A stretch of DNA of 64,000 nt from Stenotrophomonas maltophilia. Its GTDB lineage: Bacteria > Pseudomonadota > Gammaproteobacteria > Xanthomonadales > Xanthomonadaceae. A model generated the notes under the pieces. The model did no database searches. It was given only the letters and a program-made list of their open reading frames with translations, and was not told where the DNA came from. Within the stretch, counting starts at the first letter, position 1; every line of letters begins with the position of its first letter. Location of the stretch: the NCBI RefSeq assembly GCF_006974125.1, contig NZ_CP037858.1, forward strand, positions 2,852,001 to 2,916,000, written 5' to 3'. A program made the position numbers and the translations under genes. Below are positions 1 through 64,000 of the stretch, in pieces.

Positions 1-51
1 GAACACCGGTTGATCCGCATCCGCCGGGCATGGCCCGGCGAGTTCGAAAGG

Positions 52-128
52 GTAGTGCCGGCCGCTGGCCGGCAACCTCATGATGTCTGCCAGCGCGCGC
101 GAGGTTGCCGGCCAGCGGCCGGCACTAC
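52..128. repeat. SMAG-type inverted repeat pair
   Basis: Two GC-rich stem-loops with GTAG at their outer ends (52-55 on plus, 125-128 on minus) face each other. Each stem is built on GCCGGCCGCTGGCCGGC. This is the dimer form of the GTAG repeats known from S. maltophilia. The right copy starts one base after the stop codon of the adjacent thioesterase gene and may cap its transcript. Confidence 0.85.
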
Positions 129-129
129 C

Positions 130-636
130 TCATTCCTCCGGCGACGGCGGGTTCGACGCCAGCAGTTCCAGATGGCGCTGCTCCATTTCCTGGCGCAGCT
201 GGCGGCGGATCTGCGCGGCGGCCTGGCGGCGCTTCTCGTCCGACGTCGCCGGCTGCAAGGGCGGGACCGGCGTCGGCCGGCCTTCCTCGTCCACTGCCAC
301 CATGGTGAAGAAGCAGCTGTTGGCGTGGCGCACGCTGCGCTTGAGGATGTCCTCGGCCACCACCTTGATGCCGATCTCCATCGACGAGGTGCCGGTGTAG
401 TTCACCGAGGCCAGGAAGGTGACCAGTTCGCCCACTGCGATCGGCTGGCGGAACATCACCTGGTCCACCGACAGGGTGACCACGTAGCTGCCGGCATAGC
501 GGCTGGCACAGGCGTAGGCCACCTGGTCGAGCAGGCGCAGGACGGCGCCGCCGTGGACCTTGCCGGAGAAATTGGCCATCTCCGGCGACATCAGCACGGT
601 CATGGACAGCTGGTGGGTTTTGAGTTCGGTCGACAT
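130..636 (-). CDS. Acyl-CoA thioesterase, YciA-like hotdog fold
   Basis: This 168-residue protein has the single hotdog domain of cytosolic acyl-CoA thioesterases, which hydrolyse acyl-CoA to free acid and CoA. The motif GKVHGGAVLRLLDQVAY lies at about residues 25-41, with the expected general acid or base Asp37 on the central helix. A charged, helix-prone tail follows residue 130. The start chosen is the ATG giving MSTELKTHQ; an upstream in-frame extension would run through a SMAG repeat and is unlikely. Substrate preference cannot be read from the sequence. The family assignment is secure. Confidence 0.88.
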   Translation of the reverse strand: MSTELKTHQLSMTVLMSPEMANFSGKVHGGAVLRLLDQVAYACASRYAGSYVVTLSVDQVMFRQPIAVGELVTFLASVNYTGTSSMEIGIKVVAEDILKRSVRHANSCFFTMVAVDEEGRPTPVPPLQPATSDEKRRQAAAQIRRQLRQEMEQRHLELLASNPPSPEE

Positions 637-659
637 GGGCCGATTGTATCGACAACCGG

Positions 660-736
660 GTAGTGCCGGCTGCTGGCCGGCAACCACGCGATTGTTGCCG
701 GAGGCCATGAAAAAGCCGGCCAGCGGCCGGCTCTAC
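660..736. repeat. SMAG-type inverted repeat pair
   Basis: GTAG at 660-663 heads a plus-strand stem-loop, and the reverse-complement copy ends with CTAC at 733-736. Both stems are versions of the same GC-rich GCCGGC palindrome. The pair fills the gap between the thioesterase gene and the metK terminator. Confidence 0.85.
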
Positions 737-744
737 CGAAAGCA

Positions 745-768
745 GAAGGGCCGCTTGCGCGGCCCTTC
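745..768. terminator. Hairpin downstream of metK
   Basis: A perfect 10-bp stem (745-754 with 759-768) and a four-base loop begin 8 bases after the metK stop codon. The T-rich run is clearer on the plus strand than on the minus strand, so it may act weakly for metK or in both directions. Confidence 0.65.
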
Positions 769-775
769 GTGTTTC

Positions 776-1987
776 TTACTTCAGCTTCGCATCGGCGCGC
801 AGGGCGGCGGCGCGGTCGGTCTTCTCCCAGGAGAAGGCCGTGGCGTTGACGGTCTCGCCTTCGCCGTTGAGGTAGCTGAACTCCTTCGGCTTGCGGCCGA
901 AGTGGCCATAGGCCGCGGTCTGCTGGTACATCGGGTGCACCAGGTCCAGCATCTTGATGATGCCGTACGGGCGCAGGTCGAAGTGCTTGCGGATCAGCTT
1001 CTCGATCTTGTCGTCGCTGATCTTGCCGGTGCCGAAGGTGGTGACCGAGATCGAGGTCGGCTCAGCCACGCCAATGGCGTAGGAGACCTGCACTTCGCAG
1101 CGGTCGGCCAGGCCGGCGGCAACCACGTTCTTGGCGACGTAGCGGGCCGCGTAGGCTGCCGAACGGTCGACCTTGGACGGGTCCTTGCCGGAGAAGGCGC
1201 CACCACCGTGACGGGCCCAGCCGCCGTAGGTGTCGACGATGATCTTGCGGCCGGTCAGGCCGCAGTCGCCCACCGGGCCGCCGATCTCGAACTTGCCGGT
1301 CGGGTTGATGTGGAACTTGGTGCCCTTGTGCAGCCACTTGGCCGGCAGCACCGGCTTGATGATCTCTTCGCGGACGGCCTCGATGAGGTCCTTCTGCTTG
1401 ATGCCCGGGGCGTGCTGGGTCGACAGGACCACGGCGTCGATGGCCGAGACCACGCCGTTTTCATAGCGCAGGGTGACCTGGCTCTTGGCGTCCGGGCGCA
1501 GCCACGACAGCGGCGAGTTCTTCTTCTTGCGGATCTTGGCCTGCTGCTCGACCAGGCGGTGCGACAGGTGGATCGCAGCCGGCATGTAGCTGTCGGTCTC
1601 GTTGGTGGCATAGCCGAACATCAGGCCCTGGTCGCCAGCGCCCATTTCTTCCGGCTTCTTGCGATCCACGCCCTGGGCGATGTGCGGCGACTGCTTGCCG
1701 ATCAGGTTCAGCACGCCGCAGGTGGCGCCATCGAAGCCGACGTCGGAGCTGTCGTAGCCGATGTCCGTGATGACCTTGCGGGTCAGCGCTTCCAGGTCGA
1801 TCCAGGCGCTGGTGGTGATTTCACCGGCGACAATGGCAACACCGGTCTTGACCATGGTCTCGCAGGCCACGCGGGCGCGCTGGTCCTGGGTCAGGATCGC
1901 GTCCAGCACCGCATCGGAGATCTGGTCGGCAACCTTGTCCGGATGGCCTTCGGAGACCGACTCGGAGGTGAAGAGATAGCTGGACAT
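776..1987 (-). CDS. metK: S-adenosylmethionine synthetase
   Basis: MetK makes S-adenosylmethionine from methionine and ATP in the cytosol. The 403-residue length is typical. The N-terminus [18 protein letters not shown] carries the GHPDK ATP-binding motif at residues 14-18, and the [19 protein letters not shown] signature is present in the C-terminal half. The ATG used opens directly into the conserved family N-terminus; an upstream reading extension has no family similarity and is rejected. It is transcribed alone, with a hairpin downstream. I found no recognisable SAM or SAH riboswitch in its leader. Confidence 0.98.
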
Positions 1988-2296
1988 CAGGCGTAATATC
2001 CCTTGATTCGGATGGAAAGATGGGCGCGCATGATACACGGGGTGCGCCGCCTGTGCATTGTGAACCTGTACCGGTTGCCGGTGGTTAAGCCCGCGTAGGC
2101 CCGGCAAGGGCCGTCCTGACGGGATTGGGCCCCAGCCTCGAGGCCCAGTGTTCCACCAGCGTGACAACGGGCCGGGTGGCCAGGGTGCCGGTTGCGGCCC
2201 CGCTCCGGCAGGGTCGACCGTCATCGTTCTGCCCCAGAACCGCCATCTGGCTGCCGTCTGCCGGGCGCAGGCTGTCGGCCAATCCGGCCGCCGGGC
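1988..2296. other. Divergent intergenic region between metK and the acyltransferase gene
   Basis: These 309 bases must hold the promoters of both flanking genes. I see GC-rich partial palindromes (for example around 2135-2155) but no clear sigma-70 pair, SMAG repeat or riboswitch. The reading frame of the downstream gene stays open upstream of its chosen start, without family similarity. Confidence 0.4.
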
Positions 2297-4027
2297 ATGA
2301 GTGGATCCGCCATGCAGGAACTTGAACAGCGTCTCCAGCAACGCTTTCCCGATTGGTTCCATGGCCGTCGTGGCCAGCTGGCGCGGCCGTTGCTGCGCAG
2401 CGTCGGGCGCTGGTCGCGGTTGGACCAGATCGAAGCTTTCCTGCAGCGCAGTGCAGGATTGCGCGGCTTCGGCTTCGTCGCCGCCGGGCTGGAGTTCATC
2501 GGTGGCCAGTACCAGGTGGACCCGGCCGCGCTGGCGAAGATCCCGGCCACGGGCCGCCTGCTGATTGTTGCCAATCATCCGTCCGGGGCGCTGGATGCGC
2601 TGGCGCTGCTGGACGCGGTTGGCCGCATCCGCCGCGATGTGCGGATCGTGGCCAATGACCTGCTGGGAGCCATCGCGCCGCTGCAGGACCTGCTGCTGCC
2701 GGTGCGCATCCTCGGCGGCAAGGCACAGCGTGGCAGCCTGCACGCCGTGGAGGAAGCGCTGGCCGCCGAGCAGTGCGTGATCGTGTTCCCGGCCGGCGAG
2801 GTCTCGCGCCTCTCGCTGCGCGGCATCCGCGACGGTCGCTGGCAGCGGGGGTTCGTGCGTTTCGCCCGTGCCGCGGGCGCGCCAGTGCTGCCGGTGCGGG
2901 TGGAAGCACGCAATTCGGCGCTGTTCTACGGCGCCTCGACCCTGTTCAAGCCGGCCGGCACCGCGCTGCTGGCGCGTGAGATGTTCACCCGACGTGGCCG
3001 TCCGCTGCGCCTGTGCATCGGTGAGCCGATGCAGCTGGGCAAGGGCGGCGACCCGGGCGCGCAGCTGTTGGCCGTGCGCCGCGCGCTGTATGCGCTGGGC
3101 CGCAATGGCGCGGCGGGCGGTGCCGCTGCCGTTGCAGGCCCCGAGCCGCTGGCCTCCCCGGTGCCACCTTCGCGGGTTGCCGCTGGCATTGCTGCAGCCA
3201 CCCAGCTGGGCCAGACTGCCGACGGCAAGCAGATCCTGCTGGCCACCTGCAGCGCCGATTCACCGCTGCTGCTGGAACTGGGCCGGCTGCGCGAACTGAC
3301 CTTCCGCCAGGTAGGCGAGGGCACCGGTCGCAGCCGCGACCTGGACGACTACGACCCGCAGTACGAGCACATCGTGATCTGGGACGCGGCCGCACAGCGC
3401 ATCGCCGGCGCCTACCGCATCATGCGCGGTGCGCAGGCGCTGGCTCGGCACGGCCTGTCCGGGCTCTACAGCGCATCGTTGTTTCGCTATTCCGACGATG
3501 CGATCACCCACATCGCCGAAGGTCTGGAACTGGGCCGCAGCTTCGTGGTGCCCGATTACTGGGGCAGCCGCAGCCTGGACTACCTGTGGCAGGGCATCGG
3601 CGCCTACCTGCAGTGCCGGCCCGGCATCCGTTACCTGTTCGGCGCGGTGTCGATCAGCGCGGCGCTGCCGCGCGATGCGCGCGAGCAGCTGGTGGCGTAC
3701 TACCAGCGCTACTACAGCGGTACCGCTGGCCTGGCTGAATCGAACCGCCCGTTCCAGTACTTCGCCGCACCGCCGAGTTTCGGCGAGCTGGATGCAGGCG
3801 CCGCGTTCGATGTGCTGAAAGCCAACCTGGCTGCACTCGGCACCGGCGTGCCCACGCTTTATCGCCAGTACACCGATCTGTGCGAACCGGGGGGAGCGCG
3901 CTTCCTCGCCTTCGGCGTGGATCCGGACTTCAGCGACTCGATCGATGGCCTGATCGAAGTGGACCTGTGCGCGATCCGGCCGAACAAGCGCAAGCGCTAC
4001 CTGCGCGACGCGGGGACGCCGGCATGA
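2297..4027 (+). CDS. Bifunctional acyltransferase: PlsC-like plus OlsB-like GNAT domain (OlsF-type)
   Basis: The 576-residue protein joins two domains. Residues about 60-270 are a glycerophospholipid-type acyltransferase with NHPSGALD (93-100; His94 and Asp100 form an HX5D variant of the catalytic box) and a second motif FPAGEVSR near residue 165. Residues about 310-560 are a GNAT domain of the putative hemolysin or OlsB group, with ELGRSFV and a YLWQGIGAY motif. This order is that of OlsF, the fused ornithine-lipid synthase known from Serratia. I infer ornithine or related aminolipid synthesis at the inner membrane. The start could instead be the ATG at 2312. The stop overlaps the next start (ATGA). 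Confidence 0.75.
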
Positions 4028-4824
4028 GCGCGCTGGCGAACCTGTCGCCACACCGGCGCGCAGTGTTCGTCTCCGATGTGCACCTGGGGTCACGTCACTG
4101 CCATGCCACCGAGCTGGCGCGGTTTCTCTCGCAGCTGCGCTGCGAACGGCTGTACCTGGTGGGCGACATCATCGACCTGTGGTGGATGGCCCATCGCCGT
4201 GCCAACTGGCGGCAGTCGCACAGCGAAGTCATCCAGGCCCTGCACGCGCTGCGCCGTGCAGGCACCGAGATCATCTACATTCCCGGCAACCACGATGCCT
4301 CGCTGCGCCAGGTGTGCGGGCTGATGCTGCCGGCGATGCAGGTGCGCCGCCGCGCCATCCACGTGACTGCCGATGGCCGCCGGTTGCTGGTCGCGCACGG
4401 CGACGACTACGACGGCGTGACCCACTTCGGCGGCCTGCAGGAAAAGTTCGGCGACTGGCTGTACTACCGCATCCTCACCGGCAACCAGGCGCTGAATGCA
4501 GTGCGGCGCCGGCTGGGCATGCGCTACTGGTCGCTGTCGGAATTCCTGAAGAAGCGCAGCGGCGCGGCCGAACGCTACATCGAGCGCTTCGTGCAGGCCG
4601 GGCTGGACGACGTGCGCCGGCGCGGACTGGATGGCATCGTCTGTGGCCACATTCACCGCGCTGCGTTGATCGAACGCGATGGCCTGGTCTATGCCAACGA
4701 CGGCGACTGGGTGGAGAGCCTGACCGCACTGGCCGAAGACCATGATGGCGCGCTGCGCCTGCTGGACCACAACGGCCAGACTCTGGTGGAGCTACCGGGC
4801 GCGCGCATGTCGCAGGCGGCGTAA
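4024..4824 (+). CDS. UDP-2,3-diacylglucosamine diphosphatase-like metallophosphoesterase
   Basis: This 266-residue calcineurin-like phosphoesterase has the full set of metal motifs: SDVHLG (17-22), GDIIDLW, PGNHD, HGDDYD and GHIH. It belongs to the LpxH or YbbF-related group that removes UMP from UDP-diacylglucosamine in lipid A synthesis, but many proteobacteria carry a second paralogue of this type, so identity with LpxH itself is not certain. It overlaps the acyltransferase gene by four bases and is probably translationally coupled to it, which points to a shared role in membrane lipid metabolism. Confidence 0.8.
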   Translation: MSALANLSPHRRAVFVSDVHLGSRHCHATELARFLSQLRCERLYLVGDIIDLWWMAHRRANWRQSHSEVIQALHALRRAGTEIIYIPGNHDASLRQVCGLMLPAMQVRRRAIHVTADGRRLLVAHGDDYDGVTHFGGLQEKFGDWLYYRILTGNQALNAVRRRLGMRYWSLSEFLKKRSGAAERYIERFVQAGLDDVRRRGLDGIVCGHIHRAALIERDGLVYANDGDWVESLTALAEDHDGALRLLDHNGQTLVELPGARMSQAA

Positions 4825-4834
4825 CCTGCCTTTT

Positions 4835-4920
4835 GTAGAGCCGAGCCCACGCTCGGCTTGCTGTTTGTTCTTCGTACAGACCGCGCTGCGCGCGCAAGCC
4901 GAGCGTGGGCTCGGCTCTAC
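4835..4920. repeat. SMAG-type inverted repeat pair
   Basis: GTAG at 4835-4838 starts a stem-loop AGCCGAGC...GCTCGGCT, and the reverse copy ends in CTAC at 4917-4920. The pair lies directly behind the phosphoesterase gene and could protect or end its transcript. Confidence 0.88.
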
Positions 4921-4964
4921 AAAGAACCCCCACAAACGTGTGGCCATCGCGCTAGCATCGGCCC

Positions 4965-6023
4965 ATGGATTCCCTGACCCAGATCGTACTCGGTGGCGCC
5001 GTCGCCGCTGCCATCGCTCCGCCCGGCCATCGCCGTGCGGCCCTGCTTGCCGGTGCCGCGCTCGGCACCCTGCCGGACCTCGACGCGCTGTGGCTTGGCT
5101 TCACCGCCGCCGACCCGGTGGCGAACATGATCGAGCATCGCAGCTTCAGCCACTCGTTGCTGGTGCTGCCCTGGGTGGCTGCACTGATCTGGTGGTTGTT
5201 CAAGCGCTTCGGCAATGGCCGCGTCGCGCAGTCACCGGTGCGCTGGTTCTGGGCGATCCAGCTGGCGCTGGTCACCCATCCCGTGCTGGATGCGTTCACC
5301 GTCTACGGCACCCAGTTGTGGTGGCCGCTGCGGCCACATCCGACCATGGGTTCCAGTGTCTTCATCATCGATCTTGGCTACACGGTGTGGCTGCTGCTGG
5401 CCTGCGTGCTGGCCTGGTTTGGCCGCGCCCGCCCCTGGGCTGGCAAGGTGCTGGGTGTGGCGTTGCTGGTCAGCAGCGCCTACCTGGGCTGGGGCCTGAT
5501 AGCAAAGGCCCAGGTCTACCGTGCTGCCCAGCAGAGCCTGGCGGCGATGGGCCTGGGCGATGCGCCGCGCTTCTCGGTGCCAATGCCGTTCAACACCCTG
5601 CTGTGGCGCGTGGTGGCGATGACGCCGAACGGCTACGTGGTGGGCGACCGCTCGCTGGTGGCTGACCATGGGCCGATGCAGTTCGAAGGCCATCCCTCCA
5701 ACGTGCAGGCATTGCGCGAGGCGCAGGCGATTCCGGCGGTGCAGCAGCTGACGTGGTTCAACCGTGGCTTCATGCGTGCACAGGTGATGGACGGGCGGCT
5801 GGTCCTGAGCGACCTGCGCATGGGGCTGGAGCCCGACTACACCTTCAACTTCGCCGTGGCCCAGCAGGTCGACGGGCAGTGGCGGCCGATCACGCCCGAG
5901 CAGGTGCGGACGGATTACAGCAGTCCCGCCGCGCGCGCTGATGCCGGTCGCCGGTTGGTGGCGATGTGGCAGCGGATCTGGCACGAGCCGGCAGCCGCCG
6001 CGCCCGGAGCTGCACACCCGTAG
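4965..6023 (+). CDS. YdjM-family membrane protein (metal-dependent hydrolase family)
   Basis: The 352-residue protein starts MDSLTQIVLGGAVAAAI, the hallmark of the YdjM/PF04307 family, described as membrane-bound metal-dependent hydrolases. Conserved metal-ligand candidates are GTLPDLDAL, HRSFSHS and THPVLDAF in the first 110 residues, between predicted membrane segments at about 5-35, 60-85, 90-110, 125-145 and 150-175. The C-terminal half is soluble and poorly conserved. No biochemical role is established for the family. Its TAG stop lies inside a SMAG repeat. Confidence 0.85.
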   Translation: MDSLTQIVLGGAVAAAIAPPGHRRAALLAGAALGTLPDLDALWLGFTAADPVANMIEHRSFSHSLLVLPWVAALIWWLFKRFGNGRVAQSPVRWFWAIQLALVTHPVLDAFTVYGTQLWWPLRPHPTMGSSVFIIDLGYTVWLLLACVLAWFGRARPWAGKVLGVALLVSSAYLGWGLIAKAQVYRAAQQSLAAMGLGDAPRFSVPMPFNTLLWRVVAMTPNGYVVGDRSLVADHGPMQFEGHPSNVQALREAQAIPAVQQLTWFNRGFMRAQVMDGRLVLSDLRMGLEPDYTFNFAVAQQVDGQWRPITPEQVRTDYSSPAARADAGRRLVAMWQRIWHEPAAAAPGAAHP

Positions 6024-6077
6024 ATCCACGCCATGCGTGGATGGCGCAAACAACAGCCACGCATGGCGTGGCTCTAC
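6020..6077. repeat. SMAG pair overlapping the stop codons of two convergent genes
   Basis: GTAG at 6020-6023 followed by ATCCACGCCATGCGTGGAT, and a reverse copy ending CTAC at 6074-6077. The left GTAG contains the TAG stop of the YdjM-like gene (6021-6023). The minus-strand glycosyltransferase stop (6077-6079) begins on the last base of the right copy. The pair therefore forms the whole intergenic space between two convergent genes. Confidence 0.88.
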
Positions 6078-7084
6078 TACGGCTGGCGGTTGAGCTTGAT
6101 CGAACGGTTCAGCACCTGGCGCGGCACGTTGGCGATGTCAAAGCCAACGAACGCCAGCAGGAACTGCAGCCCGGAGATCAGCGCGACCATCGCGATCATG
6201 ATGGTACCCACCGGCGTGGCGACATCGGCCTGGGCCGACCGCACCCAGTGGTACAGCCCGAACAGCCCCCCGAAGGCGAGCAGGCTGCTGCCGGCGATCA
6301 GCTCCAGTGACGCGATGCTGAGGTCGCGCAGGAAATAGTTGTAGGCAATGCGCTTGAGCGTGTTGCGCAGGTGCTTGAAGGTGAACTCACCCAGGATGCG
6401 ACCGATGCGCAGGTTGCTGGTTTCGTCGCCGTAGTGGGCATCCATTGCCACATCCTGCACGACCGCGCGCACGGTGTTCAGTCGGAACAGCATGTCGGTC
6501 TCGAAGAAATAACGGTCGCTGACCGCCTCGAGTTTCAGGTGGCTGGCGACCTTGGCATGGATGGCGGTGTAGCCGTTGGTCGGATCGAACACCTGCCAGT
6601 ACCCGGACGAAGCCTTGGTCATGAAGGACAGCAGCAGGTTGCCCAGGCGCCGCACCGGGGGCATGCGGCGGATGTGGGTCAGGTTCCAGAATCGGTTGCC
6701 CTTGGTGTAGTCGGCATGGCCGTCGGCGATGGGTGCGACGAAGTCCATCAGCAGCGCCGGGTCCATCTGCCCATCGCCATCGACCTTGACCAGGATATCC
6801 ATGCCATCGGCGATGGCCGCGCGGTACCCGGTCTTGATCGCGCCGCCGACGCCGAGGTTGTGCTGATGGAACAGCACGGTGATGCGCGGGTCGTTGGCTT
6901 CGGCCTGGATCAGGCGGCCGCTGCCGTCGGGGCATGCATCGTCCACGCAGTAGATCGCCGTTACCGCATCATCGATCGCCGCCAGCACGGACAGCACCTG
7001 GCGGGTCACTTTGTAGCAGGGGATGATCACGGCGATCCGTGCCGGCGCGGATGCGGAGGGCGTAGTGGTGGTCATCGGATTCAT
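6077..7084 (-). CDS. Family 2 glycosyltransferase with C-terminal membrane anchor
   Basis: The 335-residue protein has a GT-A domain of the dolichyl or bactoprenyl-phosphate sugar synthase type: IAVIIPCYK near residue 18, DDACPDGS (about 48-55), and VKVDGDGQMDP with the metal-binding DGDGQ near residue 100. Two hydrophobic segments lie at about 260-285 and 300-325, as in GtrB/DPM1-like enzymes, which load a sugar on undecaprenyl phosphate at the inner membrane. Its ATG overlaps the stop of the upstream polytopic membrane gene (ATGA), so the two are probably translated together. No GtrA-type flippase gene is adjacent. Confidence 0.85.
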   Translation of the reverse strand: MNPMTTTTPSASAPARIAVIIPCYKVTRQVLSVLAAIDDAVTAIYCVDDACPDGSGRLIQAEANDPRITVLFHQHNLGVGGAIKTGYRAAIADGMDILVKVDGDGQMDPALLMDFVAPIADGHADYTKGNRFWNLTHIRRMPPVRRLGNLLLSFMTKASSGYWQVFDPTNGYTAIHAKVASHLKLEAVSDRYFFETDMLFRLNTVRAVVQDVAMDAHYGDETSNLRIGRILGEFTFKHLRNTLKRIAYNYFLRDLSIASLELIAGSSLLAFGGLFGLYHWVRSAQADVATPVGTIMIAMVALISGLQFLLAFVGFDIANVPRQVLNRSIKLNRQP

Positions 7085-8910
7085 CGGGCTGGGTGGGCCA
7101 GCAGGGGTTTTGCCGGCAGTTCCACCAGATCCCCCTGCAGCACCCGTGGTGCGTCGCCCTCAGGCGCTACGGTGATGTGGTGGTAGCGGTTGAAGGTGAA
7201 ATTGAACGCCTCGTCGGACATCGATGGGAAGTACCGGCGGAAGTAATCCATCTGTGGCAGGTACAGCACATGGTTCACGGCGGGAATGCCAACACCCGGC
7301 AGGAGGCCCCCGAACCCGCCGGGAGCCACCAGCACGCCTTCGGTCGTGCTGGCTGAGCCGCGGGCCTGCAGGGAGTGCAGGACGGCAGTGCGGTCCATCG
7401 CGAAGATCGGGCCGGCCGGCTGCACCGGATTGAACAGGCCGTTGCCCAGCAGGTTGGCCAGTGCGGCCGCGGCGAGCACCAGGCTGGTTGCATGCATCGA
7501 CAGCTGCGGGCGGCGGGCAGCAACGGCCAGCGCCGCCAGGCACAGGTAGGGAATGGCGTCGGCAGCGCTGTGCAGGCGGCTGAACTGGCCTTCACCGAAC
7601 AGGAACTTGGCCAGGCTGCCGACCATCAGCAGCGCCGCCAGAAGCAGCAGGCGCCAGCGCTGCAGGCGCACGCCGCAGTGCACCAGGATCATCGCGCAGG
7701 CGATGTTGAGCAACAGGCCGAAGGCCAGCAGCGCGCGCGCGGGGGGCACCATCGACAGGGTGGTCAGCTTGCCAACCACGGCGGGCACAGGCAGGAAGAT
7801 CCAGCAGGCGATGAACAGCAGGCCGGCGGCCAGGATCAGCAGGGAGCTGCGGTGGCTTTTCGCCCATTCGCGCAGCCGTGTGCCATCGGCCAGCACCAGG
7901 GTGAACAGCGGCAGCAGGCTGCCCAGCACCGCGATTTCGCAATCGTTGGACGCCTTGAACAGCGGCAGCGGGGCGAACCGGTAGGTCATCAGGTTCGGAA
8001 AGAGGTGCGCGAGCAGGCTGGTCAGGCCGACACCGCCACCGGCGCTCTGGCGCTGGCCGGGGTACACCGTGTTGCGCACGATCGGGATGATGTCGTGGAA
8101 GTAGCCGACGAACACCGCCAGTGCAATCGCGCCTGCGATGGCGGCATCGACCAGACGTACAACGGTGATGGCATCGCGCCGGACCGCCAGCACCAGTACC
8201 GCCAGGGCCAGCACCGAGGAAATGATGAACGGCGGGTAGGACACTGCGATCAGCCATGCCGCCAGTGCATAGGCGCTGACTGCGATGCGCAGCGCGCGAT
8301 GGCCGATGCCCAGCCATGCCACCGCAGCCCAGGGCGCCAGCGCGAATGCACCAGCATTGCTGGTCCACCAGACCTGCACGAACGGCGCGAAGAACAGCGT
8401 GGCCGAAACCAGTACTGCGGCCGGTGTCGGCATCCGCAGTTGGCGCAGGAGCAGAGCCCATCCGCTCAGGAAGGCCATGGCCATGAACATGAAGAAAAAC
8501 GAATAGGCGTTCGCTGCAGGCAGCAGGAAGAACGCCCAGTGGTAAGGCTTGAACAGCAGCCCCCAGTCCAGCAGCGGCAGCGCCTGGAAGGTGCGCAGTG
8601 ACTCGTGGTACGCCGAGTGCGCATTGACCTGCCCGAAGTCGTTGTTGACCGCGATCTGGATGTACGGCGTGAACACCATCCATTCGTCGGTGCGGATGTA
8701 GCGGGCGGTGCCGAGCAACGGCTGCTGTGGCGCCAGGCCCAGATACTCGTAGGCCAGCGAGTAGGAAGAAGGCGTCAGCGCGAACGCGACATACAGGATG
8801 CACAGCAGCGCCATGATCCCGGCAAGCAGGCGAACCTGGCCAGGTCGAAGCCCGCCCGTCTGGGCCGGGTCCTGGGCAGGGAAAGGCGTTCGGCCGTTGT
8901 CGTTCATCAT
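7081..8910 (-). CDS. Polytopic membrane protein, candidate lipid-linked-sugar-dependent (GT-C-like) transferase
   Basis: I do not recognise the family with certainty. The protein of about 609 residues has one membrane span near residue 30, a periplasmic loop of about 80 residues with conserved-looking YIRTDEWMVFTP, then about ten further hydrophobic segments up to residue 480 and a soluble tail. That layout fits GT-C glycosyltransferases and YfhO-like proteins. The coupled downstream GtrB-like enzyme would supply its lipid-linked sugar, so I infer a role in decorating a surface polymer. Start chosen at the MMNDN codon, preceded by GGGAG; an ATG at 8931 is possible. Confidence 0.6.
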   Translation of the reverse strand: MMNDNGRTPFPAQDPAQTGGLRPGQVRLLAGIMALLCILYVAFALTPSSYSLAYEYLGLAPQQPLLGTARYIRTDEWMVFTPYIQIAVNNDFGQVNAHSAYHESLRTFQALPLLDWGLLFKPYHWAFFLLPAANAYSFFFMFMAMAFLSGWALLLRQLRMPTPAAVLVSATLFFAPFVQVWWTSNAGAFALAPWAAVAWLGIGHRALRIAVSAYALAAWLIAVSYPPFIISSVLALAVLVLAVRRDAITVVRLVDAAIAGAIALAVFVGYFHDIIPIVRNTVYPGQRQSAGGGVGLTSLLAHLFPNLMTYRFAPLPLFKASNDCEIAVLGSLLPLFTLVLADGTRLREWAKSHRSSLLILAAGLLFIACWIFLPVPAVVGKLTTLSMVPPARALLAFGLLLNIACAMILVHCGVRLQRWRLLLLAALLMVGSLAKFLFGEGQFSRLHSAADAIPYLCLAALAVAARRPQLSMHATSLVLAAAALANLLGNGLFNPVQPAGPIFAMDRTAVLHSLQARGSASTTEGVLVAPGGFGGLLPGVGIPAVNHVLYLPQMDYFRRYFPSMSDEAFNFTFNRYHHITVAPEGDAPRVLQGDLVELPAKPLLAHPAR

Positions 8911-9071
8911 GCTCCCGCAGGTCAGGTCCATCCGCGCGCGACAAGCTCACGCACCGATGCTCTGCTGCCGCACGGGGAGAGGCCCCGGCACGCGCCGTTC
9001 CGAGGCCGGGACTGCGGGATTCTAGCCGGTTGCCATCGCAGCCGCTGGCCGCCCTCGGGTGAGACCGGGCC

Positions 9072-9899
9072 TCAATACACCGTGGCGCGGCCCTGCACGA
9101 ACGAATAGAAGAACACCGCGTTCGGATCGTTCTGCACCAGGCGGAACTCGCGACGCATGCCTTCCACGGTTTCCTCGTCCACCGAGCCGGCCTGCAGCAG
9201 CTGATCAGCGGCCGACAGCAGCAGCTGCTCCCAGAACGCGATCATCGTCTTGCGACGCGCCGGCTCGCGGTTGTCCAGGTGGATCGTCTTGATCTCGGTG
9301 TGCACGTCGCGGAAGCCACCGGCCAGCAGCAGGTTGCCCAGCTTGGCGCCGACGAACGGGTCGCCACCATGGTCGTACTGGAAATCGTTGAAGGCCATCC
9401 AGTAGCGCCAGATATGCGGCGAATACGGGTCGAGCAGGAACGAGGCGTTCATCACCTCGGTGATGTAGACCGGCGACCCCGGGGCCAGCACGCGGCGCAC
9501 TTCACTCAGCACGCGTGCCGGTGACGGGACGTGTTCCAGCACCCAGCACAGGAACGCCGAATCGAAGCTGCGCGCCTCGAAAGGCAGTTCGCCGGCGTCA
9601 GCCTGTTGCAGGGTGTAGCGGTCGCTGCACCAGGGTGTGCGCGACAGGTTCCCGCGCGCGGTTTCCAGCTGGGTCTCGCTCAGGTCCACGCCGGTCACGT
9701 GCAGTTCCGGGAAGCGGCGCAGCAGGATCTCGGTCTGCGCACCCACGCCGCTGCCGACTTCCAGCAGGCGCCGCGCGCCGCTGTAGTCGATCTGGCCAAA
9801 GATGCTTGATTCCAGCAGCCGCGCCTGGGTCATCAGGCGCTGCTGCTCGGTGCCGGAGAACCCGTGCAGGTAGGTCGGGGAGGAGATCGGCGGGGTCAT
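9072..9899 (-). CDS. Class I SAM-dependent methyltransferase
   Basis: The 275-residue protein has a Rossmann methyltransferase core: LLEVGSGVGAQTEILL (motif I, about 45-60), GVDLSETQL (motif II acidic end), DAGELPFEARSFD (motif III region) and EHVPSPARVLSEVRRVLAPG (motif IV-V). Small-molecule or lipid substrates are typical of this methyltransferase-11-like group, but the true substrate is unknown. It lies upstream of the membrane glycosylation pair on the same strand, separated by about 160 bases, so co-transcription is possible but not shown. Confidence 0.8.
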   Translation of the reverse strand: MTPPISSPTYLHGFSGTEQQRLMTQARLLESSIFGQIDYSGARRLLEVGSGVGAQTEILLRRFPELHVTGVDLSETQLETARGNLSRTPWCSDRYTLQQADAGELPFEARSFDSAFLCWVLEHVPSPARVLSEVRRVLAPGSPVYITEVMNASFLLDPYSPHIWRYWMAFNDFQYDHGGDPFVGAKLGNLLLAGGFRDVHTEIKTIHLDNREPARRKTMIAFWEQLLLSAADQLLQAGSVDEETVEGMRREFRLVQNDPNAVFFYSFVQGRATVY

Positions 9900-9913
9900 G
9901 ACGGCGGGCTCTT

Positions 9914-9934
9914 GTAGCGTCGAGCTGGCTCGAC
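9914..9934 (+). repeat. Single SMAG-type stem-loop
   Basis: GTAG (9914-9917) followed by the stem GTCGAGC/GCTCGAC type arms. It is a lone copy between the methyltransferase start and the dusB stop. Confidence 0.6.
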
Positions 9935-9959
9935 TGTTCGGAAACGCGGGGCTGACGGC

Positions 9960-10955
9960 TCAGGCCGCCGAAGACAGCGCCGGTTCCCCGGCGATCAGGC
10001 GGTCGAAGTACTCGGTGGTCAGTGCGATCTGGCTCTGCGGGTCTTCGGCACGGTTGACCACTGCGCGGAAAGCGGCGTTCTCTGGCCGGTCCTTGGCATA
10101 CCAGCCCAGGTGCTTGCGCGCGATGCGCACGCCCTGGGGCTCGCCATAGAACGCATGCAGTGCGTGCAGGTGGCCAAGCAGGATGTCGCGTACTTCCGCC
10201 AGCGATGGGGGTGGCAGTTCCTCGCCGGTGGCCAGGTAGTGCGCCACTTCGCGGAAGATCCACGGCCGGCCCTGCGCCGAGCGGCCGATCATCACCGCGT
10301 CCACGCCGGTTTCCTTCAGGACGTAAGCGGCCTTCTGCGGCGAATCGATATCGCCGTTGGCGATCACCGGAATGCGCAGCGCGGCCTTGATCTCGGCGAT
10401 GGTGCCGTACTCGGCCTGGCCGGTGTAGTGCTGGTCGCGGGTGCGGCCATGTACCGCCAGCGCCGCGATGCCGCTGTCCTCGGCGATGCGCGCGATAAGC
10501 GGGCCATTGCGATGGTCGCAGTCCCAACCGGTGCGGATCTTCAGCGTGACCGGCACGTCCACCGCGTTGACCACGGCCTCGAGGATGCGCGCCACCAGCT
10601 GCTCGTCGCGCATCAGTGCCGAACCGGCCCAGGCGTTGCACACCTTCTTGGCCGGGCAGCCCATGTTGATGTCGATGATCTGCGCGCCGTGGTCGACGTT
10701 GTAGCGCGCGGCCTCGGCCAGCTGCTGCGGTTCGGTGCCGGCGATCTGCACGCTGATCGGTGCCGGCTCGCCGTCATGGTCCATGCGGTGGATCGACTTG
10801 CGCGTATTCCAGAAGCGCGGGTCGCTGATGGTCATTTCCGAGGCGGCCAAGCCTGCGCCCAGCCGTTTGCACAGCAGGCGGAAGGGCTTGTCGGTGACGC
10901 CGGCCATGGGCGCCAGCACGACGTTGGGGGCAATGGTGTACGGGCCGATCTGCAT
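9960..10955 (-). CDS. dusB: tRNA-dihydrouridine synthase B
   Basis: This FMN enzyme reduces uridine in the D-loop of tRNA. The 331-residue TIM-barrel protein opens MQIGPYTIAPNVVLAPMAGVTD, carries the catalytic cysteine in INMGCPAKKV, and contains VHGRTR and GDIDSP typical of DusB. The ATG chosen gives the usual N-terminus; a longer frame to 11033 has no family similarity. Unlike in enteric bacteria, no fis gene follows. Confidence 0.95.
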   Translation of the reverse strand: MQIGPYTIAPNVVLAPMAGVTDKPFRLLCKRLGAGLAASEMTISDPRFWNTRKSIHRMDHDGEPAPISVQIAGTEPQQLAEAARYNVDHGAQIIDINMGCPAKKVCNAWAGSALMRDEQLVARILEAVVNAVDVPVTLKIRTGWDCDHRNGPLIARIAEDSGIAALAVHGRTRDQHYTGQAEYGTIAEIKAALRIPVIANGDIDSPQKAAYVLKETGVDAVMIGRSAQGRPWIFREVAHYLATGEELPPPSLAEVRDILLGHLHALHAFYGEPQGVRIARKHLGWYAKDRPENAAFRAVVNRAEDPQSQIALTTEYFDRLIAGEPALSSAA

Positions 10956-11102
10956 GCGCCCATTGTAGGGCGCGGGCGGCGGTACGGCCGTGTCGGGGGC
11001 GTTCCGGTTCAGGCCGATCCGCACCCAGCTCATGCCGTACCGGCATCAACAGATGCTTGACGGTTGCTTCCGCCGCCCCCAAGGGCGGGCGATCGTAGGC
11101 GG

Positions 11103-11534
11103 CTACCCCAGGCTCTGCCAGGCCTGGCCGGTACCCAACGCGAAGGCCAGCCCCAGGCTGAGGCAGGCCAGTGAACTGACCACCCAGAAGCGCCGGCCGT
11201 TGTAGCCGGGACGGAGCAGGGCCAGCGTGAAGCCCATCGCCGCGCGCAGCAGCAACAGCAGGGCGATGCCCGACAGGACCAGACGGCTGGCCGGCAGCGG
11301 CGAATGCCAGCCCGCGGCTGCCAGTGCGTACAGCGTCCAGGCCACCAGCACGGCAGTGATGCCGGCGGTCATCAGCGGTGGCCACCAATGCCCGGCCTGT
11401 GCCAGCCGGACCATGCGCTGGCCAGCACCGAAGTACCTGTACCACGCGGCGCCGAAGGCAATGCAGCCGATATGCAGCAAGGCTGCGATGGCACTGCCGG
11501 CGGCGGCAACCAGCAACCAGGGGAATCCGTCCAT
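11103..11534 (-). CDS. Small four-span membrane protein of unknown function
   Basis: This 143-residue protein is almost entirely hydrophobic, with four predicted spans at about 5-30, 52-74, 84-103 and 114-135 and short charged loops (WYRYFGAGQRM between spans 1 and 2, RPGYNGRRF between 3 and 4). I recognise no enzymatic motif. It sits downstream of the LysR gene on the same strand, 109 bases away. It is likely a real gene, because the hydrophobic pattern and GC-rich third positions are gene-like. Confidence 0.7.
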   Translation of the reverse strand: MDGFPWLLVAAAGSAIAALLHIGCIAFGAAWYRYFGAGQRMVRLAQAGHWWPPLMTAGITAVLVAWTLYALAAAGWHSPLPASRLVLSGIALLLLLRAAMGFTLALLRPGYNGRRFWVVSSLACLSLGLAFALGTGQAWQSLG

Positions 11535-11643
11535 GTCCTGCCCACGCTGAAACGCTGCGCGGATGGTGGGTGAGGGGCAGGATGCGGGCAATGCGACCGG
11601 CAGTCGCAGCCGTTCGATGCGACCGCTGCTGAAGGCGCTGCGC

Positions 11644-12561
11644 TCAGCGCGGTGGATCGATCTGCAACCCGGCACCGAGACGGTCCAGGGCCACGTCCAC
11701 GCGTGGCAGCCGTTGCCGACCCTGCAGCCACAGCAGGCGCAGCGGCAGGCCGCGGCAGTCCAGCGACGGCAGGATCGAGACCAGGCTGCCGCGCGCCAGC
11801 GCGTCATCGACCAGCCAGGTGGCCAGCTGCGCGATGCCGAAGCCGGCCTCGACCGCCGCCACCTGGGCCTCGGCGCTGCCAACCACCAGGCGCGCGCGGG
11901 CCTGCAGCGGTGTACTGCGCTGCCCGCCATCGGCCACCTGCCACGGCCCGATGCTGCCGTCCGCGCGTCCGAACAGCACACCGTCATGTCCGGCCAGCTC
12001 GGCGGCCGAGCGGGGCTGGCCATGCCGAAGCAGGTAGGCCGGGGAGGCGCAGAAGCGCAGGCATTCGTAACCGAGCAGGCGGCTGCCCAGAGGGGCGGGC
12101 AGCGGCTCGGGACCGCCGATGCGCACGGCGAGGTCGACGCCGTCCTCGGCGAGGTCGCTGAAGCGGTCGCTGAAGGTCACCTGCGGATGCAACTGTGGAA
12201 ACTCGGCGGCCAGCTGCAGCAGCAACGGCCAGACTTTGAGGCGCCCGAAGGTGGCCGGCGCATCCACCCGCAGGCGGCCCACGGGCGCGTCTGCGTGCGC
12301 GACCAGCACCGACTCGGCATCGGCCAGTTCGCCCAGCACCCGCACGCAGGTGCGGTAGAAGCCCTCACCGGCCTCGGTCAGGCGAAGGCGGCGCGTGCTG
12401 CGTTCGAACAACCGCGCGCCCAGGCGTGCCTCCAGCCGTGCGATGGTCTTGCCCACCGCCGAACTGGTCAGGTGCAGGCGTTCGGCGGCGGCAGTGAAGC
12501 TGCCGGCATCGGCGGTGGCGACGAAGGCCTCGATGCCGCGCAGGCGCTCGGTGGGAAGCAT
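11644..12561 (-). CDS. LysR-family transcriptional regulator
   Basis: The 305-residue protein has an N-terminal winged helix-turn-helix (LRGIEAFVATADAGSFTAAAERL, SSAVGKTIARLEARLG, residues about 5-60) and a periplasmic-binding-like effector domain from about residue 90. It is of the CrgA/AaeR-like group in which several members respond to small aromatics. It is divergent from an MFS exporter gene, with 92 bases between the starts, so it probably controls that transporter and itself. An alternative start 11 codons upstream (12594) exists; neither has a strong Shine-Dalgarno sequence. Confidence 0.9.
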   Translation of the reverse strand: MLPTERLRGIEAFVATADAGSFTAAAERLHLTSSAVGKTIARLEARLGARLFERSTRRLRLTEAGEGFYRTCVRVLGELADAESVLVAHADAPVGRLRVDAPATFGRLKVWPLLLQLAAEFPQLHPQVTFSDRFSDLAEDGVDLAVRIGGPEPLPAPLGSRLLGYECLRFCASPAYLLRHGQPRSAAELAGHDGVLFGRADGSIGPWQVADGGQRSTPLQARARLVVGSAEAQVAAVEAGFGIAQLATWLVDDALARGSLVSILPSLDCRGLPLRLLWLQGRQRLPRVDVALDRLGAGLQIDPPR

Positions 12562-12653
12562 GGGGAATTTCTGTCCGGAATCGATGGAAAACATAGCAGC
12601 AATCGGAATCCAGGGAGGAAATAGGCTGGCGGCCCCTGTTCTGATGCCCGCTC

Positions 12654-13874
12654 ATGTCCTCCCTCGATTCCGCCGTGGCCGCTGTCCCCGCAAATGCCCG
12701 CGCACGCCTTTCGGTCGTCCTGCTGGCGGTGTCCGCCTTCGTCATCGTCACCACCGAGTTCCTGATCGTCGGCCTGTTGCCCGCGCTGGCGCGCGACCTG
12801 GGCCTGGGCATCGCCCGTGCCGGGCAGCTGGTTACCTTGTTCGCGTTCACCGTGATGCTGGCCGGGCCACCGTTGACTGCGCTGCTCGCACACGTTGAAC
12901 GGCGGCGCCTGTTCGTGGCGATCCTGCTGCTGTTCGCCGGCTCCAACGCGCTGGCCGCGATGGCTACGCAGCCGTGGCTGCTGGCGCTGGCGCGGGTGCT
13001 GCCGGCACTGGCGCTGCCGGTGTTCTGGGGCACCGCCAGTGAGACTGCTGCGCAGCTGGCCCCTGCAGGGCAGGGAGGTCGTGCGGTCGCGCGGGTCTAT
13101 CTGGGCATCACCGCCGCAATGCTGTTCGGTATCCCGCTGGGTACGTTGGCCGCCGACGCTCTCGGTTGGCGCGGCAGCTTCTGGCTGTTGGCGGCCCTGT
13201 CGCTGTTGATGGCGGGCGCGCTGGCGTTGTGGATGCCGGACACCGTGGCCGGACCGCGGCGCGCGCTGGGCGAGCAGGCACGGTTGCTGCGCCAGCCGCA
13301 GTTGCTGGGCCATGTGCTGCTGTCGGTGCTGGTGTTCACCGCGATGTTTGCTGCCTATACCTACCTGGCCGATGTGCTGGAGCGGCTGATGCAGGTACCG
13401 GCGGCACAGGTGGGCTGGTGGCTGATGGGCTTCGGAGCTGTCGGGTTGATCGGCAATGCACTGGGGGGGCACTGGGTCGATCGTGCGCCGCTGGGCGCGA
13501 CCCTGGTGTTCTGCGCGGTGCTGGCGCTGGGCATGCTGGCCAGTGTCGGGCTGGCCGGCCACGGCACGTTCGTGCTGATTGCACTGGCCCTGTGGGGTGT
13601 GGCGCATACTGCATTGTTCCCGCTGTGCCAGGTGCGGGTGATGCGTGCGGCGCCCCAGGCGCAGGCGCTGGCGGGAACCTTGAATGTGTCCGCGGCCAAT
13701 GCCGGCATCGGCCTGGGCGCGCTGCTGGGAGGTGGGGCCATCGAACGCTTCGGGCTTGCCTCGCTGGGCGTGGTGGCCGCTGCCGTGGCGCTGCTGGCAA
13801 TCGTCGCGGGCCTGCTGCTGCGGCGGCTTGCCCGGTCTCGCTCATCCACGCATGGCGTGGATCTGCCTCATTGA
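12654..13874 (+). CDS. MFS transporter, DHA1 family (sugar or drug efflux type)
   Basis: The 406-residue protein has about 12 hydrophobic segments. TTEFLIVGLLPALARDL follows span 1, as in AraJ/SotB/YdhP-like exporters. It is expected to expel small molecules using the proton gradient. Divergence from the LysR gene suggests local control. The last ten residues (SSTHGVDLPH) are encoded by a SMAG repeat that runs in frame through the stop, so this copy of the gene carries a repeat-derived C-terminal tail. Confidence 0.88.
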   Translation: MSSLDSAVAAVPANARARLSVVLLAVSAFVIVTTEFLIVGLLPALARDLGLGIARAGQLVTLFAFTVMLAGPPLTALLAHVERRRLFVAILLLFAGSNALAAMATQPWLLALARVLPALALPVFWGTASETAAQLAPAGQGGRAVARVYLGITAAMLFGIPLGTLAADALGWRGSFWLLAALSLLMAGALALWMPDTVAGPRRALGEQARLLRQPQLLGHVLLSVLVFTAMFAAYTYLADVLERLMQVPAAQVGWWLMGFGAVGLIGNALGGHWVDRAPLGATLVFCAVLALGMLASVGLAGHGTFVLIALALWGVAHTALFPLCQVRVMRAAPQAQALAGTLNVSAANAGIGLGALLGGGAIERFGLASLGVVAAAVALLAIVAGLLLRRLARSRSSTHGVDLPH

Positions 13875-13942
13875 AAGGCAAACAAAAAAGCCCGGGTGTC
13901 TGCACACCCGGGCTTCTTCATCCACGCATGGCGTGGATCTAC
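13844..13942. repeat. Two SMAG copies flanking a terminator
   Basis: Copies at 13844-13865 and about 13920-13942 both read as the reverse complement of GTAGATCCACGCCATGCGTGGAT (the first ends GCAG instead of GTAG). The first lies inside the MFS coding sequence; the second supplies the TAG stop of rbsK (13939-13941). Confidence 0.85.
13890..13913. terminator. Strong terminator between the MFS and rbsK genes
   Basis: A perfect 10-bp stem (13890-13899 with 13904-13913) has a CTGC loop. On the minus strand it is followed by six T residues, so it ends the nupC-rbsK transcript. On the plus strand the T-run is short, so it may work in both directions. Confidence 0.9.
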
Positions 13943-14904
13943 TTTGCTTCAGCGTCGGCCGGGGTGAAGCGCGGCATCGCCGCTGCAGCGCCTTCCTTCT
14001 CGGTCGAGCGACCGGCGAACTGGTTGGCGAAGCGCACGTGGCGGGCGAACGGGGCATCGGCCACCTGCGCCAGCGACGCGGCCAGCGCACCGTTGAAGGC
14101 GTCACCGGCACCGGTGGTGTCGATCGCCTGCACCTGTTCCGCACCCACGCGGTAGTACGGCTGGGTATCGCCGCGCAGGTTCTCGTCGGCATGCGAGACG
14201 AACACACCCACCGAACCCAGCGTCACCACCACGGTGCCGTTGCCGACCAGCTTGCGGCACAGTGCATGCAGGCTGGCGCCATCCAGCGCGGCGACGTCGT
14301 TGGCATCCACGCGCTCGCCGACATGTCGGCCGAGCAGGGCAGCGAACTCGGTCTCGTTCGGGGTGATCACATCGGCCAGCTTGAGCAGGCCGATGGTCGA
14401 GGGGGCATCGGCCGGTGCAGTGTTGAGCACGGTGGTGACGCCGGCCTCGCGGGCCGTGGCCAGTGCCGCTTCGATGGTCTGCACCGGCGATTCCAGCTGC
14501 ACCAGCACCACCTTGGCACGGGTCAGCAGGGCCTGCTGCTGTTGCAGGAAGTCGGTGCTCAGCGCGGCGTTGGCACCCGGGCCGATCACGATGGTGTTGC
14601 GGCCACGGGCATCGACGTAGATGCCGGCGGTGCCGGTCGGTTCGCTGCTGGCTTCGGCGATCAGACCGAAGCCGTCCTGTGCGGCCAGCTCACGGGCGGT
14701 GGCGCCACCGGCGTCGTCGCCCAGCGCACACACGAAGTGGGTGTCGGCACCGGCGCGGCAGGCTGCCACGGCCTGGTTGAAGCCCTTGCCACCGGGGCCG
14801 GTGCTGTAACGGCCGGCAATGGTCGCACCCGGTGCCGGCAGCGACTCGCACCGCCACACGTGATCGACATTGAAGGAACCGACGACAACGACACTGCTGC
14901 TCAT
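13939..14904 (-). CDS. rbsK: Ribokinase-family sugar kinase
   Basis: PfkB-family kinase of 321 residues with the glycine-rich sugar site GGKGFNQAVAACRAG (about 37-52) and the ATP/catalytic motif DTTGAGDAFNG (catalytic Asp of GAGD near residue 258). It would phosphorylate ribose, or the ribose freed from nucleosides. It follows a nucleoside transporter gene by only 25 bases, which supports a nucleoside or ribose salvage operon. The start MSSSVVVVGSFNVD is preferred to an ATG seven codons upstream. Confidence 0.88.
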   Translation of the reverse strand: MSSSVVVVGSFNVDHVWRCESLPAPGATIAGRYSTGPGGKGFNQAVAACRAGADTHFVCALGDDAGGATARELAAQDGFGLIAEASSEPTGTAGIYVDARGRNTIVIGPGANAALSTDFLQQQQALLTRAKVVLVQLESPVQTIEAALATAREAGVTTVLNTAPADAPSTIGLLKLADVITPNETEFAALLGRHVGERVDANDVAALDGASLHALCRKLVGNGTVVVTLGSVGVFVSHADENLRGDTQPYYRVGAEQVQAIDTTGAGDAFNGALAASLAQVADAPFARHVRFANQFAGRSTEKEGAAAAMPRFTPADAEAK

Positions 14905-14929
14905 AGGGAATCTTTTCTCAACCAAGGGT

Positions 14930-16228
14930 TCAACTGAAGTGCGTCAGCACGCCGGCGATGGTCGCCGTCATGAAGGTGGCAATGGTACCGCCCAGCACCG
15001 CGCGCAGGCCGAACTTGGCCAGGTCGTGGCGCCGTTCCGGGGCCAGGCCACCGATGCCGCCAATCTGGATCGCGATCGAGCTGAAGTTGGCGAAGCCGCA
15101 CAGCGCATAGGTCGCGATCAGGCGACCTTCGCTGGACAGGCTGACGCCAGCCACCTGGCCGTTCACGATCTGCGACAGCTCGGTGTAGGCCACGAACTCG
15201 TTGATCACGACCTTCTGGCCGATCAGAGAACCGACGGTGGTGGCATCGGCCCACGGCGTGCCGATCACCCAGGCGATCGGGGCCAGCAGGTAGCCGAAGA
15301 TGGTCGACAGGTTGGTCGGCTTGCCGATCTGCGCAGCCAGGCCGGTCACTTCACCGATCCAGGTCAGCGGGGCGTTCAGCAGGGCGATCAGGGCGATGAA
15401 GGCCAGCAGCATGGCGCCGATGTTCAGCGCCAGCTTCAGGCCGTCGCCGGCGCCGGCCGCAGCCGCGTCGATGATGTTGCTGGAGGTCTTCTCGACTTCC
15501 ATCTTCACCGTGCCGCGGGTGAGCGGGGTGCCGGTTTCCGGAATCAACAGCTTGGCCACGACCAGAGTGGCCGGCGCGGCCATGATGCTCGCCGCCAGCA
15601 GATGCTTGGCGTAGAAGGCCTGCTGCGCCGGGTCGCCGCCGCCGAGCATGCCCACGTAGGCCGCCAGCACGCCGCCGGCGATGTGTGCCATGCCGCCGAT
15701 CATCATGGTCAGCAGCTCGGACTGGGTCATCTTGGCGATGTACGGGCGCACGGTCAGCGGCGCCTCGGTCTGGCCGATGAAGACGCTGGCGCAGACACTG
15801 GTGGTTTCCGCACCGGACACACGCATGACCTTGGTGATCGCCCACGCCATCACGCGCACGATCGCCTGCATGATGTTCAAGTGGTACATCACGCCCATCA
15901 GCGCCGAGAAGAAGATGATGGTCGGCAGCACCTGGAAGGCGAAGATGAAGCCGTAGTTCTTGGTGTCCATCAACGAGCCGAAGATGAAACCGGAACCCTC
16001 GTTGACGAAGCTCAGCACCTTGACGAAGCCGTGGCCCAGCGCGTCGAACACGTCGCGCCCGCCCGGCACCAGGATCACCAGCGCCGCGAAGGCGATCTGC
16101 AGGGTGATACCGGTGGCAACCAGCTTCCAGTCAACCGCACGCTTGTTATTGGAAAACAACCAGGTGATGTCGATCAGCACCGCCAACCCGAACAGGCCGA
16201 AGCCGATCCTGCCCAAACCTTCGACCAT
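14930..16228 (-). CDS. NupC-type nucleoside transporter (CNT family)
   Basis: The 432-residue inner-membrane protein is a concentrative nucleoside transporter that imports nucleosides with H+ or Na+. Family marks are GQTEAPLTVRPYI (about 150), the hairpin segment with VINEFVAY (near residue 345) and ALCGFANFSSIAIQIGGIG (near 385). It is the first gene of a likely operon with rbsK. Its leader is 193 bases, shared with a divergent aldo-keto reductase gene. Confidence 0.93.
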   Translation of the reverse strand: MVEGLGRIGFGLFGLAVLIDITWLFSNNKRAVDWKLVATGITLQIAFAALVILVPGGRDVFDALGHGFVKVLSFVNEGSGFIFGSLMDTKNYGFIFAFQVLPTIIFFSALMGVMYHLNIMQAIVRVMAWAITKVMRVSGAETTSVCASVFIGQTEAPLTVRPYIAKMTQSELLTMMIGGMAHIAGGVLAAYVGMLGGGDPAQQAFYAKHLLAASIMAAPATLVVAKLLIPETGTPLTRGTVKMEVEKTSSNIIDAAAAGAGDGLKLALNIGAMLLAFIALIALLNAPLTWIGEVTGLAAQIGKPTNLSTIFGYLLAPIAWVIGTPWADATTVGSLIGQKVVINEFVAYTELSQIVNGQVAGVSLSSEGRLIATYALCGFANFSSIAIQIGGIGGLAPERRHDLAKFGLRAVLGGTIATFMTATIAGVLTHFS

Positions 16229-16421
16229 GTGAGTGACTCCCCTGGGGCGTCGCGAAAAACGGGAAGCCTAGTGCAGGGCCGGGGCCGGGGCAAGGAAAAG
16301 CAGCGTGCGCGCACCCATCGGTACCGATCAGGCCAGCAACGGCAAGGGCTTGCGGCCGGCGGCGACAGGTAGAATGGGGATCGATCCCGGCCCGGATGCG
16401 GGCCCGCAGCAGGAGATTCGC

Positions 16422-17393
16422 ATGCAATACCGTCGCCTGGGCTCCACCGGCCTGCCGGTTTCCGCCCTTTCCTTCGGCGCCTGGGTGACCTTCGGTGACC
16501 AGATCCCGCGCGATGAGGCCCGCAACCTGGTGGCCGCCGCCTGGGATCATGGCGTCAACTTCTTCGACAACGCCGAGGGCTACGCCAACGGCCGCGCCGA
16601 ACAGGTGATGGGCGATGTGATCAGCGACCTGCGTCTGCCGCGCGACGGCTTCTGCGTGTCCAGCAAGGTGTTCTTCGGTAGCGCCAAGGACCCGCGGCCG
16701 ACCCAGCGCGGCTTGTCGCGCAAGCATGTGACCGATGCCTGCCATGCCGCGCTCAAGCGCCTGCGGGTGGATTACCTGGACCTTTATTACTGCCACCGCC
16801 CGGATCCGGACGCGCCGATCGCCGAGACCGTGCACGCCATGGATACCCTGGTGAGGCAGGGCAAGATCCTCTACTGGGGCACTTCCGAGTGGTCGGCGAT
16901 ACAGATCCAGCAGGCGCTGGATTTCGCCGAACGACACAACCTGCAGGGCCCGTCGATGGAGCAGCCGCAGTACAACCTGCTGCACCGCGAGCGGGTGGAG
17001 GTCGAGTACGCACCGCTGTACGCCCGCGCCGGGCTGGGCACCACCATCTTCTCGCCGCTGGCCTCGGGCCTGCTGACCGGCAAGTACGATCAGGGCATTC
17101 CCGCCGATGCGCGACTGGGCCGGGAAGGCATGGAATGGCTGCAGGACCTGGTGCTGGGCGCCGACGCCGAGGCCCGCCTGGGCCAGGTGCGCCGCTTCAG
17201 CGAAGTCGCGCGGGCGCTGGGCCAGGCCCCGGCCACGCTGGCCATCGCCTGGTGCCTGCGCAACCCGAATGTCTCCAGCGTGATCCTCGGCGCCAGCCGG
17301 GTCAGCCAGCTGCTGCAGAACCTGCAGGCGCTGGAGGTGCTGGAGCAGGTCGATGCCGCCGGCTGGGCCGAGGTCGAGGCCGTCTTCGGCTGA
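16422..17393 (+). CDS. Aldo/keto reductase, Kv-beta/YghZ-like
   Basis: This 323-residue TIM-barrel oxidoreductase uses NADPH to reduce aldehydes or ketones. The catalytic tetrad residues are visible as FFDNAEGYANG (Asp and Tyr), SSKVFF (Lys) and YYCHRPDP (His). The pattern MQYRRLGSTGLPVSALSFG is the family N-terminus. AGGAG lies 6 bases before the chosen ATG. The substrate is unknown; the closest groups are voltage-gated potassium channel beta-subunit-like reductases. Confidence 0.92.
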   Translation: MQYRRLGSTGLPVSALSFGAWVTFGDQIPRDEARNLVAAAWDHGVNFFDNAEGYANGRAEQVMGDVISDLRLPRDGFCVSSKVFFGSAKDPRPTQRGLSRKHVTDACHAALKRLRVDYLDLYYCHRPDPDAPIAETVHAMDTLVRQGKILYWGTSEWSAIQIQQALDFAERHNLQGPSMEQPQYNLLHRERVEVEYAPLYARAGLGTTIFSPLASGLLTGKYDQGIPADARLGREGMEWLQDLVLGADAEARLGQVRRFSEVARALGQAPATLAIAWCLRNPNVSSVILGASRVSQLLQNLQALEVLEQVDAAGWAEVEAVFG

Positions 17394-17450
17394 ACCCCGG
17401 GGCCGACCGGGCCTCGGTGGCCTCGGTCGGGCCTGCTCGGGATCGTGATC

Positions 17451-17507
17451 GATAGAGTCGACTGCTTCGGATAGTCGACTGCTTCGAGCAGCAGCAGTCG
17501 CCTCTAC
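17451..17507. repeat. Degenerate SMAG-like repeat with a tandem unit
   Basis: Two near copies of GATAG(A)GTCGACTGCTTCG lie in tandem, and a reverse arm GCAGTCGCCTCTAC ends at 17507. This looks like a SMAG pair with a duplicated left arm. Confidence 0.5.
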
Positions 17508-17540
17508 ACATCTGTGTCGTCAATTTGATTGACGTTATCT

Positions 17541-17560
17541 ATCGAATTTCAGAATTCGAT
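17541..17560. promoter_or_regulatory. Palindrome in the AT-rich leader of hemP
   Basis: ATCGAATT (17541-17548) and AATTCGAT (17553-17560) form an 8-bp perfect inverted repeat with a 4-base spacer, about 90 bases before hemP. It is a candidate site for a second regulator besides Fur. No protein is assigned. Confidence 0.4.
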
Positions 17561-17605
17561 CATTAATCTCATCAATGAAGTTGAGAATGGTTGTTGATTG
17601 TCAAC

Positions 17606-17623
17606 TGAGAATCATTATCATTT
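17606..17623. promoter_or_regulatory. Fur box upstream of hemP
   Basis: TGAGAATCATTATCATTT matches most of the 19-base Fur consensus built from GATAAT hexamers. It ends 24 bases before the hemP start, where bound Fe-Fur would block transcription. It marks the heme locus as iron-repressed. Confidence 0.85.
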
Positions 17624-17647
17624 AACTCGTCCCTCGCACGAGTCCAG

Positions 17648-17848
17648 ATGCTCATGAATGCTCAACCTGTACTGCTGCGCCCCGAAACGCTGACCCTCCG
17701 CGATCGTCCGGTCCGCGTCGTTCCGCCGGAAGAGGTCATCGACAGCGAAGCCCTGCTCAAGGGCCGTCGTGAAATCCTGATCCAGCACGGCGACCGCTTC
17801 TATCGCCTGCGGCACACCAGCAACGACAAGCTGATCCTGACCAAGTAA
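17648..17848 (+). CDS. hemP: Hemin uptake protein HemP/HmuP
   Basis: This 66-residue protein is the small HemP family member that accompanies heme receptors in many proteobacteria and, in some, helps activate receptor expression. The conserved core is DSEALLKGRREILIQHGD (about 32-49), followed by FYRLRHTSNDKLILTK. Two ATG codons (17648, 17654) are possible starts. It is the first gene after the Fur box, and the heme receptor gene follows after 153 bases. Confidence 0.93.
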   Translation: MLMNAQPVLLRPETLTLRDRPVRVVPPEEVIDSEALLKGRREILIQHGDRFYRLRHTSNDKLILTK

Positions 17849-17857
17849 TCGCGGTCT

Positions 17858-17908
17858 GGTCGCCCGCCTCCCTCCCTCCTGCCGGCAGCGCCGACAGGGT
17901 GGGCGACC
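17858..17908 (+). other. Intercistronic hairpin between hemP and the heme receptor gene
   Basis: GGTCGCCC (17858-17865) and GGGCGACC (17901-17908) can pair across 35 bases just after the hemP stop. No T-run follows, so it is more likely a stability or attenuation element than a full terminator. Confidence 0.4.
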
Positions 17909-18001
17909 CGTCCGCTCCCGCTCTCTCCCCCCCGGTCTACCGCGTGCACCTTCCGGGTGTGCCGGTAACCGGGGGTTCCCCTGCCTGACCGAACGATCCC
18001 G

Positions 18002-20245
18002 ATGACCCGCCATACCGCCCTTTGCCTTGCTGTCTGGATGGCGCTGCCGCTGTCCGCCCACGCTGCTGCCACTGCTGCCCCCGATGCGCGCGAATTCGAT
18101 CGGGTGCAGGTCACCGCCACCCGCACCGAGCGGGCCGTGAGCGACGTGGCGGCCACCGTGGACGTCATCGACCGTGAGCAGATGGACCGGCACCTGGTGC
18201 AGGACATCAAGGATCTGGTGCGCTACGAGCCGGGCCTGTCGGTCACCCGCAGCGCGACCCGCTTCGGCCTGGATGGTTTCCGCATCCGTGGCCTGGACGG
18301 CAACCGCGTGCGCATCCAGACCGACGGCATCGTCATGCCGACCCGGTTCGACATCGGTTCGTTCGCCAGTTCCAACCGCAACTTCACAGACCTCGATACG
18401 CTCAAGCGAGTCGAGATCGTGCGTGGACCGGCCAGCTCGCTGTACGGCTCCGACGCACTCGGTGGCGTGGTCGCGTTCGTGACCAAGGACCCGGCCGACT
18501 ATCTCAAGGACGGCAAGAACAGCTACTTCGGCCTGAAGTTCGGCTACGACGGTGAGTGGAAGGGCCTGCTCGGCGGTGCCACGGCCGCCTTTGGTGGCGA
18601 CCACTGGAGCGGCCTGGTCAACGTCAACCACCACCAGGGCCAGGAAACGGACAACAAGGGCACGGTTCGCAGCGACAACGACACCCGCACCGCGTCCAAT
18701 CCGCAGGATCGCGACGGCCGCAGCCTGCTCAGCAAGCTGGTCTATGCACCCAGCGAGGACCAGCGCTTCCGCTTGACCGTGGAAGGCAACGAAGACACCA
18801 CCGATACCAATGTGCTGTCGGCAATCGCCAGCGTTGCACCGCGCCCCGGCGCGATGGCAGCGGCCACTGGCATGAAGTCCCACGACACCCAGAAGCGCAA
18901 CCGTGTGTCCTTCGCCCACGAGATGGATGCGCTGGACCAGTCGTTCGCCGACAGCCTGCATTGGCAGGTGTACGCGCAGAACAGCGAAACCCGGCAACAG
19001 ACCGACGAGACCCGCACCGACGGCACCAGCCGCCACCGCGTGTTCTCCTTCGACCAGCATGCCTATGGCCTGCAGGCGCAGTTCAACAAGGCGTTCACCA
19101 CCGGCAGCGTCGAGCACGCATTGACCTACGGTTTCGAAGGCACCCGTACCGAGATCCGCCAGAAGCGCGACGGCTACCAGGTCAGCAAGGCCGGCGTGGT
19201 CAGCAACACGGTGGTGCCGGACACCTTCCCGGTGCGTGACTTCCCGATCAGCAAGACCACCGAGCTGGGCCTGTACGCACAGGATGAGATGCGCTTTGCC
19301 GATGGCAGGCTGTCGCTGGTGCCGGGCGTGCGCGTGGACCGCTATGAGCTGAAGCCGGAAGTGGACGGTATCTTCGCCGAAGACAACCCGACCACGGCCG
19401 TGGCGCAGCTGAAGAAGACCAGCGTGTCGCCGAAGCTGGGCATGGTCTGGCGCTTCACCGACGAATGGTCGCTGTTCGCCGGCTATGCACGTGGCTTCCG
19501 TTCGCCGCCGTACAACGACGTCAACATCGGCCTGACCAACGTCGCCTTCCGCTATACCGCCATCGCCAATCCGGACCTGAAGCCGGAAACCAGCGACGGC
19601 TATGAACTGGGCCTGCGCTTCATCGCGCCGGCGGCGTACGTCAGCGTCAGCGGCTACTACAACGACTACAAGGATTTCATCCAGTCCAACGTCGATACCG
19701 GCCGCAACGCACAGGGTTTGACCGTGTTCCAGTCGCAGAACATCGCCGACGCGCGCATCTATGGCGCGGAAATGAAGGCCGGCATCGAGTTCGGCGAACT
19801 CAGTCCGGCGCTGAAGGGCTGGGCGCTGCGCAGTGCGTTGGCATGGTCGCGTGGTGACAACCGGACCGATGACGAACCGCTGGCCTCGGTCGATCCGTTG
19901 CGTGGCACGCTGGGCCTGATGTACGACACCGACACCTGGGGCGTCGAACTGGCCGGTACCTTCGTGCAGCGCAAGAAGCGCCTGCCGCCGCCTGCTGCGC
20001 AGACCAATCCGAACGCACCGGCGCCGTTCGTCTACCAGCCGGCCGGCTACGGCGTGCTGGACCTGATGGCGCACTGGAACTTCGCACCGGGTGCCACCTT
20101 CAATGTCGGCGTGTTCAACCTGGTCGACAAGCGCTACATCGAATGGTCGTCGATCACCCCGAGCCTGATCACCAATCGCGCACTGAGCGATCGTTTCAGC
20201 AGCCCGGGCCGCACCTTCTCCGCCAGCCTTGCCGTTTCCTGGTGA
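18002..20245 (+). CDS. TonB-dependent heme/hemoglobin receptor
   Basis: Outer-membrane receptor of 747 residues with a signal peptide (cleavage after AHA, about residue 22), a TonB-box-like stretch FDRVQVTATRT, a plug domain (VRYEPGLSVT... FRIRGLDGNRV... VEIVRGPASSLYGSDALGGVV) and a 22-strand barrel ending in a C-terminal aromatic residue. GFRSPPYNDVN is the FRAP-like motif and NPDLKPE the NPNL-like motif of heme receptors. No histidine lies between these two motifs, where HemR-type receptors have one. Located behind hemP and a Fur box, it should import heme under iron starvation. Confidence 0.92.
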   Translation: MTRHTALCLAVWMALPLSAHAAATAAPDAREFDRVQVTATRTERAVSDVAATVDVIDREQMDRHLVQDIKDLVRYEPGLSVTRSATRFGLDGFRIRGLDGNRVRIQTDGIVMPTRFDIGSFASSNRNFTDLDTLKRVEIVRGPASSLYGSDALGGVVAFVTKDPADYLKDGKNSYFGLKFGYDGEWKGLLGGATAAFGGDHWSGLVNVNHHQGQETDNKGTVRSDNDTRTASNPQDRDGRSLLSKLVYAPSEDQRFRLTVEGNEDTTDTNVLSAIASVAPRPGAMAAATGMKSHDTQKRNRVSFAHEMDALDQSFADSLHWQVYAQNSETRQQTDETRTDGTSRHRVFSFDQHAYGLQAQFNKAFTTGSVEHALTYGFEGTRTEIRQKRDGYQVSKAGVVSNTVVPDTFPVRDFPISKTTELGLYAQDEMRFADGRLSLVPGVRVDRYELKPEVDGIFAEDNPTTAVAQLKKTSVSPKLGMVWRFTDEWSLFAGYARGFRSPPYNDVNIGLTNVAFRYTAIANPDLKPETSDGYELGLRFIAPAAYVSVSGYYNDYKDFIQSNVDTGRNAQGLTVFQSQNIADARIYGAEMKAGIEFGELSPALKGWALRSALAWSRGDNRTDDEPLASVDPLRGTLGLMYDTDTWGVELAGTFVQRKKRLPPPAAQTNPNAPAPFVYQPAGYGVLDLMAHWNFAPGATFNVGVFNLVDKRYIEWSSITPSLITNRALSDRFSSPGRTFSASLAVSW

Positions 20246-20249
20246 CCTC

Positions 20250-20849
20250 ATGAGCCGAGCATTGTCCGCACGCAGGAATGACTCCATCGCCGCGCCACAC
20301 AGCGCGGCCTGGCCGACCCCGGCACAGCTGGCCACGCTCGGCACCGTGTTGTGCCTGTACCACGCCGACGGCAACGAGTTGGGCGGCTGGCGCCAGGCCG
20401 TACGCGTGCACGCCTGCCAGGGCGTGGACAGTGAAGGCCTGCGCGAGAGCCTGTGCTTCCTCGATGGCCGCGGTCGCTGCGTGTGGCGTTTGTACCTGCT
20501 GCCCGACAGCGATTTCCTGGCCTGGGACCGTCTGGTCGCGGCGCTGCCGCCGGGACCGGAACACGACAGCGAGGCGAGCGTTGGCGAACGCCTGTGGCGG
20601 CGCCTGGCCGGCCATCTCGGCGGCCAGCGCTGGCGCCTGTGCGCGCTGCGCCTGCACGCCGCCGACGACGGCCGCACCCTGGCTGCCAGCCTGTCGACCC
20701 TGTCCTCGCTGGGCGCGGCCACCGCGCGCCGCATCGCACGCCTGGAAGGTGCCGAAGGCGAGCTGGCGATCGACGACTGCTGCTGTGCCGACGCCGCCCG
20801 GCGCCCGGCGCCGCGGATCCCCGGCGACCTGCCGCTGATCCGCCTGTGA
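20250..20849 (+). CDS. Heme-locus protein of unknown function
   Basis: This 199-residue cytosolic-looking protein starts 4 bases after the receptor stop and so is co-transcribed with it. It has no signal peptide and no membrane segment. The region LATLGTVLCLYHADGNELGGWRQ to WDRLVAALP loosely recalls half-domains of HemS/ChuX heme-handling proteins, but I cannot confirm this. The C-terminus contains three consecutive cysteines (DDCCCAD), which could bind metal or heme. Position suggests handling of incoming heme in the cytosol. Confidence 0.7.
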   Translation: MSRALSARRNDSIAAPHSAAWPTPAQLATLGTVLCLYHADGNELGGWRQAVRVHACQGVDSEGLRESLCFLDGRGRCVWRLYLLPDSDFLAWDRLVAALPPGPEHDSEASVGERLWRRLAGHLGGQRWRLCALRLHAADDGRTLAASLSTLSSLGAATARRIARLEGAEGELAIDDCCCADAARRPAPRIPGDLPLIRL

Positions 20850-20922
20850 CCCTCTCCTGATGGAACGCCCGTTGGCCACGGATGGCCCCTCAATGAATCT
20901 GCAACCCCGAAGGAAGACCCCG

Positions 20923-21849
20923 ATGAAGCTCCAGACAGCCAGCGCCATGCTGCTGCTCGCCGCCAGCGGCGTGGCCAGCGCGCAGCCCTCCGATATCGCC
21001 CGCGACCACGACAGCATCCTCGCCATGCAGGGTGAGTACACCGTGGATTTCGCCTTCGACGAGACCGTGCTGCTGAAACCGGGCTACGAGCGCGCGCCGG
21101 CGATGCGCAGCGGCGGCAGCGAAGTGGTCATCGTGGTCGAGGACACCCCGAAGCGCATCGTGCTGCAGCACCTGCTGCTGGACGAGAAGAGCGGCCACAT
21201 CACCAAGCACTGGCGCCAGGACTGGGTGTACGAAGCACCGAACCGTTTCGAGTTCAGTGCCGACCAGACCTGGAACGTACGCAGCATTCCGGCGGCGGTG
21301 AGCCAGGGCGCCTGGACCCAGTGCGTGTACGAAGTGAGCGACGCACCGCGCTACTGCGGCACCGGCGCCTGGACCTACACCAACAACGTGCCGAGCTGGA
21401 CCAGCGATCTGAGCTGGCGCCCGCTGCCGCGCCGTGAGTACACCAAGCGCAGCGACTACAACGCGCTGGCCGTGATCAACCGCCATACGCTGACCCCGAA
21501 CGGCTGGACCCACGAACAGTTCAACACCAAGGTGCAGCGCAACGCCGATGGCAGCCAGGTGGAGATCGCACGCGAGTTCGGCTTCAACGACTACGTGAAG
21601 ACCACCGAGGTCGACTTCACCCCGGCGCGCAACTACTGGAAGGCTACTGCCGGTTACTGGGCCAAGGTGCGCCAGCGCTGGGACGGTTTCCTGACCCAGG
21701 CCCCGGGCGTGCACCTGAAGACCAAGATCGACGGCATGGCGATGATCATTCCGCTGTTCACCCAGGCCGAAGAGATCCAGTCCGGCAAGAAAGTGAAGGA
21801 CAAGCAGATCGACGAAGTGTTCGCCAAGTACGTGGAAAAGGCCCAGTAG
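20923..21849 (+). CDS. DUF6607-family exported protein
   Basis: The 308-residue protein has a signal peptide (MKLQTASAMLLLAASGVASA) and a mature part that is rich in aromatic residues and predicted beta strands. It resembles the DUF6607 family, which often lies next to heme or iron receptors in proteobacteria. AAGGAAG lies 6 bases before the chosen ATG; a frame upstream is unlikely. Its role is unknown: a periplasmic or surface accessory in heme use is an inference from position. The TAG stop lies in a SMAG repeat. Confidence 0.8.
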   Translation: MKLQTASAMLLLAASGVASAQPSDIARDHDSILAMQGEYTVDFAFDETVLLKPGYERAPAMRSGGSEVVIVVEDTPKRIVLQHLLLDEKSGHITKHWRQDWVYEAPNRFEFSADQTWNVRSIPAAVSQGAWTQCVYEVSDAPRYCGTGAWTYTNNVPSWTSDLSWRPLPRREYTKRSDYNALAVINRHTLTPNGWTHEQFNTKVQRNADGSQVEIAREFGFNDYVKTTEVDFTPARNYWKATAGYWAKVRQRWDGFLTQAPGVHLKTKIDGMAMIIPLFTQAEEIQSGKKVKDKQIDEVFAKYVEKAQ

Positions 21850-21868
21850 ATCCACGCCATGCGTGGAT
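21846..21868 (+). repeat. SMAG copy overlapping a stop codon
   Basis: GTAG at 21846-21849, with the TAG stop of the DUF6607 gene inside it, followed by ATCCACGCCATGCGTGGAT. Confidence 0.85.
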
Positions 21869-21877
21869 GCACTGCAC

Positions 21878-22363
21878 TCAGGACGTCGGTCCACCCAGCG
21901 TGGTCAGGTCCAGCCCTGCATCCTGGAAAGCCTGCAGGGTGACCTGCAGGCTCGCCTCGTCGTCGCGGGTGCGGACGCCCATGACAGCTTCGTGGCAACG
22001 CACTTGATCCGTACTGCAGGCACTCCGGTCCGGCAGTAGCAGCGCGGTCTGCGAGACCAGGATCGCCATGTGCGCCACTTCCTTTCTTGGCTTCGGTTGG
22101 CCCTGGTAGAACTGGTTGAACTCCGCGCGCAGGTCGGCCATCACCTCGGCATCGGTGCGCGTGCGTGACACGCTGGCCGGAACCAGATAGGTCGGGTGGC
22201 CATCGTGGAAGGCGCGCACCTCATCGGCCAGCACCGTTTCCAGTATGAAGGCCTGTACCGGGTCCGGGACAAGGCCCGGTGCAGTGCGGGCAGATACGGC
22301 CGGCATCGCCACCAGCAGTGGCACGCCGGCCAGAAGGACGCGCAGGCAGAAGCCGTAGTTCAT
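21878..22363 (-). CDS. Exported hypothetical protein
   Basis: A 161-residue protein with a signal peptide (MNYGFCLRVLLAGVPLLVAMPAVSA) and a mature part of about 136 residues containing two cysteines (SACSTDQVRCHEAV) that could form a disulfide. I recognise no domain. The start chosen has AAGGAATAGGA just upstream, which overlaps the end of the preceding DMT-like gene; the two genes are only 2 bases apart and so probably form one operon. Confidence 0.7.
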   Translation of the reverse strand: MNYGFCLRVLLAGVPLLVAMPAVSARTAPGLVPDPVQAFILETVLADEVRAFHDGHPTYLVPASVSRTRTDAEVMADLRAEFNQFYQGQPKPRKEVAHMAILVSQTALLLPDRSACSTDQVRCHEAVMGVRTRDDEASLQVTLQAFQDAGLDLTTLGGPTS

Positions 22364-22365
22364 TC

Positions 22366-22719
22366 CTATTCCTTGAACATCAGAAACGCCGCCACCACGA
22401 TCAACCCGAACGCGGCGTAGTGGTTCCACTTCAGCGGCTGGCCCAGGTAGAACGCGGAAAACACCGCAAACACCAACAGCGTGATCACTTCCTGCATGCC
22501 CTTCAGCTGCGGCGCCGAATACACCGCGCTGCCCAGCCGGTTGCCCGGCACCTGCAGGCAGTATTCGAAGAAGGCGATGCCCCAGCTGACCAGGATCACC
22601 ATCATCAACGGCGCGCTCTTGTACTTCAGGTGGCCGTACCAGGCGAAGGTCATGAAGATGTTGCTGCCGAGCAGCAACAACACCGGGTACAGGTAAGCAG
22701 CGAACGACGTGCCGGGCAT
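22366..22719 (-). CDS. DUF486 (DMT-like) small membrane protein
   Basis: The 117-residue protein has four spans. LLLLGSNIFMTFAWYGHLK, ILVSWGIAFFEYCLQVPGNR and the C-terminal YAAFGLIVVAAFLMFKE are diagnostic of the DUF486 family of drug/metabolite-transporter relatives. No substrate is known. The start is set at the ATG giving MPGTSFAAY; 11 further codons are open upstream. Confidence 0.88.
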   Translation of the reverse strand: MPGTSFAAYLYPVLLLLGSNIFMTFAWYGHLKYKSAPLMMVILVSWGIAFFEYCLQVPGNRLGSAVYSAPQLKGMQEVITLLVFAVFSAFYLGQPLKWNHYAAFGLIVVAAFLMFKE

Positions 22720-22787
22720 CCGGGCGATCTCATCGGGTGGGGCGCGCAGCATACAGCCGGCCCCACCCGCAGCGTGTCACGAGCGCG

Positions 22788-25301
22788 TCAGGCTTCGCGC
22801 AGGGCCAGTGCCGGCGGCGTATGCAGGATCGCCCGCGTACCCCACCAGCCCGCCAGCAGGCTCAACCCGATGCCGACCACGCCGCCGATCAGCAGGCCCG
22901 GCCACGGTGGCAGCAACGGCAGCTCGAACACCTTCTGCGAGACCGCCACGCCGATGGCGGCCGCCGCGCCCACCGCCAGCATCGCCGCCAGCATGCCCAG
23001 CGCGCCGAATTCCACCAGCACCGCGCCGCGCAGCTGGCGCCGGGTTGCGCCCAGCGTGCACAGCACTGCGCTGTCGTAGCGACGCTCGCCCGCCGTGGCC
23101 TGCAGCGCGGCCAGCAGCACCAGCACGCCGGCCAGCAGGCTGAACACCATCACCAGCTGCACCGCCTGTGCCACCCGTTCCATCACATCGCGCACCTGCG
23201 AGATCACCGCGTCCACGTCCAGCAGCGACAGGTTGGGCTGCGCGCGCACCAGCTCGCCCAGCCCGGCCGCCTTGCCGGCCGGCAGATGGAACGCCGACAG
23301 CAGGTTGTGCGGGGTATCGCCCACCGCATTCGGATTCAGCAGCACGAAGAAGTTCGGCCGGAAGGTGTTCCAGTCGGCCTTGCGCACACTGGTGACGGTG
23401 AACTCGCGCTCCTGCTCGCCGACTGCAATGGTGATGCGGTCGCCCGGATACACGCCGTAGCGCTTGGCCCAGCCGATTTCAACCGACGCCTCCGCCGCCG
23501 TGCTGTCGGGCGTCCAGAAGGTGCCGTTCATCAGCGTGTTGGCCGGCGGGAAGCTGCTGCGCCAGCTGAAGTTCAACGGCCGGTTCTCGTCGTCGTCATC
23601 GCGCTGGCCGCCCTGCGTCGGTTGCCCGTCCTGACCGGGCTCGCGGTCCACGCGCAGCGGCGGCTTGCCGTTGATGGCGATCAGGCGCCCGGTGGCCATC
23701 GGTTCGATGCTGGCGTCGTTGGCACCCAGCCCGCGCAGCGTTGCCAGCACACTGTCGCGCTGTTCGGGCTGGATGTTGATCAGGAAGTAGTTCGGCGTGT
23801 CCGCCGGCAGCCGCTCGCGCCACTGCTGCAGCAGCCCTGGGCCGGTCACTGCCAGCAGCAGCAACGCGCACAGCGACAGCGACAGCCCGACCAGCTGCAT
23901 CACCGCCAGCAGCCGGCGCCGGGTCAGTGCGGCCAGGCCCAGTCGCCAGTTGCCATGCAGGCGATGCTGCAGGCCGCGCATCAACTGCAGCAGCACGAAG
24001 CCGACCACCCCGGCCGCCACCGCCAGCGCGGCCAGGCCGCCCAGCACCCACAGGGCCAGCTTGAGGTCACCGGTGACCTGCACCGCCAGCAACAGGCTTG
24101 CCCCCAGCGCGGCCACATAGGCCAGCAGCGAGGCTGGCGGCAGGGCAGCGAAAGAACGGTTGAGTACGCGCATCGGCGGCACCCCGCGCAGACGCAGCAG
24201 CGGTGGCAGGCCGAAGCCGAACAGCAGCAACAGGCCGATGCCGGCACCGGTCAGCGCCGGCATCGCTTCCGGCAGCGGCAGGCGCTGCGGCACCAGGCTG
24301 CCCAGCACCTGTACCAGCCCTTCCTGCGCAGCCATGCCCAGGCCGATGCCAAGTGCACAGGCCGGTACCGCCAGCATCAGCAGCTGCAGTGCCAGGCCGA
24401 GCAGGATGTCGCGCTGGCGCGCACCCAGGCAGCGCAGGATCGCCACCTGGTCGATGCGGCGAAGGGCGAAGCGGTTGGCCGCCAATGCGGTGGCCACGCC
24501 TGCCAGCAGCACCGCCAGCAGCGCGCTCAGGCCAAGGAAGCGGCCGGCCAGGTCGAAGGCCTGGCGCACGCCGCGCTGGGTGTCATCCACGTTCAGCAGG
24601 CGCAGGCCCTTCACCTGTGGCAGCAGCCACTCGCGCAGGGACGCGACCTGTCCGGCCGGTCCTGCAAACATCAGCCGGTAGTTGATGCGGCTGCCGGGGC
24701 CAAGCAGGCCGGTGCCTTCCACATCGGCGCGGTTGACCAGCAGGGTGGGGGAGGGCGTCAGCAGGTCGCCACCGGTATCCGGTTCGGCCTCGATGATGCC
24801 GGCGATGCGCAGCGTGCCAGCGCCGAACTCGAGATCATCGCCGGCCTTCAGTCCCAGCCCCTGCAGCAGGCGCGGGTCGGCATAGGCCTGGCCCTTGGGC
24901 GGCATGCCGGCGTTGGCGATCAGCGCGCCACCGGGCGTGCTGCGCACCCTCAGCGTGCCACGCAGCGGATAGCCCGCCTGCACCGCCTTGATGCTGGCCA
25001 TCTGGCTGGCATCACCGTTGAACAGCACGCTGCCGAAGCTGGCGATGCGGGTGAAGGCCAGTCCACGGCGCTGCGCCTCGTCGGCGAACGCCTGCGGCGG
25101 GTCATCGCGCCCGGCGATGCCGAGGTCGCCACCGAGCATTTCCGCTGCGCTGCCGGTCAGTGCCAGGTTGACCCGGTTCACCAGCGTGCCGACCGCGGTC
25201 ATCACCGCCACGCCCAGCACCAGTGCGGCGAACACGGTCAGCAGGTCGCCGGCCAGGGCCTCGCGACGCAGCGCGCGCCATGCATGGCGCAGCAGGTTCA
25301 T
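22788..25301 (-). CDS. ybbP: YbbP-like ABC transporter permease (FtsX type)
   Basis: The 837-residue inner-membrane protein has two FtsX/MacB-like repeats: spans at about 20-40, 260-290, 305-335 and 355-380, a middle group at 400-500, and a final group at about 710-830, with large periplasmic domains between. It pairs with the ATPase gene directly upstream (ATGA overlap). In E. coli ybbA-ybbP lies divergent from tesA, exactly as here. The substrate is unknown; a role in lipid or lipoprotein-related export is suggested for this family but not proven. Confidence 0.9.
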   Translation of the reverse strand: MNLLRHAWRALRREALAGDLLTVFAALVLGVAVMTAVGTLVNRVNLALTGSAAEMLGGDLGIAGRDDPPQAFADEAQRRGLAFTRIASFGSVLFNGDASQMASIKAVQAGYPLRGTLRVRSTPGGALIANAGMPPKGQAYADPRLLQGLGLKAGDDLEFGAGTLRIAGIIEAEPDTGGDLLTPSPTLLVNRADVEGTGLLGPGSRINYRLMFAGPAGQVASLREWLLPQVKGLRLLNVDDTQRGVRQAFDLAGRFLGLSALLAVLLAGVATALAANRFALRRIDQVAILRCLGARQRDILLGLALQLLMLAVPACALGIGLGMAAQEGLVQVLGSLVPQRLPLPEAMPALTGAGIGLLLLFGFGLPPLLRLRGVPPMRVLNRSFAALPPASLLAYVAALGASLLLAVQVTGDLKLALWVLGGLAALAVAAGVVGFVLLQLMRGLQHRLHGNWRLGLAALTRRRLLAVMQLVGLSLSLCALLLLAVTGPGLLQQWRERLPADTPNYFLINIQPEQRDSVLATLRGLGANDASIEPMATGRLIAINGKPPLRVDREPGQDGQPTQGGQRDDDDENRPLNFSWRSSFPPANTLMNGTFWTPDSTAAEASVEIGWAKRYGVYPGDRITIAVGEQEREFTVTSVRKADWNTFRPNFFVLLNPNAVGDTPHNLLSAFHLPAGKAAGLGELVRAQPNLSLLDVDAVISQVRDVMERVAQAVQLVMVFSLLAGVLVLLAALQATAGERRYDSAVLCTLGATRRQLRGAVLVEFGALGMLAAMLAVGAAAAIGVAVSQKVFELPLLPPWPGLLIGGVVGIGLSLLAGWWGTRAILHTPPALALREA

Positions 25302-25945
25302 GCCTGGGCCCCATGTTCAACCGGCAGCAGCCGGCCGTCGTCGATGCGATGGATGTACTGGCAGCGCTGGGCCAGGCGCAGGTCGTGGGTGACCAGCACC
25401 AGGGTGGTGCCGCTGCCTGCGTTCAACTCGAACAGCAGGTCGCTGATGTGCTGGCCGGTGGCATGGTCCAGCGAGCCGGTCGGTTCGTCGGCGAACAGGA
25501 TGCGCGGGCGGGTAACGAAGGCACGTGCCAGTGCAACGCGCTGCTGCTCGCCACCGGACAGCTGGCGCGGGTAGTGACGGGCGCGATGGGAGAGGCCGAC
25601 CTGGGCCAGCACTTCATCGACCCGCGCGCGATCCTCGCGCCCGGCCAGTTCCAGTGGCAACGCGACGTTCTCGGCAGCGGTCAGCGCCGGCAGCAGGTGG
25701 AAGCTCTGGAACACGAAGCCGACCTCGTGCGCGCGCAGCTGGGCACGTGCTTCCTCGTCAAGGTGGCCCAGGTCCTGGCCCACCAGCGCGATGTGGCCGC
25801 GGCTGGGCAGGTCCAGGCCGGCCAGCAGGCCGAGCAGGGTGGTCTTGCCGGAACCGGAGGCGCCGACGATGGCCACGCTGGTGCCTTCATGGACGGTCAG
25901 GGTGATGTTGTCCAGTATGTGGACTTCACCCTCCGGGCCCTGCAC
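25298..25945 (-). CDS. ybbA: YbbA-like ABC transporter ATP-binding protein (true start probably upstream)
   Basis: ATPase of the LolD/MacB class with Walker A GASGSGKTT, Q-loop FVFQSF, signature LSGGEQQR, Walker B ILFADEP and the H-loop histidine in VTHD. From the GTG at 25945 it has 215 residues, but this start removes the conserved first beta strand. The frame stays open upstream, encoding VAIAVDQVGKSV, which aligns with NIVEVHHLKKSV of E. coli YbbA. No ATG, GTG or TTG occurs in frame upstream before a stop near 26075. An AUC codon at 26008-26006, with GGAG seven bases before it, would give 236 residues, near the usual 228. Confidence 0.9.
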   Translation of the reverse strand: MQGPEGEVHILDNITLTVHEGTSVAIVGASGSGKTTLLGLLAGLDLPSRGHIALVGQDLGHLDEEARAQLRAHEVGFVFQSFHLLPALTAAENVALPLELAGREDRARVDEVLAQVGLSHRARHYPRQLSGGEQQRVALARAFVTRPRILFADEPTGSLDHATGQHISDLLFELNAGSGTTLVLVTHDLRLAQRCQYIHRIDDGRLLPVEHGAQA

Positions 25946-26020
25946 GGACTTGCCGACCTGGTCGACGGCGATGGCGACGGGCGCGCTGCGGGGGGACAGG
26001 CTGTCGATGAGGAGACTCCA

Positions 26021-26665
26021 ATGCGCAAGACGGGATGGAGCCGGCGAGCCGGCGCGATGATGGTGCTGCTGCTAGGGTTCCTGCTGCTGCCCGGGCTGGC
26101 CTGTGCCAAAGGTCCGGCCGGCACCGTGCTGGTGCTCGGCGACAGCCTCAGTGCTGCCCACAATATCCCCGCCGACGCCGGCTGGGTCAGCCTGCTGCAG
26201 CAGCGGGTCAGGCAGCAGTCGAAAACCCCGGCGCGCATCGTCAACGCCAGCATGAGCGGCGAGACCACCTCGGGCGCGCTGACCCGCCTGCCGGGCCTGC
26301 TGGCGAAGGAAAAACCGACCGTGGTGGTGATTGCCCTGGGCGGCAACGACGCACTGCGCGGGCTGACCCCGGCACAGGTGCAGGGCAACCTGGAAAAAAT
26401 GGTGCAGGCCAGCCAGAAGGCGGGGGCCAGGGTGCTGTTGCTCGGCATCGACGTACCGCCCAACTATGGCCCGGCCTACCGCCAGCGCCTGGCGGCGGCT
26501 TACAAGGCGCTGGCCACGCAGTACAAGGTGCCGCTGCTGCCGTTCCTGTTGGAGGGTGTGGCCCTGCAGCCGGGCATGATGCAGGCCGACGGCCTGCACC
26601 CCACCGCGCAGGCGCAGCCGAAGGTGCTGGACAACGTCTGGCCGCTGCTCAGGCCGCTGCTCTGA
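26021..26665 (+). CDS. tesA: Multifunctional acyl-CoA thioesterase I / protease I / lysophospholipase
   Basis: The 214-residue SGNH hydrolase is exported by an N-terminal signal peptide (cleavage near LACA, residue 29). The block residues are GDSLS (Ser nucleophile), the glycine in NASMSGET, ALGGND (Asn) and DGLHPT (Asp and His). It hydrolyses acyl-CoA and lysophospholipids in the periplasm. GGAG lies 6 bases before the ATG. It is divergent from the ybbA-like gene, and the 5-prime ends of the two overlap. Confidence 0.93.
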   Translation: MRKTGWSRRAGAMMVLLLGFLLLPGLACAKGPAGTVLVLGDSLSAAHNIPADAGWVSLLQQRVRQQSKTPARIVNASMSGETTSGALTRLPGLLAKEKPTVVVIALGGNDALRGLTPAQVQGNLEKMVQASQKAGARVLLLGIDVPPNYGPAYRQRLAAAYKALATQYKVPLLPFLLEGVALQPGMMQADGLHPTAQAQPKVLDNVWPLLRPLL

Positions 26666-26672
26666 ACCGTTT

Positions 26673-26750
26673 GATTCCCTCTTGACGGAACTTCACATCA
26701 CGTCCACCGTCGATGCGGCATGTTTCACAAAGCTGAAGTTAGAGGGAATC
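26673..26750 (+). promoter_or_regulatory. Leader hairpin that pairs with the response-regulator ribosome binding site
   Basis: GATTCCCTCT (26673-26682) is a perfect complement of AGAGGGAATC (26741-26750), which contains the Shine-Dalgarno sequence two bases before the ATG at 26753. A second stem stacks inside: AACTTCA (26689-26695) with TGAAGTT (26734-26740). In a transcript running in from tesA the site would be masked. Confidence 0.55.
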
Positions 26751-26752
26751 AC

Positions 26753-27466
26753 ATGCGTCAGACGAAGGAGACCTCCGGCTTGGTGCTGGTGGTCGAAGAC
26801 AACCGCAACATCTCCGAGATGATCGGGGAATACCTGGAAGGTCGCGGCTTCGAAGTCGACTATGCACAGGACGGCCTGGATGGCTACCGCCTTGCGGCGG
26901 AAAACAGCTATGACGTCGTGGTGCTCGACCTGATGTTGCCGCGCCTGGATGGCATCGAAGTGTGCCGTCGCCTGCGCAACGATGCGCGCAAGTCCACCCC
27001 GGTGCTGATGCTCACGGCACGCGACACGCTGGACGACAAGCTCACCGGCCTGGGTTTCGGTGCCGATGACTACCTGACCAAGCCGTTCGCGATCCAGGAG
27101 CTGGAAGCCCGCCTGCGCGCGCTGATCCGTCGCGAGCGTCGCCAGGTTGGTTCGGAAGTGCTGAAGGTGGCCGACCTGGTGCTCGATCCGGTCAGCATGC
27201 GCGCGACCCGTGCCGGCACCGAGCTGCAGCTTTCGCCGATCGGCCTGCGGCTGCTGACCATCCTGATGCGCGAATCGCCGCGCGTGGTCACCCGCCAGGA
27301 GATCGAGCGCGAGATTTGGGGCAACGGCCTGCCGGATTCGGACACGCTGCGCAGCCACCTGTACAACCTGCGCAAGATCATCGACAAGCCGTTCGACCGT
27401 CCGCTGCTGCACACCGTGCAGAGTGCCGGCTACCGCATTGCCGACATCGCCCAGCCGATGGCCTGA
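26753..27466 (+). CDS. OmpR/PhoB-family response regulator, ColR-like
   Basis: The 237-residue regulator has a receiver domain (VLVVEDN acidic pair; phospho-acceptor Asp in VVVLDLMLPRLDG near residue 58; LTARD; KPF lysine) and a winged-helix DNA-binding domain from about residue 140, with PDSDTLRSHLYNLRKIIDKPF. This last pattern matches ColR, which in Pseudomonas and Xanthomonas controls envelope and metal-stress genes. The sensor kinase gene follows after 156 bases. Start at the ATG preceded by AGAGGGA. Confidence 0.88.
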   Translation: MRQTKETSGLVLVVEDNRNISEMIGEYLEGRGFEVDYAQDGLDGYRLAAENSYDVVVLDLMLPRLDGIEVCRRLRNDARKSTPVLMLTARDTLDDKLTGLGFGADDYLTKPFAIQELEARLRALIRRERRQVGSEVLKVADLVLDPVSMRATRAGTELQLSPIGLRLLTILMRESPRVVTRQEIEREIWGNGLPDSDTLRSHLYNLRKIIDKPFDRPLLHTVQSAGYRIADIAQPMA

Positions 27467-27590
27467 GCAGGATACTCGCCGGTGCAGTGGCAGGCCCGGC
27501 CGGGTTGTGGCCACGTACGAGGGCGGGGCATGACCGGCCGGCGTTGTCGCCGGTCATCGCCCATGCACCCGCACGGCGTGGCGCGCTGCC

Positions 27591-27596
27591 TATAAT
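27591..27596 (+). promoter_or_regulatory. Possible -10 element before the sensor kinase gene
   Basis: A perfect TATAAT stands 27 bases before the kinase ATG, but I see no matching -35 hexamer at 16-18 bases. The kinase may have its own weak or regulated promoter. Confidence 0.35.
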
Positions 27597-27622
27597 CGCA
27601 GCGCTCTGACCGGGACCCCGCA

Positions 27623-28894
27623 ATGCCGCACGGCCTGCCGCGCAAGATCCGTATCGCCTTCATCCTGCAGGCAGTGCTGGCCAGCCTGGGCATCCTGCTG
27701 GGTGCGTGGCTGGTCTCGCTGGTGATCAAGCACAGCCTGGTCGGTGCCGCCCTGCGCGAGGAGGCGGCGTACTACTGGACGCTGCACGAAGCGTCGCCGG
27801 TGCAGCCACCGCCCAATACCCAGAACATCCGCGGCTACCTGCTGGAAAGCGGGCAGTCGGCACTGTCGTTGCCGGCCAACCTGCGCAATCTGGAGCCCGG
27901 CTTCCACGAACTGCCCAAGGATGACCAGCTGGTGCTCGTCGACGTGCGCCCGGCCGGTCGCCTGTACCTGGTGTTCCTGCGCTCGCGCGCGGAGATGCTG
28001 GCGTTCTGGTTCGGCATCGTGCCGGTGCTGCTGACCCTGCTGGCGGTGTATGGCGCCAGCTGGGTGACCTACCGCGCGTCCAAGCGCCTGGTGTCGCCGG
28101 TGAACTGGCTGGCACGGCGCGTGTCGCGCTGGGACCCGGGGCATCCGGAAGCGGCCGACCTGGAGCCCAACAAGCTGCCCGCCGACATGCAGGGCGAGAC
28201 CCGGCAGCTGGCGGCCGCGCTGCATTCGCTGGCCAACCGGGTCAGCGCGCACGTGGCGCGTGAGCGCAACTTCACCCGCGATGCCAGCCATGAACTGCGT
28301 ACGCCGCTGACCGTCATCCGCGTTGCCAGCGACATGGCACTGGGTGATGAAACCCTGCAGCCGCGCCTGCGCCGCAGCCTGCAGCGCATCCAGCGGGCTG
28401 GCCGCGACATGGAGGCGGTGATCGATGCGTTCCTGATCCTCGCCCGCGAGGCCGACGTCGAACCACAGATCGAGCTGTTCGACGTCAACGACATCGTCCG
28501 CTATGAAGTGGACAACGCCAACGAACTGCTGGGGTCTCGCCCGGTGTCGGTGCACCTGCACAGCGATGGCCCGGTGCAGTTGCATGCGCCGCCGCGGGTG
28601 CTGCAGGTGGTGGTCAGCAACCTGGTGCGCAACGCCTGCAGCTACACCGACGAGGGGCGCATCGACGTGCATGTGCACAACGACCGGGTGGTGGTGCGCG
28701 ATACCGGTATCGGCATGTCGGCCGACGCGCTGTCGCGGGCCTTCGAGCCGTTCTACCGCGCCGAGCCGAGCCGCCCGCAGGGCACCGGCCTGGGCCTGTC
28801 GATCGTACGCCGGCTGTGCGACCGCTTCGGCTGGAAGGTCAGCCTGGCCAGCGAGCCGGGCAAGGGCACCGAGGCCACGGTGATCTTCCGGTAG
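27623..28894 (+). CDS. Sensor histidine kinase, ColS-like
   Basis: Membrane kinase of 423 residues: span 1 at about 8-35, a periplasmic loop of about 95 residues, span 2 at about 130-155, a HAMP-like linker, the H-box RDASHELRTPLTVI (His near residue 223), the N-box NLVRNACSYTDEG, G1 VRDTGIGM and G2 GTGLGLSIVRRL. It should phosphorylate the adjacent ColR-like regulator. The periplasmic loop lacks an obvious metal-binding cluster. The TAG stop lies within a GTAG that begins the downstream repeat region. Confidence 0.9.
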   Translation: MPHGLPRKIRIAFILQAVLASLGILLGAWLVSLVIKHSLVGAALREEAAYYWTLHEASPVQPPPNTQNIRGYLLESGQSALSLPANLRNLEPGFHELPKDDQLVLVDVRPAGRLYLVFLRSRAEMLAFWFGIVPVLLTLLAVYGASWVTYRASKRLVSPVNWLARRVSRWDPGHPEAADLEPNKLPADMQGETRQLAAALHSLANRVSAHVARERNFTRDASHELRTPLTVIRVASDMALGDETLQPRLRRSLQRIQRAGRDMEAVIDAFLILAREADVEPQIELFDVNDIVRYEVDNANELLGSRPVSVHLHSDGPVQLHAPPRVLQVVVSNLVRNACSYTDEGRIDVHVHNDRVVVRDTGIGMSADALSRAFEPFYRAEPSRPQGTGLGLSIVRRLCDRFGWKVSLASEPGKGTEATVIFR

Positions 28895-28898
28895 AGGG

Positions 28899-29081
28899 AT
28901 TTTGCCGGGCTGCGCCCGGCACCCGCCGAGGCAACATCAAAAGCGGGCATTCCGTGGAATGGCGGGGCGGTGTGGGTTTGCAGGACACGCCGTAAACCCG
29001 TCCATGGGGGCTCGATGGCGCCATCCATGGCGCCAACGGTCCTGCAAACCCACACCGCCCCGCCTTCGACAGTTTCCCGCG
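28899..29081 (+). repeat. Structured palindromic element, copy A
   Basis: In order: a leader hairpin (TGCCGGGC 28903-28910, TGC loop, GCCCGGCA 28914-28921), a linker with CAACATCAAAAGC, a perfect 26-bp outer stem (28961-28986 with 29039-29064), a 52-base interior that can form two hairpins (CCC-GTCCAT-GGG with a five-base GTAAA bulge and an outer GCC/GGC; GGCGCC-ATCCAT-GGCGCC), and the tail TTCGACAGTTTCCCGCG. It fills the gap between the kinase and the SGNH hydrolase gene. Four relatives are at 32.6, 32.9, 56.5 and 56.9 kb. Function unknown. Confidence 0.8.
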
Positions 29082-29088
29082 ATCCGCA

Positions 29089-29111
29089 GTAGATCCACGC
29101 CATGCGTGGAT
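29089..29111 (+). repeat. SMAG copy
   Basis: GTAG at 29089-29092 followed by ATCCACGCCATGCGTGGAT, placed 8 bases after the tail of structured element copy A. Confidence 0.85.
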
Positions 29112-29119
29112 GGGGTTGC

Positions 29120-29821
29120 TCAGTTGCAGTTGACCTTCGGCGCCAGCGCCCTGGTCCAGATCGCGTAGCCGGCCGGGGTCATGTGCAGCATGTCCTCGCG
29201 GAACAGCTTCGCATCCGGCTGGCCATCCGCGCCCAGCATCGGCGTGTAGATGTCGGTGAAACCGGTGTTGGGCAGCTTGGCCAGGGCGGCCTTGATCAGC
29301 GAGTTGGCCTCGTTGATCGCCGGCAGCAGGTGCGCGCGCGACGGGCTCGGCTTGATCGACAGGTACTCGACCCTGGTCGTCGGCAGGTCGCGGTGCACGC
29401 GCTGCACGAAGGCGACCACGTCATCGCGCACCTGGGTCGCGCTGCGGCCGCTGTTGAGGTCGTTGTCACCGGCGTAGAAGAACACCTTGCACGGCGCATA
29501 CGGCACCACGATCTGGCCGGCATACCAGGTGCTGTCACGCACTTCCGAACCGCCGAAACCACGGTTGAATACCGGCTGGCCGGGGAAGTCGGTGGCCAGG
29601 CTCTCCCAGAAGCGGATGGAGGAGCTGCCGATGAACTCGATGCCGCCCCGTGGCGGCGGGTTGGCCTGGTCGGCGCTGGCGAAGTGGGCCATGTCGCCGG
29701 CCCAGGCCACGTTGGAGACCTGCTCGGGCACGCGCGGCGGCTTGGCCGGGCTCAGCGCCTGGGCCAGGGGGGCGGCGGTCAGCAGGCCCAGCATCAGCAG
29801 GCAGGTACGGCGATGGGACAT
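29120..29821 (-). CDS. Secreted SGNH/GDSL-type hydrolase
   Basis: The 233-residue protein has a signal peptide (cleavage after AQA, about residue 22). The SGNH blocks are FIGSSSIRFW (nucleophile Ser, block I), NRGFGG (block II), YAGDND (block III) and MLHMTPAGY (block V His). The GSSS form of block I is typical of esterases acting on acetylated sugars or lipids rather than of TesA. It is monocistronic. Substrate unknown. Confidence 0.85.
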   Translation of the reverse strand: MSHRRTCLLMLGLLTAAPLAQALSPAKPPRVPEQVSNVAWAGDMAHFASADQANPPPRGGIEFIGSSSIRFWESLATDFPGQPVFNRGFGGSEVRDSTWYAGQIVVPYAPCKVFFYAGDNDLNSGRSATQVRDDVVAFVQRVHRDLPTTRVEYLSIKPSPSRAHLLPAINEANSLIKAALAKLPNTGFTDIYTPMLGADGQPDAKLFREDMLHMTPAGYAIWTRALAPKVNCN

Positions 29822-30034
29822 CAGGCGCTCCAGCGGGGAAGGGGAAAGCCATCATAGAAGCTGGGGCGGCCCGGGGCTTGCCCCTGGCAGTCCATTCACC
29901 GGGCCGGTGCCGGGATGCGGCCGGCGGCCTTGTGGCAAAATGGCAGCCATCTGCCTATCCCTGTGCACCCATGATTCCCTGCCGTGCGTCTGAGCGGTCG
30001 CTGCGCCGCGCCCCTGTTGCTGGATGTTCCCCCC

Positions 30035-30430
30035 GTGGCTGATCAGTTCGGCCATCTGCCCCGCGGCCCGCGCCGCATCTTCCAGGCCGCCCGCTGGTCC
30101 TGGCAGGGCCTGCGCGCCGCCTGGCTGCACGAATCGTCGTTCCGGCTGGAGGTCTACCTGCTGATCCTGCTGGCCCCGATCGCGATCTGGCTGGGGCAGA
30201 CCCCGGTCGAGCGCGCGCTGCTGATCGGCTCGATGCTGCTGGTGCTGGCGATGGAACTGGCCAACTCGGCCATCGAAGCGGTGATCGAACGTTACGGCAG
30301 CGAGATCCACGAGCTGGCCGGCCGCGCCAAGGACATGGGCTCGGCGGCGGTCTTCGTGCTGATGATGAACGTGCTTCTGTGCTGGGCGCTGGTCGTGGTC
30401 CCGCATGCAATGGCCGGCATTTACGGCTGA
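30035..30430 (+). CDS. dgkA: Diacylglycerol kinase
   Basis: This 131-residue inner-membrane enzyme phosphorylates diacylglycerol to phosphatidic acid in lipid recycling. It has the three-span layout and the signature AMELANSAIEAVIER with the catalytic glutamates, plus KDMGSAAVFV. The start is a GTG giving the family N-terminus; a GTG 17 codons upstream is also open. TerC-like gene 30 bases downstream on the same strand. Confidence 0.92.
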   Translation: MADQFGHLPRGPRRIFQAARWSWQGLRAAWLHESSFRLEVYLLILLAPIAIWLGQTPVERALLIGSMLLVLAMELANSAIEAVIERYGSEIHELAGRAKDMGSAAVFVLMMNVLLCWALVVVPHAMAGIYG

Positions 30431-30459
30431 TCCCCATTCCCCCTTGTTGAAGACTTCCC

Positions 30460-31209
30460 ATGTCCCTTGAGTTTCTTGCCGATCCGAATGTCTGGTTGAC
30501 CCTGTTCACGCTGAGTGCGCTGGAAATCGTGCTCGGCATCGACAACCTGGTGTTCATCTCCATCGCCGTCAGCAAGCTGCCAGAGCACCGCCGCCCGTTC
30601 GCGCGTCGGCTCGGCATCGCAGTGGCCTGTATCACCCGTATCGGCCTGCTGGTATCGCTGGCGTACCTGGCGCACATGCAGGCGAACCTGTTCACCGTAG
30701 CCGGCATGGGCATTTCCATCCGCGACCTGGTGCTGATCGTTGGTGGCCTGTTCCTGATCATCAAGGGTTGGATGGAGATCAAGGAAATGATCACCGGTGG
30801 CGAGGATGAAGATCCGAGCACGACCAAGACCTCGGCCGTGTTCGGCTACGTGATCGCGCAGATCGCGGTCATCGACATCGTGTTCTCGCTGGACTCGGTG
30901 ATCACCGCGGTCGGCATCGCTGACCACGTGCCGGTGATGGTCGCCGCGATCCTGCTGTCGGTGGCGGTGATGCTGCTGGCCGCCAACCCGCTGGGCCGCT
31001 TCATCGACGCCAACCCGACCGTGAAGATGCTGGCGCTGGCCTTCATCCTGCTGATCGGTGCGGTGCTGATCCTGGATGGCCTGGACGTGCACATTCCCAA
31101 GCCTTACATCTACGCCGCCATGGGCTTCTCGGTGCTGGTGGAGTGGCTGAACCTGCTGATGCGCCGCCGCGCACGCGAACACCACGTGCCGGGTGCCGGC
31201 GACTGGTAA
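30460..31209 (+). CDS. TerC-family integral membrane protein
   Basis: The 249-residue protein has seven to eight spans. The metal-site motifs ALEIVLGIDNLVFISI (about 20-35) and VFSLDSVITAVG (about 143-154) are characteristic of TerC/Alx/YgaP-like proteins, several of which export manganese. No yybP-ykoY manganese riboswitch is possible in the 29-base gap before it. A terminator follows 25 bases after its stop, so dgkA and this gene probably form one transcript. Confidence 0.92.
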   Translation: MSLEFLADPNVWLTLFTLSALEIVLGIDNLVFISIAVSKLPEHRRPFARRLGIAVACITRIGLLVSLAYLAHMQANLFTVAGMGISIRDLVLIVGGLFLIIKGWMEIKEMITGGEDEDPSTTKTSAVFGYVIAQIAVIDIVFSLDSVITAVGIADHVPVMVAAILLSVAVMLLAANPLGRFIDANPTVKMLALAFILLIGAVLILDGLDVHIPKPYIYAAMGFSVLVEWLNLLMRRRAREHHVPGAGDW

Positions 31210-31234
31210 GCGCGCCGCTGGCGTGTGAGTCCCT

Positions 31235-31263
31235 CAGAACCCCCGGCCTGGCCGGGGGTTCTG
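31235..31263 (+). terminator. Terminator after the TerC gene
   Basis: A 13-bp stem (CAGAACCCCCGGC with GCCGGGGGTTCTG) and a short loop, followed by GCGTTGTG. It is strong in stem energy but has a poor T-run. Confidence 0.75.
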
Positions 31264-31307
31264 CGTTGTGGGGGCCCGGCTCTGCTACGGCGCTGCGGTT
31301 TTTGCAC

Positions 31308-31384
31308 CTGTAGCGGGGTTCTGGTCTCCACTTGTGAACCAGGATCAACAGTGTTTTCCCGGGGCGAGGCTTAATCCGCTACAG
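31308..31384. promoter_or_regulatory. Inverted repeat in the MFS gene leader
   Basis: CTGTAGCGG (31308-31316) and CCGCTACAG (31376-31384) are perfect 9-bp complements, with CTGGT...ACCAG inside. It may be a remnant SMAG pair (each arm contains GTAG or CTAC) or an operator. No regulator gene is adjacent. Confidence 0.35.
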
Positions 31385-31435
31385 CAAAGCGCGCAGGCTA
31401 CGCACTCCCGATTCCCGCCCCCAGGAAACCCTCCC

Positions 31436-32596
31436 ATGAATTCCAGAGCCGCCTTGCTGGCGCTTGCCGTCGGCGCCTTTGCCATCGGAACCACCGAGTT
31501 TGCGCCGATGGGACTGTTGCCGGTCATCGCCGACGGCGTGGGCGTGGGCATTCCCACCGCCGGCATGCTGATCACCGCCTACGCCGTGGGCGTGATGCTG
31601 GGTGCCCCGGTGATGACCCTGCTGATGGGACGGTTCGGCAAGCGCACCGCGCTGATGCTGCTGATGTCGATCTTCGTGGTCGGCAACCTGCTCTCGGCAC
31701 TGGCCCCAAACTACGGCCTGCTGTTGCTGTCGCGCCTGGTCACCAGCCTCAATCACGGTGCCTTCTTCGGCATCGGTGCGGTGGTCGCCGCCAGCCTGGT
31801 ACCAAAGGAAAAGCAGGCCGCCGCCGTGGCGACCATGTTCATGGGCCTGACCATCGCCAACATCGGTGGCGTGCCGCTGGCCACCTGGGTCGGCCAGCAG
31901 CTGGGCTGGCGCTTGTCTTTCGCTGGCACGGCAGTGCTGGGCGTGGTGGCGATCACCGCGCTGGGCCTGGCCCTGCCGGCATCGGCACCGGGCCCGCGTC
32001 CGGACGTGCGCCGCGAGATGAAGGCCATCCTGCAGCCGCAGGTACTGCTGGCGATGGGCACCACGGTGCTCGGCGCGGGTGCGATGTTCACCCTCTACAC
32101 CTACGTGGCGCCGGTGCTGACCGAACTGACCGGTGCCTCCAACGCCTTCATCGCGATGTCGCTGGCGCTGATTGGTATCGGCTTCACGTTCGGCAATGGC
32201 ATCGGTGGGCGCATGGCCGACTGGTCGCTGGACGGTGCCACGCGCATCCTGCTGGCAGTCCTGGCCCTGCTGATGTTCATGTTGCCGCTGGCCTTCATGA
32301 GCCACGCCACCGCGGCGCTCGGTGTGCTGCTGTTCGGCGCGGCGACGTTCGCCATCGTGCCGCCGCTGCAGATCCGGGTGATGGAAGCGGCCAGCGAAGC
32401 GCCGGGGCTGGCGTCGTCGATCAACGTGGGTGCGTTCAACCTGGGCAATGCCGTAGGCGCGGCGCTGGGTGGTGCGGTGATCAGCTCGGGGCTGGGCTAC
32501 GCCGCGATTCCGGTGGTCGGTGGCCTGCTGGCGGCGGCGGGGTTGCTGCTGGCATGGTTGGGGCGTCCTCGCACTGCGGTGGCCGAGGCTTGCTGA
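31436..32596 (+). CDS. MFS transporter, DHA1 family (YdhP/AraJ-like)
   Basis: The 386-residue protein has 12 predicted spans. ALAVGAFAIGTTEFAPMGLLPVIA is the AraJ/YdhP-type N-terminus and GRFGKRTALML the loop 2-3 motif. It is expected to be an exporter of small molecules such as sugars, arabinose derivatives or drugs. It shares its subfamily but not close sequence with the transporter at 12.7 kb. The chosen ATG begins at the conserved N-terminus. Confidence 0.88.
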   Translation: MNSRAALLALAVGAFAIGTTEFAPMGLLPVIADGVGVGIPTAGMLITAYAVGVMLGAPVMTLLMGRFGKRTALMLLMSIFVVGNLLSALAPNYGLLLLSRLVTSLNHGAFFGIGAVVAASLVPKEKQAAAVATMFMGLTIANIGGVPLATWVGQQLGWRLSFAGTAVLGVVAITALGLALPASAPGPRPDVRREMKAILQPQVLLAMGTTVLGAGAMFTLYTYVAPVLTELTGASNAFIAMSLALIGIGFTFGNGIGGRMADWSLDGATRILLAVLALLMFMLPLAFMSHATAALGVLLFGAATFAIVPPLQIRVMEAASEAPGLASSINVGAFNLGNAVGAALGGAVISSGLGYAAIPVVGGLLAAAGLLLAWLGRPRTAVAEAC

Positions 32597-32607
32597 GTGA
32601 TGTGGGG

Positions 32608-32797
32608 TTCCGGCAGGGCTTGCAGCCCTGCACCCGCTGCAATCAACGTCAACGGCAAAAGCCTGCATTCCGTGAGTTGGCGGGGTGGGTCCGGTTGAGG
32701 GGGGCGCTGCAAGTACGTCCATGTAAGCTCGGTCGCCGCATCCATGCGGCTCACGCCCCCTCAACCGGACCCACCCCGCCTTCGACAGTTTCCCGCG
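32608..32797 (+). repeat. Structured palindromic element, copy C
   Basis: Leader hairpin GCAGGGCT (32613-32620), TGC loop, AGCCCTGC; linker with CAACGTCAACGGCAAAAGC; outer stem 32679-32706 with 32754-32780 (one extra G on the left); interior hairpins GCT-gcaag-TAC-GTCCAT-GTA-AGC and GCCGC-ATCCAT-GCGGC; tail TTCGACAGTTTCCCGCG. The arms differ in sequence from copy A but pair equally well. It faces copy E tail to tail. Confidence 0.8.
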
Positions 32798-32823
32798 ATC
32801 GGTCGGAACGGCGTTCTGCTTTG

Positions 32824-32847
32824 GTAGGTGTCGACCTTGGTCGACAC
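32824..32847 (+). repeat. SMAG copy between structured elements C and E
   Basis: GTAG (32824-32827) with the stem GTGTCGACC/GGTCGACAC. Between this and element E lies a T-rich tract (about 32865-32895). Confidence 0.75.
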
Positions 32848-32902
32848 GAATGCCTGAAGAATCGATTTTTGCTTTTGATTTTTCTTTTGATCTTCCCGCG
32901 GT

Positions 32903-33022
32903 GCGCAGGAAATTGTCTGTGGCCGGGCGGGTGGGCGTGGCGGGGGTATCCGCGCCATGGATGGCGCGGCTAAGCCTCCAGGGACGGATTCACGGCGTCC
33001 CCCGCCATGCCCACCCGCCCGG
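32903..33022 (-). repeat. Structured palindromic element, copy E
   Basis: Read on the minus strand: outer stem 33022-32997 with 32948-32923 (26 positions, one G-T type wobble and a frayed inner end), a 48-base interior with GCC-gtgaa-TCC-GTCCCT-GGA-GGC and CCGCGCC-ATCCAT-GGCGCGG hairpins, and a divergent tail CAGACAATTTCCTGCG. I see no clear leader hairpin. The rest of the 32597-33134 gap holds only the lemA leader. Confidence 0.75.
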
Positions 33023-33134
33023 ACTACTCAGGCGATCCATGAGCATGGCCACCGCGGAGGGGGCGGCGCCCGATGGCCGGTCTTTCACCCGAACCATGGC
33101 ATGCTCGGTGCCCAGTCCACCCGGAACCTCCGCC

Positions 33135-33752
33135 ATGCGCCTGTTCACCCGTGTCCTTCCCCTGATGCTGCTGGCCTCCCTGCTCTCCGGCTGCGGCTAC
33201 AACGCCATCCAGCAGAAGGATGAAGCGGTCAAGGCCAGCTGGTCGGAGGTCATCAACCAGTACAAGCGCCGCGCCGACCTGGTGCCCAACCTGGTGCAGA
33301 CCGTGAAGGGCTTCGCCAGCCAGGAAGAGCGCGTGCTGACCGAAGTCACCAACGCCCGTTCGCGTGTCGGCCAGATCAACGTCAATGCCGATGACGAAGC
33401 CTCGCTCAAGCAGTTCCAGCAGGCCCAGGGCGAACTTGGCAGCGCGCTGTCGCGGCTGCTGGTGGTCACCGAGAACTACCCGGAGCTGAAGTCCAACCAG
33501 AACTTCCGCGACCTGCAGGCGCAGCTGGAAGGTACCGAGAACCGGGTCACCGTCGCCCGCGGCCGCTACATCCAGCAGGTGCAGGACTACAACACCTACA
33601 TCCGCTCGTTCCCGCAGGTGATCACCGCCAAGCTCTTCGGTTACAAGACCAAGCCGAACTTCACCGTGGACAACGAAGCACAGATTTCCAACGCGCCGGC
33701 GGTCGATTTCGGCAACGCGCCGCAGCAGCCGGCACCGCAGCCGGGCCACTGA
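33135..33752 (+). CDS. lemA: LemA-family lipoprotein
   Basis: The 205-residue protein has a lipoprotein signal (lipobox LLSGC, acylated Cys at about residue 20), then a long helical-bundle domain typical of LemA: VKASWSEVINQYKRRADLVPNLVQTVKGF and RYIQQVQDYNTYIRSFP. Its biochemical role is unknown. In many bacteria lemA is followed by TPM-domain genes, as here (3-base gap). The long reading frame upstream runs through repeat DNA and is not part of the protein. Confidence 0.93.
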   Translation: MRLFTRVLPLMLLASLLSGCGYNAIQQKDEAVKASWSEVINQYKRRADLVPNLVQTVKGFASQEERVLTEVTNARSRVGQINVNADDEASLKQFQQAQGELGSALSRLLVVTENYPELKSNQNFRDLQAQLEGTENRVTVARGRYIQQVQDYNTYIRSFPQVITAKLFGYKTKPNFTVDNEAQISNAPAVDFGNAPQQPAPQPGH

Positions 33753-33755
33753 CCG

Positions 33756-34640
33756 ATGCGCCTGGCCACTGCGCTGCTGGCCCTGCTGCTGTGGCTGCCG
33801 CTGGCCGCGCAGGCACAGCAGCTGGCGCCGATTCCGGCGCTGGATTCGCCGGTGGTGGATACCACCGGCACGCTGGACGCCGCGCAGAAGCAGGCGCTGG
33901 TGCAGCAGGCGATCGAGCTGCAGCAACGCAAGGGTAGCCAGCTGCAGGTGCTGGTGGTGCCCACGACCCAGCCGGAAGACATCGCGCAGTACACCACGCG
34001 CGTCTTCGACCAGTGGCAGATTGGCCGCAAGGGTGTGGATGATGGCGTGCTGCTGGTGGTGGCCAAGGAAGACAGGCGCGTGCGCATTGAACCGGGCTAC
34101 GGCCTGGAGGGAGCGATTCCCGATGCCATCGCCAACCGGGTCATCCAGGAGTACCTGGTGCCGCGTTTCCGTGCCGGCGACTACGCCGGCGGCATCACCG
34201 ATGCCACAGCCGTACTGGTGAAGATCGTCGATGGTGAAGCACTGCCTGCGCCGGTCAGCAGCCAGCGCGGCCGTGAGCCCGAGGGTGGCGGCGATACCTG
34301 GTTCCTGGCGCTGTTCATCGGCGTGTTCGCCGGCAGCATCCTGCGCGGCGTGTTCTCGCGGGTGCCGCGACCGCTGCGTGGCCTGCTCGGCGGTGCTGGT
34401 GCAGCACTGGCGGCGTTCCTGTTCACGTCCACGCTGCTGGCCAGTGGCCTGGCAGGCGTCGTGGGCCTGATCGTTGCCATGCTCTCCGGTCACCCGGGCC
34501 GCTTTGCCGGAGGCGGCGGCTGGGGCGGTGGCAGCTGGGGCGGCGGAGGCGGCTTCGGTGGCGGTGGTGGATTCGGCGGCGGCGGTTGGGGCGGTGGTGG
34601 TGGCCGCTCCGGCGGTGGCGGTGCTTCGGGGGGATGGTGA
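33756..34640 (+). CDS. TPM-domain (YgcG) membrane protein with Gly-rich tail
   Basis: The 294-residue protein has a signal peptide (cleavage after AQA, about 21), a TPM/YgcG domain (VVDTTGTLDAAQKQAL... GKGVDDGVLLVVAKEDRRVRIEPGYGLEG; residues about 30-165), spans near 183-205 and 215-240, and a glycine-rich tail with GGWGGG-type repeats, usual for this family. TPM domains have been linked to photosystem repair in plants and to envelope functions in bacteria. No activity can be assigned. It overlaps the next gene (TGATG). Confidence 0.9.
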   Translation: MRLATALLALLLWLPLAAQAQQLAPIPALDSPVVDTTGTLDAAQKQALVQQAIELQQRKGSQLQVLVVPTTQPEDIAQYTTRVFDQWQIGRKGVDDGVLLVVAKEDRRVRIEPGYGLEGAIPDAIANRVIQEYLVPRFRAGDYAGGITDATAVLVKIVDGEALPAPVSSQRGREPEGGGDTWFLALFIGVFAGSILRGVFSRVPRPLRGLLGGAGAALAAFLFTSTLLASGLAGVVGLIVAMLSGHPGRFAGGGGWGGGSWGGGGGFGGGGGFGGGGWGGGGGRSGGGGASGGW

Positions 34641-35134
34641 TGATCCAACGGCTGTGTCGTCATGTATTTTCGCCGTCGGTACGGCGCGCGTTCCCGCCGG
34701 CCACGCTGCAGGCGATCACCGAGGCCATCGCGGCCGGTGAGCAGCGCCACGGTGGGCAGGTGATGTTCGCGGTGGAAGCGGACCTGCCGCTGGCGGCGCT
34801 GTGGCACAAGGTCACACCGCGCCAGGCTGCCGAACATGCCTTTGCCCGCCTGCGCGCCTGGGATACCACCCACAACAATGGTGTACTGATCTACCTCCTG
34901 TTGGCTGACCACGCCATCGAGATCGTTGCCGACCGTGGCCTGCAGGGCCGGGTCAGCCCGGCGCAGTGGCAGCGGGTCTGCACCCACCTGCGCGAGGGCC
35001 TGCGCGGGTCCAATCCGGTGGAAGCGCTGCAGGATGCCATCGACGAGGTCTCGAGCCTGATCGAAGGGCACTTTCCGGCCTCGACCCGGTCGAACGATGA
35101 CGCGTTGCCGAACTCGCCCCAGCTCCTTGGTTGA
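34640..35134 (+). CDS. TPM-domain protein, short cytosolic form
   Basis: The 164-residue protein is a second TPM domain without signal peptide or membrane span. VTPRQAAEHAFARLRAWDTTHNNGVLIYLLLADHAIEIVADRGL corresponds to the GVDDGVLLVV...IEPGYGL part of its neighbour. The start overlaps the previous stop as TGATG, with GGGGGATGG ahead; a start two codons earlier (34634) is possible. The lemA-TPM-TPM order is a conserved three-gene operon. Confidence 0.88.
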   Translation: MIQRLCRHVFSPSVRRAFPPATLQAITEAIAAGEQRHGGQVMFAVEADLPLAALWHKVTPRQAAEHAFARLRAWDTTHNNGVLIYLLLADHAIEIVADRGLQGRVSPAQWQRVCTHLREGLRGSNPVEALQDAIDEVSSLIEGHFPASTRSNDDALPNSPQLLG

Positions 35135-35185
35135 GCCGGGGCGGCACTGGCCCGAGAATAGGCGTTCAACCGCAAGGCACCTTCC

Positions 35186-36073
35186 ATGATCTATTTCCAC
35201 GACATCGACCCCATCGCCCTCTCGCTGGGGCCGATCAAGGTGCATTGGTACGGCATCATGTACCTGCTGGGCTTCACCGCGGCCTGGCTGCTGGGCCGCA
35301 AGCGCATCGCCGCCGGTCGCCTGCCGGGCGTGGACGCCAATGGTTTCTCCGACCTGCTGTTCTACGCAATGCTCGGCGTGGTGCTGGGCGGGCGCATCGG
35401 CTACATGCTGTTCTACGCGCTGGGCGATTTCCTGCACAACCCGCTGCTGCTCTTCAAGGTGTGGGACGGCGGCATGAGTTTCCACGGCGGCCTGCTGGGC
35501 GTGATTGCCGCCTGCTGGTGGTGGTCGCGCAAGCACAAGCTGCATTTCTTCGACACCATGGATTTCATGGCGCCGCTGGTGCCGCTGGGCCTGGGCTTCG
35601 GACGCATCGGCAACTTCATCGGCGCCGAGCTGTGGGGCAAGTACACCGACGGCAGCTGGGGCGTGGTGTTCCCGTCCGGCCTGCCGGCACCGCTGAACCA
35701 GCTCGACCACGCCACCTTGCAGGCGCAGTTCGCCACCGGCGCGCTGAACCAGTTCGCGCGCCATCCGTCGCAGCTGTATGAAGCCTTCCTGGAAGGCCTG
35801 GTGATGTTCGTGGTGCTGTGGACGGTGTCGGCCAAGCCGCGCCATCGCTATCTGGTGGGTGGCCTGTTCGCGCTGCTGTACGGCCTGTTCCGTTTCGCGG
35901 TGGAGTTCGTGCGCATGCCCGACAATGGCGTCTACGTGGCCTTCGACTGGCTGACCCGTGGCCAGATCCTCAGCCTGCCGTTGATCGTCTTCGGCCTGGT
36001 GCTGCTGGTGATGTCGCGCCGCGCGCCGGTACTGCAGCCGCAGCTGCCGGTGGCTGCCGAGGGCAAGGCATGA
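35186..36073 (+). CDS. lgt: Phosphatidylglycerol-prolipoprotein diacylglyceryl transferase
   Basis: Lgt attaches diacylglycerol to the lipobox cysteine of prolipoproteins at the inner membrane. The 295-residue protein has seven spans, the essential histidine in MSFHGGLLG, the signature [15 protein letters not shown] and HPSQLYEA. The stop overlaps the thyA start (ATGA), so lgt-thyA-folA forms one coupled operon, a common order in proteobacteria for the first two genes. Confidence 0.97.
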
Positions 36074-36864
36074 AGGCTTACCTGGACCTGCTCTCGCACG
36101 TGCTGGAACACGGCGCCGAGAAAAGCGACCGCACCGGTACCGGCACCCGCAGCGTGTTCGGCTGGCAGATGCGTTTCAACCTGGCCGACGGCTTCCCGCT
36201 GGTCACCACCAAGAAACTGCACCTGCGTTCGATCATCCACGAACTGCTGTGGTTCCTGAAGGGCGACACCAACATCGGCTACCTGAAGGACAACCAGGTA
36301 CGCATCTGGGACGAGTGGGCCGACCAGAACGGCGATCTCGGCCCGGTGTACGGCAAGCAGTGGCGCAGCTGGGCCACCGCCGATGGTCGCGAGATCGACC
36401 AGATGCAGTGGCTGGTGGACGAGATCAAGCGCAACCCCGATTCGCGCCGGCTGGTAGTCAGCGCCTGGAACGTGGGCGAGCTCTCGCAGATGGCGCTGAT
36501 GCCGTGCCACAACCTGTTCCAGTTCTACGTGGTGGACGGCAAGCTCAGCTGCCAGCTGTACCAGCGCAGCGGCGACATCTTCCTCGGCGTGCCGTTCAAC
36601 ATTGCCAGCTATGCGCTGCTGACCCATATGGTGGCGCAGGCCACCGGCCTGGGTGTGGGCGATTTCGTCCACACGCTGGGCGACGCGCACCTGTATTCGA
36701 ATCACTTCGAGCAGGCGCGCGAGCAGCTGTCGCGTGAACCGCGCGCGCTGCCGAAGCTGTGGTTGAACCCGGAGGTGACCGACCTGTTCGGCTTCCAGTT
36801 CGACGATATCCGCATTGATGGGTATGACCCGCACCCGGCGATCAAGGCGCCGGTGGCGGTATGA
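36070..36864 (+). CDS. thyA: Thymidylate synthase
   Basis: ThyA methylates dUMP to dTMP with methylene-tetrahydrofolate. The 264-residue length equals that of E. coli. The catalytic cysteine is in [12 protein letters not shown], with [10 protein letters not shown] and [18 protein letters not shown] also present. It overlaps lgt upstream and folA downstream by four bases each, linking it to the enzyme that regenerates its folate product. Confidence 0.98.
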
Positions 36865-37361
36865 GTGCGATGAAGCTGTCGATGATCGTGGCGCTGGACC
36901 GCAACCGTGGCATCGGCCAGGGCAATGCCATGCCCTGGCACCTGCCGGACGACTTCAAGCACTTCAAGGCGCTCACCCTGGGCAAGCCGATCCTGATGGG
37001 GCGCAAGACCGCCGAGTCGATCGGCCGCGTGCTGCCGGGGCGGACCAACCTGGTGCTGACCCGCAGCGGCCAGGTGCCATTCGAGGGCATGCGCGCGGTG
37101 GCGTCGCTGGACGAAGCGAAGTCGATTGCCGAAGGCGAGGGCGCCAGCGAGCTGTGCATCATCGGTGGTGGCGAGATCTTCCGTCAGCTGCTCGACCAGG
37201 CCAGTGATCTGTACCTGACCTGGGTGGATGCCGAAGTCCCGGCCGATACTCATTTCCCCGAGGTTGACCCGGGGGGCTGGCAGGAAACCAGCAGCGAGCC
37301 GCATCCGGCCGATGCGCACCACGCCTACGCGTTCCGCTTCGTGCACTACGTGCGCCGCTGA
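36861..37361 (+). CDS. folA: Dihydrofolate reductase
   Basis: FolA reduces dihydrofolate, the product of ThyA, with NADPH. The 166-residue protein shows [20 protein letters not shown] (active-site Asp in LPDD), [10 protein letters not shown] and CIIGGGEIF. It is the target of trimethoprim. It ends the lgt-thyA-folA unit; a SMAG pair follows after 12 bases. Confidence 0.97.
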
Positions 37362-37373
37362 GGGCGGTTTCCT

Positions 37374-37441
37374 GCAGAGCCGAGCCATGCTCGGCTGCTG
37401 TTGGTGGACACATGGCGTAGCCGAGCATGGCTCGGCTCTAC
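37374..37441. repeat. SMAG-type pair after folA
   Basis: The left stem (AGCCGAGCCATGCTCGGCT) lacks GTAG (it has GCAG). The right copy, 37417-37441, has GTAG at its left end and CTAC at its right end, so it is a full palindrome. Confidence 0.8.
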
Positions 37442-37461
37442 AGAACCGGCCGTTGCAACGT

Positions 37462-38106
37462 TCAGGGCATCCGGTAATGCCCGATGATGGCGTGCTGGAA
37501 CAGCAGGTTCTCTTCGCGCGTGCCGCGCGCGATGTTGTGCAGCACCAGCGGCGTGCCGTCGGCCAGGTGGCGGTCGGAGACGATGCCCACATGCAGCAGG
37601 CCGTTGCCGTTGAGCTTCCAGGCAACGATGTCGCCGGCTGCGTAGTCGGCGGCGGCGGCGGTGATCGGCTGCTGCCACCCCTGCCGTTCAAACCAGCGCA
37701 TCAGGTTCGGCACGCGGCGATGATCGATGTTGCGATCCGGCCGTGACAGGCCCCAGATCGCCGGATAGGCACTGAAGTTGCCGCGCATGTCTTCATGCAC
37801 GCGCGCCTGCAGGTCCAGGCCCTGGCTGCGCAGGGCGCGCACCACTACGTCGGTGCACACGCCGCGATCAACCGGGACGTCTCCGCCGGGATAGGCCAGC
37901 ACCTGATAGGCAGGGTCGTAGCGGGTGGTGACACCGATCTGCGCGCGCGCTGCAGCCACCAGTGGCGGCGATGGCGCCTGCGGTTGCGTTGGCGTGTGGT
38001 CGGCGTTTCCGCCACCGCTGGGGGCAGGGGCCGAAGTGGGCTGGCAGCCGCTGGCCAGGGCCAGCGTCAGCAGCACCATCCATGGTGCCCAGCCGCGCCG
38101 CGTCAT
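37462..38106 (-). CDS. DUF1287 lipoprotein
   Basis: The 214-residue protein has a lipoprotein signal (LALASGC, Cys near residue 21), a Pro-rich linker and a DUF1287 domain. Within it, VPVDRGVCTDVVVRALR and ADYAAGDIVAWKLNGNGLLHVGIVSD suggest an NlpC/P60-like cysteine-histidine fold. A cell-wall amidase-like role is possible but unproven. The start overlaps the apaH stop by four bases. Confidence 0.85.
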   Translation of the reverse strand: MTRRGWAPWMVLLTLALASGCQPTSAPAPSGGGNADHTPTQPQAPSPPLVAAARAQIGVTTRYDPAYQVLAYPGGDVPVDRGVCTDVVVRALRSQGLDLQARVHEDMRGNFSAYPAIWGLSRPDRNIDHRRVPNLMRWFERQGWQQPITAAAADYAAGDIVAWKLNGNGLLHVGIVSDRHLADGTPLVLHNIARGTREENLLFQHAIIGHYRMP

Positions 38107-39128
38107 GCCTGCGGCGGGGGACTGTTGTTGCCGGGGCCCGCAGAGCCACCACCACTACCGCCACCACGGCGGCGGCGACGGCGCGGGCCGCGGTTGCCCG
38201 GGTTGGCGGCCGGAGCGTTGCCGCCGCCCTGTTCCTTGCCCTGCGCCGGTGCAGCCGGGCGCTCGTGCGCCGGCCGCGCTGGCGGGCGGGCGTTGGGCAC
38301 AGGGGCAGGTACATCGCGGCCCGGCACCTGCACCACGCGCAGTTCATCGGTATCGAGCTGGATCGCGGTGAGCTTGCCGCCCCACACCGCGCCAGTGTCG
38401 ATGGCGTGCACGCCCTGGGTGATGGTCAGGCCCAGCGCCGACCAGTGGCCGCAGACGACCTTGAGGTCACGCTCGACCCGGCCCGGCACCTCGAACCAGG
38501 GATACAGCCCCTGTTCCTGCGTGCCCGGCGTGCCCTTGTCCTCGATGCCGATGCGCCCACGCGGGGTGCAGTAGCGCATGCGGGTGAGCACGTTGATGAT
38601 CGCGCGCGAGCGGTCGTAGCCGGACAGGTTCGGTGCCCAGCTCGGCTTGTCGCCGTACATGTTGCGGAACAACTTGCGGTAGCCGGCGCCGTGCAGCTGT
38701 GCCTCGACTTCGGCCGCGTGCTTCTCGGCCATCTGCGTGGTCCACTTCGGCGCCAGGCCGGCGTGCACCATCATCCAGCCCAGCTCGCGGTCCACGTGCA
38801 CCAGCTTCTGCAGGCGCAGCCAGTCCAGCAGTTCGTCGCGGTCCTCGGCCTGCACGATGCGCAGCAGGTCCGGGTTGACCTTGCGCTGTTCCTCTTCGGT
38901 GCGCGCACCGACGGCCAGCAGCGAAAGGTCGTGGTTGCCCAGCACCACCACGCTGTGCTCGCGCAGCGAGTGGACCAACCGCAGTGTTTCCAGTGACTGG
39001 CCACCGCGGTTGACCAGGTCGCCGCAGAACCACAGGGTGTCCTGCGCCGGGTCGAAGCGGATCTTCTCCAGCAGTCGCTGGGTGACGTCATAGCAGCCCT
39101 GCAGGTCGCCGATCGCCCACACACTCAT
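38103..39128 (-). CDS. apaH: Bis(5'-nucleosyl)-tetraphosphatase (symmetrical)
   Basis: ApaH splits Ap4A to two ADP and removes Np4 caps from RNA. Metal motifs: IGDLQGC (6-12), FCGDLVNRG, VVLGNHD and MVHAGLAP. The family normally ends near residue 275. This protein has 341 residues, with an added Pro/Ala-rich then Arg/Gly-rich tail (RRRRRR followed by Gly-Ser). That basic, disordered tail resembles RNA-binding tails. It is followed by the DUF1287 gene and preceded by apaG 15 bases away. Confidence 0.95.
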   Translation of the reverse strand: MSVWAIGDLQGCYDVTQRLLEKIRFDPAQDTLWFCGDLVNRGGQSLETLRLVHSLREHSVVVLGNHDLSLLAVGARTEEEQRKVNPDLLRIVQAEDRDELLDWLRLQKLVHVDRELGWMMVHAGLAPKWTTQMAEKHAAEVEAQLHGAGYRKLFRNMYGDKPSWAPNLSGYDRSRAIINVLTRMRYCTPRGRIGIEDKGTPGTQEQGLYPWFEVPGRVERDLKVVCGHWSALGLTITQGVHAIDTGAVWGGKLTAIQLDTDELRVVQVPGRDVPAPVPNARPPARPAHERPAAPAQGKEQGGGNAPAANPGNRGPRRRRRRGGGSGGGSAGPGNNSPPPQA

Positions 39129-39143
39129 CGTTCGGCCTCCGTG

Positions 39144-39527
39144 TCAGTGCAGGGTACGCGGGATGGCCAGCACGAAAGGTGCGACCGGCGCGGCAAATTC
39201 GGTGCCGTCGTCGGCGACCATGTCGTAGTGGCCCTGCATGGTCCCGTGATCGGTCCCCAGCATGACACCGGACGTGTAATGGAAGTCTTCACCGGGGCGC
39301 AGGCGCGGCTGCTCGCCGATCACCCCGTCGCCATCGACATGCTCGACGCGGCCGTTGGCATCGGTGATGCGCCAGTGGCGTGCGACCAGGCGCGCGGCAA
39401 CACGTCCCTGGTTGTGGATGCGGATCGTGTAGGCGAACGCATAGCGCCCGTCTTCCGGCGCGGATTGATCGTCGAGGAAGCGCGGTGCGACTTCGACGGA
39501 GATGGCATAAACGTCAGCGTCTTCCAT
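39144..39527 (-). CDS. apaG: ApaG protein
   Basis: The 127-residue beta-sandwich protein is a DUF525/ApaG domain. [24 protein letters not shown] and [20 protein letters not shown] are the family signature. Function is unclear (phosphate or nucleotide binding has been proposed). It sits between rsmA and apaH, the order known from enteric bacteria. The start is the ATG giving MEDADVYAI; an upstream open frame overlaps rsmA and is rejected. Confidence 0.95.
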
Positions 39528-39540
39528 ACCGGCAGTGTAA

Positions 39541-40344
39541 TCAGGAGGCATTGGCCAAAGCGATGAATTCGGCCACGTCCAGCTGTTCGGCGCGGGCATC
39601 GGGACGCACGCCGGCGGCAACGAACTGTTCGGCGGACACCACGTTGTTCAGGGCGTTGCGCAGGGTCTTGCGGCGCTGCCCGAAGGCGGCCTTGACCACC
39701 TCGGCGAAACGCTTGTGGTCGTTGATGTTGATCGTGGCCGGGTCACGCGGCACCAGCCGCACCACGGCCGAATCGACCTTCGGCGGCGGCCGGAATGCGC
39801 CCGGCGGCACCACGAACAGCGAGGTCACCTGGCAGTAGGCCTGCAGCATCACGCTGAGCCGGCCGTACACCTTGCTGCCGGGGCCGGCCGCCATGCGGTC
39901 GACCACTTCCTTCTGCAGCATGAAGTGCATGTCGCGGATCACCGCGGCATGTTCCAGTGCATGGAACAGGATCGGCGAGGAGATGTTGTAGGGCAGGTTG
40001 CCGACCAGGCGGATCGGCTGGCCATCGGCCAGCTCGGTGAAGTCCACCCGCAGCACGTCGCGGTGGACGATGGTCAGTTCGCCCAGCGGTTCGGCGGCGG
40101 CGGTCAGCGGCGCGATCAGGTCGCGGTCGAACTCGATCACCGTCAGCTTCGGATGCACGCGCAGCAGCGGCAGGGTGATCGCGCCCTGGCCGGGGCCGAT
40201 CTCGACCAGCCGGTCGCCGTCTTTCGGGTTGACCGCCATCACGATCTTGTCGATGTAGTGGCGATCGGCCAGGAAATGCTGGCCAAGCTGCTTCTTGGCC
40301 GGGGCGGTGAACACCGGGCCGGAGGGGGAATGCGGGGAATTCAT
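39541..40344 (-). CDS. rsmA: 16S rRNA dimethyladenosine transferase
   Basis: RsmA (KsgA) dimethylates A1518 and A1519 of 16S rRNA, a late check in 30S assembly and the basis of kasugamycin sensitivity. The 267-residue protein has [20 protein letters not shown] (motif I), [17 protein letters not shown] (motif IV) and the C-terminal domain [12 protein letters not shown]. The start overlaps the pdxA stop (ATGA). Confidence 0.97.
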
Positions 40345-41321
40345 GCGCTCAGTGTACGTTGCCGCGCAAGCTGCGCACACAACGTCGTTGCCGCCTGCAG
40401 GCTCGAAGGATCGGCAATGCCGCGGCCGGCCAGGTCCAGCGCGGTGCCATGGTCCACTGCTACGCGTGGGTAGGGCAGGCCCAGGGTCAGGTTCACCGCC
40501 TGCTCGAAGCCCGAGTACTTCAGCACCGGCAGGCCCTGGTCGTGGTACATCGCCAGCACACTGTCGAAGCCGGCCAGCTTGGCCGGCAGGAACGCGGTAT
40601 CGGCCGGCAGCGGCCCGATCAGGTCCATGCCCTCTGTGCGCAGGCGCTGCATCAGGGGAATGATCAGGTCCAGCTCTTCGCGGCCCAGATGGCCGTCTTC
40701 GCCGGCGTGCGGGTTCAGGCCGAGCACGGCGATGCGGGGTGCAGGCAGGCCGAACTCGCGCCGCAGCGCGGCATGCAGGGTGCGCAGGGTGTGTTCCAGG
40801 CGGGGCGCGGTGATCGCGTCGGCCACTTCGCGCAACGGCAGGTGGGTGGTGGCCAGGGCCACGCGCACGATGGGGTTGGCCAGCATCATCACCACCTTCA
40901 CGCCGGCCTGGTCGGCCAGCAGTTCGGTGGTGCCGCTGTAGGCGATGCCGCCTTCGTTGATGACCGCCTTGTGCACCGGGCCGGTGACCACGCCGTGCAG
41001 TTCGCCGGACAGGCAGGCCTGGCCGGCACCCAGCAGGGCGCCGATGACCGCCCCGGCATTGGCCGGGTTGGCCTGGCCGAAGTGGCTCTGGGCGGCATTG
41101 GCCACAACGCGCACACGCAGATCGCCGGGGACGCGTGCTTCGGCGTCCTCGGGCAGCAGTTGCAGGGGAAGGTTCAGCGCGGCCGCAGCCGCGCGCAGGG
41201 TATCCGGGTCGGCGAAGGCCAGCATCCGGCAATCTTCACGCGGCTGCTGGACGAGGCGGACACACAGCTCCGGGCCGATCCCGGCGGGCTCGCCCGGTAC
41301 CAGAGCGAGCTCGGGGCGCAT
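40341..41321 (-). CDS. pdxA: 4-hydroxythreonine-4-phosphate dehydrogenase
   Basis: PdxA carries out an NAD-dependent step in pyridoxal 5'-phosphate synthesis. The 326-residue protein shows GEPAGIGPEL, VTGPVHKAVIN, LATTHLPL (metal His), GLNPHAGEDG and YHDQGLPVLKY (metal His). It is coupled to rsmA downstream and lies 3 bases from surA upstream, the classical surA-pdxA-rsmA-apaG-apaH order. Confidence 0.97.
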   Translation of the reverse strand: MRPELALVPGEPAGIGPELCVRLVQQPREDCRMLAFADPDTLRAAAAALNLPLQLLPEDAEARVPGDLRVRVVANAAQSHFGQANPANAGAVIGALLGAGQACLSGELHGVVTGPVHKAVINEGGIAYSGTTELLADQAGVKVVMMLANPIVRVALATTHLPLREVADAITAPRLEHTLRTLHAALRREFGLPAPRIAVLGLNPHAGEDGHLGREELDLIIPLMQRLRTEGMDLIGPLPADTAFLPAKLAGFDSVLAMYHDQGLPVLKYSGFEQAVNLTLGLPYPRVAVDHGTALDLAGRGIADPSSLQAATTLCAQLARQRTLSA

Positions 41322-41324
41322 CGA

Positions 41325-42668
41325 TCAGGACTGCGGCGGCGTGGCGGTGTTTTCCGCACGGTCACCGCTGCGGAAGCTGACGTAGGCTTCGCCACGCAGT
41401 TCCTGCAGGAAGCGGTTGTACTCGTCTTCCAGCTTGCGGCGGCCAATGGTCTCGCGGACCTGGGCACGCTGGTTGTCGTTGGTCACGTCGGTCTGGCGAG
41501 TGGCCACGCGCTGCAGGATGTGCCAACCGGCATCGGTGCGGAACGGTTGGCTGACGCCGCCGTCCTGGATACCGGCCACCTGCTGGCCAAAGGCCGGACC
41601 GAATGCATCGGCCGGGAACCAGCCCAGATCGCCGCCCTGGCCCTTGCTGTTGTTGTCCTCGGAGGACTCCTTGGCCACGGTCTCGAAGTCCGCGCCGCCA
41701 GCAATGCGGGCACGCAGGGTATCGATCTTGGCTTTGGCGGCCGCGTCGGTCTGATGATCGTCCACGCGCACCAGGATGTGGCGACCGTGGTACTCGGTGA
41801 CGGTGCTGGCGCCGGCAGCGGCACTGGCATCGCGCACTTCCACCAGCTTCAGCAGCTGGAAGCCGCTGGGGCCGCGGATGGGGCCGACCACTTCGCCGGG
41901 CTTCATCTTTTCCATCATCTGCGCGAACGCCTGCGGGATCTCATCCAGGCTGCGCCAGCCCAGGTCGCCGCCTTCCAGCGCGTTGGGGCTGTCCGAATAG
42001 CGCACGGCGGCCGCGTTGAAGTCCAGTTCGCCCTTGTCCAGCAGCGCCTTCACACCGTCGGCCTTCTTCTGGCCGGTGGCGATCTGGTCGGCGTTGGCGC
42101 CGTCCGGCAGCGCGACCAGGATGTGTGCCAGGTGATACTGGTTGCCGGCAGTGGCCTGCTGCTTCAGCGCGGCATCGACCTCGCCCTCGCTGACGCTGAT
42201 GCGGCTCTGCGCGAAGCTCTGGCGCAGGCGCTGCACGGTGATCTCATCACGCACCGAGGCGCGGAAATCGTTGAAATCGATGCCGTCGTGCGCCAGGCGC
42301 TGGCGCAGGGCATCCAGGTTCGAACCGTTCTGCTGGGCGATGGAGTTCATCGCCTGGTTCAGCTCCTGGTCGCCGACACGGATGCCGCTGCCCTGGGCGC
42401 GGGCCACCTGCAGCTTGACCAGCACCAGGCGCTCGAGCACCTGGCGGCTGAGCACGTCTTCCGGCGGCAGCTGGTTTTCCCGGCCGGCGTACTGCGCCTT
42501 GATGTTGGCGATCGCACGCTGGAGTTCGCTCTGCAGGATCACGTCCTCATCGACGACGGCGGCGATGCGGTCGAGCGGCTGCGCCTCCTGGGCAAGCACC
42601 TGCAGGGGGGCGGACACGCTGGACACCGCCAGCAGCGAGGCGAGTAGAACGGGGAAGCGCTTGGTCAT
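41325..42668 (-). CDS. surA: Periplasmic chaperone and peptidyl-prolyl isomerase SurA
   Basis: SurA escorts outer-membrane proteins, including LptD, across the periplasm. The 447-residue protein has a signal peptide (cleavage after VLA, about residue 26), an N-terminal chaperone domain, two parvulin domains (YHLAHILVALPD near 175 and YHGRHILVRVDD near 290) and a C-terminal helix. Its start overlaps the lptD stop, so chaperone and major client are translationally coupled. Confidence 0.97.
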   Translation of the reverse strand: MTKRFPVLLASLLAVSSVSAPLQVLAQEAQPLDRIAAVVDEDVILQSELQRAIANIKAQYAGRENQLPPEDVLSRQVLERLVLVKLQVARAQGSGIRVGDQELNQAMNSIAQQNGSNLDALRQRLAHDGIDFNDFRASVRDEITVQRLRQSFAQSRISVSEGEVDAALKQQATAGNQYHLAHILVALPDGANADQIATGQKKADGVKALLDKGELDFNAAAVRYSDSPNALEGGDLGWRSLDEIPQAFAQMMEKMKPGEVVGPIRGPSGFQLLKLVEVRDASAAAGASTVTEYHGRHILVRVDDHQTDAAAKAKIDTLRARIAGGADFETVAKESSEDNNSKGQGGDLGWFPADAFGPAFGQQVAGIQDGGVSQPFRTDAGWHILQRVATRQTDVTNDNQRAQVRETIGRRKLEDEYNRFLQELRGEAYVSFRSGDRAENTATPPQS

Positions 42669-45259
42669 GGGATCAGATTCGGATCGTAGTCATCACGGGT
42701 CGCTCCGGTGTTGCTGGGCGGCACGAGATAGAGGTCGTCGCGGTTGTAGCCGAGGATAGCACGGCGCAGAGTGCGGTCCGTGTCCTGGCCGATGGAGCTC
42801 AGGCCCTTCAGGACGAACTCCACCTGGATGGAGTTGTTCATCTCGCCTTCGCGATTGCGGACATAGCGGCGGCCGACCACACGCACGGCCAGGCAGCAGC
42901 TGTCCCACTGGACGCCGCCGATGATTTCCAGCGGCTCCTTGTCCTGCAGCGAGTAGTAATAGCGGCCGACCAGGCTCCAGCGCGCATTCAGCGGGTACAG
43001 GAACGACAGGTCGGCCTGCTCCAGCAGGGTGCGATCATGCTTGTTGGCACCCGGCAGGGCACCGGCATTGATGCGGTAGCGGTAGCTCAGGTTGACCACG
43101 CCGTCGTTGGGCATCAGGTAGCGGGCACGGACGCTGGCCAGATCCTCGCGCTTGTACTTCGGGTCCCACTGGTAGGTGGCGCCCAGGGTCCAGCGGTCGT
43201 TGATCATGTAGTTGCCGTCGGCGATCCAGGCCGACTTGCCCTTTTCCACCGGTTCACCGCCGGGGGTGACGGTCACCCGCGACTCATCGAAGTACTGGAT
43301 CTGGCCGATCGAGGCCGAGAAGCGCTCCTTGCCGGTGGTCTGGTCGATGAAGCGGGTGCTCAGCGCCAGGGTCAGCTGGTTGGCATCGTTCTGGCGGTCG
43401 GCGCCGGTATAGCGCGAATCGCGGAACAGCTGGCCCCAGCTGAAGGTGAAGTCACGCGTATCGAAGATCGGCAGCTCGTCCTGGTTGCGGTACGGCGTGC
43501 GCAGGTAGAACAGGCGCGGCTCCAGGGTCTGCAGGAACGACTTGCCGCCGATGCGGGTCTCGCGGTCGAAGAACAGACCGGCGTCGATGCTGCCGATCGG
43601 CAGGCTGCGGCTGGGCGAGGTATTGCCGCGCAGCTGCTCGGGCGTGGCCGTGGCCGGGTCGATGCCCTGCGAACGCAGGATCTGGGCCTGGATGCCGTTG
43701 ACCCCGTCGACCAGGCCGCGATCCAGCTGGTAGGCGGTGTAGCGGTAGGCCAGGGTCGGGGTCACATACCAGGCTGCGCCGCTGATCGGGAACGACACAT
43801 ACGGCTTCACGTCCAGTCGCGAACCACCACTGACACCAACGCCGGAGGTGAGCTGTTGGCCCGTCCGTGTGTACTGCAGATCCTCGCCGGTGCCGACGGC
43901 GTTCTTGAAGTTGATGTCGTCGTGGGTGAAGCGCACGGCTTCGGCGTAGATGCCGGTTTCCAGCCATGAACGGACCGGCTTGTCCCAGTTGAAGTACAGG
44001 CGCGGCTGGCGGTTGTAGGGCAGGGCGCGCTCGTCGAGGGTGTAGTCGGTCAGCTGCCAGCGGTCGGCCATGATGCCGGCCGTCCAGTTCGTGCCGGTGC
44101 CATACAGGCCCACCGTGCTCTGCAGGTTGGAGGCGGTCACCCCCACCAGGCGGTTGGCGAAATCCTCGACATAGCGCTCGTCGCTGACCCAGGCCAGGTT
44201 GGCACGGGCCTGCCAGTGGCTGTCCACGTTGTGGTAGCCGCTGAACATCACCCGGCCGCGGTCACGGTCGCGCAGGCGGTCGTTGGGCATGAACGAGGTC
44301 AACACCTCGCCGCGGCCGCCGTTGTAGAGGTAGCGGAACTCGTTGTCGAGCAGCAGGCCGCGCCGGCTCATGTAGCGCGGGGTCAGCGTGTCGTCGTAGT
44401 TCGGCGCCAGGTTGAAGTAGATCGGCTGGGCGTAGTCGAAGCCGTTGCGCCCGGACATGCCCAGCTGCGGGAACAGCAGGCCGGTCTTGCGGCGGTCATC
44501 GATCGGGAACTTGAAGTACGGCGCCCACAGCACCGGCACCTTGCCGATGCGCAGCACGGCGTTGCGCGCGGTGCCGAAGCCCTCGTCGTTGTCCACTTCG
44601 ATCTGCGGTGCCGACAGCTTCCACACCGGCTGCGAGGGGTCGCAGGTGGTGTAGGTGGAGCGGTGCATCTGGCCGACCGCACCCTGCAGGTCGACCGATT
44701 CGGCATCGCCGTTGCCGCGGCGCGACACCAGCTGGTACTGGATGTCGGTGATCTTGTGGGTGTCGCTTTCCTGGTTGCCCTCGGCACGCTTGGCGACCAT
44801 CCGGATCGACCCGTCCTGGTAGCGCACATTGCCGTCGGCGATGTAGTTGCCGGTCTCGGTATCGAAGCTCAGCTTGTCGGTACCGACGAACTGGTCGCCG
44901 CGGCGCAGCGCCACGTTGCCTTCGTACTGCGGCACGGTGGTGGTGCCCAGCAGCTGGTCACCCTCGATGTCGGTCGGCTGCTGCTCGCGCGCGGCGGCGG
45001 CGCTGGCCTTGTCCTGGCCGGGGACCGGGGTCGGGGCGTCGGTGAACGCGGGGATGACGTCGGTGGCCGGGCACAGGCCCCAGTTGAGCGGCTTTTCATC
45101 GGCCATCACCGGCAGGCTGATGGCGATGCTCAGAGGCAGGGGAAGCAGGCGGAGGGCTCGGCGCACGCGGTTCGGATTCGGGCGAAAACGGACGGTAGCT
45201 TGCCCCATCCCTTGCATAGGGGCAATGAAGGGCGCCGGAGGTTGCCGGTTCGGGTTCAT
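42665..45259 (-). CDS. lptD: LPS-assembly protein LptD
   Basis: LptD is the outer-membrane barrel that inserts lipopolysaccharide at the surface. The protein, at most 864 residues, has an N-terminal OstA/LptA-like domain (VALRRGDQFVGTDKLSFDTETG) and a large barrel. Cysteines fit the disulfide pattern: one near the mature N-terminus (NWGLCPATD), one in TTCDPSQ and a Cys-Cys pair near the C-terminus (WDSCCLAV). The ATG used overlaps the upstream gene, but the signal peptide (RRALRLLPLPLSIAISLPVMA) begins about 31 residues later, where a GTG at 45166 may be the true start. Confidence 0.95.
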   Translation of the reverse strand: MNPNRQPPAPFIAPMQGMGQATVRFRPNPNRVRRALRLLPLPLSIAISLPVMADEKPLNWGLCPATDVIPAFTDAPTPVPGQDKASAAAAREQQPTDIEGDQLLGTTTVPQYEGNVALRRGDQFVGTDKLSFDTETGNYIADGNVRYQDGSIRMVAKRAEGNQESDTHKITDIQYQLVSRRGNGDAESVDLQGAVGQMHRSTYTTCDPSQPVWKLSAPQIEVDNDEGFGTARNAVLRIGKVPVLWAPYFKFPIDDRRKTGLLFPQLGMSGRNGFDYAQPIYFNLAPNYDDTLTPRYMSRRGLLLDNEFRYLYNGGRGEVLTSFMPNDRLRDRDRGRVMFSGYHNVDSHWQARANLAWVSDERYVEDFANRLVGVTASNLQSTVGLYGTGTNWTAGIMADRWQLTDYTLDERALPYNRQPRLYFNWDKPVRSWLETGIYAEAVRFTHDDINFKNAVGTGEDLQYTRTGQQLTSGVGVSGGSRLDVKPYVSFPISGAAWYVTPTLAYRYTAYQLDRGLVDGVNGIQAQILRSQGIDPATATPEQLRGNTSPSRSLPIGSIDAGLFFDRETRIGGKSFLQTLEPRLFYLRTPYRNQDELPIFDTRDFTFSWGQLFRDSRYTGADRQNDANQLTLALSTRFIDQTTGKERFSASIGQIQYFDESRVTVTPGGEPVEKGKSAWIADGNYMINDRWTLGATYQWDPKYKREDLASVRARYLMPNDGVVNLSYRYRINAGALPGANKHDRTLLEQADLSFLYPLNARWSLVGRYYYSLQDKEPLEIIGGVQWDSCCLAVRVVGRRYVRNREGEMNNSIQVEFVLKGLSSIGQDTDRTLRRAILGYNRDDLYLVPPSNTGATRDDYDPNLIP

Positions 45260-46194
45260 CCGGCAGCGTTGCCGCCAGCCGCTGAGATCAGGGCCTGGAC
45301 ATGGGCCACACTGCACTCGGCCAGTGCCTGCAGGTCATAGCCGCCCTCCAGCATCGACACCACCCGGCCGGCCCCGTGGCGGCGTGCCAGCGCGTGCAGT
45401 TCACCGGTGATCCAGGCGAAATCCTCGGTCTCCAGCATCAGGTCGGCCTGCGGGTCGCGCAGGTGGGCGTCGAAGCCGGCCGAGATCAGCAACAGCTGCG
45501 GGCGGAAGTCGTCGATGGCCGGCAGCATCTCGTCGGCCCAGACGTTGCGGAAGCGGAAGCCCCCGCTGCCGGGGGGCAGCAGGATGTTCATCAGGTTGCC
45601 TGCGCCGCGGTCACGGCGCAGGCCGGAATTGGGGAACAGGCCGGCCTGGTGCGTGCTGTAGTACGAGACCCGGGCATCGTGCTGGAAGATGTCCTGGGTG
45701 CCGTTGCCGTGGTGCACGTCGAAATCGACCACCGCGATCCGCTCCAGGCCATGACGGTCGCGGGCATAGGCGGCGGCGATGGCGATGTTGTTGAGCAGGC
45801 AGAAGCCCATCGCCGTGCTGCTGGTGGCGTGGTGGCCGGGGGGGCGCACCGCGCAGAAGGCCAGCGGGTCGTCGCCCAGCATCACCGCATCGACTGCGGC
45901 CACGCCGGCACCGGCGGCGTGCACGGCAGCGCTGGCCGAGCCGGGCGAGGTCCAGGTGTCCATGTCCAGCTGGCGCAGCGGCACGGTCTGCGGCTGCAGC
46001 ACGAAGTCCAGCAGGGCGCTGTCATGGACCCGGGTCAGCTCGCCGAACTTGGCCGGCGGCGCCTCGCGCCATTCGAGCTGCCCAGGGAAGGCCGCATGCA
46101 GCGCATCGAGTACGTGCTGCAGGCGTTGCGGGCACTCCGGGTGGCCGGGGCCGGGGTCGTGCAGCAGGCAGGACGGATGGGTGTAGACCAGCAT
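45256..46194 (-). CDS. Histone deacetylase-family protein (acetylpolyamine or acuC-like amidohydrolase)
   Basis: The 312-residue zinc amidohydrolase has RPPGHHA (active-site His pair), VDFDVHHGNGTQ (zinc ligands Asp and His), SAGFDAH (zinc Asp) and EGGYD (near the catalytic Tyr). Bacterial members remove acetyl groups from polyamines, acetoin-related metabolites or proteins; the substrate here is unknown. The stop overlaps the lptD start, an unusual partner that may only reflect a shared transcript. Confidence 0.92.
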   Translation of the reverse strand: MLVYTHPSCLLHDPGPGHPECPQRLQHVLDALHAAFPGQLEWREAPPAKFGELTRVHDSALLDFVLQPQTVPLRQLDMDTWTSPGSASAAVHAAGAGVAAVDAVMLGDDPLAFCAVRPPGHHATSSTAMGFCLLNNIAIAAAYARDRHGLERIAVVDFDVHHGNGTQDIFQHDARVSYYSTHQAGLFPNSGLRRDRGAGNLMNILLPPGSGGFRFRNVWADEMLPAIDDFRPQLLLISAGFDAHLRDPQADLMLETEDFAWITGELHALARRHGAGRVVSMLEGGYDLQALAECSVAHVQALISAAGGNAAG

Positions 46195-46203
46195 CGTGCC
46201 GAC

Positions 46204-46758
46204 TCAGCGCTGGCGCTGCTGCGGTTGCCACAGCGCCTCGCCCTGGCCGTCGGCACGGGCCAGCACCCGGGCCAGCACGAACAGCAGGTCCGACAGCCGG
46301 TTGAGGTATTGCAGCGCCTCGCTGCGCACGGCTTCGTGGCGGGCCAGGGTGACCGTCTCGCGCTCGGCGCGGCGGACAATGGTGCGCGCCAGATGGCAGC
46401 GCGCTGCCGCCTCGCCCCCGGCCGGCAGGATGAACTCCTTCAGCATCGGCAGGCCGGCGTTGTAGTGGTCCAGCTGCTGTTCCAGTGCCGAGACATCGGC
46501 GGCGTGGATCGCGGCGTGGCCGGGGATGCACAGCTCGGCACCCAGGTCGAACAGCTGGTGCTGCAGGTGCACGACCAGTGCGCGTACGTCCTCCGGCAAC
46601 GGTGCCGCCAGCAGCAGGCCGAGCGCGGCGTTGGCTTCGTCGACGGTGCCGTAGGACGCCACCCGGGCGTCATCCTTGGCCACGCGCTGGCCGTCACCGA
46701 GGCCGGTACTGCCGTCGTCGCCGGTGCGGGTGTAGATGCGCGAGAGGCGATGACCCAT
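46204..46758 (-). CDS. Cob(I)alamin adenosyltransferase, PduO type
   Basis: The 184-residue protein makes adenosylcobalamin from ATP and cob(I)alamin. YTRTGDDGSTGLGDGQRVAKDD is split as the N-terminal ATP-binding motif (TRTGDDGSTGL, about 9-19), and the C-terminal helix RRAERETVTL...YLNRLSDLLFVLAR is the PduO signature. Other cobalamin genes are not in the window. An adjacent small membrane protein gene lies 8 bases upstream on the same strand. Confidence 0.93.
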   Translation of the reverse strand: MGHRLSRIYTRTGDDGSTGLGDGQRVAKDDARVASYGTVDEANAALGLLLAAPLPEDVRALVVHLQHQLFDLGAELCIPGHAAIHAADVSALEQQLDHYNAGLPMLKEFILPAGGEAAARCHLARTIVRRAERETVTLARHEAVRSEALQYLNRLSDLLFVLARVLARADGQGEALWQPQQRQR

Positions 46759-46766
46759 GGCGTGGC

Positions 46767-47351
46767 TCAGTGCCGGATGTCGCGGCGGGCCTGCTGGAGC
46801 TTCAGCACCTGCTCCACGGCCAGCTGCAGCGCGGCGGCCAGCGCCACGTAGATGGCGGTGGTACGCAGGTAGGGGCCGAACCACTGCGCGTAGTTCTGCG
46901 CCCAGCCGGCCAGGGTCGGCTCGGCCACGTTGCGGCTGCTCCAGTAGAAACCGCCCTGCGCCAGCAGGTGGCAGACCGCCACCGACGCGACCAGCAGCAG
47001 CGCGCCCTTGGCCAGCACCGGCCAGCGCGCGGTCTGGTAGTTGCGGCCCAGCAGCATGCCGCCGGCCCACAGCGAGAAGTACGCTGGCAGCAGCAGCCAG
47101 TAACCCGGCGACACGCAGTAGTGCTGCCAGAAATCCAGGCCGCTGCTGCGGATCACGATCCAGTCGACCAGCACCGCGAACACCATCAGCAGCGGGAACG
47201 CCCAGCGCGTCCAGCGCGCCAGGTAGAAGCCACCGATGAAGAACACCGCCCACGAGGCATCGGGGATTGCCGCGAAGTGGTTGACCCGGGTCGCTGCCAG
47301 CACCAGAACGAGCACGGACAGGACGAAGGCGCGGTTGGCAGTGTCGGACAT
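46767..47351 (-). CDS. Integral membrane protein, DUF6580-like
   Basis: The 194-residue protein has about five spans (residues about 8-22, 30-65, 80-105, 115-135, 155-180). AATRVNHFAAIPDASWAVFFIGGFYL recalls the DUF6580 family, some of whose members resemble energy-coupling substrate-binding components. Placement directly before the cobalamin adenosyltransferase gene (8-base gap) hints at a link to corrinoid or cobalt uptake; this is an inference. Confidence 0.7.
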   Translation of the reverse strand: MSDTANRAFVLSVLVLVLAATRVNHFAAIPDASWAVFFIGGFYLARWTRWAFPLLMVFAVLVDWIVIRSSGLDFWQHYCVSPGYWLLLPAYFSLWAGGMLLGRNYQTARWPVLAKGALLLVASVAVCHLLAQGGFYWSSRNVAEPTLAGWAQNYAQWFGPYLRTTAIYVALAAALQLAVEQVLKLQQARRDIRH

Positions 47352-47458
47352 GGAGGCGGGCCCGGAGCGGATTCAGGTTTCATTCTAGCCCGCCGCGCGG
47401 GTTGGCGCAGGTGCCGCCCGTTCGGCGTACAGTCGGGGCGAGCGCGTATCATGAACAC

Positions 47459-48667
47459 ATGAGTGAACGACATGACGTGCTGATTGTCGGTGGTGGCCTG
47501 GTGGGCGCCAGCCTGGCCATTGCCCTGGACCGCCTCGGCCGCGACGTGGGCCTGCTCGAGGCCAGCCCCGCCGGCGAGCTGCCGGCGGTGTTCGACCAGC
47601 GCAACCTCAGTTTCGCCGCAGCCACCGTCAATGCGCTGACCGCGCTGGGGGTGATGCAGAAACTGACGATGGCGCCGGGCCCCATCCGGCGCATCCACGT
47701 CAGCCGCGCCGGCGATTTCGGCCGTGTGCAGCTGGAAGCGGCCGATTATGACCGGCCGTGGTTCGGCCAGGTGGTGGTCGCCCGCGACTTCGGCCAAGCG
47801 CTGGAAGCGCGCCTGCAGGAGCTGCCGCGGCTGCACCGTTACCGGCCGATGCGGTTCCTGGGCCTGGGCGAGGTGGTCGGCGGCTACCGCCAGGTGCGGG
47901 TCGCCGACGAGGCCGGCGAGCGCGTATTGCTGGCACGGCTGGTGGTGGGTGCCGACGGTACGACCAGTGGCGTGCGCGGTGCACTGGGCATCGAGGTCGA
48001 CCGCCATGATTTCCAGCAGACCCTGTTCGTGGCCCGCGTGCGCAGCCAGCGCGCGCCGGATGGCACCGCGTGGGAGCGGTTCACCGATACCGGCCCGACC
48101 GCGCTGCTGCCGCGTGGCGATCGCCACTTCGGCACCGTGCATGGCGTGGCACGGGACCAGGCCGATGCGGTGATGGCGCTGGACGATACGGCGTGGCTGC
48201 AACGCCTGCAGAACGCGATCGGCTGGCGTGCCGGCCGCCTGCTCGAATCTGGCCCGCGTAGCGCCTACCCGCTCATCCAGGTGCTGGCGCGTGCGCTGGC
48301 CGGTGAACGCACGGTGCTGCTCGGCAATGCCGCGCAGACCATCCACCCGCTGGGTGCACAGGGCTTCAACCTGGGCCTGCGCGATGCGCTGACCCTGGCC
48401 GAACTGCTGGAAGATTCCATCGATGATGCCGGCAGCGATGCGCTGCTGCAGGCCTATGTCGCGCGCCGCGAGGAGGACCGCCGGCAGACCGTGGCGTTTT
48501 CCGGAGGGCTGGCGCGGCTGACCAGCAACCCGGCGCCGCTGATGAGGCCGCTGCGTAGTCTCGGCCTGGTGGCCGCACAACGTGCCTCGGTACAGTCGAT
48601 GCTGGTCGGTGGCGCGATGGGCTTCCGTGGCGAAGTGCCGCGGCTGTGCCGTGGAGAAGCGGCATGA
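47459..48667 (+). CDS. ubiH: Ubiquinone-biosynthesis FAD hydroxylase, UbiH-like
   Basis: The 402-residue flavoprotein monooxygenase hydroxylates the aromatic ring of ubiquinone precursors at the membrane. The FAD dinucleotide motif is VLIVGGGLVGASLA (about 7-20), the middle motif VGADGTTSGVR, and the third motif LLGNAAQTIHPLGAQGFNLGLRD. This last block is the UbiH/COQ6 signature. It overlaps the following paralogue (ATGA), a pairing also seen as ubiH-ubiI in enteric bacteria. Confidence 0.9.
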   Translation: MSERHDVLIVGGGLVGASLAIALDRLGRDVGLLEASPAGELPAVFDQRNLSFAAATVNALTALGVMQKLTMAPGPIRRIHVSRAGDFGRVQLEAADYDRPWFGQVVVARDFGQALEARLQELPRLHRYRPMRFLGLGEVVGGYRQVRVADEAGERVLLARLVVGADGTTSGVRGALGIEVDRHDFQQTLFVARVRSQRAPDGTAWERFTDTGPTALLPRGDRHFGTVHGVARDQADAVMALDDTAWLQRLQNAIGWRAGRLLESGPRSAYPLIQVLARALAGERTVLLGNAAQTIHPLGAQGFNLGLRDALTLAELLEDSIDDAGSDALLQAYVARREEDRRQTVAFSGGLARLTSNPAPLMRPLRSLGLVAAQRASVQSMLVGGAMGFRGEVPRLCRGEAA

Positions 48668-49845
48668 GCCGGCGTGCGCGCCTGGACGTGGCCATCGTCG
48701 GCGGTGGCGTGGTCGGTGCCGCCTGCGCGCTGGCGTTGGCCGATGCCGGTTTGTCGGTTGCGCTGGTGGAAGGTCGTGAGCCCGCGCCGTGGCAGGCCGC
48801 ACAGCCCGACCTGCGCGTGTTCGCCTTCGCCGCTGACAACGTACAGCTGTTGAACCGCCTCGGCGTATGGCAGGCGATCGCGCAGGCCCGCGCCTGGCCC
48901 TACCGGCGCATGCAGGTGTGGGACGCGGCCGGTGGCGAGGATCTGCTGTTCGACGCCGATCGCTTCGGTCGTCGTGAGCTGGGCTACATCGTCGAGAACG
49001 GACTGCTGCAGGACCGCCTGTGGGCGGCGCTGCCCGCGGCGGGCGTGCAGCTGCATTGCCCGGCACGGGTGGAAGCGCTGGAGCAGGACGAGGACGGCGT
49101 GCGCCTGCGCCTGGACGACGGTCGTCGCCTCGAAGCGTCGTTGGCGGTGGCCGCCGACGGTGCCGAATCGACCCTGCGCCAGCTGGCCGGGATCGAGGTG
49201 GAAAAGCATGACTACCACCAGCGTGGCGTGGTGGCCTATGTCGACAGTGAACTGCCGAACCAGGCCACGGCCTGGCAGCGCTTCCTGCCGACCGGGCCGT
49301 TGGCGTTGCTGCCGGTGGCCGAGCGCCGCAGCTCGATTGTCTGGACCCTGCCCGAGGACGAGGCTGCGCGCGTGTTGGCCTTGGACGAAGATGCGTTCAA
49401 CCGCGAACTGACCCGCGCCTTTGCGGCGCGGCTGGGTGACCTGCGGCTGGCCTCACCGCGTGCGGCGTTCCCGCTGCGCCGCCAGCTGGCACGCCACTAC
49501 GTGGCCGGCCGTGTGCTGGCATTGGGGGATGCAGCGCATGTGGTGCATCCGCTTGCCGGGCAGGGCGTGAACCTGGGCCTGCGCGATGTGGCTGCTCTGC
49601 AGCAGTGGCTGGCGCCGTCGGCCGAACGCCGCGGCCAGCCGCGCCTGTCGCCGCAGCGCCTGCAGCGCTGGGCGCGCGAACGCCGCAGCGACAACCAGAT
49701 CGCCGCCTACAGCTTTGACGCGATCAACCGCCTGTTCTCCAACGACGAAATGCACCTGACCCTGGCCCGCGGCCGCGCGCTGGGCTGCGTCGGCAAATGG
49801 CCGCCGCTGGTGCAGGCGTTCTGGAAGCGCGCCGCCGGCGTCTGA
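48664..49845 (+). CDS. Ubiquinone-biosynthesis FAD hydroxylase, UbiI/VisC-like
   Basis: A paralogue of its upstream neighbour, 393 residues: VAIVGGGVVGAACALALA (FAD motif), AADGAESTLR, and LALGDAAHVVHPLAGQGVNLGLRDV. It probably performs another ring hydroxylation (C5 or C6) in ubiquinone synthesis. Whether it is UbiI, UbiF-like or UbiL-like cannot be fixed by eye. It ends 8 bases before a perfect 56-bp palindrome. Confidence 0.9.
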   Translation: MSRRARLDVAIVGGGVVGAACALALADAGLSVALVEGREPAPWQAAQPDLRVFAFAADNVQLLNRLGVWQAIAQARAWPYRRMQVWDAAGGEDLLFDADRFGRRELGYIVENGLLQDRLWAALPAAGVQLHCPARVEALEQDEDGVRLRLDDGRRLEASLAVAADGAESTLRQLAGIEVEKHDYHQRGVVAYVDSELPNQATAWQRFLPTGPLALLPVAERRSSIVWTLPEDEAARVLALDEDAFNRELTRAFAARLGDLRLASPRAAFPLRRQLARHYVAGRVLALGDAAHVVHPLAGQGVNLGLRDVAALQQWLAPSAERRGQPRLSPQRLQRWARERRSDNQIAAYSFDAINRLFSNDEMHLTLARGRALGCVGKWPPLVQAFWKRAAGV

Positions 49846-49853
49846 CGCAAAAA

Positions 49854-49909
49854 GGGGACGGAGGGGATTAAGTCGTATGTGCACATACGACTTAATCCCC
49901 TCCGTCCCC
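49854..49909. repeat. Perfect 56-bp palindrome between convergent genes
   Basis: The arms 49854-49881 and 49882-49909 are perfect reverse complements (28 bp, no loop), beginning GGGGACGGAGGGGATTAAG. A-rich sequence before and T-rich after extend the pairing after one mismatch, so it can end both the ubi and EF-hand transcripts. The arm matches the GGGGACGGAG-type REP sequences that I associate with REP-associated tyrosine transposases (RAYTs) in Xanthomonadaceae; no transposase is nearby. Confidence 0.85.
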
Positions 49910-49913
49910 ATTT

Positions 49914-50309
49914 TCAATCAACCAGCCAACCGGCCAGGTCGGCACGATCCAGCTTGCCGCGACGCTTCACGTCCAACGCATTGAACTCATCGGCCAGCGC
50001 CGGATTCGCCTGCGCTTCCTCGCGGCTGATGAAACCATCGCCGTTCACATCCAGCGCAGCGAAGTGGATGCGGTACTGGCCGACCACGCTGCTCGGTTCC
50101 AGCGAACGTACGGTCACCTGTGCCTCGCCAGCCGGCTGTGCAATCTCGACGCTGCCGCTGACCCGGCCGGCATCCAGCGGTTGCTGGCGGATCGCGCCGC
50201 CGGTCGGGCCCAGCGGCTGGCTCTGTGCAGGGGTGTGCGGCAGCTGCTGGGCCATCGCCGTTGTACTCAGCAGCAGGACGGCCAGCAGTGCAATCGAACG
50301 ACCTTGCAT
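49914..50309 (-). CDS. Exported EF-hand protein
   Basis: The 131-residue protein has a signal peptide (cleavage after AMA, about residue 20). One canonical EF-hand loop, DVNGDGFISREE (about 87-98), should bind calcium. The second loop, DVKRRGKLDRAD, has basic residues at ligand positions 3 and 5 and is unlikely to. The first half is low-complexity, with Gln and Pro. Small periplasmic EF-hand proteins are common in Xanthomonadaceae, with unknown roles. Confidence 0.85.
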   Translation of the reverse strand: MQGRSIALLAVLLLSTTAMAQQLPHTPAQSQPLGPTGGAIRQQPLDAGRVSGSVEIAQPAGEAQVTVRSLEPSSVVGQYRIHFAALDVNGDGFISREEAQANPALADEFNALDVKRRGKLDRADLAGWLVD

Positions 50310-50360
50310 GGGTTCTTCCTCCTTGGTAGCGCCAGGCCATGCCCGGCGGACACCGCAGCG

Positions 50361-51428
50361 TCAGCGCAGCGGCGAGGCCAGTACCGTGATCTCCTCACGG
50401 TCGTGGTACAGCTGCTTGGCGCGTACCACCAGCGGCTTGCCGGCCTGGTCCTGGAACAGGTCCAGGCACAAGCGGGTTTCGTCCCAGCGCTTCTTCATCG
50501 GCAGCTTCAGATTGAAGATCGCATGCCTGCACCAGCCTTCGCGGAACCAGGTGGCCATGCGTTCGGCCACGCGGCGCGGCTGCTCGACCATGTCGCAGAC
50601 CATCCAGTCCAGCGGCTGCTCCGGGTGCCAGTGGAAGCCATCGGCGCGCAGGTGCTCGACCAGGCCGGTGTCCAGCACGTGCTGGCGCAGCGGGCCGTTG
50701 TCGATGCTCAGCACGTGCATGTGCTGGCGGGTCAGCACCCAGGTCCAGCCGCCGGGTGCGGCGCCGAGGTCGGCCGCGCGCATGCCGGGCTTGGCCAGCG
50801 CTTCGCGTTCTTCCGGCGTCAGCAGGGTCAGCAGCGCTTCGTCCAGCTTCAGTGCCGAACGCGAGGGCGCTTCGGGCAGCAGCTTCAGGCGCGGGATGCC
50901 CAATGCCCACGGCGCGCTGTCGGCCGGGTCGGCCACGCAGACGAAGGCGTGGGTGCCGTCGACGAACACCACGTGCAGGCGCGGCAGGCGATTGTTTGGC
51001 TTGTCAGTGAGCTTGCCGGCCTTGCGCAGCGCCGGGCGCAGTGCATTGCCGAAGGCACGGGCCAGCCCGGACAGCGGCTTGCCGGCGTCCGAATCGGGGT
51101 GCTCCACCCACAGGTCACCGAAGCGCGGCGCATCGGCCAGCACCTCCAGCATCGGGGTGATCCGGTCAGCCGGGTCCAACTGCGGCAGCTCGGCCAGCAC
51201 GACCAGCTTCTGCCGCGCGAAGATCAGCTCGCGCCAGCGCAGGCGCGGAGCCAGTGCCGCAGCTTCGTCGCACATGAAAAGCACATAGCCGTCATTGCGC
51301 TGGGTACGCGCATAGCCGGCGAAACCGGCTTCGCCGGCACGGAACTGCAGCTCGCCGGCCAACTCGGGCTCGAAGCCCTGCCGGCACAGGCACAGCAGGC
51401 CGATGCCGGTCTCAGTAACGGGCGCCAT
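50361..51428 (-). CDS. rlmM: 23S rRNA 2'-O-methyltransferase RlmM
   Basis: RlmM methylates the ribose of C2498 in 23S rRNA. The protein of about 355 residues has an N-terminal THUMP-like region, then an SAM-binding core with AADLGAAPGGWTWVL (motif I) and the K-D-K-E set in the second half: Asp in DWMVCDMVE and Lys in FNLKLPMKKRW. The ATG chosen begins MAPVTETG and overlaps the deaminase gene by 17 bases; an ATG six codons upstream is possible. Confidence 0.93.
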   Translation of the reverse strand: MAPVTETGIGLLCLCRQGFEPELAGELQFRAGEAGFAGYARTQRNDGYVLFMCDEAAALAPRLRWRELIFARQKLVVLAELPQLDPADRITPMLEVLADAPRFGDLWVEHPDSDAGKPLSGLARAFGNALRPALRKAGKLTDKPNNRLPRLHVVFVDGTHAFVCVADPADSAPWALGIPRLKLLPEAPSRSALKLDEALLTLLTPEEREALAKPGMRAADLGAAPGGWTWVLTRQHMHVLSIDNGPLRQHVLDTGLVEHLRADGFHWHPEQPLDWMVCDMVEQPRRVAERMATWFREGWCRHAIFNLKLPMKKRWDETRLCLDLFQDQAGKPLVVRAKQLYHDREEITVLASPLR

Positions 51429-51972
51429 CGCTTTCCCCATAGGCACGCAGCACGCTGCGCGCGGCGTCGCGGTTCAGGCCCTGCACCACTTCGATGCCGC
51501 GCTTGTTGAGTTCACCCACCCAGTCGGCCGGCAGCGGGCCTTCATCGAACGGGGTCAGCTCTTCGACGTCGGCCGAGTTGGCACCGATCAGCAGGCGGTC
51601 GATGCCGGCCCACACGGTAGCGCCATAGCACTGGCAGCACGGCTGCGAACTGGTGGCCAGGGTGACCGGCGACAGCACCGCGTTCAGGCGCGGGGTCTGC
51701 AGGCGCTGCTGGGCCAGCATGTAGGCCATGTTCTCGGCGTGCGCCAGCGAGGTCGCATGCGGCATCACCCGGTTCACGCCGGCGGCGATGACCTTGTCAT
51801 CCGGTCCGAACACCACCGCGCCGAACGGGCCGCCACTGGCGTGCTCGACGTTCAGCCGCGACAGCTCGATCGCCAGCGCGACCTTGGCCTCATCGCCCGG
51901 ATATCGACGATCCAGGTCGATCTGGTCGTGGATCCAGGCGGGAAGGGTCAGGTGGACTTGCGCGTACAGCAT
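51412..51972 (-). CDS. Nucleoside deaminase (cytidine/guanine deaminase-like fold)
   Basis: The 186-residue zinc deaminase has the HAE motif in SLAHAENMAY and the second zinc motif QPCCQCYGATVW (PCxxC form). GPFGAVVFGPDDKVIAAG precedes them as in guanine and tRNA adenosine deaminases. TadA itself is usually shorter with PCxMC, so this is more likely a nucleobase or nucleoside salvage enzyme. It probably shares a transcript with rlmM. Confidence 0.85.
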   Translation of the reverse strand: MLYAQVHLTLPAWIHDQIDLDRRYPGDEAKVALAIELSRLNVEHASGGPFGAVVFGPDDKVIAAGVNRVMPHATSLAHAENMAYMLAQQRLQTPRLNAVLSPVTLATSSQPCCQCYGATVWAGIDRLLIGANSADVEELTPFDEGPLPADWVGELNKRGIEVVQGLNRDAARSVLRAYGESDGARY

Positions 51973-52070
51973 CGCGGGGGTGCCTCGTAGTGGAATGGAA
52001 GAAAGTGCGGTTGCTTGGGAAACCGGCGCGCAGTGTAGCTGCACCGGCCTGTATCGGGTGTGGCGGCGGG

Positions 52071-52793
52071 TCAGCCCGGCGAGCCGGTGCGGATCACCAC
52101 GTACTGCTTGCGGAACTCCAGCCCGGCCTGCGGCCAGCTGGCCGCGTAGGCGCGCAGCAGGGGCAGGGCGGCGGCGAAGTCGTGGCCGTTGACCCGGCAA
52201 TCGGCCTCGCACAGGCCACCGGCATCGCGCGAGGCGAACAGGCGGATGGCGAGGAACTGGCGGGCTTTCAGCAGCTCGTCGAAGGCGTCCATGCTGCGGG
52301 TGAACAGGCAGCAGGGGCAGGAGCCATGATCGTCTTCGCTGCAGGTGGAGGCATCCACTTCCTGCGCACGGTAGTGCGCCAACGGCCCCAGCACCACGGT
52401 GCGTTCGTGTTCCTCGCCATCGTCACCGGCCGGATAGGTCAGGCCCATCATCGGCAGGCCCTGTGCATCTTCGGCGCCGATCGCAGTCTGCAGGGTCGCC
52501 AGGTCCACCCGCACCCAGGTCTGGAAGCCGGACTGCAGCGAGGTCCGTTCGTCGGCACCGTTGGCGTGCTGGTACTCGAACAGTCCATCAGCGAACAGGA
52601 TGGGGTGCTGTGCCTCGATGACCGTGGACGTCTGCCAGCCGCCATTGTCGCGCGCGTGCGCGGCCATTGCGTGAGGGGTCAGGCGCAGTCCGCTTTCCAG
52701 CAGCAGTGCACCGCCGTCGACGCGGCAGGCGATGCCGGCGTCCTGCAGGACCTGCTGCAGCAGTGGGAGGAGCGCGGTGGAGGAGGTGGTCAT
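52071..52793 (-). CDS. DUF6348-family protein
   Basis: The 240-residue protein has no signal peptide or span. I place it tentatively in DUF6348 (VLQDAGIACRVDGGALLLESGLRL, ILFADGLFEYQHANG). A cysteine cluster in the middle (TCSEDDHGSCPCCLF, about residues 150-164) could hold zinc or form disulfides. It lies 48 bases downstream of the next membrane gene on the same strand. Function unknown. Confidence 0.75.
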   Translation of the reverse strand: MTTSSTALLPLLQQVLQDAGIACRVDGGALLLESGLRLTPHAMAAHARDNGGWQTSTVIEAQHPILFADGLFEYQHANGADERTSLQSGFQTWVRVDLATLQTAIGAEDAQGLPMMGLTYPAGDDGEEHERTVVLGPLAHYRAQEVDASTCSEDDHGSCPCCLFTRSMDAFDELLKARQFLAIRLFASRDAGGLCEADCRVNGHDFAAALPLLRAYAASWPQAGLEFRKQYVVIRTGSPG

Positions 52794-52841
52794 GTCAGGC
52801 CTGTGGATGGATCGGGTGGGACATCCAGCCTGGGCCGGGTG

Positions 52842-53495
52842 TCAATGGTCGAGTGCGTCGCGCTCGGCGCGATAGCGCTGCGCGTCGGGCTGCTGCTGCG
52901 GATCGTTGCCGTGGTCGCGCAGCCAGGTTTCCAGCTCGCGGCGATAGTCCGCGCGGAAATCGGCATTGCCCGGGCTGAAGTGCAGCTTGCGTGCCGCTAC
53001 CTCCACGCGCTCGCGCGCGCTGGCACGGGCCTGGGCAATGCCGTGCGGTGATTCGTTGGTGAGGATGACGAAGTTGCGCGGGAAACCGGGCGAGTACTTC
53101 ACCACGAACGGCTGGTCCTGCGCCGGGATGCGGATGGCGTTTTCCAGCGGCCACAACGAAGCGGTATTGGTGTGGAACACCACCTCCACATCGCGCCCTT
53201 CGGCAGTGCGCAGCACCGCTTCGTAGCGCCAGATGTACTGCTCGTTGAGCGTGGAATTGGTTTCCTCGGCCTTGACGATCACTGCTTCACCACGCTCGCC
53301 CACCACGTTGAGGAACGCGGCGTTGAGGAAGTGGCCGAGGAAGATGTTGAGCATCGCCAGCGGGAACACCACGATGGCGTAGCCCGGAAAGCGCCGCCAC
53401 CACGAGACCAGACCGGCCAGCACCATCGCCGAAAAGAACGTCAGCAGCGGATGCTGCGAGATGAACCAGAGCAGGGCGGAGAGGGCGGTGATCAT
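52842..53495 (-). CDS. Membrane protein of unknown function
   Basis: The 217-residue protein has two N-terminal spans (about 5-28 and 38-62) and a soluble domain of about 140 residues that looks beta-rich (RYEAVLRTAEGRDVEVVFHTNTASLWP) and ends in a charged helix. I do not recognise the family. It lies 43 bases downstream of glnS, with which it may be co-transcribed. Confidence 0.7.
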   Translation of the reverse strand: MITALSALLWFISQHPLLTFFSAMVLAGLVSWWRRFPGYAIVVFPLAMLNIFLGHFLNAAFLNVVGERGEAVIVKAEETNSTLNEQYIWRYEAVLRTAEGRDVEVVFHTNTASLWPLENAIRIPAQDQPFVVKYSPGFPRNFVILTNESPHGIAQARASARERVEVAARKLHFSPGNADFRADYRRELETWLRDHGNDPQQQPDAQRYRAERDALDH

Positions 53496-53538
53496 GGTCG
53501 CGGTCGTGCGGGCGCCGTCCTGGCGCCCGCGCAGATCC

Positions 53539-55287
53539 TCAGGCCGACCAGGTGTCGCGCAGGGTCACGCTGCGGTTGAACACCGGCTTGGCTTCGGTGT
53601 GGTCGCGGCGGTCGGCGACGAAGTAGCCGGTACGCTCGAACTGGAACGACTGCTCCGGCGCGGCGCTGGCCGCGGCCGGCTCGACATAGCCGGTGACAGT
53701 GCGGCGCGATTCCGGGTTGAGGTAGTCGCGGTAGGTCTTGCCTTCCGATTCGTCATCCGGGTTCGGCACCGAGAACAGGCGGTCGTACAGGCGGATCTCG
53801 GCCGGCACGCCATGCACGGCGCTGACCCAGTGGATGGTGCCCTTGACCTTGCGGTTGGCGCCTTCCATGCCCGGACGCGATTCCGGATCCAGCCAGCCGC
53901 GCAGCTCGGTGATGGTGCCGTCGGCATCCTTGATCACTTCATCGCAGCGGATGATGCCGGCGCCGCGCAGCCGCACTTCGCCACCCGGGACCAGGCGCTT
54001 CCAGCCCTTCGGCGGCACTTCGGCGAAGTCCTCGCGGTCGATCCACACTTCGCGTGCGAACGGCACTTCGCGGCTGCCGAAGCTCTCGTCTTTCGGGTGG
54101 TTGCTGAAGGTCAACTGCTCTTCGTGGCCTTCCGGCAGGTTGGTCAGCACCAGCTTGACCGGATCGATCACCGCCATGCGGCGCGGCGCTGCACTGTCCA
54201 GGTCTTCGCGCAGCGCACCTTCCAGCACGCTGAAGTCGATCAGCGAGTTCTGCTTGCTGATGCCCACGCGCTCGGCGAACAGGCGCATCGCGGCCGGGGT
54301 GTAGCCACGGCGACGCAGGCCCTGCAGGGTCGGCATGCGCGGGTCTTCCCAGCCATCCACCAGCTGCTCGGTGACCAGCGCCATCAGCTTGCGCTTGCTC
54401 ATCACCGTGTAGTTGATGTTCAGGCGCGAGAACTCGATCTGGCGCGGCTTGGCCGCTTCGCGTGGCAGGCCGGCATCGACCAGCGGCTGGGTCAGCGCAT
54501 CGTCATGGGCGAAATCGACGTTGTCCACGCACCAGTCGTACAGCGGGCGGTGGTCTTCGAATTCCAGCGTGCACAGCGAGTGGGTGATGCCCTCGATCGA
54601 ATCACCCAGGGCGTGGGCGAAGTCGTACATCGGGTAGATCGGCCACGCGTTGCCGGTGTTCTGGTGCTCGACGTGCTTGATGCGGTACAGCGCCGGATCG
54701 CGCAGGTTGATGTTGCCGCTGGCCATGTCGATCTTGGCGCGCACGGTGCGCGCGCCATCCGGGAATTCACCGGCGCGCATGCGGCGGAACAGGTCGAGGT
54801 TTTCCTCGACGCTGCGGTCGCGCCACGGCGACGGGCGGCCCGGTTCGGTCAGGGTGCCGCGGTAGGCGCGCACTTCCTCGGCCGACAGGTCGCAGACATA
54901 GGCCTTGCCCTGTTCGATCAGCTTCTCGGCGGCCAGGTAATAGGTCTGGAAGTAGTCCGAAGCGTGGCGCAGCTCGTTCCAGCTGAAGCCCAGCCAGCGC
55001 ACGTCGTCCTGGATCGCGGCCACGTACTCCGGATCTTCCTTGGCCGGGTTGGTGTCGTCGAAGCGCAGGTTGCAGACGCCGCTGAACTCACCGGCGATGC
55101 CGAAGTTCAGGCAGATCGACTTGGCATGGCCGATGTGCAGATAGCCGTTCGGCTCCGGCGGGAAGCGGGTCTTGATCGCCTGGTGCTTTCCGCTGGCCAG
55201 GTCCTCGCGCACGATCTGGCGGATGAAATCGCGCTTTTCGTGGCTGTCGGCGGGGGTCTCGGGGCTGGCGGGGGTGTGCTCGGACAT
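53539..55287 (-). CDS. glnS: Glutaminyl-tRNA synthetase
   Basis: GlnS charges tRNA-Gln. The 582-residue class I synthetase has the HIGH box in [14 protein letters not shown] (about 45-58) and the KMSKS equivalent VMSKRKL (near 277), followed by the two-barrel anticodon-binding part. The ATG giving MSEHTPAS has family-like context; a longer frame crosses a SMAG repeat. A direct route of glutaminylation is implied. Confidence 0.97.
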
Positions 55288-55363
55288 GAGTCGGCGAAAA
55301 GAAAGGCAGAAAGACCAACAGTCTAGCGCGTACGGGGCAGGGCTGCCCGGTGGGGTGTGGGGA

Positions 55364-55470
55364 TGCCGGCCAGCGGCCGGCACTACCCACCCATCTTCCG
55401 GTAGCGCCGGCCGCAGGCCGGCGGAACGTGGATCGACGTACAGTTGGGTAGTGCCGGCCGCTGGCCGGCA
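55364..55470. repeat. Three SMAG copies upstream of glnS
   Basis: A reverse copy ending CTAC (55382-55385), a forward copy starting GTAG (55401-55404) and another forward copy starting GTAG (55448-55451), all with GCCGGC-based stems. They lie between the divergent glnS and DUF2007 genes, so they are in the shared promoter region, unlike most copies here. Confidence 0.85.
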
Positions 55471-55545
55471 GAACGGTCATGCGCCGTCACCACCACCATT
55501 CAGCCCCCGGGCGTATGCTGGAACCCTGTCCCACGGAGCCGCCGC

Positions 55546-55809
55546 ATGCACATCGTGTACAAGGCCGACAACCTGTTCGACGCCCACCTGGTCAAGCACG
55601 CGCTGGAAGATGCCGGCATCCCGGCCTTCGTGTTCGGCGAGTCGCTGCTGGGCGGCATGGGCGAACTGCCGCTGTTTGGCGTGCTGCGGGTGGGAATCCC
55701 CGATGCCGCGCGCACCCAGGCCGAGGACATCGTCGCCGCGCTGGACTTGGGCCAAGCCCCATCCGACCCCATTTCAGATGCAGACGACATAGCCGGCCTG
55801 CCGGCGTAG
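55546..55809 (+). CDS. DUF2007 domain protein
   Basis: The 87-residue protein starts MHIVYKADNLFDAHLVKHALEDAGIPAFV, the ferredoxin-like DUF2007 pattern related to signal-transducing PII-like folds. It lies 9 bases before msrA and is probably co-transcribed. Function unknown. Confidence 0.88.
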   Translation: MHIVYKADNLFDAHLVKHALEDAGIPAFVFGESLLGGMGELPLFGVLRVGIPDAARTQAEDIVAALDLGQAPSDPISDADDIAGLPA

Positions 55810-55818
55810 GAGCGCATC

Positions 55819-56505
<687 letters not shown>

Positions 56506-56508
56506 CGC

Positions 56509-56700
56509 GCGGTGGTCCGCCTGCGGCGGGCAACGTCAACATCAACATCCAAAGCGGCTCTGGGTTGCTGATGGTTGGGCGGGACGGGGGCGGCTGGCAG
56601 GACACGCCGTAAACCCATCCCTGGGGGCTCGATGGCGCCATCCATGGCGCCAACGGTCCTACCAGCCGCCCCCGTCCCACCTTCGACAGTTTCCCGGTGA
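56509..56700 (+). repeat. Structured palindromic element, copy B
   Basis: Leader hairpin TCCGCC-TGC-GGCGGG (56516-56530); linker CAACGTCAACATCAAC; outer 26-position stem (56578-56603 with 56656-56681; two wobble-type mismatches); a 52-base interior differing from copy A at only two positions; tail TTCGACAGTTTCCCGG. Relative to copy A, six stem positions differ and all six are compensated on the other arm. The remaining part of the 56506-57067 gap holds a terminator, a SMAG copy and element D. Confidence 0.8.
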
Positions 56701-56746
56701 CGGTGGGCAAGAGCAGTGGTTGGTGACGAACTGATGGAAAAGAAGA

Positions 56747-56771
56747 AGGACGCGGCTTTCGCCGCGTCCTT
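56747..56771 (+). terminator. Rho-independent terminator
   Basis: An 11-bp stem (AAGGACGCGGC with GCCGCGTCCTT) and TTTC loop, followed by an unbroken run of T. It is the textbook terminator for msrA, placed after structured element B, so B would be part of the msrA transcript as a 3-prime UTR. Confidence 0.93.
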
Positions 56772-56797
56772 TTTTTTTTGATGCTGCAGTGCCGTCT

Positions 56798-56821
56798 GTA
56801 GCCGAGCTATGCTCGGCTGCG
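56798..56821 (+). repeat. SMAG copy
   Basis: GTAG (56798-56801) and the stem AGCCGAGC/GCTCGGCT, between the terminator and a pyrimidine-rich tract (about 56845-56870) that precedes structured element D. Confidence 0.75.
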
Positions 56822-56880
56822 AGCAAGCGAAGCGCGCGACCCGCTTTTGCTCTTCTTTCTTTCTTCCGTGGCGGGCGGCC

Positions 56881-57000
56881 GCAGGAAACTGTCGAAGGCA
56901 GGGTGGGTAGGCCGTGCAGGGGCGTGAGCCGCATGGATGCGGCGACCGAGCTTACAGGGACGTACTTGCAGCGTCCCCTGCACGGCCTACCCACCCTGCC
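56881..57000 (-). repeat. Structured palindromic element, copy D
   Basis: Read on the minus strand: perfect 26-bp outer stem (57000-56975 with 56922-56897), a 52-base interior with GCT-gcaag-TAC-GTCCCT-GTA-AGC and GCCGC-ATCCAT-GCGGC hairpins, tail TTCGACAGTTTCCTGC. Upstream of the stem only AGCGGGTCAT is shared with copy A. It lies 67 bases after the tal stop on the tal strand, so it would be transcribed as the tal 3-prime UTR. Confidence 0.8.
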
Positions 57001-57067
57001 AACCACATGACCCGCTCTTCGCGACCAACCGACCCGCCACGAGGGGCTCAGCCGTTGGCCGAAATCC

Positions 57068-58024
57068 TCACAGTTCCGAACGAATGCGCTCGCGCAGCGC
57101 CTGCAGATCCTTGGCAAACGCATCGATACCGGTCGCCAGCTTCTCGGTCGCCATCGGATCGGCGGCCAGATCCGCCGCGAACTTCGCCGCATCAATCGGG
57201 GTCACCGCCGCGCCATCGGCCGCACCGGCCACCAGCTTGCGCGGCAGCTCGCCGTGGTCGGCGTCCAGCTTCTCCAGCAGGTCCGGCGAGATCGTCAGGC
57301 GGTCGCAGCCGGCCAGCGCTTCGATCTGCGCGGTCGAACGGAACGAGGCGCCCATCACCACCGTCGGCGAACCGCGACGCTTGAATTCGGCGTACACGCC
57401 GCGCACGAACTTCACGCCCGGGTCTTCGTCGATGCTGGCCGGGGCCTGGCCGTTGGCCACGTACCAGTCCAGGATGCGGCCGACGAACGGCGAGATCAGG
57501 AACGCGCCGGCTTCGCTGCAGGCCAGCGCCTGGGTCGGGTTGAAGATCAGGGTCAGGTTGCAGTCGATGCCTTCGGCCTGCAGGATGCGCGCGGCTTCCA
57601 CGCCTTCCCAGGTCGCGGCGATCTTGATCAGGATCTTCTCGCGCGGCACGCCGGCATCGGCATACATCTGGATGAACTGGCGGGCCTTGGCCACGGTGGC
57701 GGCGGTGTCGTGGGCCTGGTCGGCATCCACTTCGGTGGACACGCGGCCGGGCACCAGCGTGCTCAGCAGCGCGCCGACGCCGATGGTCAGGCGGTCGGCC
57801 ACGGCATGCACCACGGCTTCGCGGTCGCCCGTCTGCTGCCGGCCCCAGGCCAGTTCGCGTTCGATCAGCTCGGCGTAGACCGGCAGGTCCAGCGCCTTCT
57901 TCACCAGGGTCGGATTGGTGGTGCAGTCCACCGGCTGCAGGCGCTTGATGGCCTCGTAGTCACCGGTATCGGCAACGACCACGGACAGTTCGCGCAGCTG
58001 GGACAGTTTGGACGGGGTACTCAT
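57068..58024 (-). CDS. tal: Transaldolase
   Basis: Transaldolase of the non-oxidative pentose phosphate pathway, 318 residues, TalB type. The Schiff-base lysine lies in [11 protein letters not shown], with [12 protein letters not shown] near the N-terminus and NLTLIF following. The C-terminal helices are complete. It is followed downstream by structured element D. The rnk-like gene lies 50 bases upstream on the same strand. Confidence 0.97.
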
Positions 58025-58074
58025 TACGGCTCCTGGTGCAGGGGGATCGAATCGCGCGCGGTGCGCAGCGGTAA

Positions 58075-58479
58075 TCAGGGGCGGTCGTTGTGGACCGCGG
58101 TCACGCGCAGGCGCAGCTTGCGGCCGCCGGGCGCGTTCCAGTCGATGCTCTGGCCGATTGAAAGGCCGAGCAGGGCACTGCCGACCGGGGCCAGCACGGA
58201 AACCTTGCCTTCATCGACGTTGGCTTCGCGGGGGAAGACCAGGGTCAGGACGTGCTTCTCGCCCGACACTTCATCTTCGCACTCCACGCGCGAATGCATC
58301 ATGACGATGCCTTCGGGAATCTGGTCCGGTGCCAGCACGGTGGCACGGTTGAGTTCTTCAGCAAGCGCGAGCGCGGCAGGCGTCTGGCTCAGCGCAGGGG
58401 ATTCGAGCATGGCGTCCAGGCGGTCCATGTCGAAGGTGGAAACGGTGATCGACGGCGGCAGGCCGCTGGCGGTACTCAT
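58075..58479 (-). CDS. rnk: Rnk/GreA-family regulator of nucleoside diphosphate kinase
   Basis: The 134-residue protein has a short N-terminal helical part and a GreA/GreB-type C-terminal domain ([45 protein letters not shown]). Rnk binds RNA polymerase and lacks the long coiled-coil tip of GreA. GGAG lies 6 bases before the chosen ATG. It may be co-transcribed with tal. Confidence 0.9.
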
Positions 58480-58510
58480 GGTGAAGCTCCTTGGTTGAAA
58501 GCCATGCAAA

Positions 58511-58534
58511 AGGCGGCACCTGCTGGCGCCGCCT
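58511..58534 (-). terminator. Terminator after oxyR
   Basis: AGGCGGC (58511-58517) pairs with GCCGCCT (58528-58534). On the minus strand it is followed by TTTT. It separates oxyR from rnk. Confidence 0.75.
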
Positions 58535-58602
58535 GTCTGTATTGTGGGGACAAATGCGGCCGGAATCGACTCCTGCCGATTCCAGGCCGGTGCTGCGGGG
58601 GT

Positions 58603-59565
58603 TCAGCCGTTCAGCGCGGGGCCGGGCAGGGCGGCAGTGTCGCCGGCGGCGTTGACCGCCTCCAGGGTGAACAGCGCCTGCGGCAGGCGCTTGAACTGGT
58701 CGGCCAGCTCCATCAGGAAGTCGTTCATGGCCGAACTGCGGCGCCAGATCATGGCGATGCGGCGGCTGGGACGGCCTTCGCCGGTGAAGTCGAGCAGGCG
58801 GATGTTGTTCGAGCGCGGGACCGGCGGCTGCACTGACAGGCTCGGCAGCAGGGTGATGCCGACGTCGGCGGCGACCATCTGCCGCAGGGTTTCCAGGCTG
58901 GTGGCGCGGAACTCGGACTTCTCGTTGGCGCCGAACAGGCGGCAGACCTCCAGTGCCTGGTCGCGCAGGCAATGCCCGTCTTCCAGCAGCAGCAGCTTCT
59001 GCGTGGCCAGTTCCTGCACGTCCAGGTGTTCGCGACGGGCCAGCGGGTGGCGCCCGGAAACGGCCAGCAGGAACGGTTCCTCGAACAGGAACTCGGCATG
59101 CAGCTGGTCGTCGATCACCGGCAGGGCCAGCAGCGCGGCGTCCAGCTTGCCTTCGCGCAGGCGGTCCAGCAGCACATCGCTCTTTTCCTCGACCAGCAGC
59201 AGTTCCAGCTCCGGGAAGCGATCGCGGATGCGCGGGATCACATGCGGCAGCAGGTACGGGCCGAGGGTCGGGAAGATCCCCAGGCGCACCGTACCGGCTT
59301 CCGGGTCGCGGCTGCGTCGCGCCGCTTCCTTCAGCTGTTCCACTTCGGACACGATCACACGCGCCCGTGCCGCCGCTTCCTGGCCGGCCGGGGTCAGCAT
59401 CACCTTGCGCGGTGCGCGTTCCACCAGTGGCAGGCCCAGCTCTTCTTCCAGCTTGCGGATCTGCGTGGACAGCGTGGGCTGGCTGACGAAGCATGAGGCG
59501 GCAGCCCGGCCGAAATGCTTGTGGTCGGCCAGGGCTACCAGGTACTTCAGATCACGTAGGTTCAT
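58603..59565 (-). CDS. oxyR: Hydrogen-peroxide-sensing regulator OxyR
   Basis: LysR-type regulator of 320 residues with an N-terminal DNA-binding domain (YLVALADHKHFGRAAASCFVSQPTLSTQIRKLE is the helix-turn-helix region, about 9-42) and the redox cysteine pair: GHCLRDQALEVC matches the peroxide-sensing Cys199 and Cys208 of E. coli OxyR. It closes the ahpC-ahpF-oxyR cluster, as in Xanthomonas, and should activate it on peroxide stress. Confidence 0.96.
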   Translation of the reverse strand: MNLRDLKYLVALADHKHFGRAAASCFVSQPTLSTQIRKLEEELGLPLVERAPRKVMLTPAGQEAAARARVIVSEVEQLKEAARRSRDPEAGTVRLGIFPTLGPYLLPHVIPRIRDRFPELELLLVEEKSDVLLDRLREGKLDAALLALPVIDDQLHAEFLFEEPFLLAVSGRHPLARREHLDVQELATQKLLLLEDGHCLRDQALEVCRLFGANEKSEFRATSLETLRQMVAADVGITLLPSLSVQPPVPRSNNIRLLDFTGEGRPSRRIAMIWRRSSAMNDFLMELADQFKRLPQALFTLEAVNAAGDTAALPGPALNG

Positions 59566-59578
59566 CCTTACACCCCAG

Positions 59579-59644
59579 GGGTAACGGACCGGCTGACGGC
59601 GTGGTTACCCGACAGGCAGACAAAGTTCCCGGTGATCTGGGAAC
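59579..59644. promoter_or_regulatory. Two inverted repeats between ahpF and oxyR
   Basis: GGGTAAC (59579-59585) with GTTACCC (59604-59610) lies just upstream of the oxyR start. GTTCCC (59625-59630) with GGGAAC (59639-59644) lies just after the ahpF stop and, on the minus strand, is followed by TTTG. The first may be an operator and the second a weak terminator. Confidence 0.4.
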
Positions 59645-59650
59645 GGTGGA

Positions 59651-61243
59651 TCAGGCCGCTTCAGCAACGGCACCGCTGCTGTTGCTCACCGACGAGCGGA
59701 TCAGGTGGTCGAACGCGCTCAGTGCGGCGGTTGAGCCGGCGCCCATGGCGATGATGATCTGCTTGTAGGGTACCGTCGTGCAATCGCCAGCGGCGAACAC
59801 ACCCGGCAGGTTGGTCTGGCCGCGGTCGTCGATGACGACCTCGCCACGCGGCGACAGCGCCACGGTGTCCTTCAGCCACTCGGTGTTGGGCAGCAGGCCG
59901 ATCTGCACGAAGATGCCTTCCAGCTCGACGCGGTGGGCGTCGCCGCCGACGCGGTCCTTGTAGACCAGGCCGGTGACGCGGCTGCCGTCGCCCAGCACTT
60001 CAGTGGTCTGCGCGCTGGTCAGCACGGTGACGTTGCCGAGGCTGCGCAGCTTCTTCTGCAGCACTTCATCGGCGCGCAGGCTGGAATCGAACTCCAGCAG
60101 GGTCACATGCGACACGATGCCGGCCAGGTCGATGGCCGCTTCCACGCCGGAGTTGCCGCCGCCGATCACCGCCACGCGCTTGCCCTTGAACAGCGGGCCA
60201 TCGCAGTGCGGGCAGTAGGCCACACCCTTGTTGCGGTACTGGTCCTCGCCCGGCACATTCATCTGCCGCCAGCGCGCGCCGGTGGACAGGATCACCGAAC
60301 GCGACTTCAGCACCGCGCCGTTTTCCAGCTGCACCTGCACCAGGCCGTCTTCACCGGCTGGCACCAGCGCACTGGCGCGCTGCAGGTTCATGATGTCCAC
60401 CTCGTACTCGCGCACGTGCTGTTCCAGCGCCGTGGCCAGCTTCGGGCCTTCGGTCTCCTTCACCGAAATGAAGTTCTCGATCGCCATGGTGTCCAGCACC
60501 TGGCCACCGAAACGCTCGGCGGCGATGCCGGTGCGGATGCCCTTGCGTGCGGCGTAGATTGCCGCTGCAGCGCCGGCCGGGCCACCGCCCACCACCAGAA
60601 CGTCGAAGGCGTCCTTGGCAGCGATCTTCTCGGCATCGCGCTTGCTGGCATTGGTATCCAGCTTGGCCACGATCTGCTCGAGGGTCATGCGGCCCTGGTC
60701 GAACACTTCACCGTTGAGGTACACGGTCGGCACCGACATGATCTCGCGCTTCTCGACTTCGTCCTGGAACAGGGCACCGTCGATGGCCACGTGCTGGATG
60801 CGCGGGTTGAGCACCGCGGCCAGGTTCAGGGCCTGCACCACGTCCGGGCAGTTCTGGCAGGACAGCGAGAAGTAGGTTTCGAAGCGGTAGTCGCCTTCCA
60901 GGTTCTGCACCTGCTCGATCAGCTCGGCGGTGGCCTTGGACGGATGACCGCCCACCTGCAGCAGTGCCAGCACCAGCGAGGTGAACTCGTGGCCCATCGG
61001 CAGGCCGGCGAAGGTCAGGTGGATGTCCTGGCCCGGGGTGCCCAGGTCGAACGAGGGCACGCGGCCCTGGCCGTCGCGCAGCACCTGCAGCGAGATCTTG
61101 TCCGACAGGCTGTCCAGGGTCTGCAGCAGTTCCAGCATTTCCTGCGACTTGGCGCCATCGTCGGCGTGCGCGGTGATCTGGATCGGGCGGGTCACGCGCT
61201 CCAGATAGGTCTTCAGCTGCGACTGCAGGTTGGCGTCCAACAT
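59651..61243 (-). CDS. ahpF: Alkyl hydroperoxide reductase subunit F
   Basis: AhpF passes electrons from NADH to AhpC. The 530-residue flavoprotein has an N-terminal double thioredoxin-fold domain with the redox pair CQNC (near 130), the FAD motif [12 protein letters not shown] (about 215), the NAD motif [12 protein letters not shown] and the active disulfide CPHC (near 344). The ATG giving [11 protein letters not shown] is the family start. It is separated from ahpC by 225 bases containing a long inverted repeat. Confidence 0.97.
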
Positions 61244-61316
61244 CGGGTCTTCTCCTGGCTTCAGGCAAACAGGGGGCGTGGCACCGCTGTAGAAGGTAGC
61301 GGACCAGCAGGGGGTA

Positions 61317-61395
61317 GGGGTGAACCCAAGACAGCGGCCGTGGAAGGGGCTGGCTGGCCAAAGCGAGCGGGCGTTGGCTGTCTTGGGTTCACCCC
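61317..61395. repeat. Perfect 19-bp inverted repeat in the ahpC-ahpF spacer
   Basis: GGGGTGAACCCAAGACAGC (61317-61335) is perfectly complementary to 61377-61395, with a 41-base GC-rich interior. It forms a stable hairpin in the ahpC-ahpF mRNA and may reduce ahpF relative to ahpC expression. It is not similar to the SMAG repeats or to the structured elements elsewhere in the window. Confidence 0.75.
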
Positions 61396-61468
61396 CACGC
61401 CGGCGGGGGGACCGGCACGGGGATGAAGGGCGCACCGTGGCGTGGGGCCACGGCAGGCCGGTACTGCG

Positions 61469-62032
61469 TTAGATCTTGCCGACCAGGTCCAGCGACGGGG
61501 TCAGGGTCTTCTCGCCTTCCTTCCACTTGGCCGGGCAGACCTGGTTCGGGTTGGCGGCGGTGAACTGGGCAGCCTTCAGCTTGCGCAGGGTCTCGGCGAC
61601 GTCACGGGCGATCTCGTTGGAGTGGATCTCCAGGGTCTTGATCACGCCTTCCGGGTTGATGATGAAGGTGCCGCGCAGGGCCAGGCCTTCCTCTTCAATG
61701 TGCACGCCGAAGGCGCGGGTCAGCTGGTGGGTCGGGTCGCCGACCAGCGGGAACTGGGCCTTGCCGACGGCCGGCGAGGTTTCGTGCCACACCTTGTGCG
61801 AGAAGTGGGTGTCGGTGGTGACGATGTAGACCTCGGCGCCGGCCTTCTTGAACTCGGCGTAATGGTCAGCCGCGTCCTCGATCTCGGTCGGGCAGTTGAA
61901 GGTGAAGGCGGCCGGCATGAAGATCAGGACGGACCACTGGCCCTTCAGGCTGTTGTCGGAAACCTTGATGAACTCGCCATTGTGGTAAGCGTTGGCTTCG
62001 AACGGCTGGATCTGGGTGTTGATGAGGGACAT
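61469..62032 (-). CDS. ahpC: Alkyl hydroperoxide reductase subunit C (peroxiredoxin)
   Basis: AhpC reduces organic peroxides and H2O2. The 187-residue 2-Cys peroxiredoxin has the peroxidatic cysteine in FTFNCPTEIED (near 47) and the resolving cysteine in NQVCPAKWKEG (near 165). Two adjacent ATG codons (62035, 62032) exist; MSLINTQIQPF is the usual start. GAGGAAAA precedes. An OxyR-like site lies about 90-115 bases upstream. Confidence 0.98.
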   Translation of the reverse strand: MSLINTQIQPFEANAYHNGEFIKVSDNSLKGQWSVLIFMPAAFTFNCPTEIEDAADHYAEFKKAGAEVYIVTTDTHFSHKVWHETSPAVGKAQFPLVGDPTHQLTRAFGVHIEEEGLALRGTFIINPEGVIKTLEIHSNEIARDVAETLRKLKAAQFTAANPNQVCPAKWKEGEKTLTPSLDLVGKI

Positions 62033-62123
62033 CATTTTTCCTCTGGTGAAGGGGAGTGGGTGAATCGACAGGACCTAGGTTACCGATTCGCTTGCGATAA
62101 GAACAATCCATTGATTGCATCTA

Positions 62124-62146
62124 TTTGATAGATGTAGTCTATCAAA
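62124..62146. promoter_or_regulatory. Probable OxyR binding site upstream of ahpC
   Basis: TTTGATAG and CTATCAAA are perfect 8-bp arms separated by 7 bases (ATAG-N7-CTAT, the OxyR half-palindrome). A second imperfect ATAG-N7-CAAT follows toward ahpC on the minus strand. The position fits activation of ahpC. Confidence 0.8.
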
Positions 62147-62287
62147 GTGCCATGAGCAGGCACTGAATCTTGCCGTTCCCATCGTGCAACTGCCTGTGTG
62201 ACAAGGGAAATCGTCCTGAGCGGGTGAAGAGGGCTGATAGCCCCTCCTTATGCCCTCTGGCGAAACCTGAACGGATTCCAGCTTTTC

Positions 62288-62345
62288 CAGAGCCGAGCCC
62301 ATGCTCGGCTGGGGGTGGAGCAGCCGAGCATGGGCTCGGCTCTAC
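62288..62345. repeat. SMAG-type inverted pair upstream of prmC
   Basis: The left stem AGCCGAGCCCATGCTCGGCT has lost GTAG (CCAG). The right copy ends with CTAC at 62342-62345, nine bases before the prmC ATG, so it lies within the likely leader. The rest of the 62036-62354 gap holds the ahpC promoter. Confidence 0.8.
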
Positions 62346-62354
62346 AATTGCGGA

Positions 62355-63212
62355 ATGTCTTTCCAAACCGAACCCACCCTGCGCCAGATCGTGGCCGATG
62401 CCAGCGCCCGCCTGGGCGGCATCGAAGCCCGCCACGAGGCTGAACTGCTGCTGCTGCACGTACTGGACCGCCCGCGCAGCTGGCTGTTCGCCCACGCCAC
62501 CGATCCGCTGGCCGCCAATGACCAGGCCGCCTTCGAGGCGTTGCTGGCCCGCCGCGTGGCCGGTGAGCCGGTGGCCTACCTGACCGGCCGCCGCGGATTC
62601 TGGACGCTGGACCTGGAGGTCGACCCGGCCACGCTGATCCCGCGCCCGGAAACCGAGCTGCTGGTCGAGTTGGCACTGGAGCGCCTGCCGCAAGACCAGT
62701 CGCTGCAGCTGGCCGACCTGGGCACCGGCAGTGGTGCGATTGCACTGGCACTGGCCAGCGAACGGCCGCAGGCGCAGGTGCTGGCCACCGATGCCAGCCC
62801 GGGCGCGCTGGCCGTGGCCGCGCGCAACGCGGCCCGCCATGAACTGCGCAACGTCCGCTTCGCCGAGGGCGGGCACGACTGGTATGCGCCGCTGCAGGGC
62901 GCGCGCTTCGACCTGATCGCCAGCAACCCGCCGTATATCGCCAGCGACGATCCGCATCTGGAACAGGGCGACCTGCGTTTTGAACCGGCTACCGCGCTGG
63001 CCTCCGGCGTGGATGGCCTGGATGACATCCGTCGCATCGTCGACGGTGGCCAGGCCCACCTGCTGCCCGGCGGCTGGTTGCTGATCGAGCACGGTTGGGA
63101 CCAGGGCGAGGCGATCCGCGCGCTGTTCGACGCTGCTGGTTTCACCGAGGTGCAGACCGTGCAGGATTTGGAGCAGCGCGACCGCATCACCCTGGGTCGG
63201 CGTCCGGCCTAG
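62355..63212 (+). CDS. prmC: Release factor glutamine methyltransferase
   Basis: PrmC (HemK) methylates the glutamine of the GGQ motif in release factors RF1 and RF2. The 285-residue protein has the N-terminal helical bundle ([12 protein letters not shown]), [15 protein letters not shown] (SAM motif I) and the substrate-side-chain motif NPPYI. The start follows a SMAG repeat; CGGAA is the only weak ribosome site. Confidence 0.95.
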
Positions 63213-63260
63213 AATGGAGGTTCTCCTGCCCCGGCAGGGCATCACCCTGGAGCTGCAAGC

Positions 63261-64000
63261 ATGCGTACGCTGCACCCCGCCATCACCCCCTACGACGTCG
63301 GCACCCTGAAGGTCGACGACCGCCACACGCTGTACTTCGAACAGTGCGGCAACCCGGACGGCAAGCCGGTGGTGATGCTGCACGGTGGCCCGGGCGGCGG
63401 CTGCAGCGACAAGATGCGCCAGTTCCATGACCCCTCCAAGTACCGCATCATCCTGTTCGACCAGCGTGGCGCCGGCCGTTCCACCCCGCACGCGGATCTG
63501 GTGGACAACACCACCTGGGATCTGGTGGCCGACATCGAAAAACTGCGCGAACACCTGAAGGTGGATCGCTGGCAGGTGTTCGGTGGCAGCTGGGGTTCGA
63601 CCCTGGCACTGGCCTATGCCGAAACCCACCCGCAGCGCGTGACCGAACTGGTCCTGCGCGGCATCTTCATGCTGCGTCGCTGGGAGCTGGAATGGTTCTA
63701 CCAGGAAGGCGCCAACCGCCTGTTCCCGGATGCCTGGGAGCACTACCTCAAGCCGATCCCGTCGGTGGAGCGTCATGACCTGATCTCGGCCTTCCACCGC
63801 CGCCTGACCAGCGAAGACGAGACCACCCGCCTGGAAGCAGCCAAGGCCTGGGCGGTGTGGGAAGGCGCGACCAGCTTCCTGCATGTCGATGATGACTTCA
63901 TCAACAGCCACGAAGACCCGCATTTCGCGCTGGCGTTTGCCCGCATCGAGAACCACTACTTCGTCAACGGCGGTTTCTTCGAAGTGGAAGACCAGCTGCT
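63261..64000 (+). CDS. pip: Proline iminopeptidase (3-prime end outside the window)
   Basis: The visible 246 residues of this alpha/beta hydrolase begin MRTLHPAITPYDVGTLKV. They include the oxyanion motif HGGPGGG, DQRGAGRS and the nucleophile elbow GGSWGSTLAL, the signature of family S33 prolyl aminopeptidases, which remove N-terminal proline from peptides. The family is about 315 residues, so roughly 70 residues with the catalytic Asp and His lie beyond the window. CTGGAG lies about 10 bases before the ATG. Confidence 0.94.
   Translation, partial: MRTLHPAITPYDVGTLKVDDRHTLYFEQCGNPDGKPVVMLHGGPGGGCSDKMRQFHDPSKYRIILFDQRGAGRSTPHADLVDNTTWDLVADIEKLREHLKVDRWQVFGGSWGSTLALAYAETHPQRVTELVLRGIFMLRRWELEWFYQEGANRLFPDAWEHYLKPIPSVERHDLISAFHRRLTSEDETTRLEAAKAWAVWEGATSFLHVDDDFINSHEDPHFALAFARIENHYFVNGGFFEVEDQL

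Follow-up and report, generated by a model that had tools for sequence, protein, structure and literature searches.

Dispersed two-hairpin repeats of Stenotrophomonas related to the TwoAYGGAY RNA family as putative RsmA-binding modules

A 64,000-nucleotide stretch of a Stenotrophomonas maltophilia genome, here called the window, contains five copies (A–E) of a large element in which a long outer stem encloses two hairpins and in which the arms differ between copies with the changes matched on both sides. The locus raises the question of what such a structure is kept for, and on which strand. An earlier note had described five copies with one architecture, and all five are present and fold as claimed. 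Using a loop-anchored parser, we obtained cores of 98–104 nt with outer stems of 23–26 pairs. The proposed outer stem of about 26 bp is exact for A and D (26 pairs each), while B, C, and E have 23, 25, and 24 pairs, respectively; the interior of 52 nt, claimed for A, B, and D, is found there and also in C and E (5/5). Watson–Crick pairs make up 26/26, 22/23, 25/25, 26/26, and 23/24 of the outer pairs in A, B, C, D, and E (122/124 in total), and both mismatches, a single C.A in B and a single A.C in E, become U.G and G.U, respectively, on the opposite strand, on which the loops contain GGA (hereafter, the GGA strand). Between the outer stems of A and B, the six compensated differences noted earlier are accompanied by a seventh, one-sided change, detected by eye, which is the C.A mismatch in B. 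In a shuffle-based folding test of copies A, C, and D, z-scores against 200 dinucleotide shuffles were −8.6, −5.9, and −7.2, respectively, and no shuffle folded equally well.

The core of copy A occupies positions 28961..29064 with the GGA strand on the minus strand, and its outer stem (28961–28986 paired with 29039–29064) encloses the 52-nt interior. Within it, hairpin A (29017..29034, minus strand) has a 6-bp stem and the loop C-AUGGAU-G (ATCCAT on the plus strand, 29023–29028), and hairpin B (28989..29011, minus strand) consists of 3 bp, a five-base bulge (UUUAC on the minus strand), 3 bp, and the loop C-AUGGAC-G (GTCCAT on the plus strand, 29000–29005). On the plus strand, a leader hairpin, TGCCGGGC-TGC-GCCCGGCA (28903..28921), lies 8 nt past the stop codon (28892–28894) of an ORF that is histidine kinase-like by eye, and the tail TTCGACAGTTTCCCGCG (29065..29081) adjoins the outer stem. 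A common tail had been ascribed to all copies; that of E has diverged (CACAGACAATTTCCTG). The remaining copies form two tail-to-tail pairs. In the C/E pair, the plus member C has its core at 32679..32780 (GGA strand minus) and the minus member E at 32923..33022 (GGA strand plus); in the B/D pair, the plus member B has its core at 56581..56678 (GGA strand minus) and the minus member D at 56897..57000 (GGA strand plus). A hairpin followed by a T-run, intrinsic-terminator-like by eye, lies between B and D (56750..56779, plus strand). A sixth, weak match at 55350–55437 scored 22 bits with the covariance model described below.

A covariance-model search, as suggested in the earlier note, was carried out with a model built from 25 copies (designated as R1). 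It recovered at least 148 copies in the genome of the window at E ≤ 0.01, a lower bound from scoring 150 of 4438 candidates, along with relatives elsewhere. In the genus, copies were found in at least 49 of 61 genomes and none in 12 (E ≤ 1e-4, 55 candidates scored per genome); in the family, at least 76 of 247 genomes and 17 of 54 genera gave matches (E ≤ 1e-6, 13 candidates scored per genome); and in the order, relatives occurred in at least 55 of 200 genomes and 21 of 69 genera, three other families included (16 candidates scored). Draft contigs of four loci (L119, L120, L125, and L131) end within a copy of the C/E pair, and long hairpins may break assemblies so that copy numbers from drafts are too low. 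A TerC 92% identical to that of the window, with relatives of the same neighbor genes beside it, is found in JAHREJ010000004.1, a record that bears the title Bacillus subtilis SK7B5 and is probably a mislabeled or mixed assembly.

Conservation of the structure was examined in the 148 aligned copies of the genome of the window. In this alignment, 98.3% of cells pair, compared with 76.6% when the 3' letters are shuffled, and changes on both sides occur at 34 of the 39 pairs vs. 22.6 in the shuffles, a comparison that ignores relatedness and uses an alignment fitted to the model, which favors structure. With partners slid by 1–3 columns, 38–50% of cells pair, and single-sided stem changes are rare. 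Outside the genome of the window, 88 elements of the genus and family keep outer stems of 20–36 positions paired, 84 of them with an interior of 52 or 53 nt, and the arm sequences of different genera look unrelated by eye. With 34 of 39 pairs changed on both sides, the earlier proposal that the matched changes mark a family under selection on structure is still the best reading. Conversion among copies of an already named repeat, which had been set against that proposal, accords with part of the pattern, in that interiors reassort among copies and the arms at the C/E site vary blockwise between strains (both by eye), but these processes alone do not explain the loop rule and the strand asymmetry described below. 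Two single copies, L042:4501-4632 and L046:4501-4632, carry four and five A.C mismatches, respectively, a pattern suggestive of repeated hits to one strand.

The earlier note knew of no named family of this shape, a statement that no longer stands: the minus strand of copy A scores 44.3 bits against RF01731, TwoAYGGAY, above the gathering threshold of 43 (E 2e-6, with lax filters on a short stretch). The alignment (28954–29071, minus strand) spans both AUGGA loops, the UUUAC bulge, and the closing CGG..CGU. A fast Rfam scan of the whole window gave no gathering match and missed copy A, and a 39-kb scan including copy A likewise missed it. At E ≤ 0.1, RF01731 matched none of B, C, D, and E, and even at E ≤ 10 it did not match B on its own, despite an interior nearly that of A. 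In the genome of the window, RF01731 matched at least 10 places at E ≤ 0.01, one of them above threshold (105 of 275 candidates scored), and the 10 matches all fall on R1 copies, on the strand opposite to R1. Copy A is a TwoAYGGAY member by the Rfam rule, and B–E belong only by homology to A. No CsrB, CsrC, or Rsm family of Rfam was found in the window at gathering thresholds or among 20 matches of copy A at E ≤ 5; we put the sub-threshold hits to microRNA families, C4, and Ysr224 down to chance resemblance with a long hairpin. In a Stenotrophomonas genome with no R1 match (G004), two near-alike RF01731-like repeats (L378:473-542 and L379:469-535; 37.4 and 36.5 bits, below threshold) have arms and flanks unlike those of R1 copies and the loops CATGGATG and CAGGGACG/CAGGGATG; they may be a further dispersed family in which the same loops recur. 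In two genomes of other families (L381 in G314 and L382 in G304), several RF01731 matches cluster within a few kilobases, with CGCCAGGGATGGCG and CAGGA-loop hairpins.

Which strand works can be judged from the mismatches. On the strand first read, A.C mismatches are frequent and G-U pairs almost absent (64 vs. 9); a DNA-only reading drawn from the missing G-U pairs was overturned once A.C was counted against G.T. With a strand-neutral parser, the G.U to A.C ratio on the GGA strand is 49:7 in the genome of the window (124 elements), 32:4 at other loci of the genus (62 elements), 70:9 in other genera (66 elements), and 13:2 in other families (16 elements). Counted per element, the outer stem has a G.U majority on this strand in 112 and an A.C majority in 12, although these include some orthologues and are not all independent, so that a sign test is optimistic. 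The control hairpins gave 26:18 (GTAG-tagged hairpins, on the GTAG strand) and 1:2 (leader hairpins, on the GGA strand). The excess has the same direction, with different size, in both replication orientations (48:4 and 16:5), and by the strand of the upstream gene it is 39:3 (same), 13:5 (opposite), and 12:1 (far). Unpaired columns, which are few and partly constrained, show G>A at 24/592 and C>T at 14/1163, in the same direction, and part of the G.U excess may reflect mutation bias; as the whole source of the asymmetry, such bias was rejected, the excess persisting in both replication classes. The remainder we read as selection on the folded RNA, or single-stranded DNA, of the GGA strand. 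Since both the wobble pattern and the GGA loops lie there, the working strand is probably the complement of the one read first.

A CsrA/RsmA site has the form A-N-G-G-A-N closed by C-G, and the repeats of CsrB are CAGGAUG. On the GGA strand, both hairpins carry a loop of this type, C-ANGGAN-G with N free. In the columns of the R1 model, CANGGANG is present in 136/144 and 140/144 copies of the genome of the window for the two hairpins (144 of 148 rows after removal of overlaps and repeats), in 76/86 and 83/86 copies of other genera (from 141 rows), and in 27/28 and 22/28 copies of other families (from 31 rows); R1 was built from copies with such loops, and the free N is not imposed by the model. 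TCC/GGA is nearly invariant in both loops, and in the other-family set each hairpin has all four bases represented at N. The second base of the hairpin B loop is often G or A, hence not Y, and the rule here is ANGGAN. Exceptions include shorter loops of the CAGGA type and loops enlarged by insertion. At L078:5595-5807 and L090:13228-13438, one loop is enlarged by an insert of about 80 nt that contributes further hairpins, their loops being CAGGACG and of the CAGGA type, and a different insert in the other hairpin of four further copies, which were folded (L037, L052, L066, and L091), adds no such loops. A CsrA-family gene is present in all 20 genomes tested, some of which lack R1 copies; its presence where R1 found no copy counts against reading the elements as RsmA modules.

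The copies are arranged in a regular manner. In the genome of the window, all 51 neighbor pairs less than 1.5 kb apart are tail-to-tail, and the plus-then-minus order is likewise the common one across other genera and families, where arrays and at least one plus–plus neighbor (G460:C100) occur. One locus of another genus (L217:1048-1927 in G123) holds three consecutive tail-to-tail pairs within 900 bp. Partners tend to be unlike: with arm classes a, b, and c, assigned by eye after the sequences had been read, class a is paired with b in 25/50 pairs vs. 13.6 in shuffles (0/2000 as high), and a–a or b–b occurs in 7/50 vs. 15.1 (1/2000 as low). A class-free measure is weaker and points the same way, partner arm identity averaging 0.598 vs. 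0.637 (sd 0.015), and partners with arm identity of at least 0.9 make up 1/50 pairs vs. 3.7 expected. This dissimilarity would be expected if each copy has to fold alone. With respect to genes, as called by a home-made gene caller, none of the 148 copies overlaps a called gene; 94 have a same-strand upstream gene, and in 82 of these the model starts 16–145 nt past its stop codon. Convergent gaps are enriched (21/48 singles and 17/50 pairs vs. 41/300 copy-free gaps) and divergent gaps depleted (4/48 and 6/50 vs. 75/300). Single copies in tandem gaps show no orientation bias (12 sense vs. 11 antisense), and the flanking gene points into the element on the tail side in 32/48 and on the leader side in 33/48 (added by hand); no preference of the GGA sense relative to genes was seen among the 48 single copies.

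Comparison of sites between strains, which the earlier note had proposed as a check for mobility, revealed presence/absence polymorphism where copy A lies: L119, L136, and L137 carry an intact element and L126 one with an internal deletion, remnants are left in L121 and L133, and L120 and L129 are among those that lack it. The gap between tdh and kbl (genes named by NCBIfam) holds an element in few-copy genomes of three genera. A kbl search of 30 genomes resolved an adjacent tdh-kbl gap in 18, with an element in 10 of these by eye, and left 12 genomes not resolved; of the ten elements, five lie in each orientation and one is decayed, and in L320, L325, and L330 the gap is just 11–14 nt (11, 13, and 14). 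Because the arms look alike across both orientations, the interior has probably been inverted in place between species. A second shared site lies downstream of dapD. With both orientations present at tdh-kbl, the mRNA there lacks the GGA loops in half of these species; together with the lack of orientation preference among single copies, this is the main argument against the element acting simply within the host mRNA, and it keeps mobile DNA in contention.

Several other explanations deserve weighing. Neutral palindromes, in which template switching and gene conversion copy arm onto arm and produce covariation without selection, would account for the blockwise differences between strains at the same site, for the reassortment of interiors and arms, and for the rarity of one-sided changes, yet we give them little credence: they leave unexplained the nearly invariant TCC/GGA of the loops, the strand asymmetry, and the near-constant interior length (52 or 53 nt for 84 of the 88 elements from other genomes). 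Equally hard to sustain is that the element, in the orientation first read, forms the 3'-end hairpin of the upstream gene, as a terminator, processing site, or exonuclease barrier. Its position past same-strand stop codons, free of gene overlap, and the enrichment of convergent gaps speak for such a role; the G.U pattern, however, sits on the other strand, and the single copies of tandem gaps are divided almost evenly between sense and antisense. Intrinsic terminators, moreover, are commoner, not rarer, in gaps with copies (gap length uncorrected), and the element as an intrinsic terminator is thus unsupported.

The main rival, which we also consider unlikely although less so than the two preceding ideas, is that the elements are non-autonomous, REP/REPIN-like mobile DNA whose single-stranded form is transferred by an HUH (Y1) or other enzyme specific for the bulge, stem, and loops on one strand, with the structure kept for mobility and not for any host role. 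Such DNA would be expected to show the high copy number, the distribution over at least 49 of the 61 genus genomes, the site polymorphism between strains, and the short tdh-kbl gaps of relatives; the tail-to-tail pairs (51/51 in the genome of the window) show a preference for unlike partners, as reported for REP dimers (PMC3733652), and the strand asymmetry fits, since G.T wobbles form in DNA too. On the other hand, the three Y1 transposase genes found in the genome of the window lie 5–12 kb from the nearest R1 copies and carry SMAG or other repeats; no clear target duplication was found, one locus pair (L145 vs. L142) fitting a 3-bp duplication or a deletion equally well; copy A matched nothing among 72,556 records of plasmids and 50,697 of phages, a weak test given that one copy served as the query and arms vary; and a CsrA loop rule with free N would be a coincidence.

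We favor, with a probability of roughly 0.57, the reading that the copies are TwoAYGGAY-type RsmA-binding RNA modules that have been spread and paired in a REP-like manner. Each copy would be a structured RNA module read from the strand opposite to the one first read, whose long outer stem presents two hairpins, each with a C-ANGGAN-G loop of the RsmA/CsrA site type, and the two loops of one copy could hold one RsmA dimer. Transcripts running through gene ends by read-through from neighbors would thereby carry landing or decoy sites for RsmA. The tail-to-tail geometry would place one copy in the right sense toward either side, and pair neighbors would stay unlike so that each folds alone. If only the loops and the existence of a stem matter, arm sequences could drift by matched changes or by block exchange between copies.

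A more tentative extension, which we regard as possible rather than probable, is that the family constitutes a distributed RsmA sponge: about 150 two-site decoys (about 300 loops), spread over gene ends by a mobile route in place of one or two dedicated decoy RNAs, would titrate RsmA, the free level of which would be set by genome-wide gene-end transcription, and the palindromic arms would let the cassette invert in place. In that event, the in-place inversion suggested at tdh-kbl between species would switch an mRNA between forms with and without RsmA sites. If the RsmA-binding reading is true, REP-like repeats and CsrA regulation would be joined, dispersed palindromes would be protein-binding modules and not structural litter, and these modules would link a global regulator to gene-end transcription. 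TwoAYGGAY was published in 2010 (Weinberg et al.) as a probable RNA, probably not cis-regulatory and without a function, and listed for human gut, γ-Proteobacteria, and Clostridiales (PMC2864571), and its binding and sequestration of CsrA were proposed from motif matches in 2014 (PMC4333381); the type assigned to RF01731 in Rfam is Cis-reg. Hundreds of natural variants, in genomes that have a CsrA-family protein and with the strand indicated by wobble pairs, make the CsrA-binding prediction directly testable.

Among known systems, sRNAs of the CsrB/RsmZ type each carry several loops and are encoded by one or a few genes. They share with the window family GGA in hairpin loops and paired sites; the window family differs in comprising at least 148 two-loop modules, with no promoter of their own recognized by eye. 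REP/SMAG repeats and REPINs of Stenotrophomonas are alike in high copy number, extragenic location, and inverted pairs of unlike partners (PMC3733652, PMC2613905). In contrast to these, the window family has a core of about 100 nt with two inner hairpins and, in its own genome, no adjacent Y1 transposase gene. The rule applied for REPs, a terminal GTAG/CGTC tag and 20–40 bp, does not describe the cores of 98–104 nt, and by eye no such tag terminates the copies examined among the matches listed; GTAG repeats adjoin many elements as a separate family. An origin as the terminal repeat of a TIRYT transposase (PMC3733652) was rejected, as the sole TIRYT-like locus (L031) has unrelated GGGGACGGAGGGG repeats; at this locus (G000:C1:2317406-2317738), a Y1 transposase match is flanked by 39-nt inverted repeats (AAAAGGGGACGGAGGGGATTAAGTCG...), like S. 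maltophilia TIRYT elements.

A precedent for an RsmA-binding RNA from a 3' untranslated region exists in a related genus: RsmU of Xanthomonas campestris, which is described as a single locus, still bound RsmA when all four of its GGAs were changed, and is likened here by description, not by sequence (PMC7694677). The closest system is TwoAYGGAY itself, which has the same outer stem enclosing two hairpins, GGA hexaloops closed by C-G, and a UUUAC-like bulge in the second hairpin. The differences are that its Rfam model finds few of the copies (at least 10 at E ≤ 0.01, one above threshold, vs. at least 148) and that the window family allows any base at N and has widely variable arms (median 25–31 bp) in a dispersed, high-copy form. 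Passages searched in the literature on intrastrand triplexes, stem-loop families, and RepRanger do not mention these repeats for Stenotrophomonas or Xanthomonas, and in a search of mainly open-access literature, we found no report of TwoAYGGAY dispersed in this order as a gene-end repeat, tail-to-tail with unlike arms. Hence, the named family existed already, and what looks new is its form as a high-copy gene-end repeat in this bacterial group.
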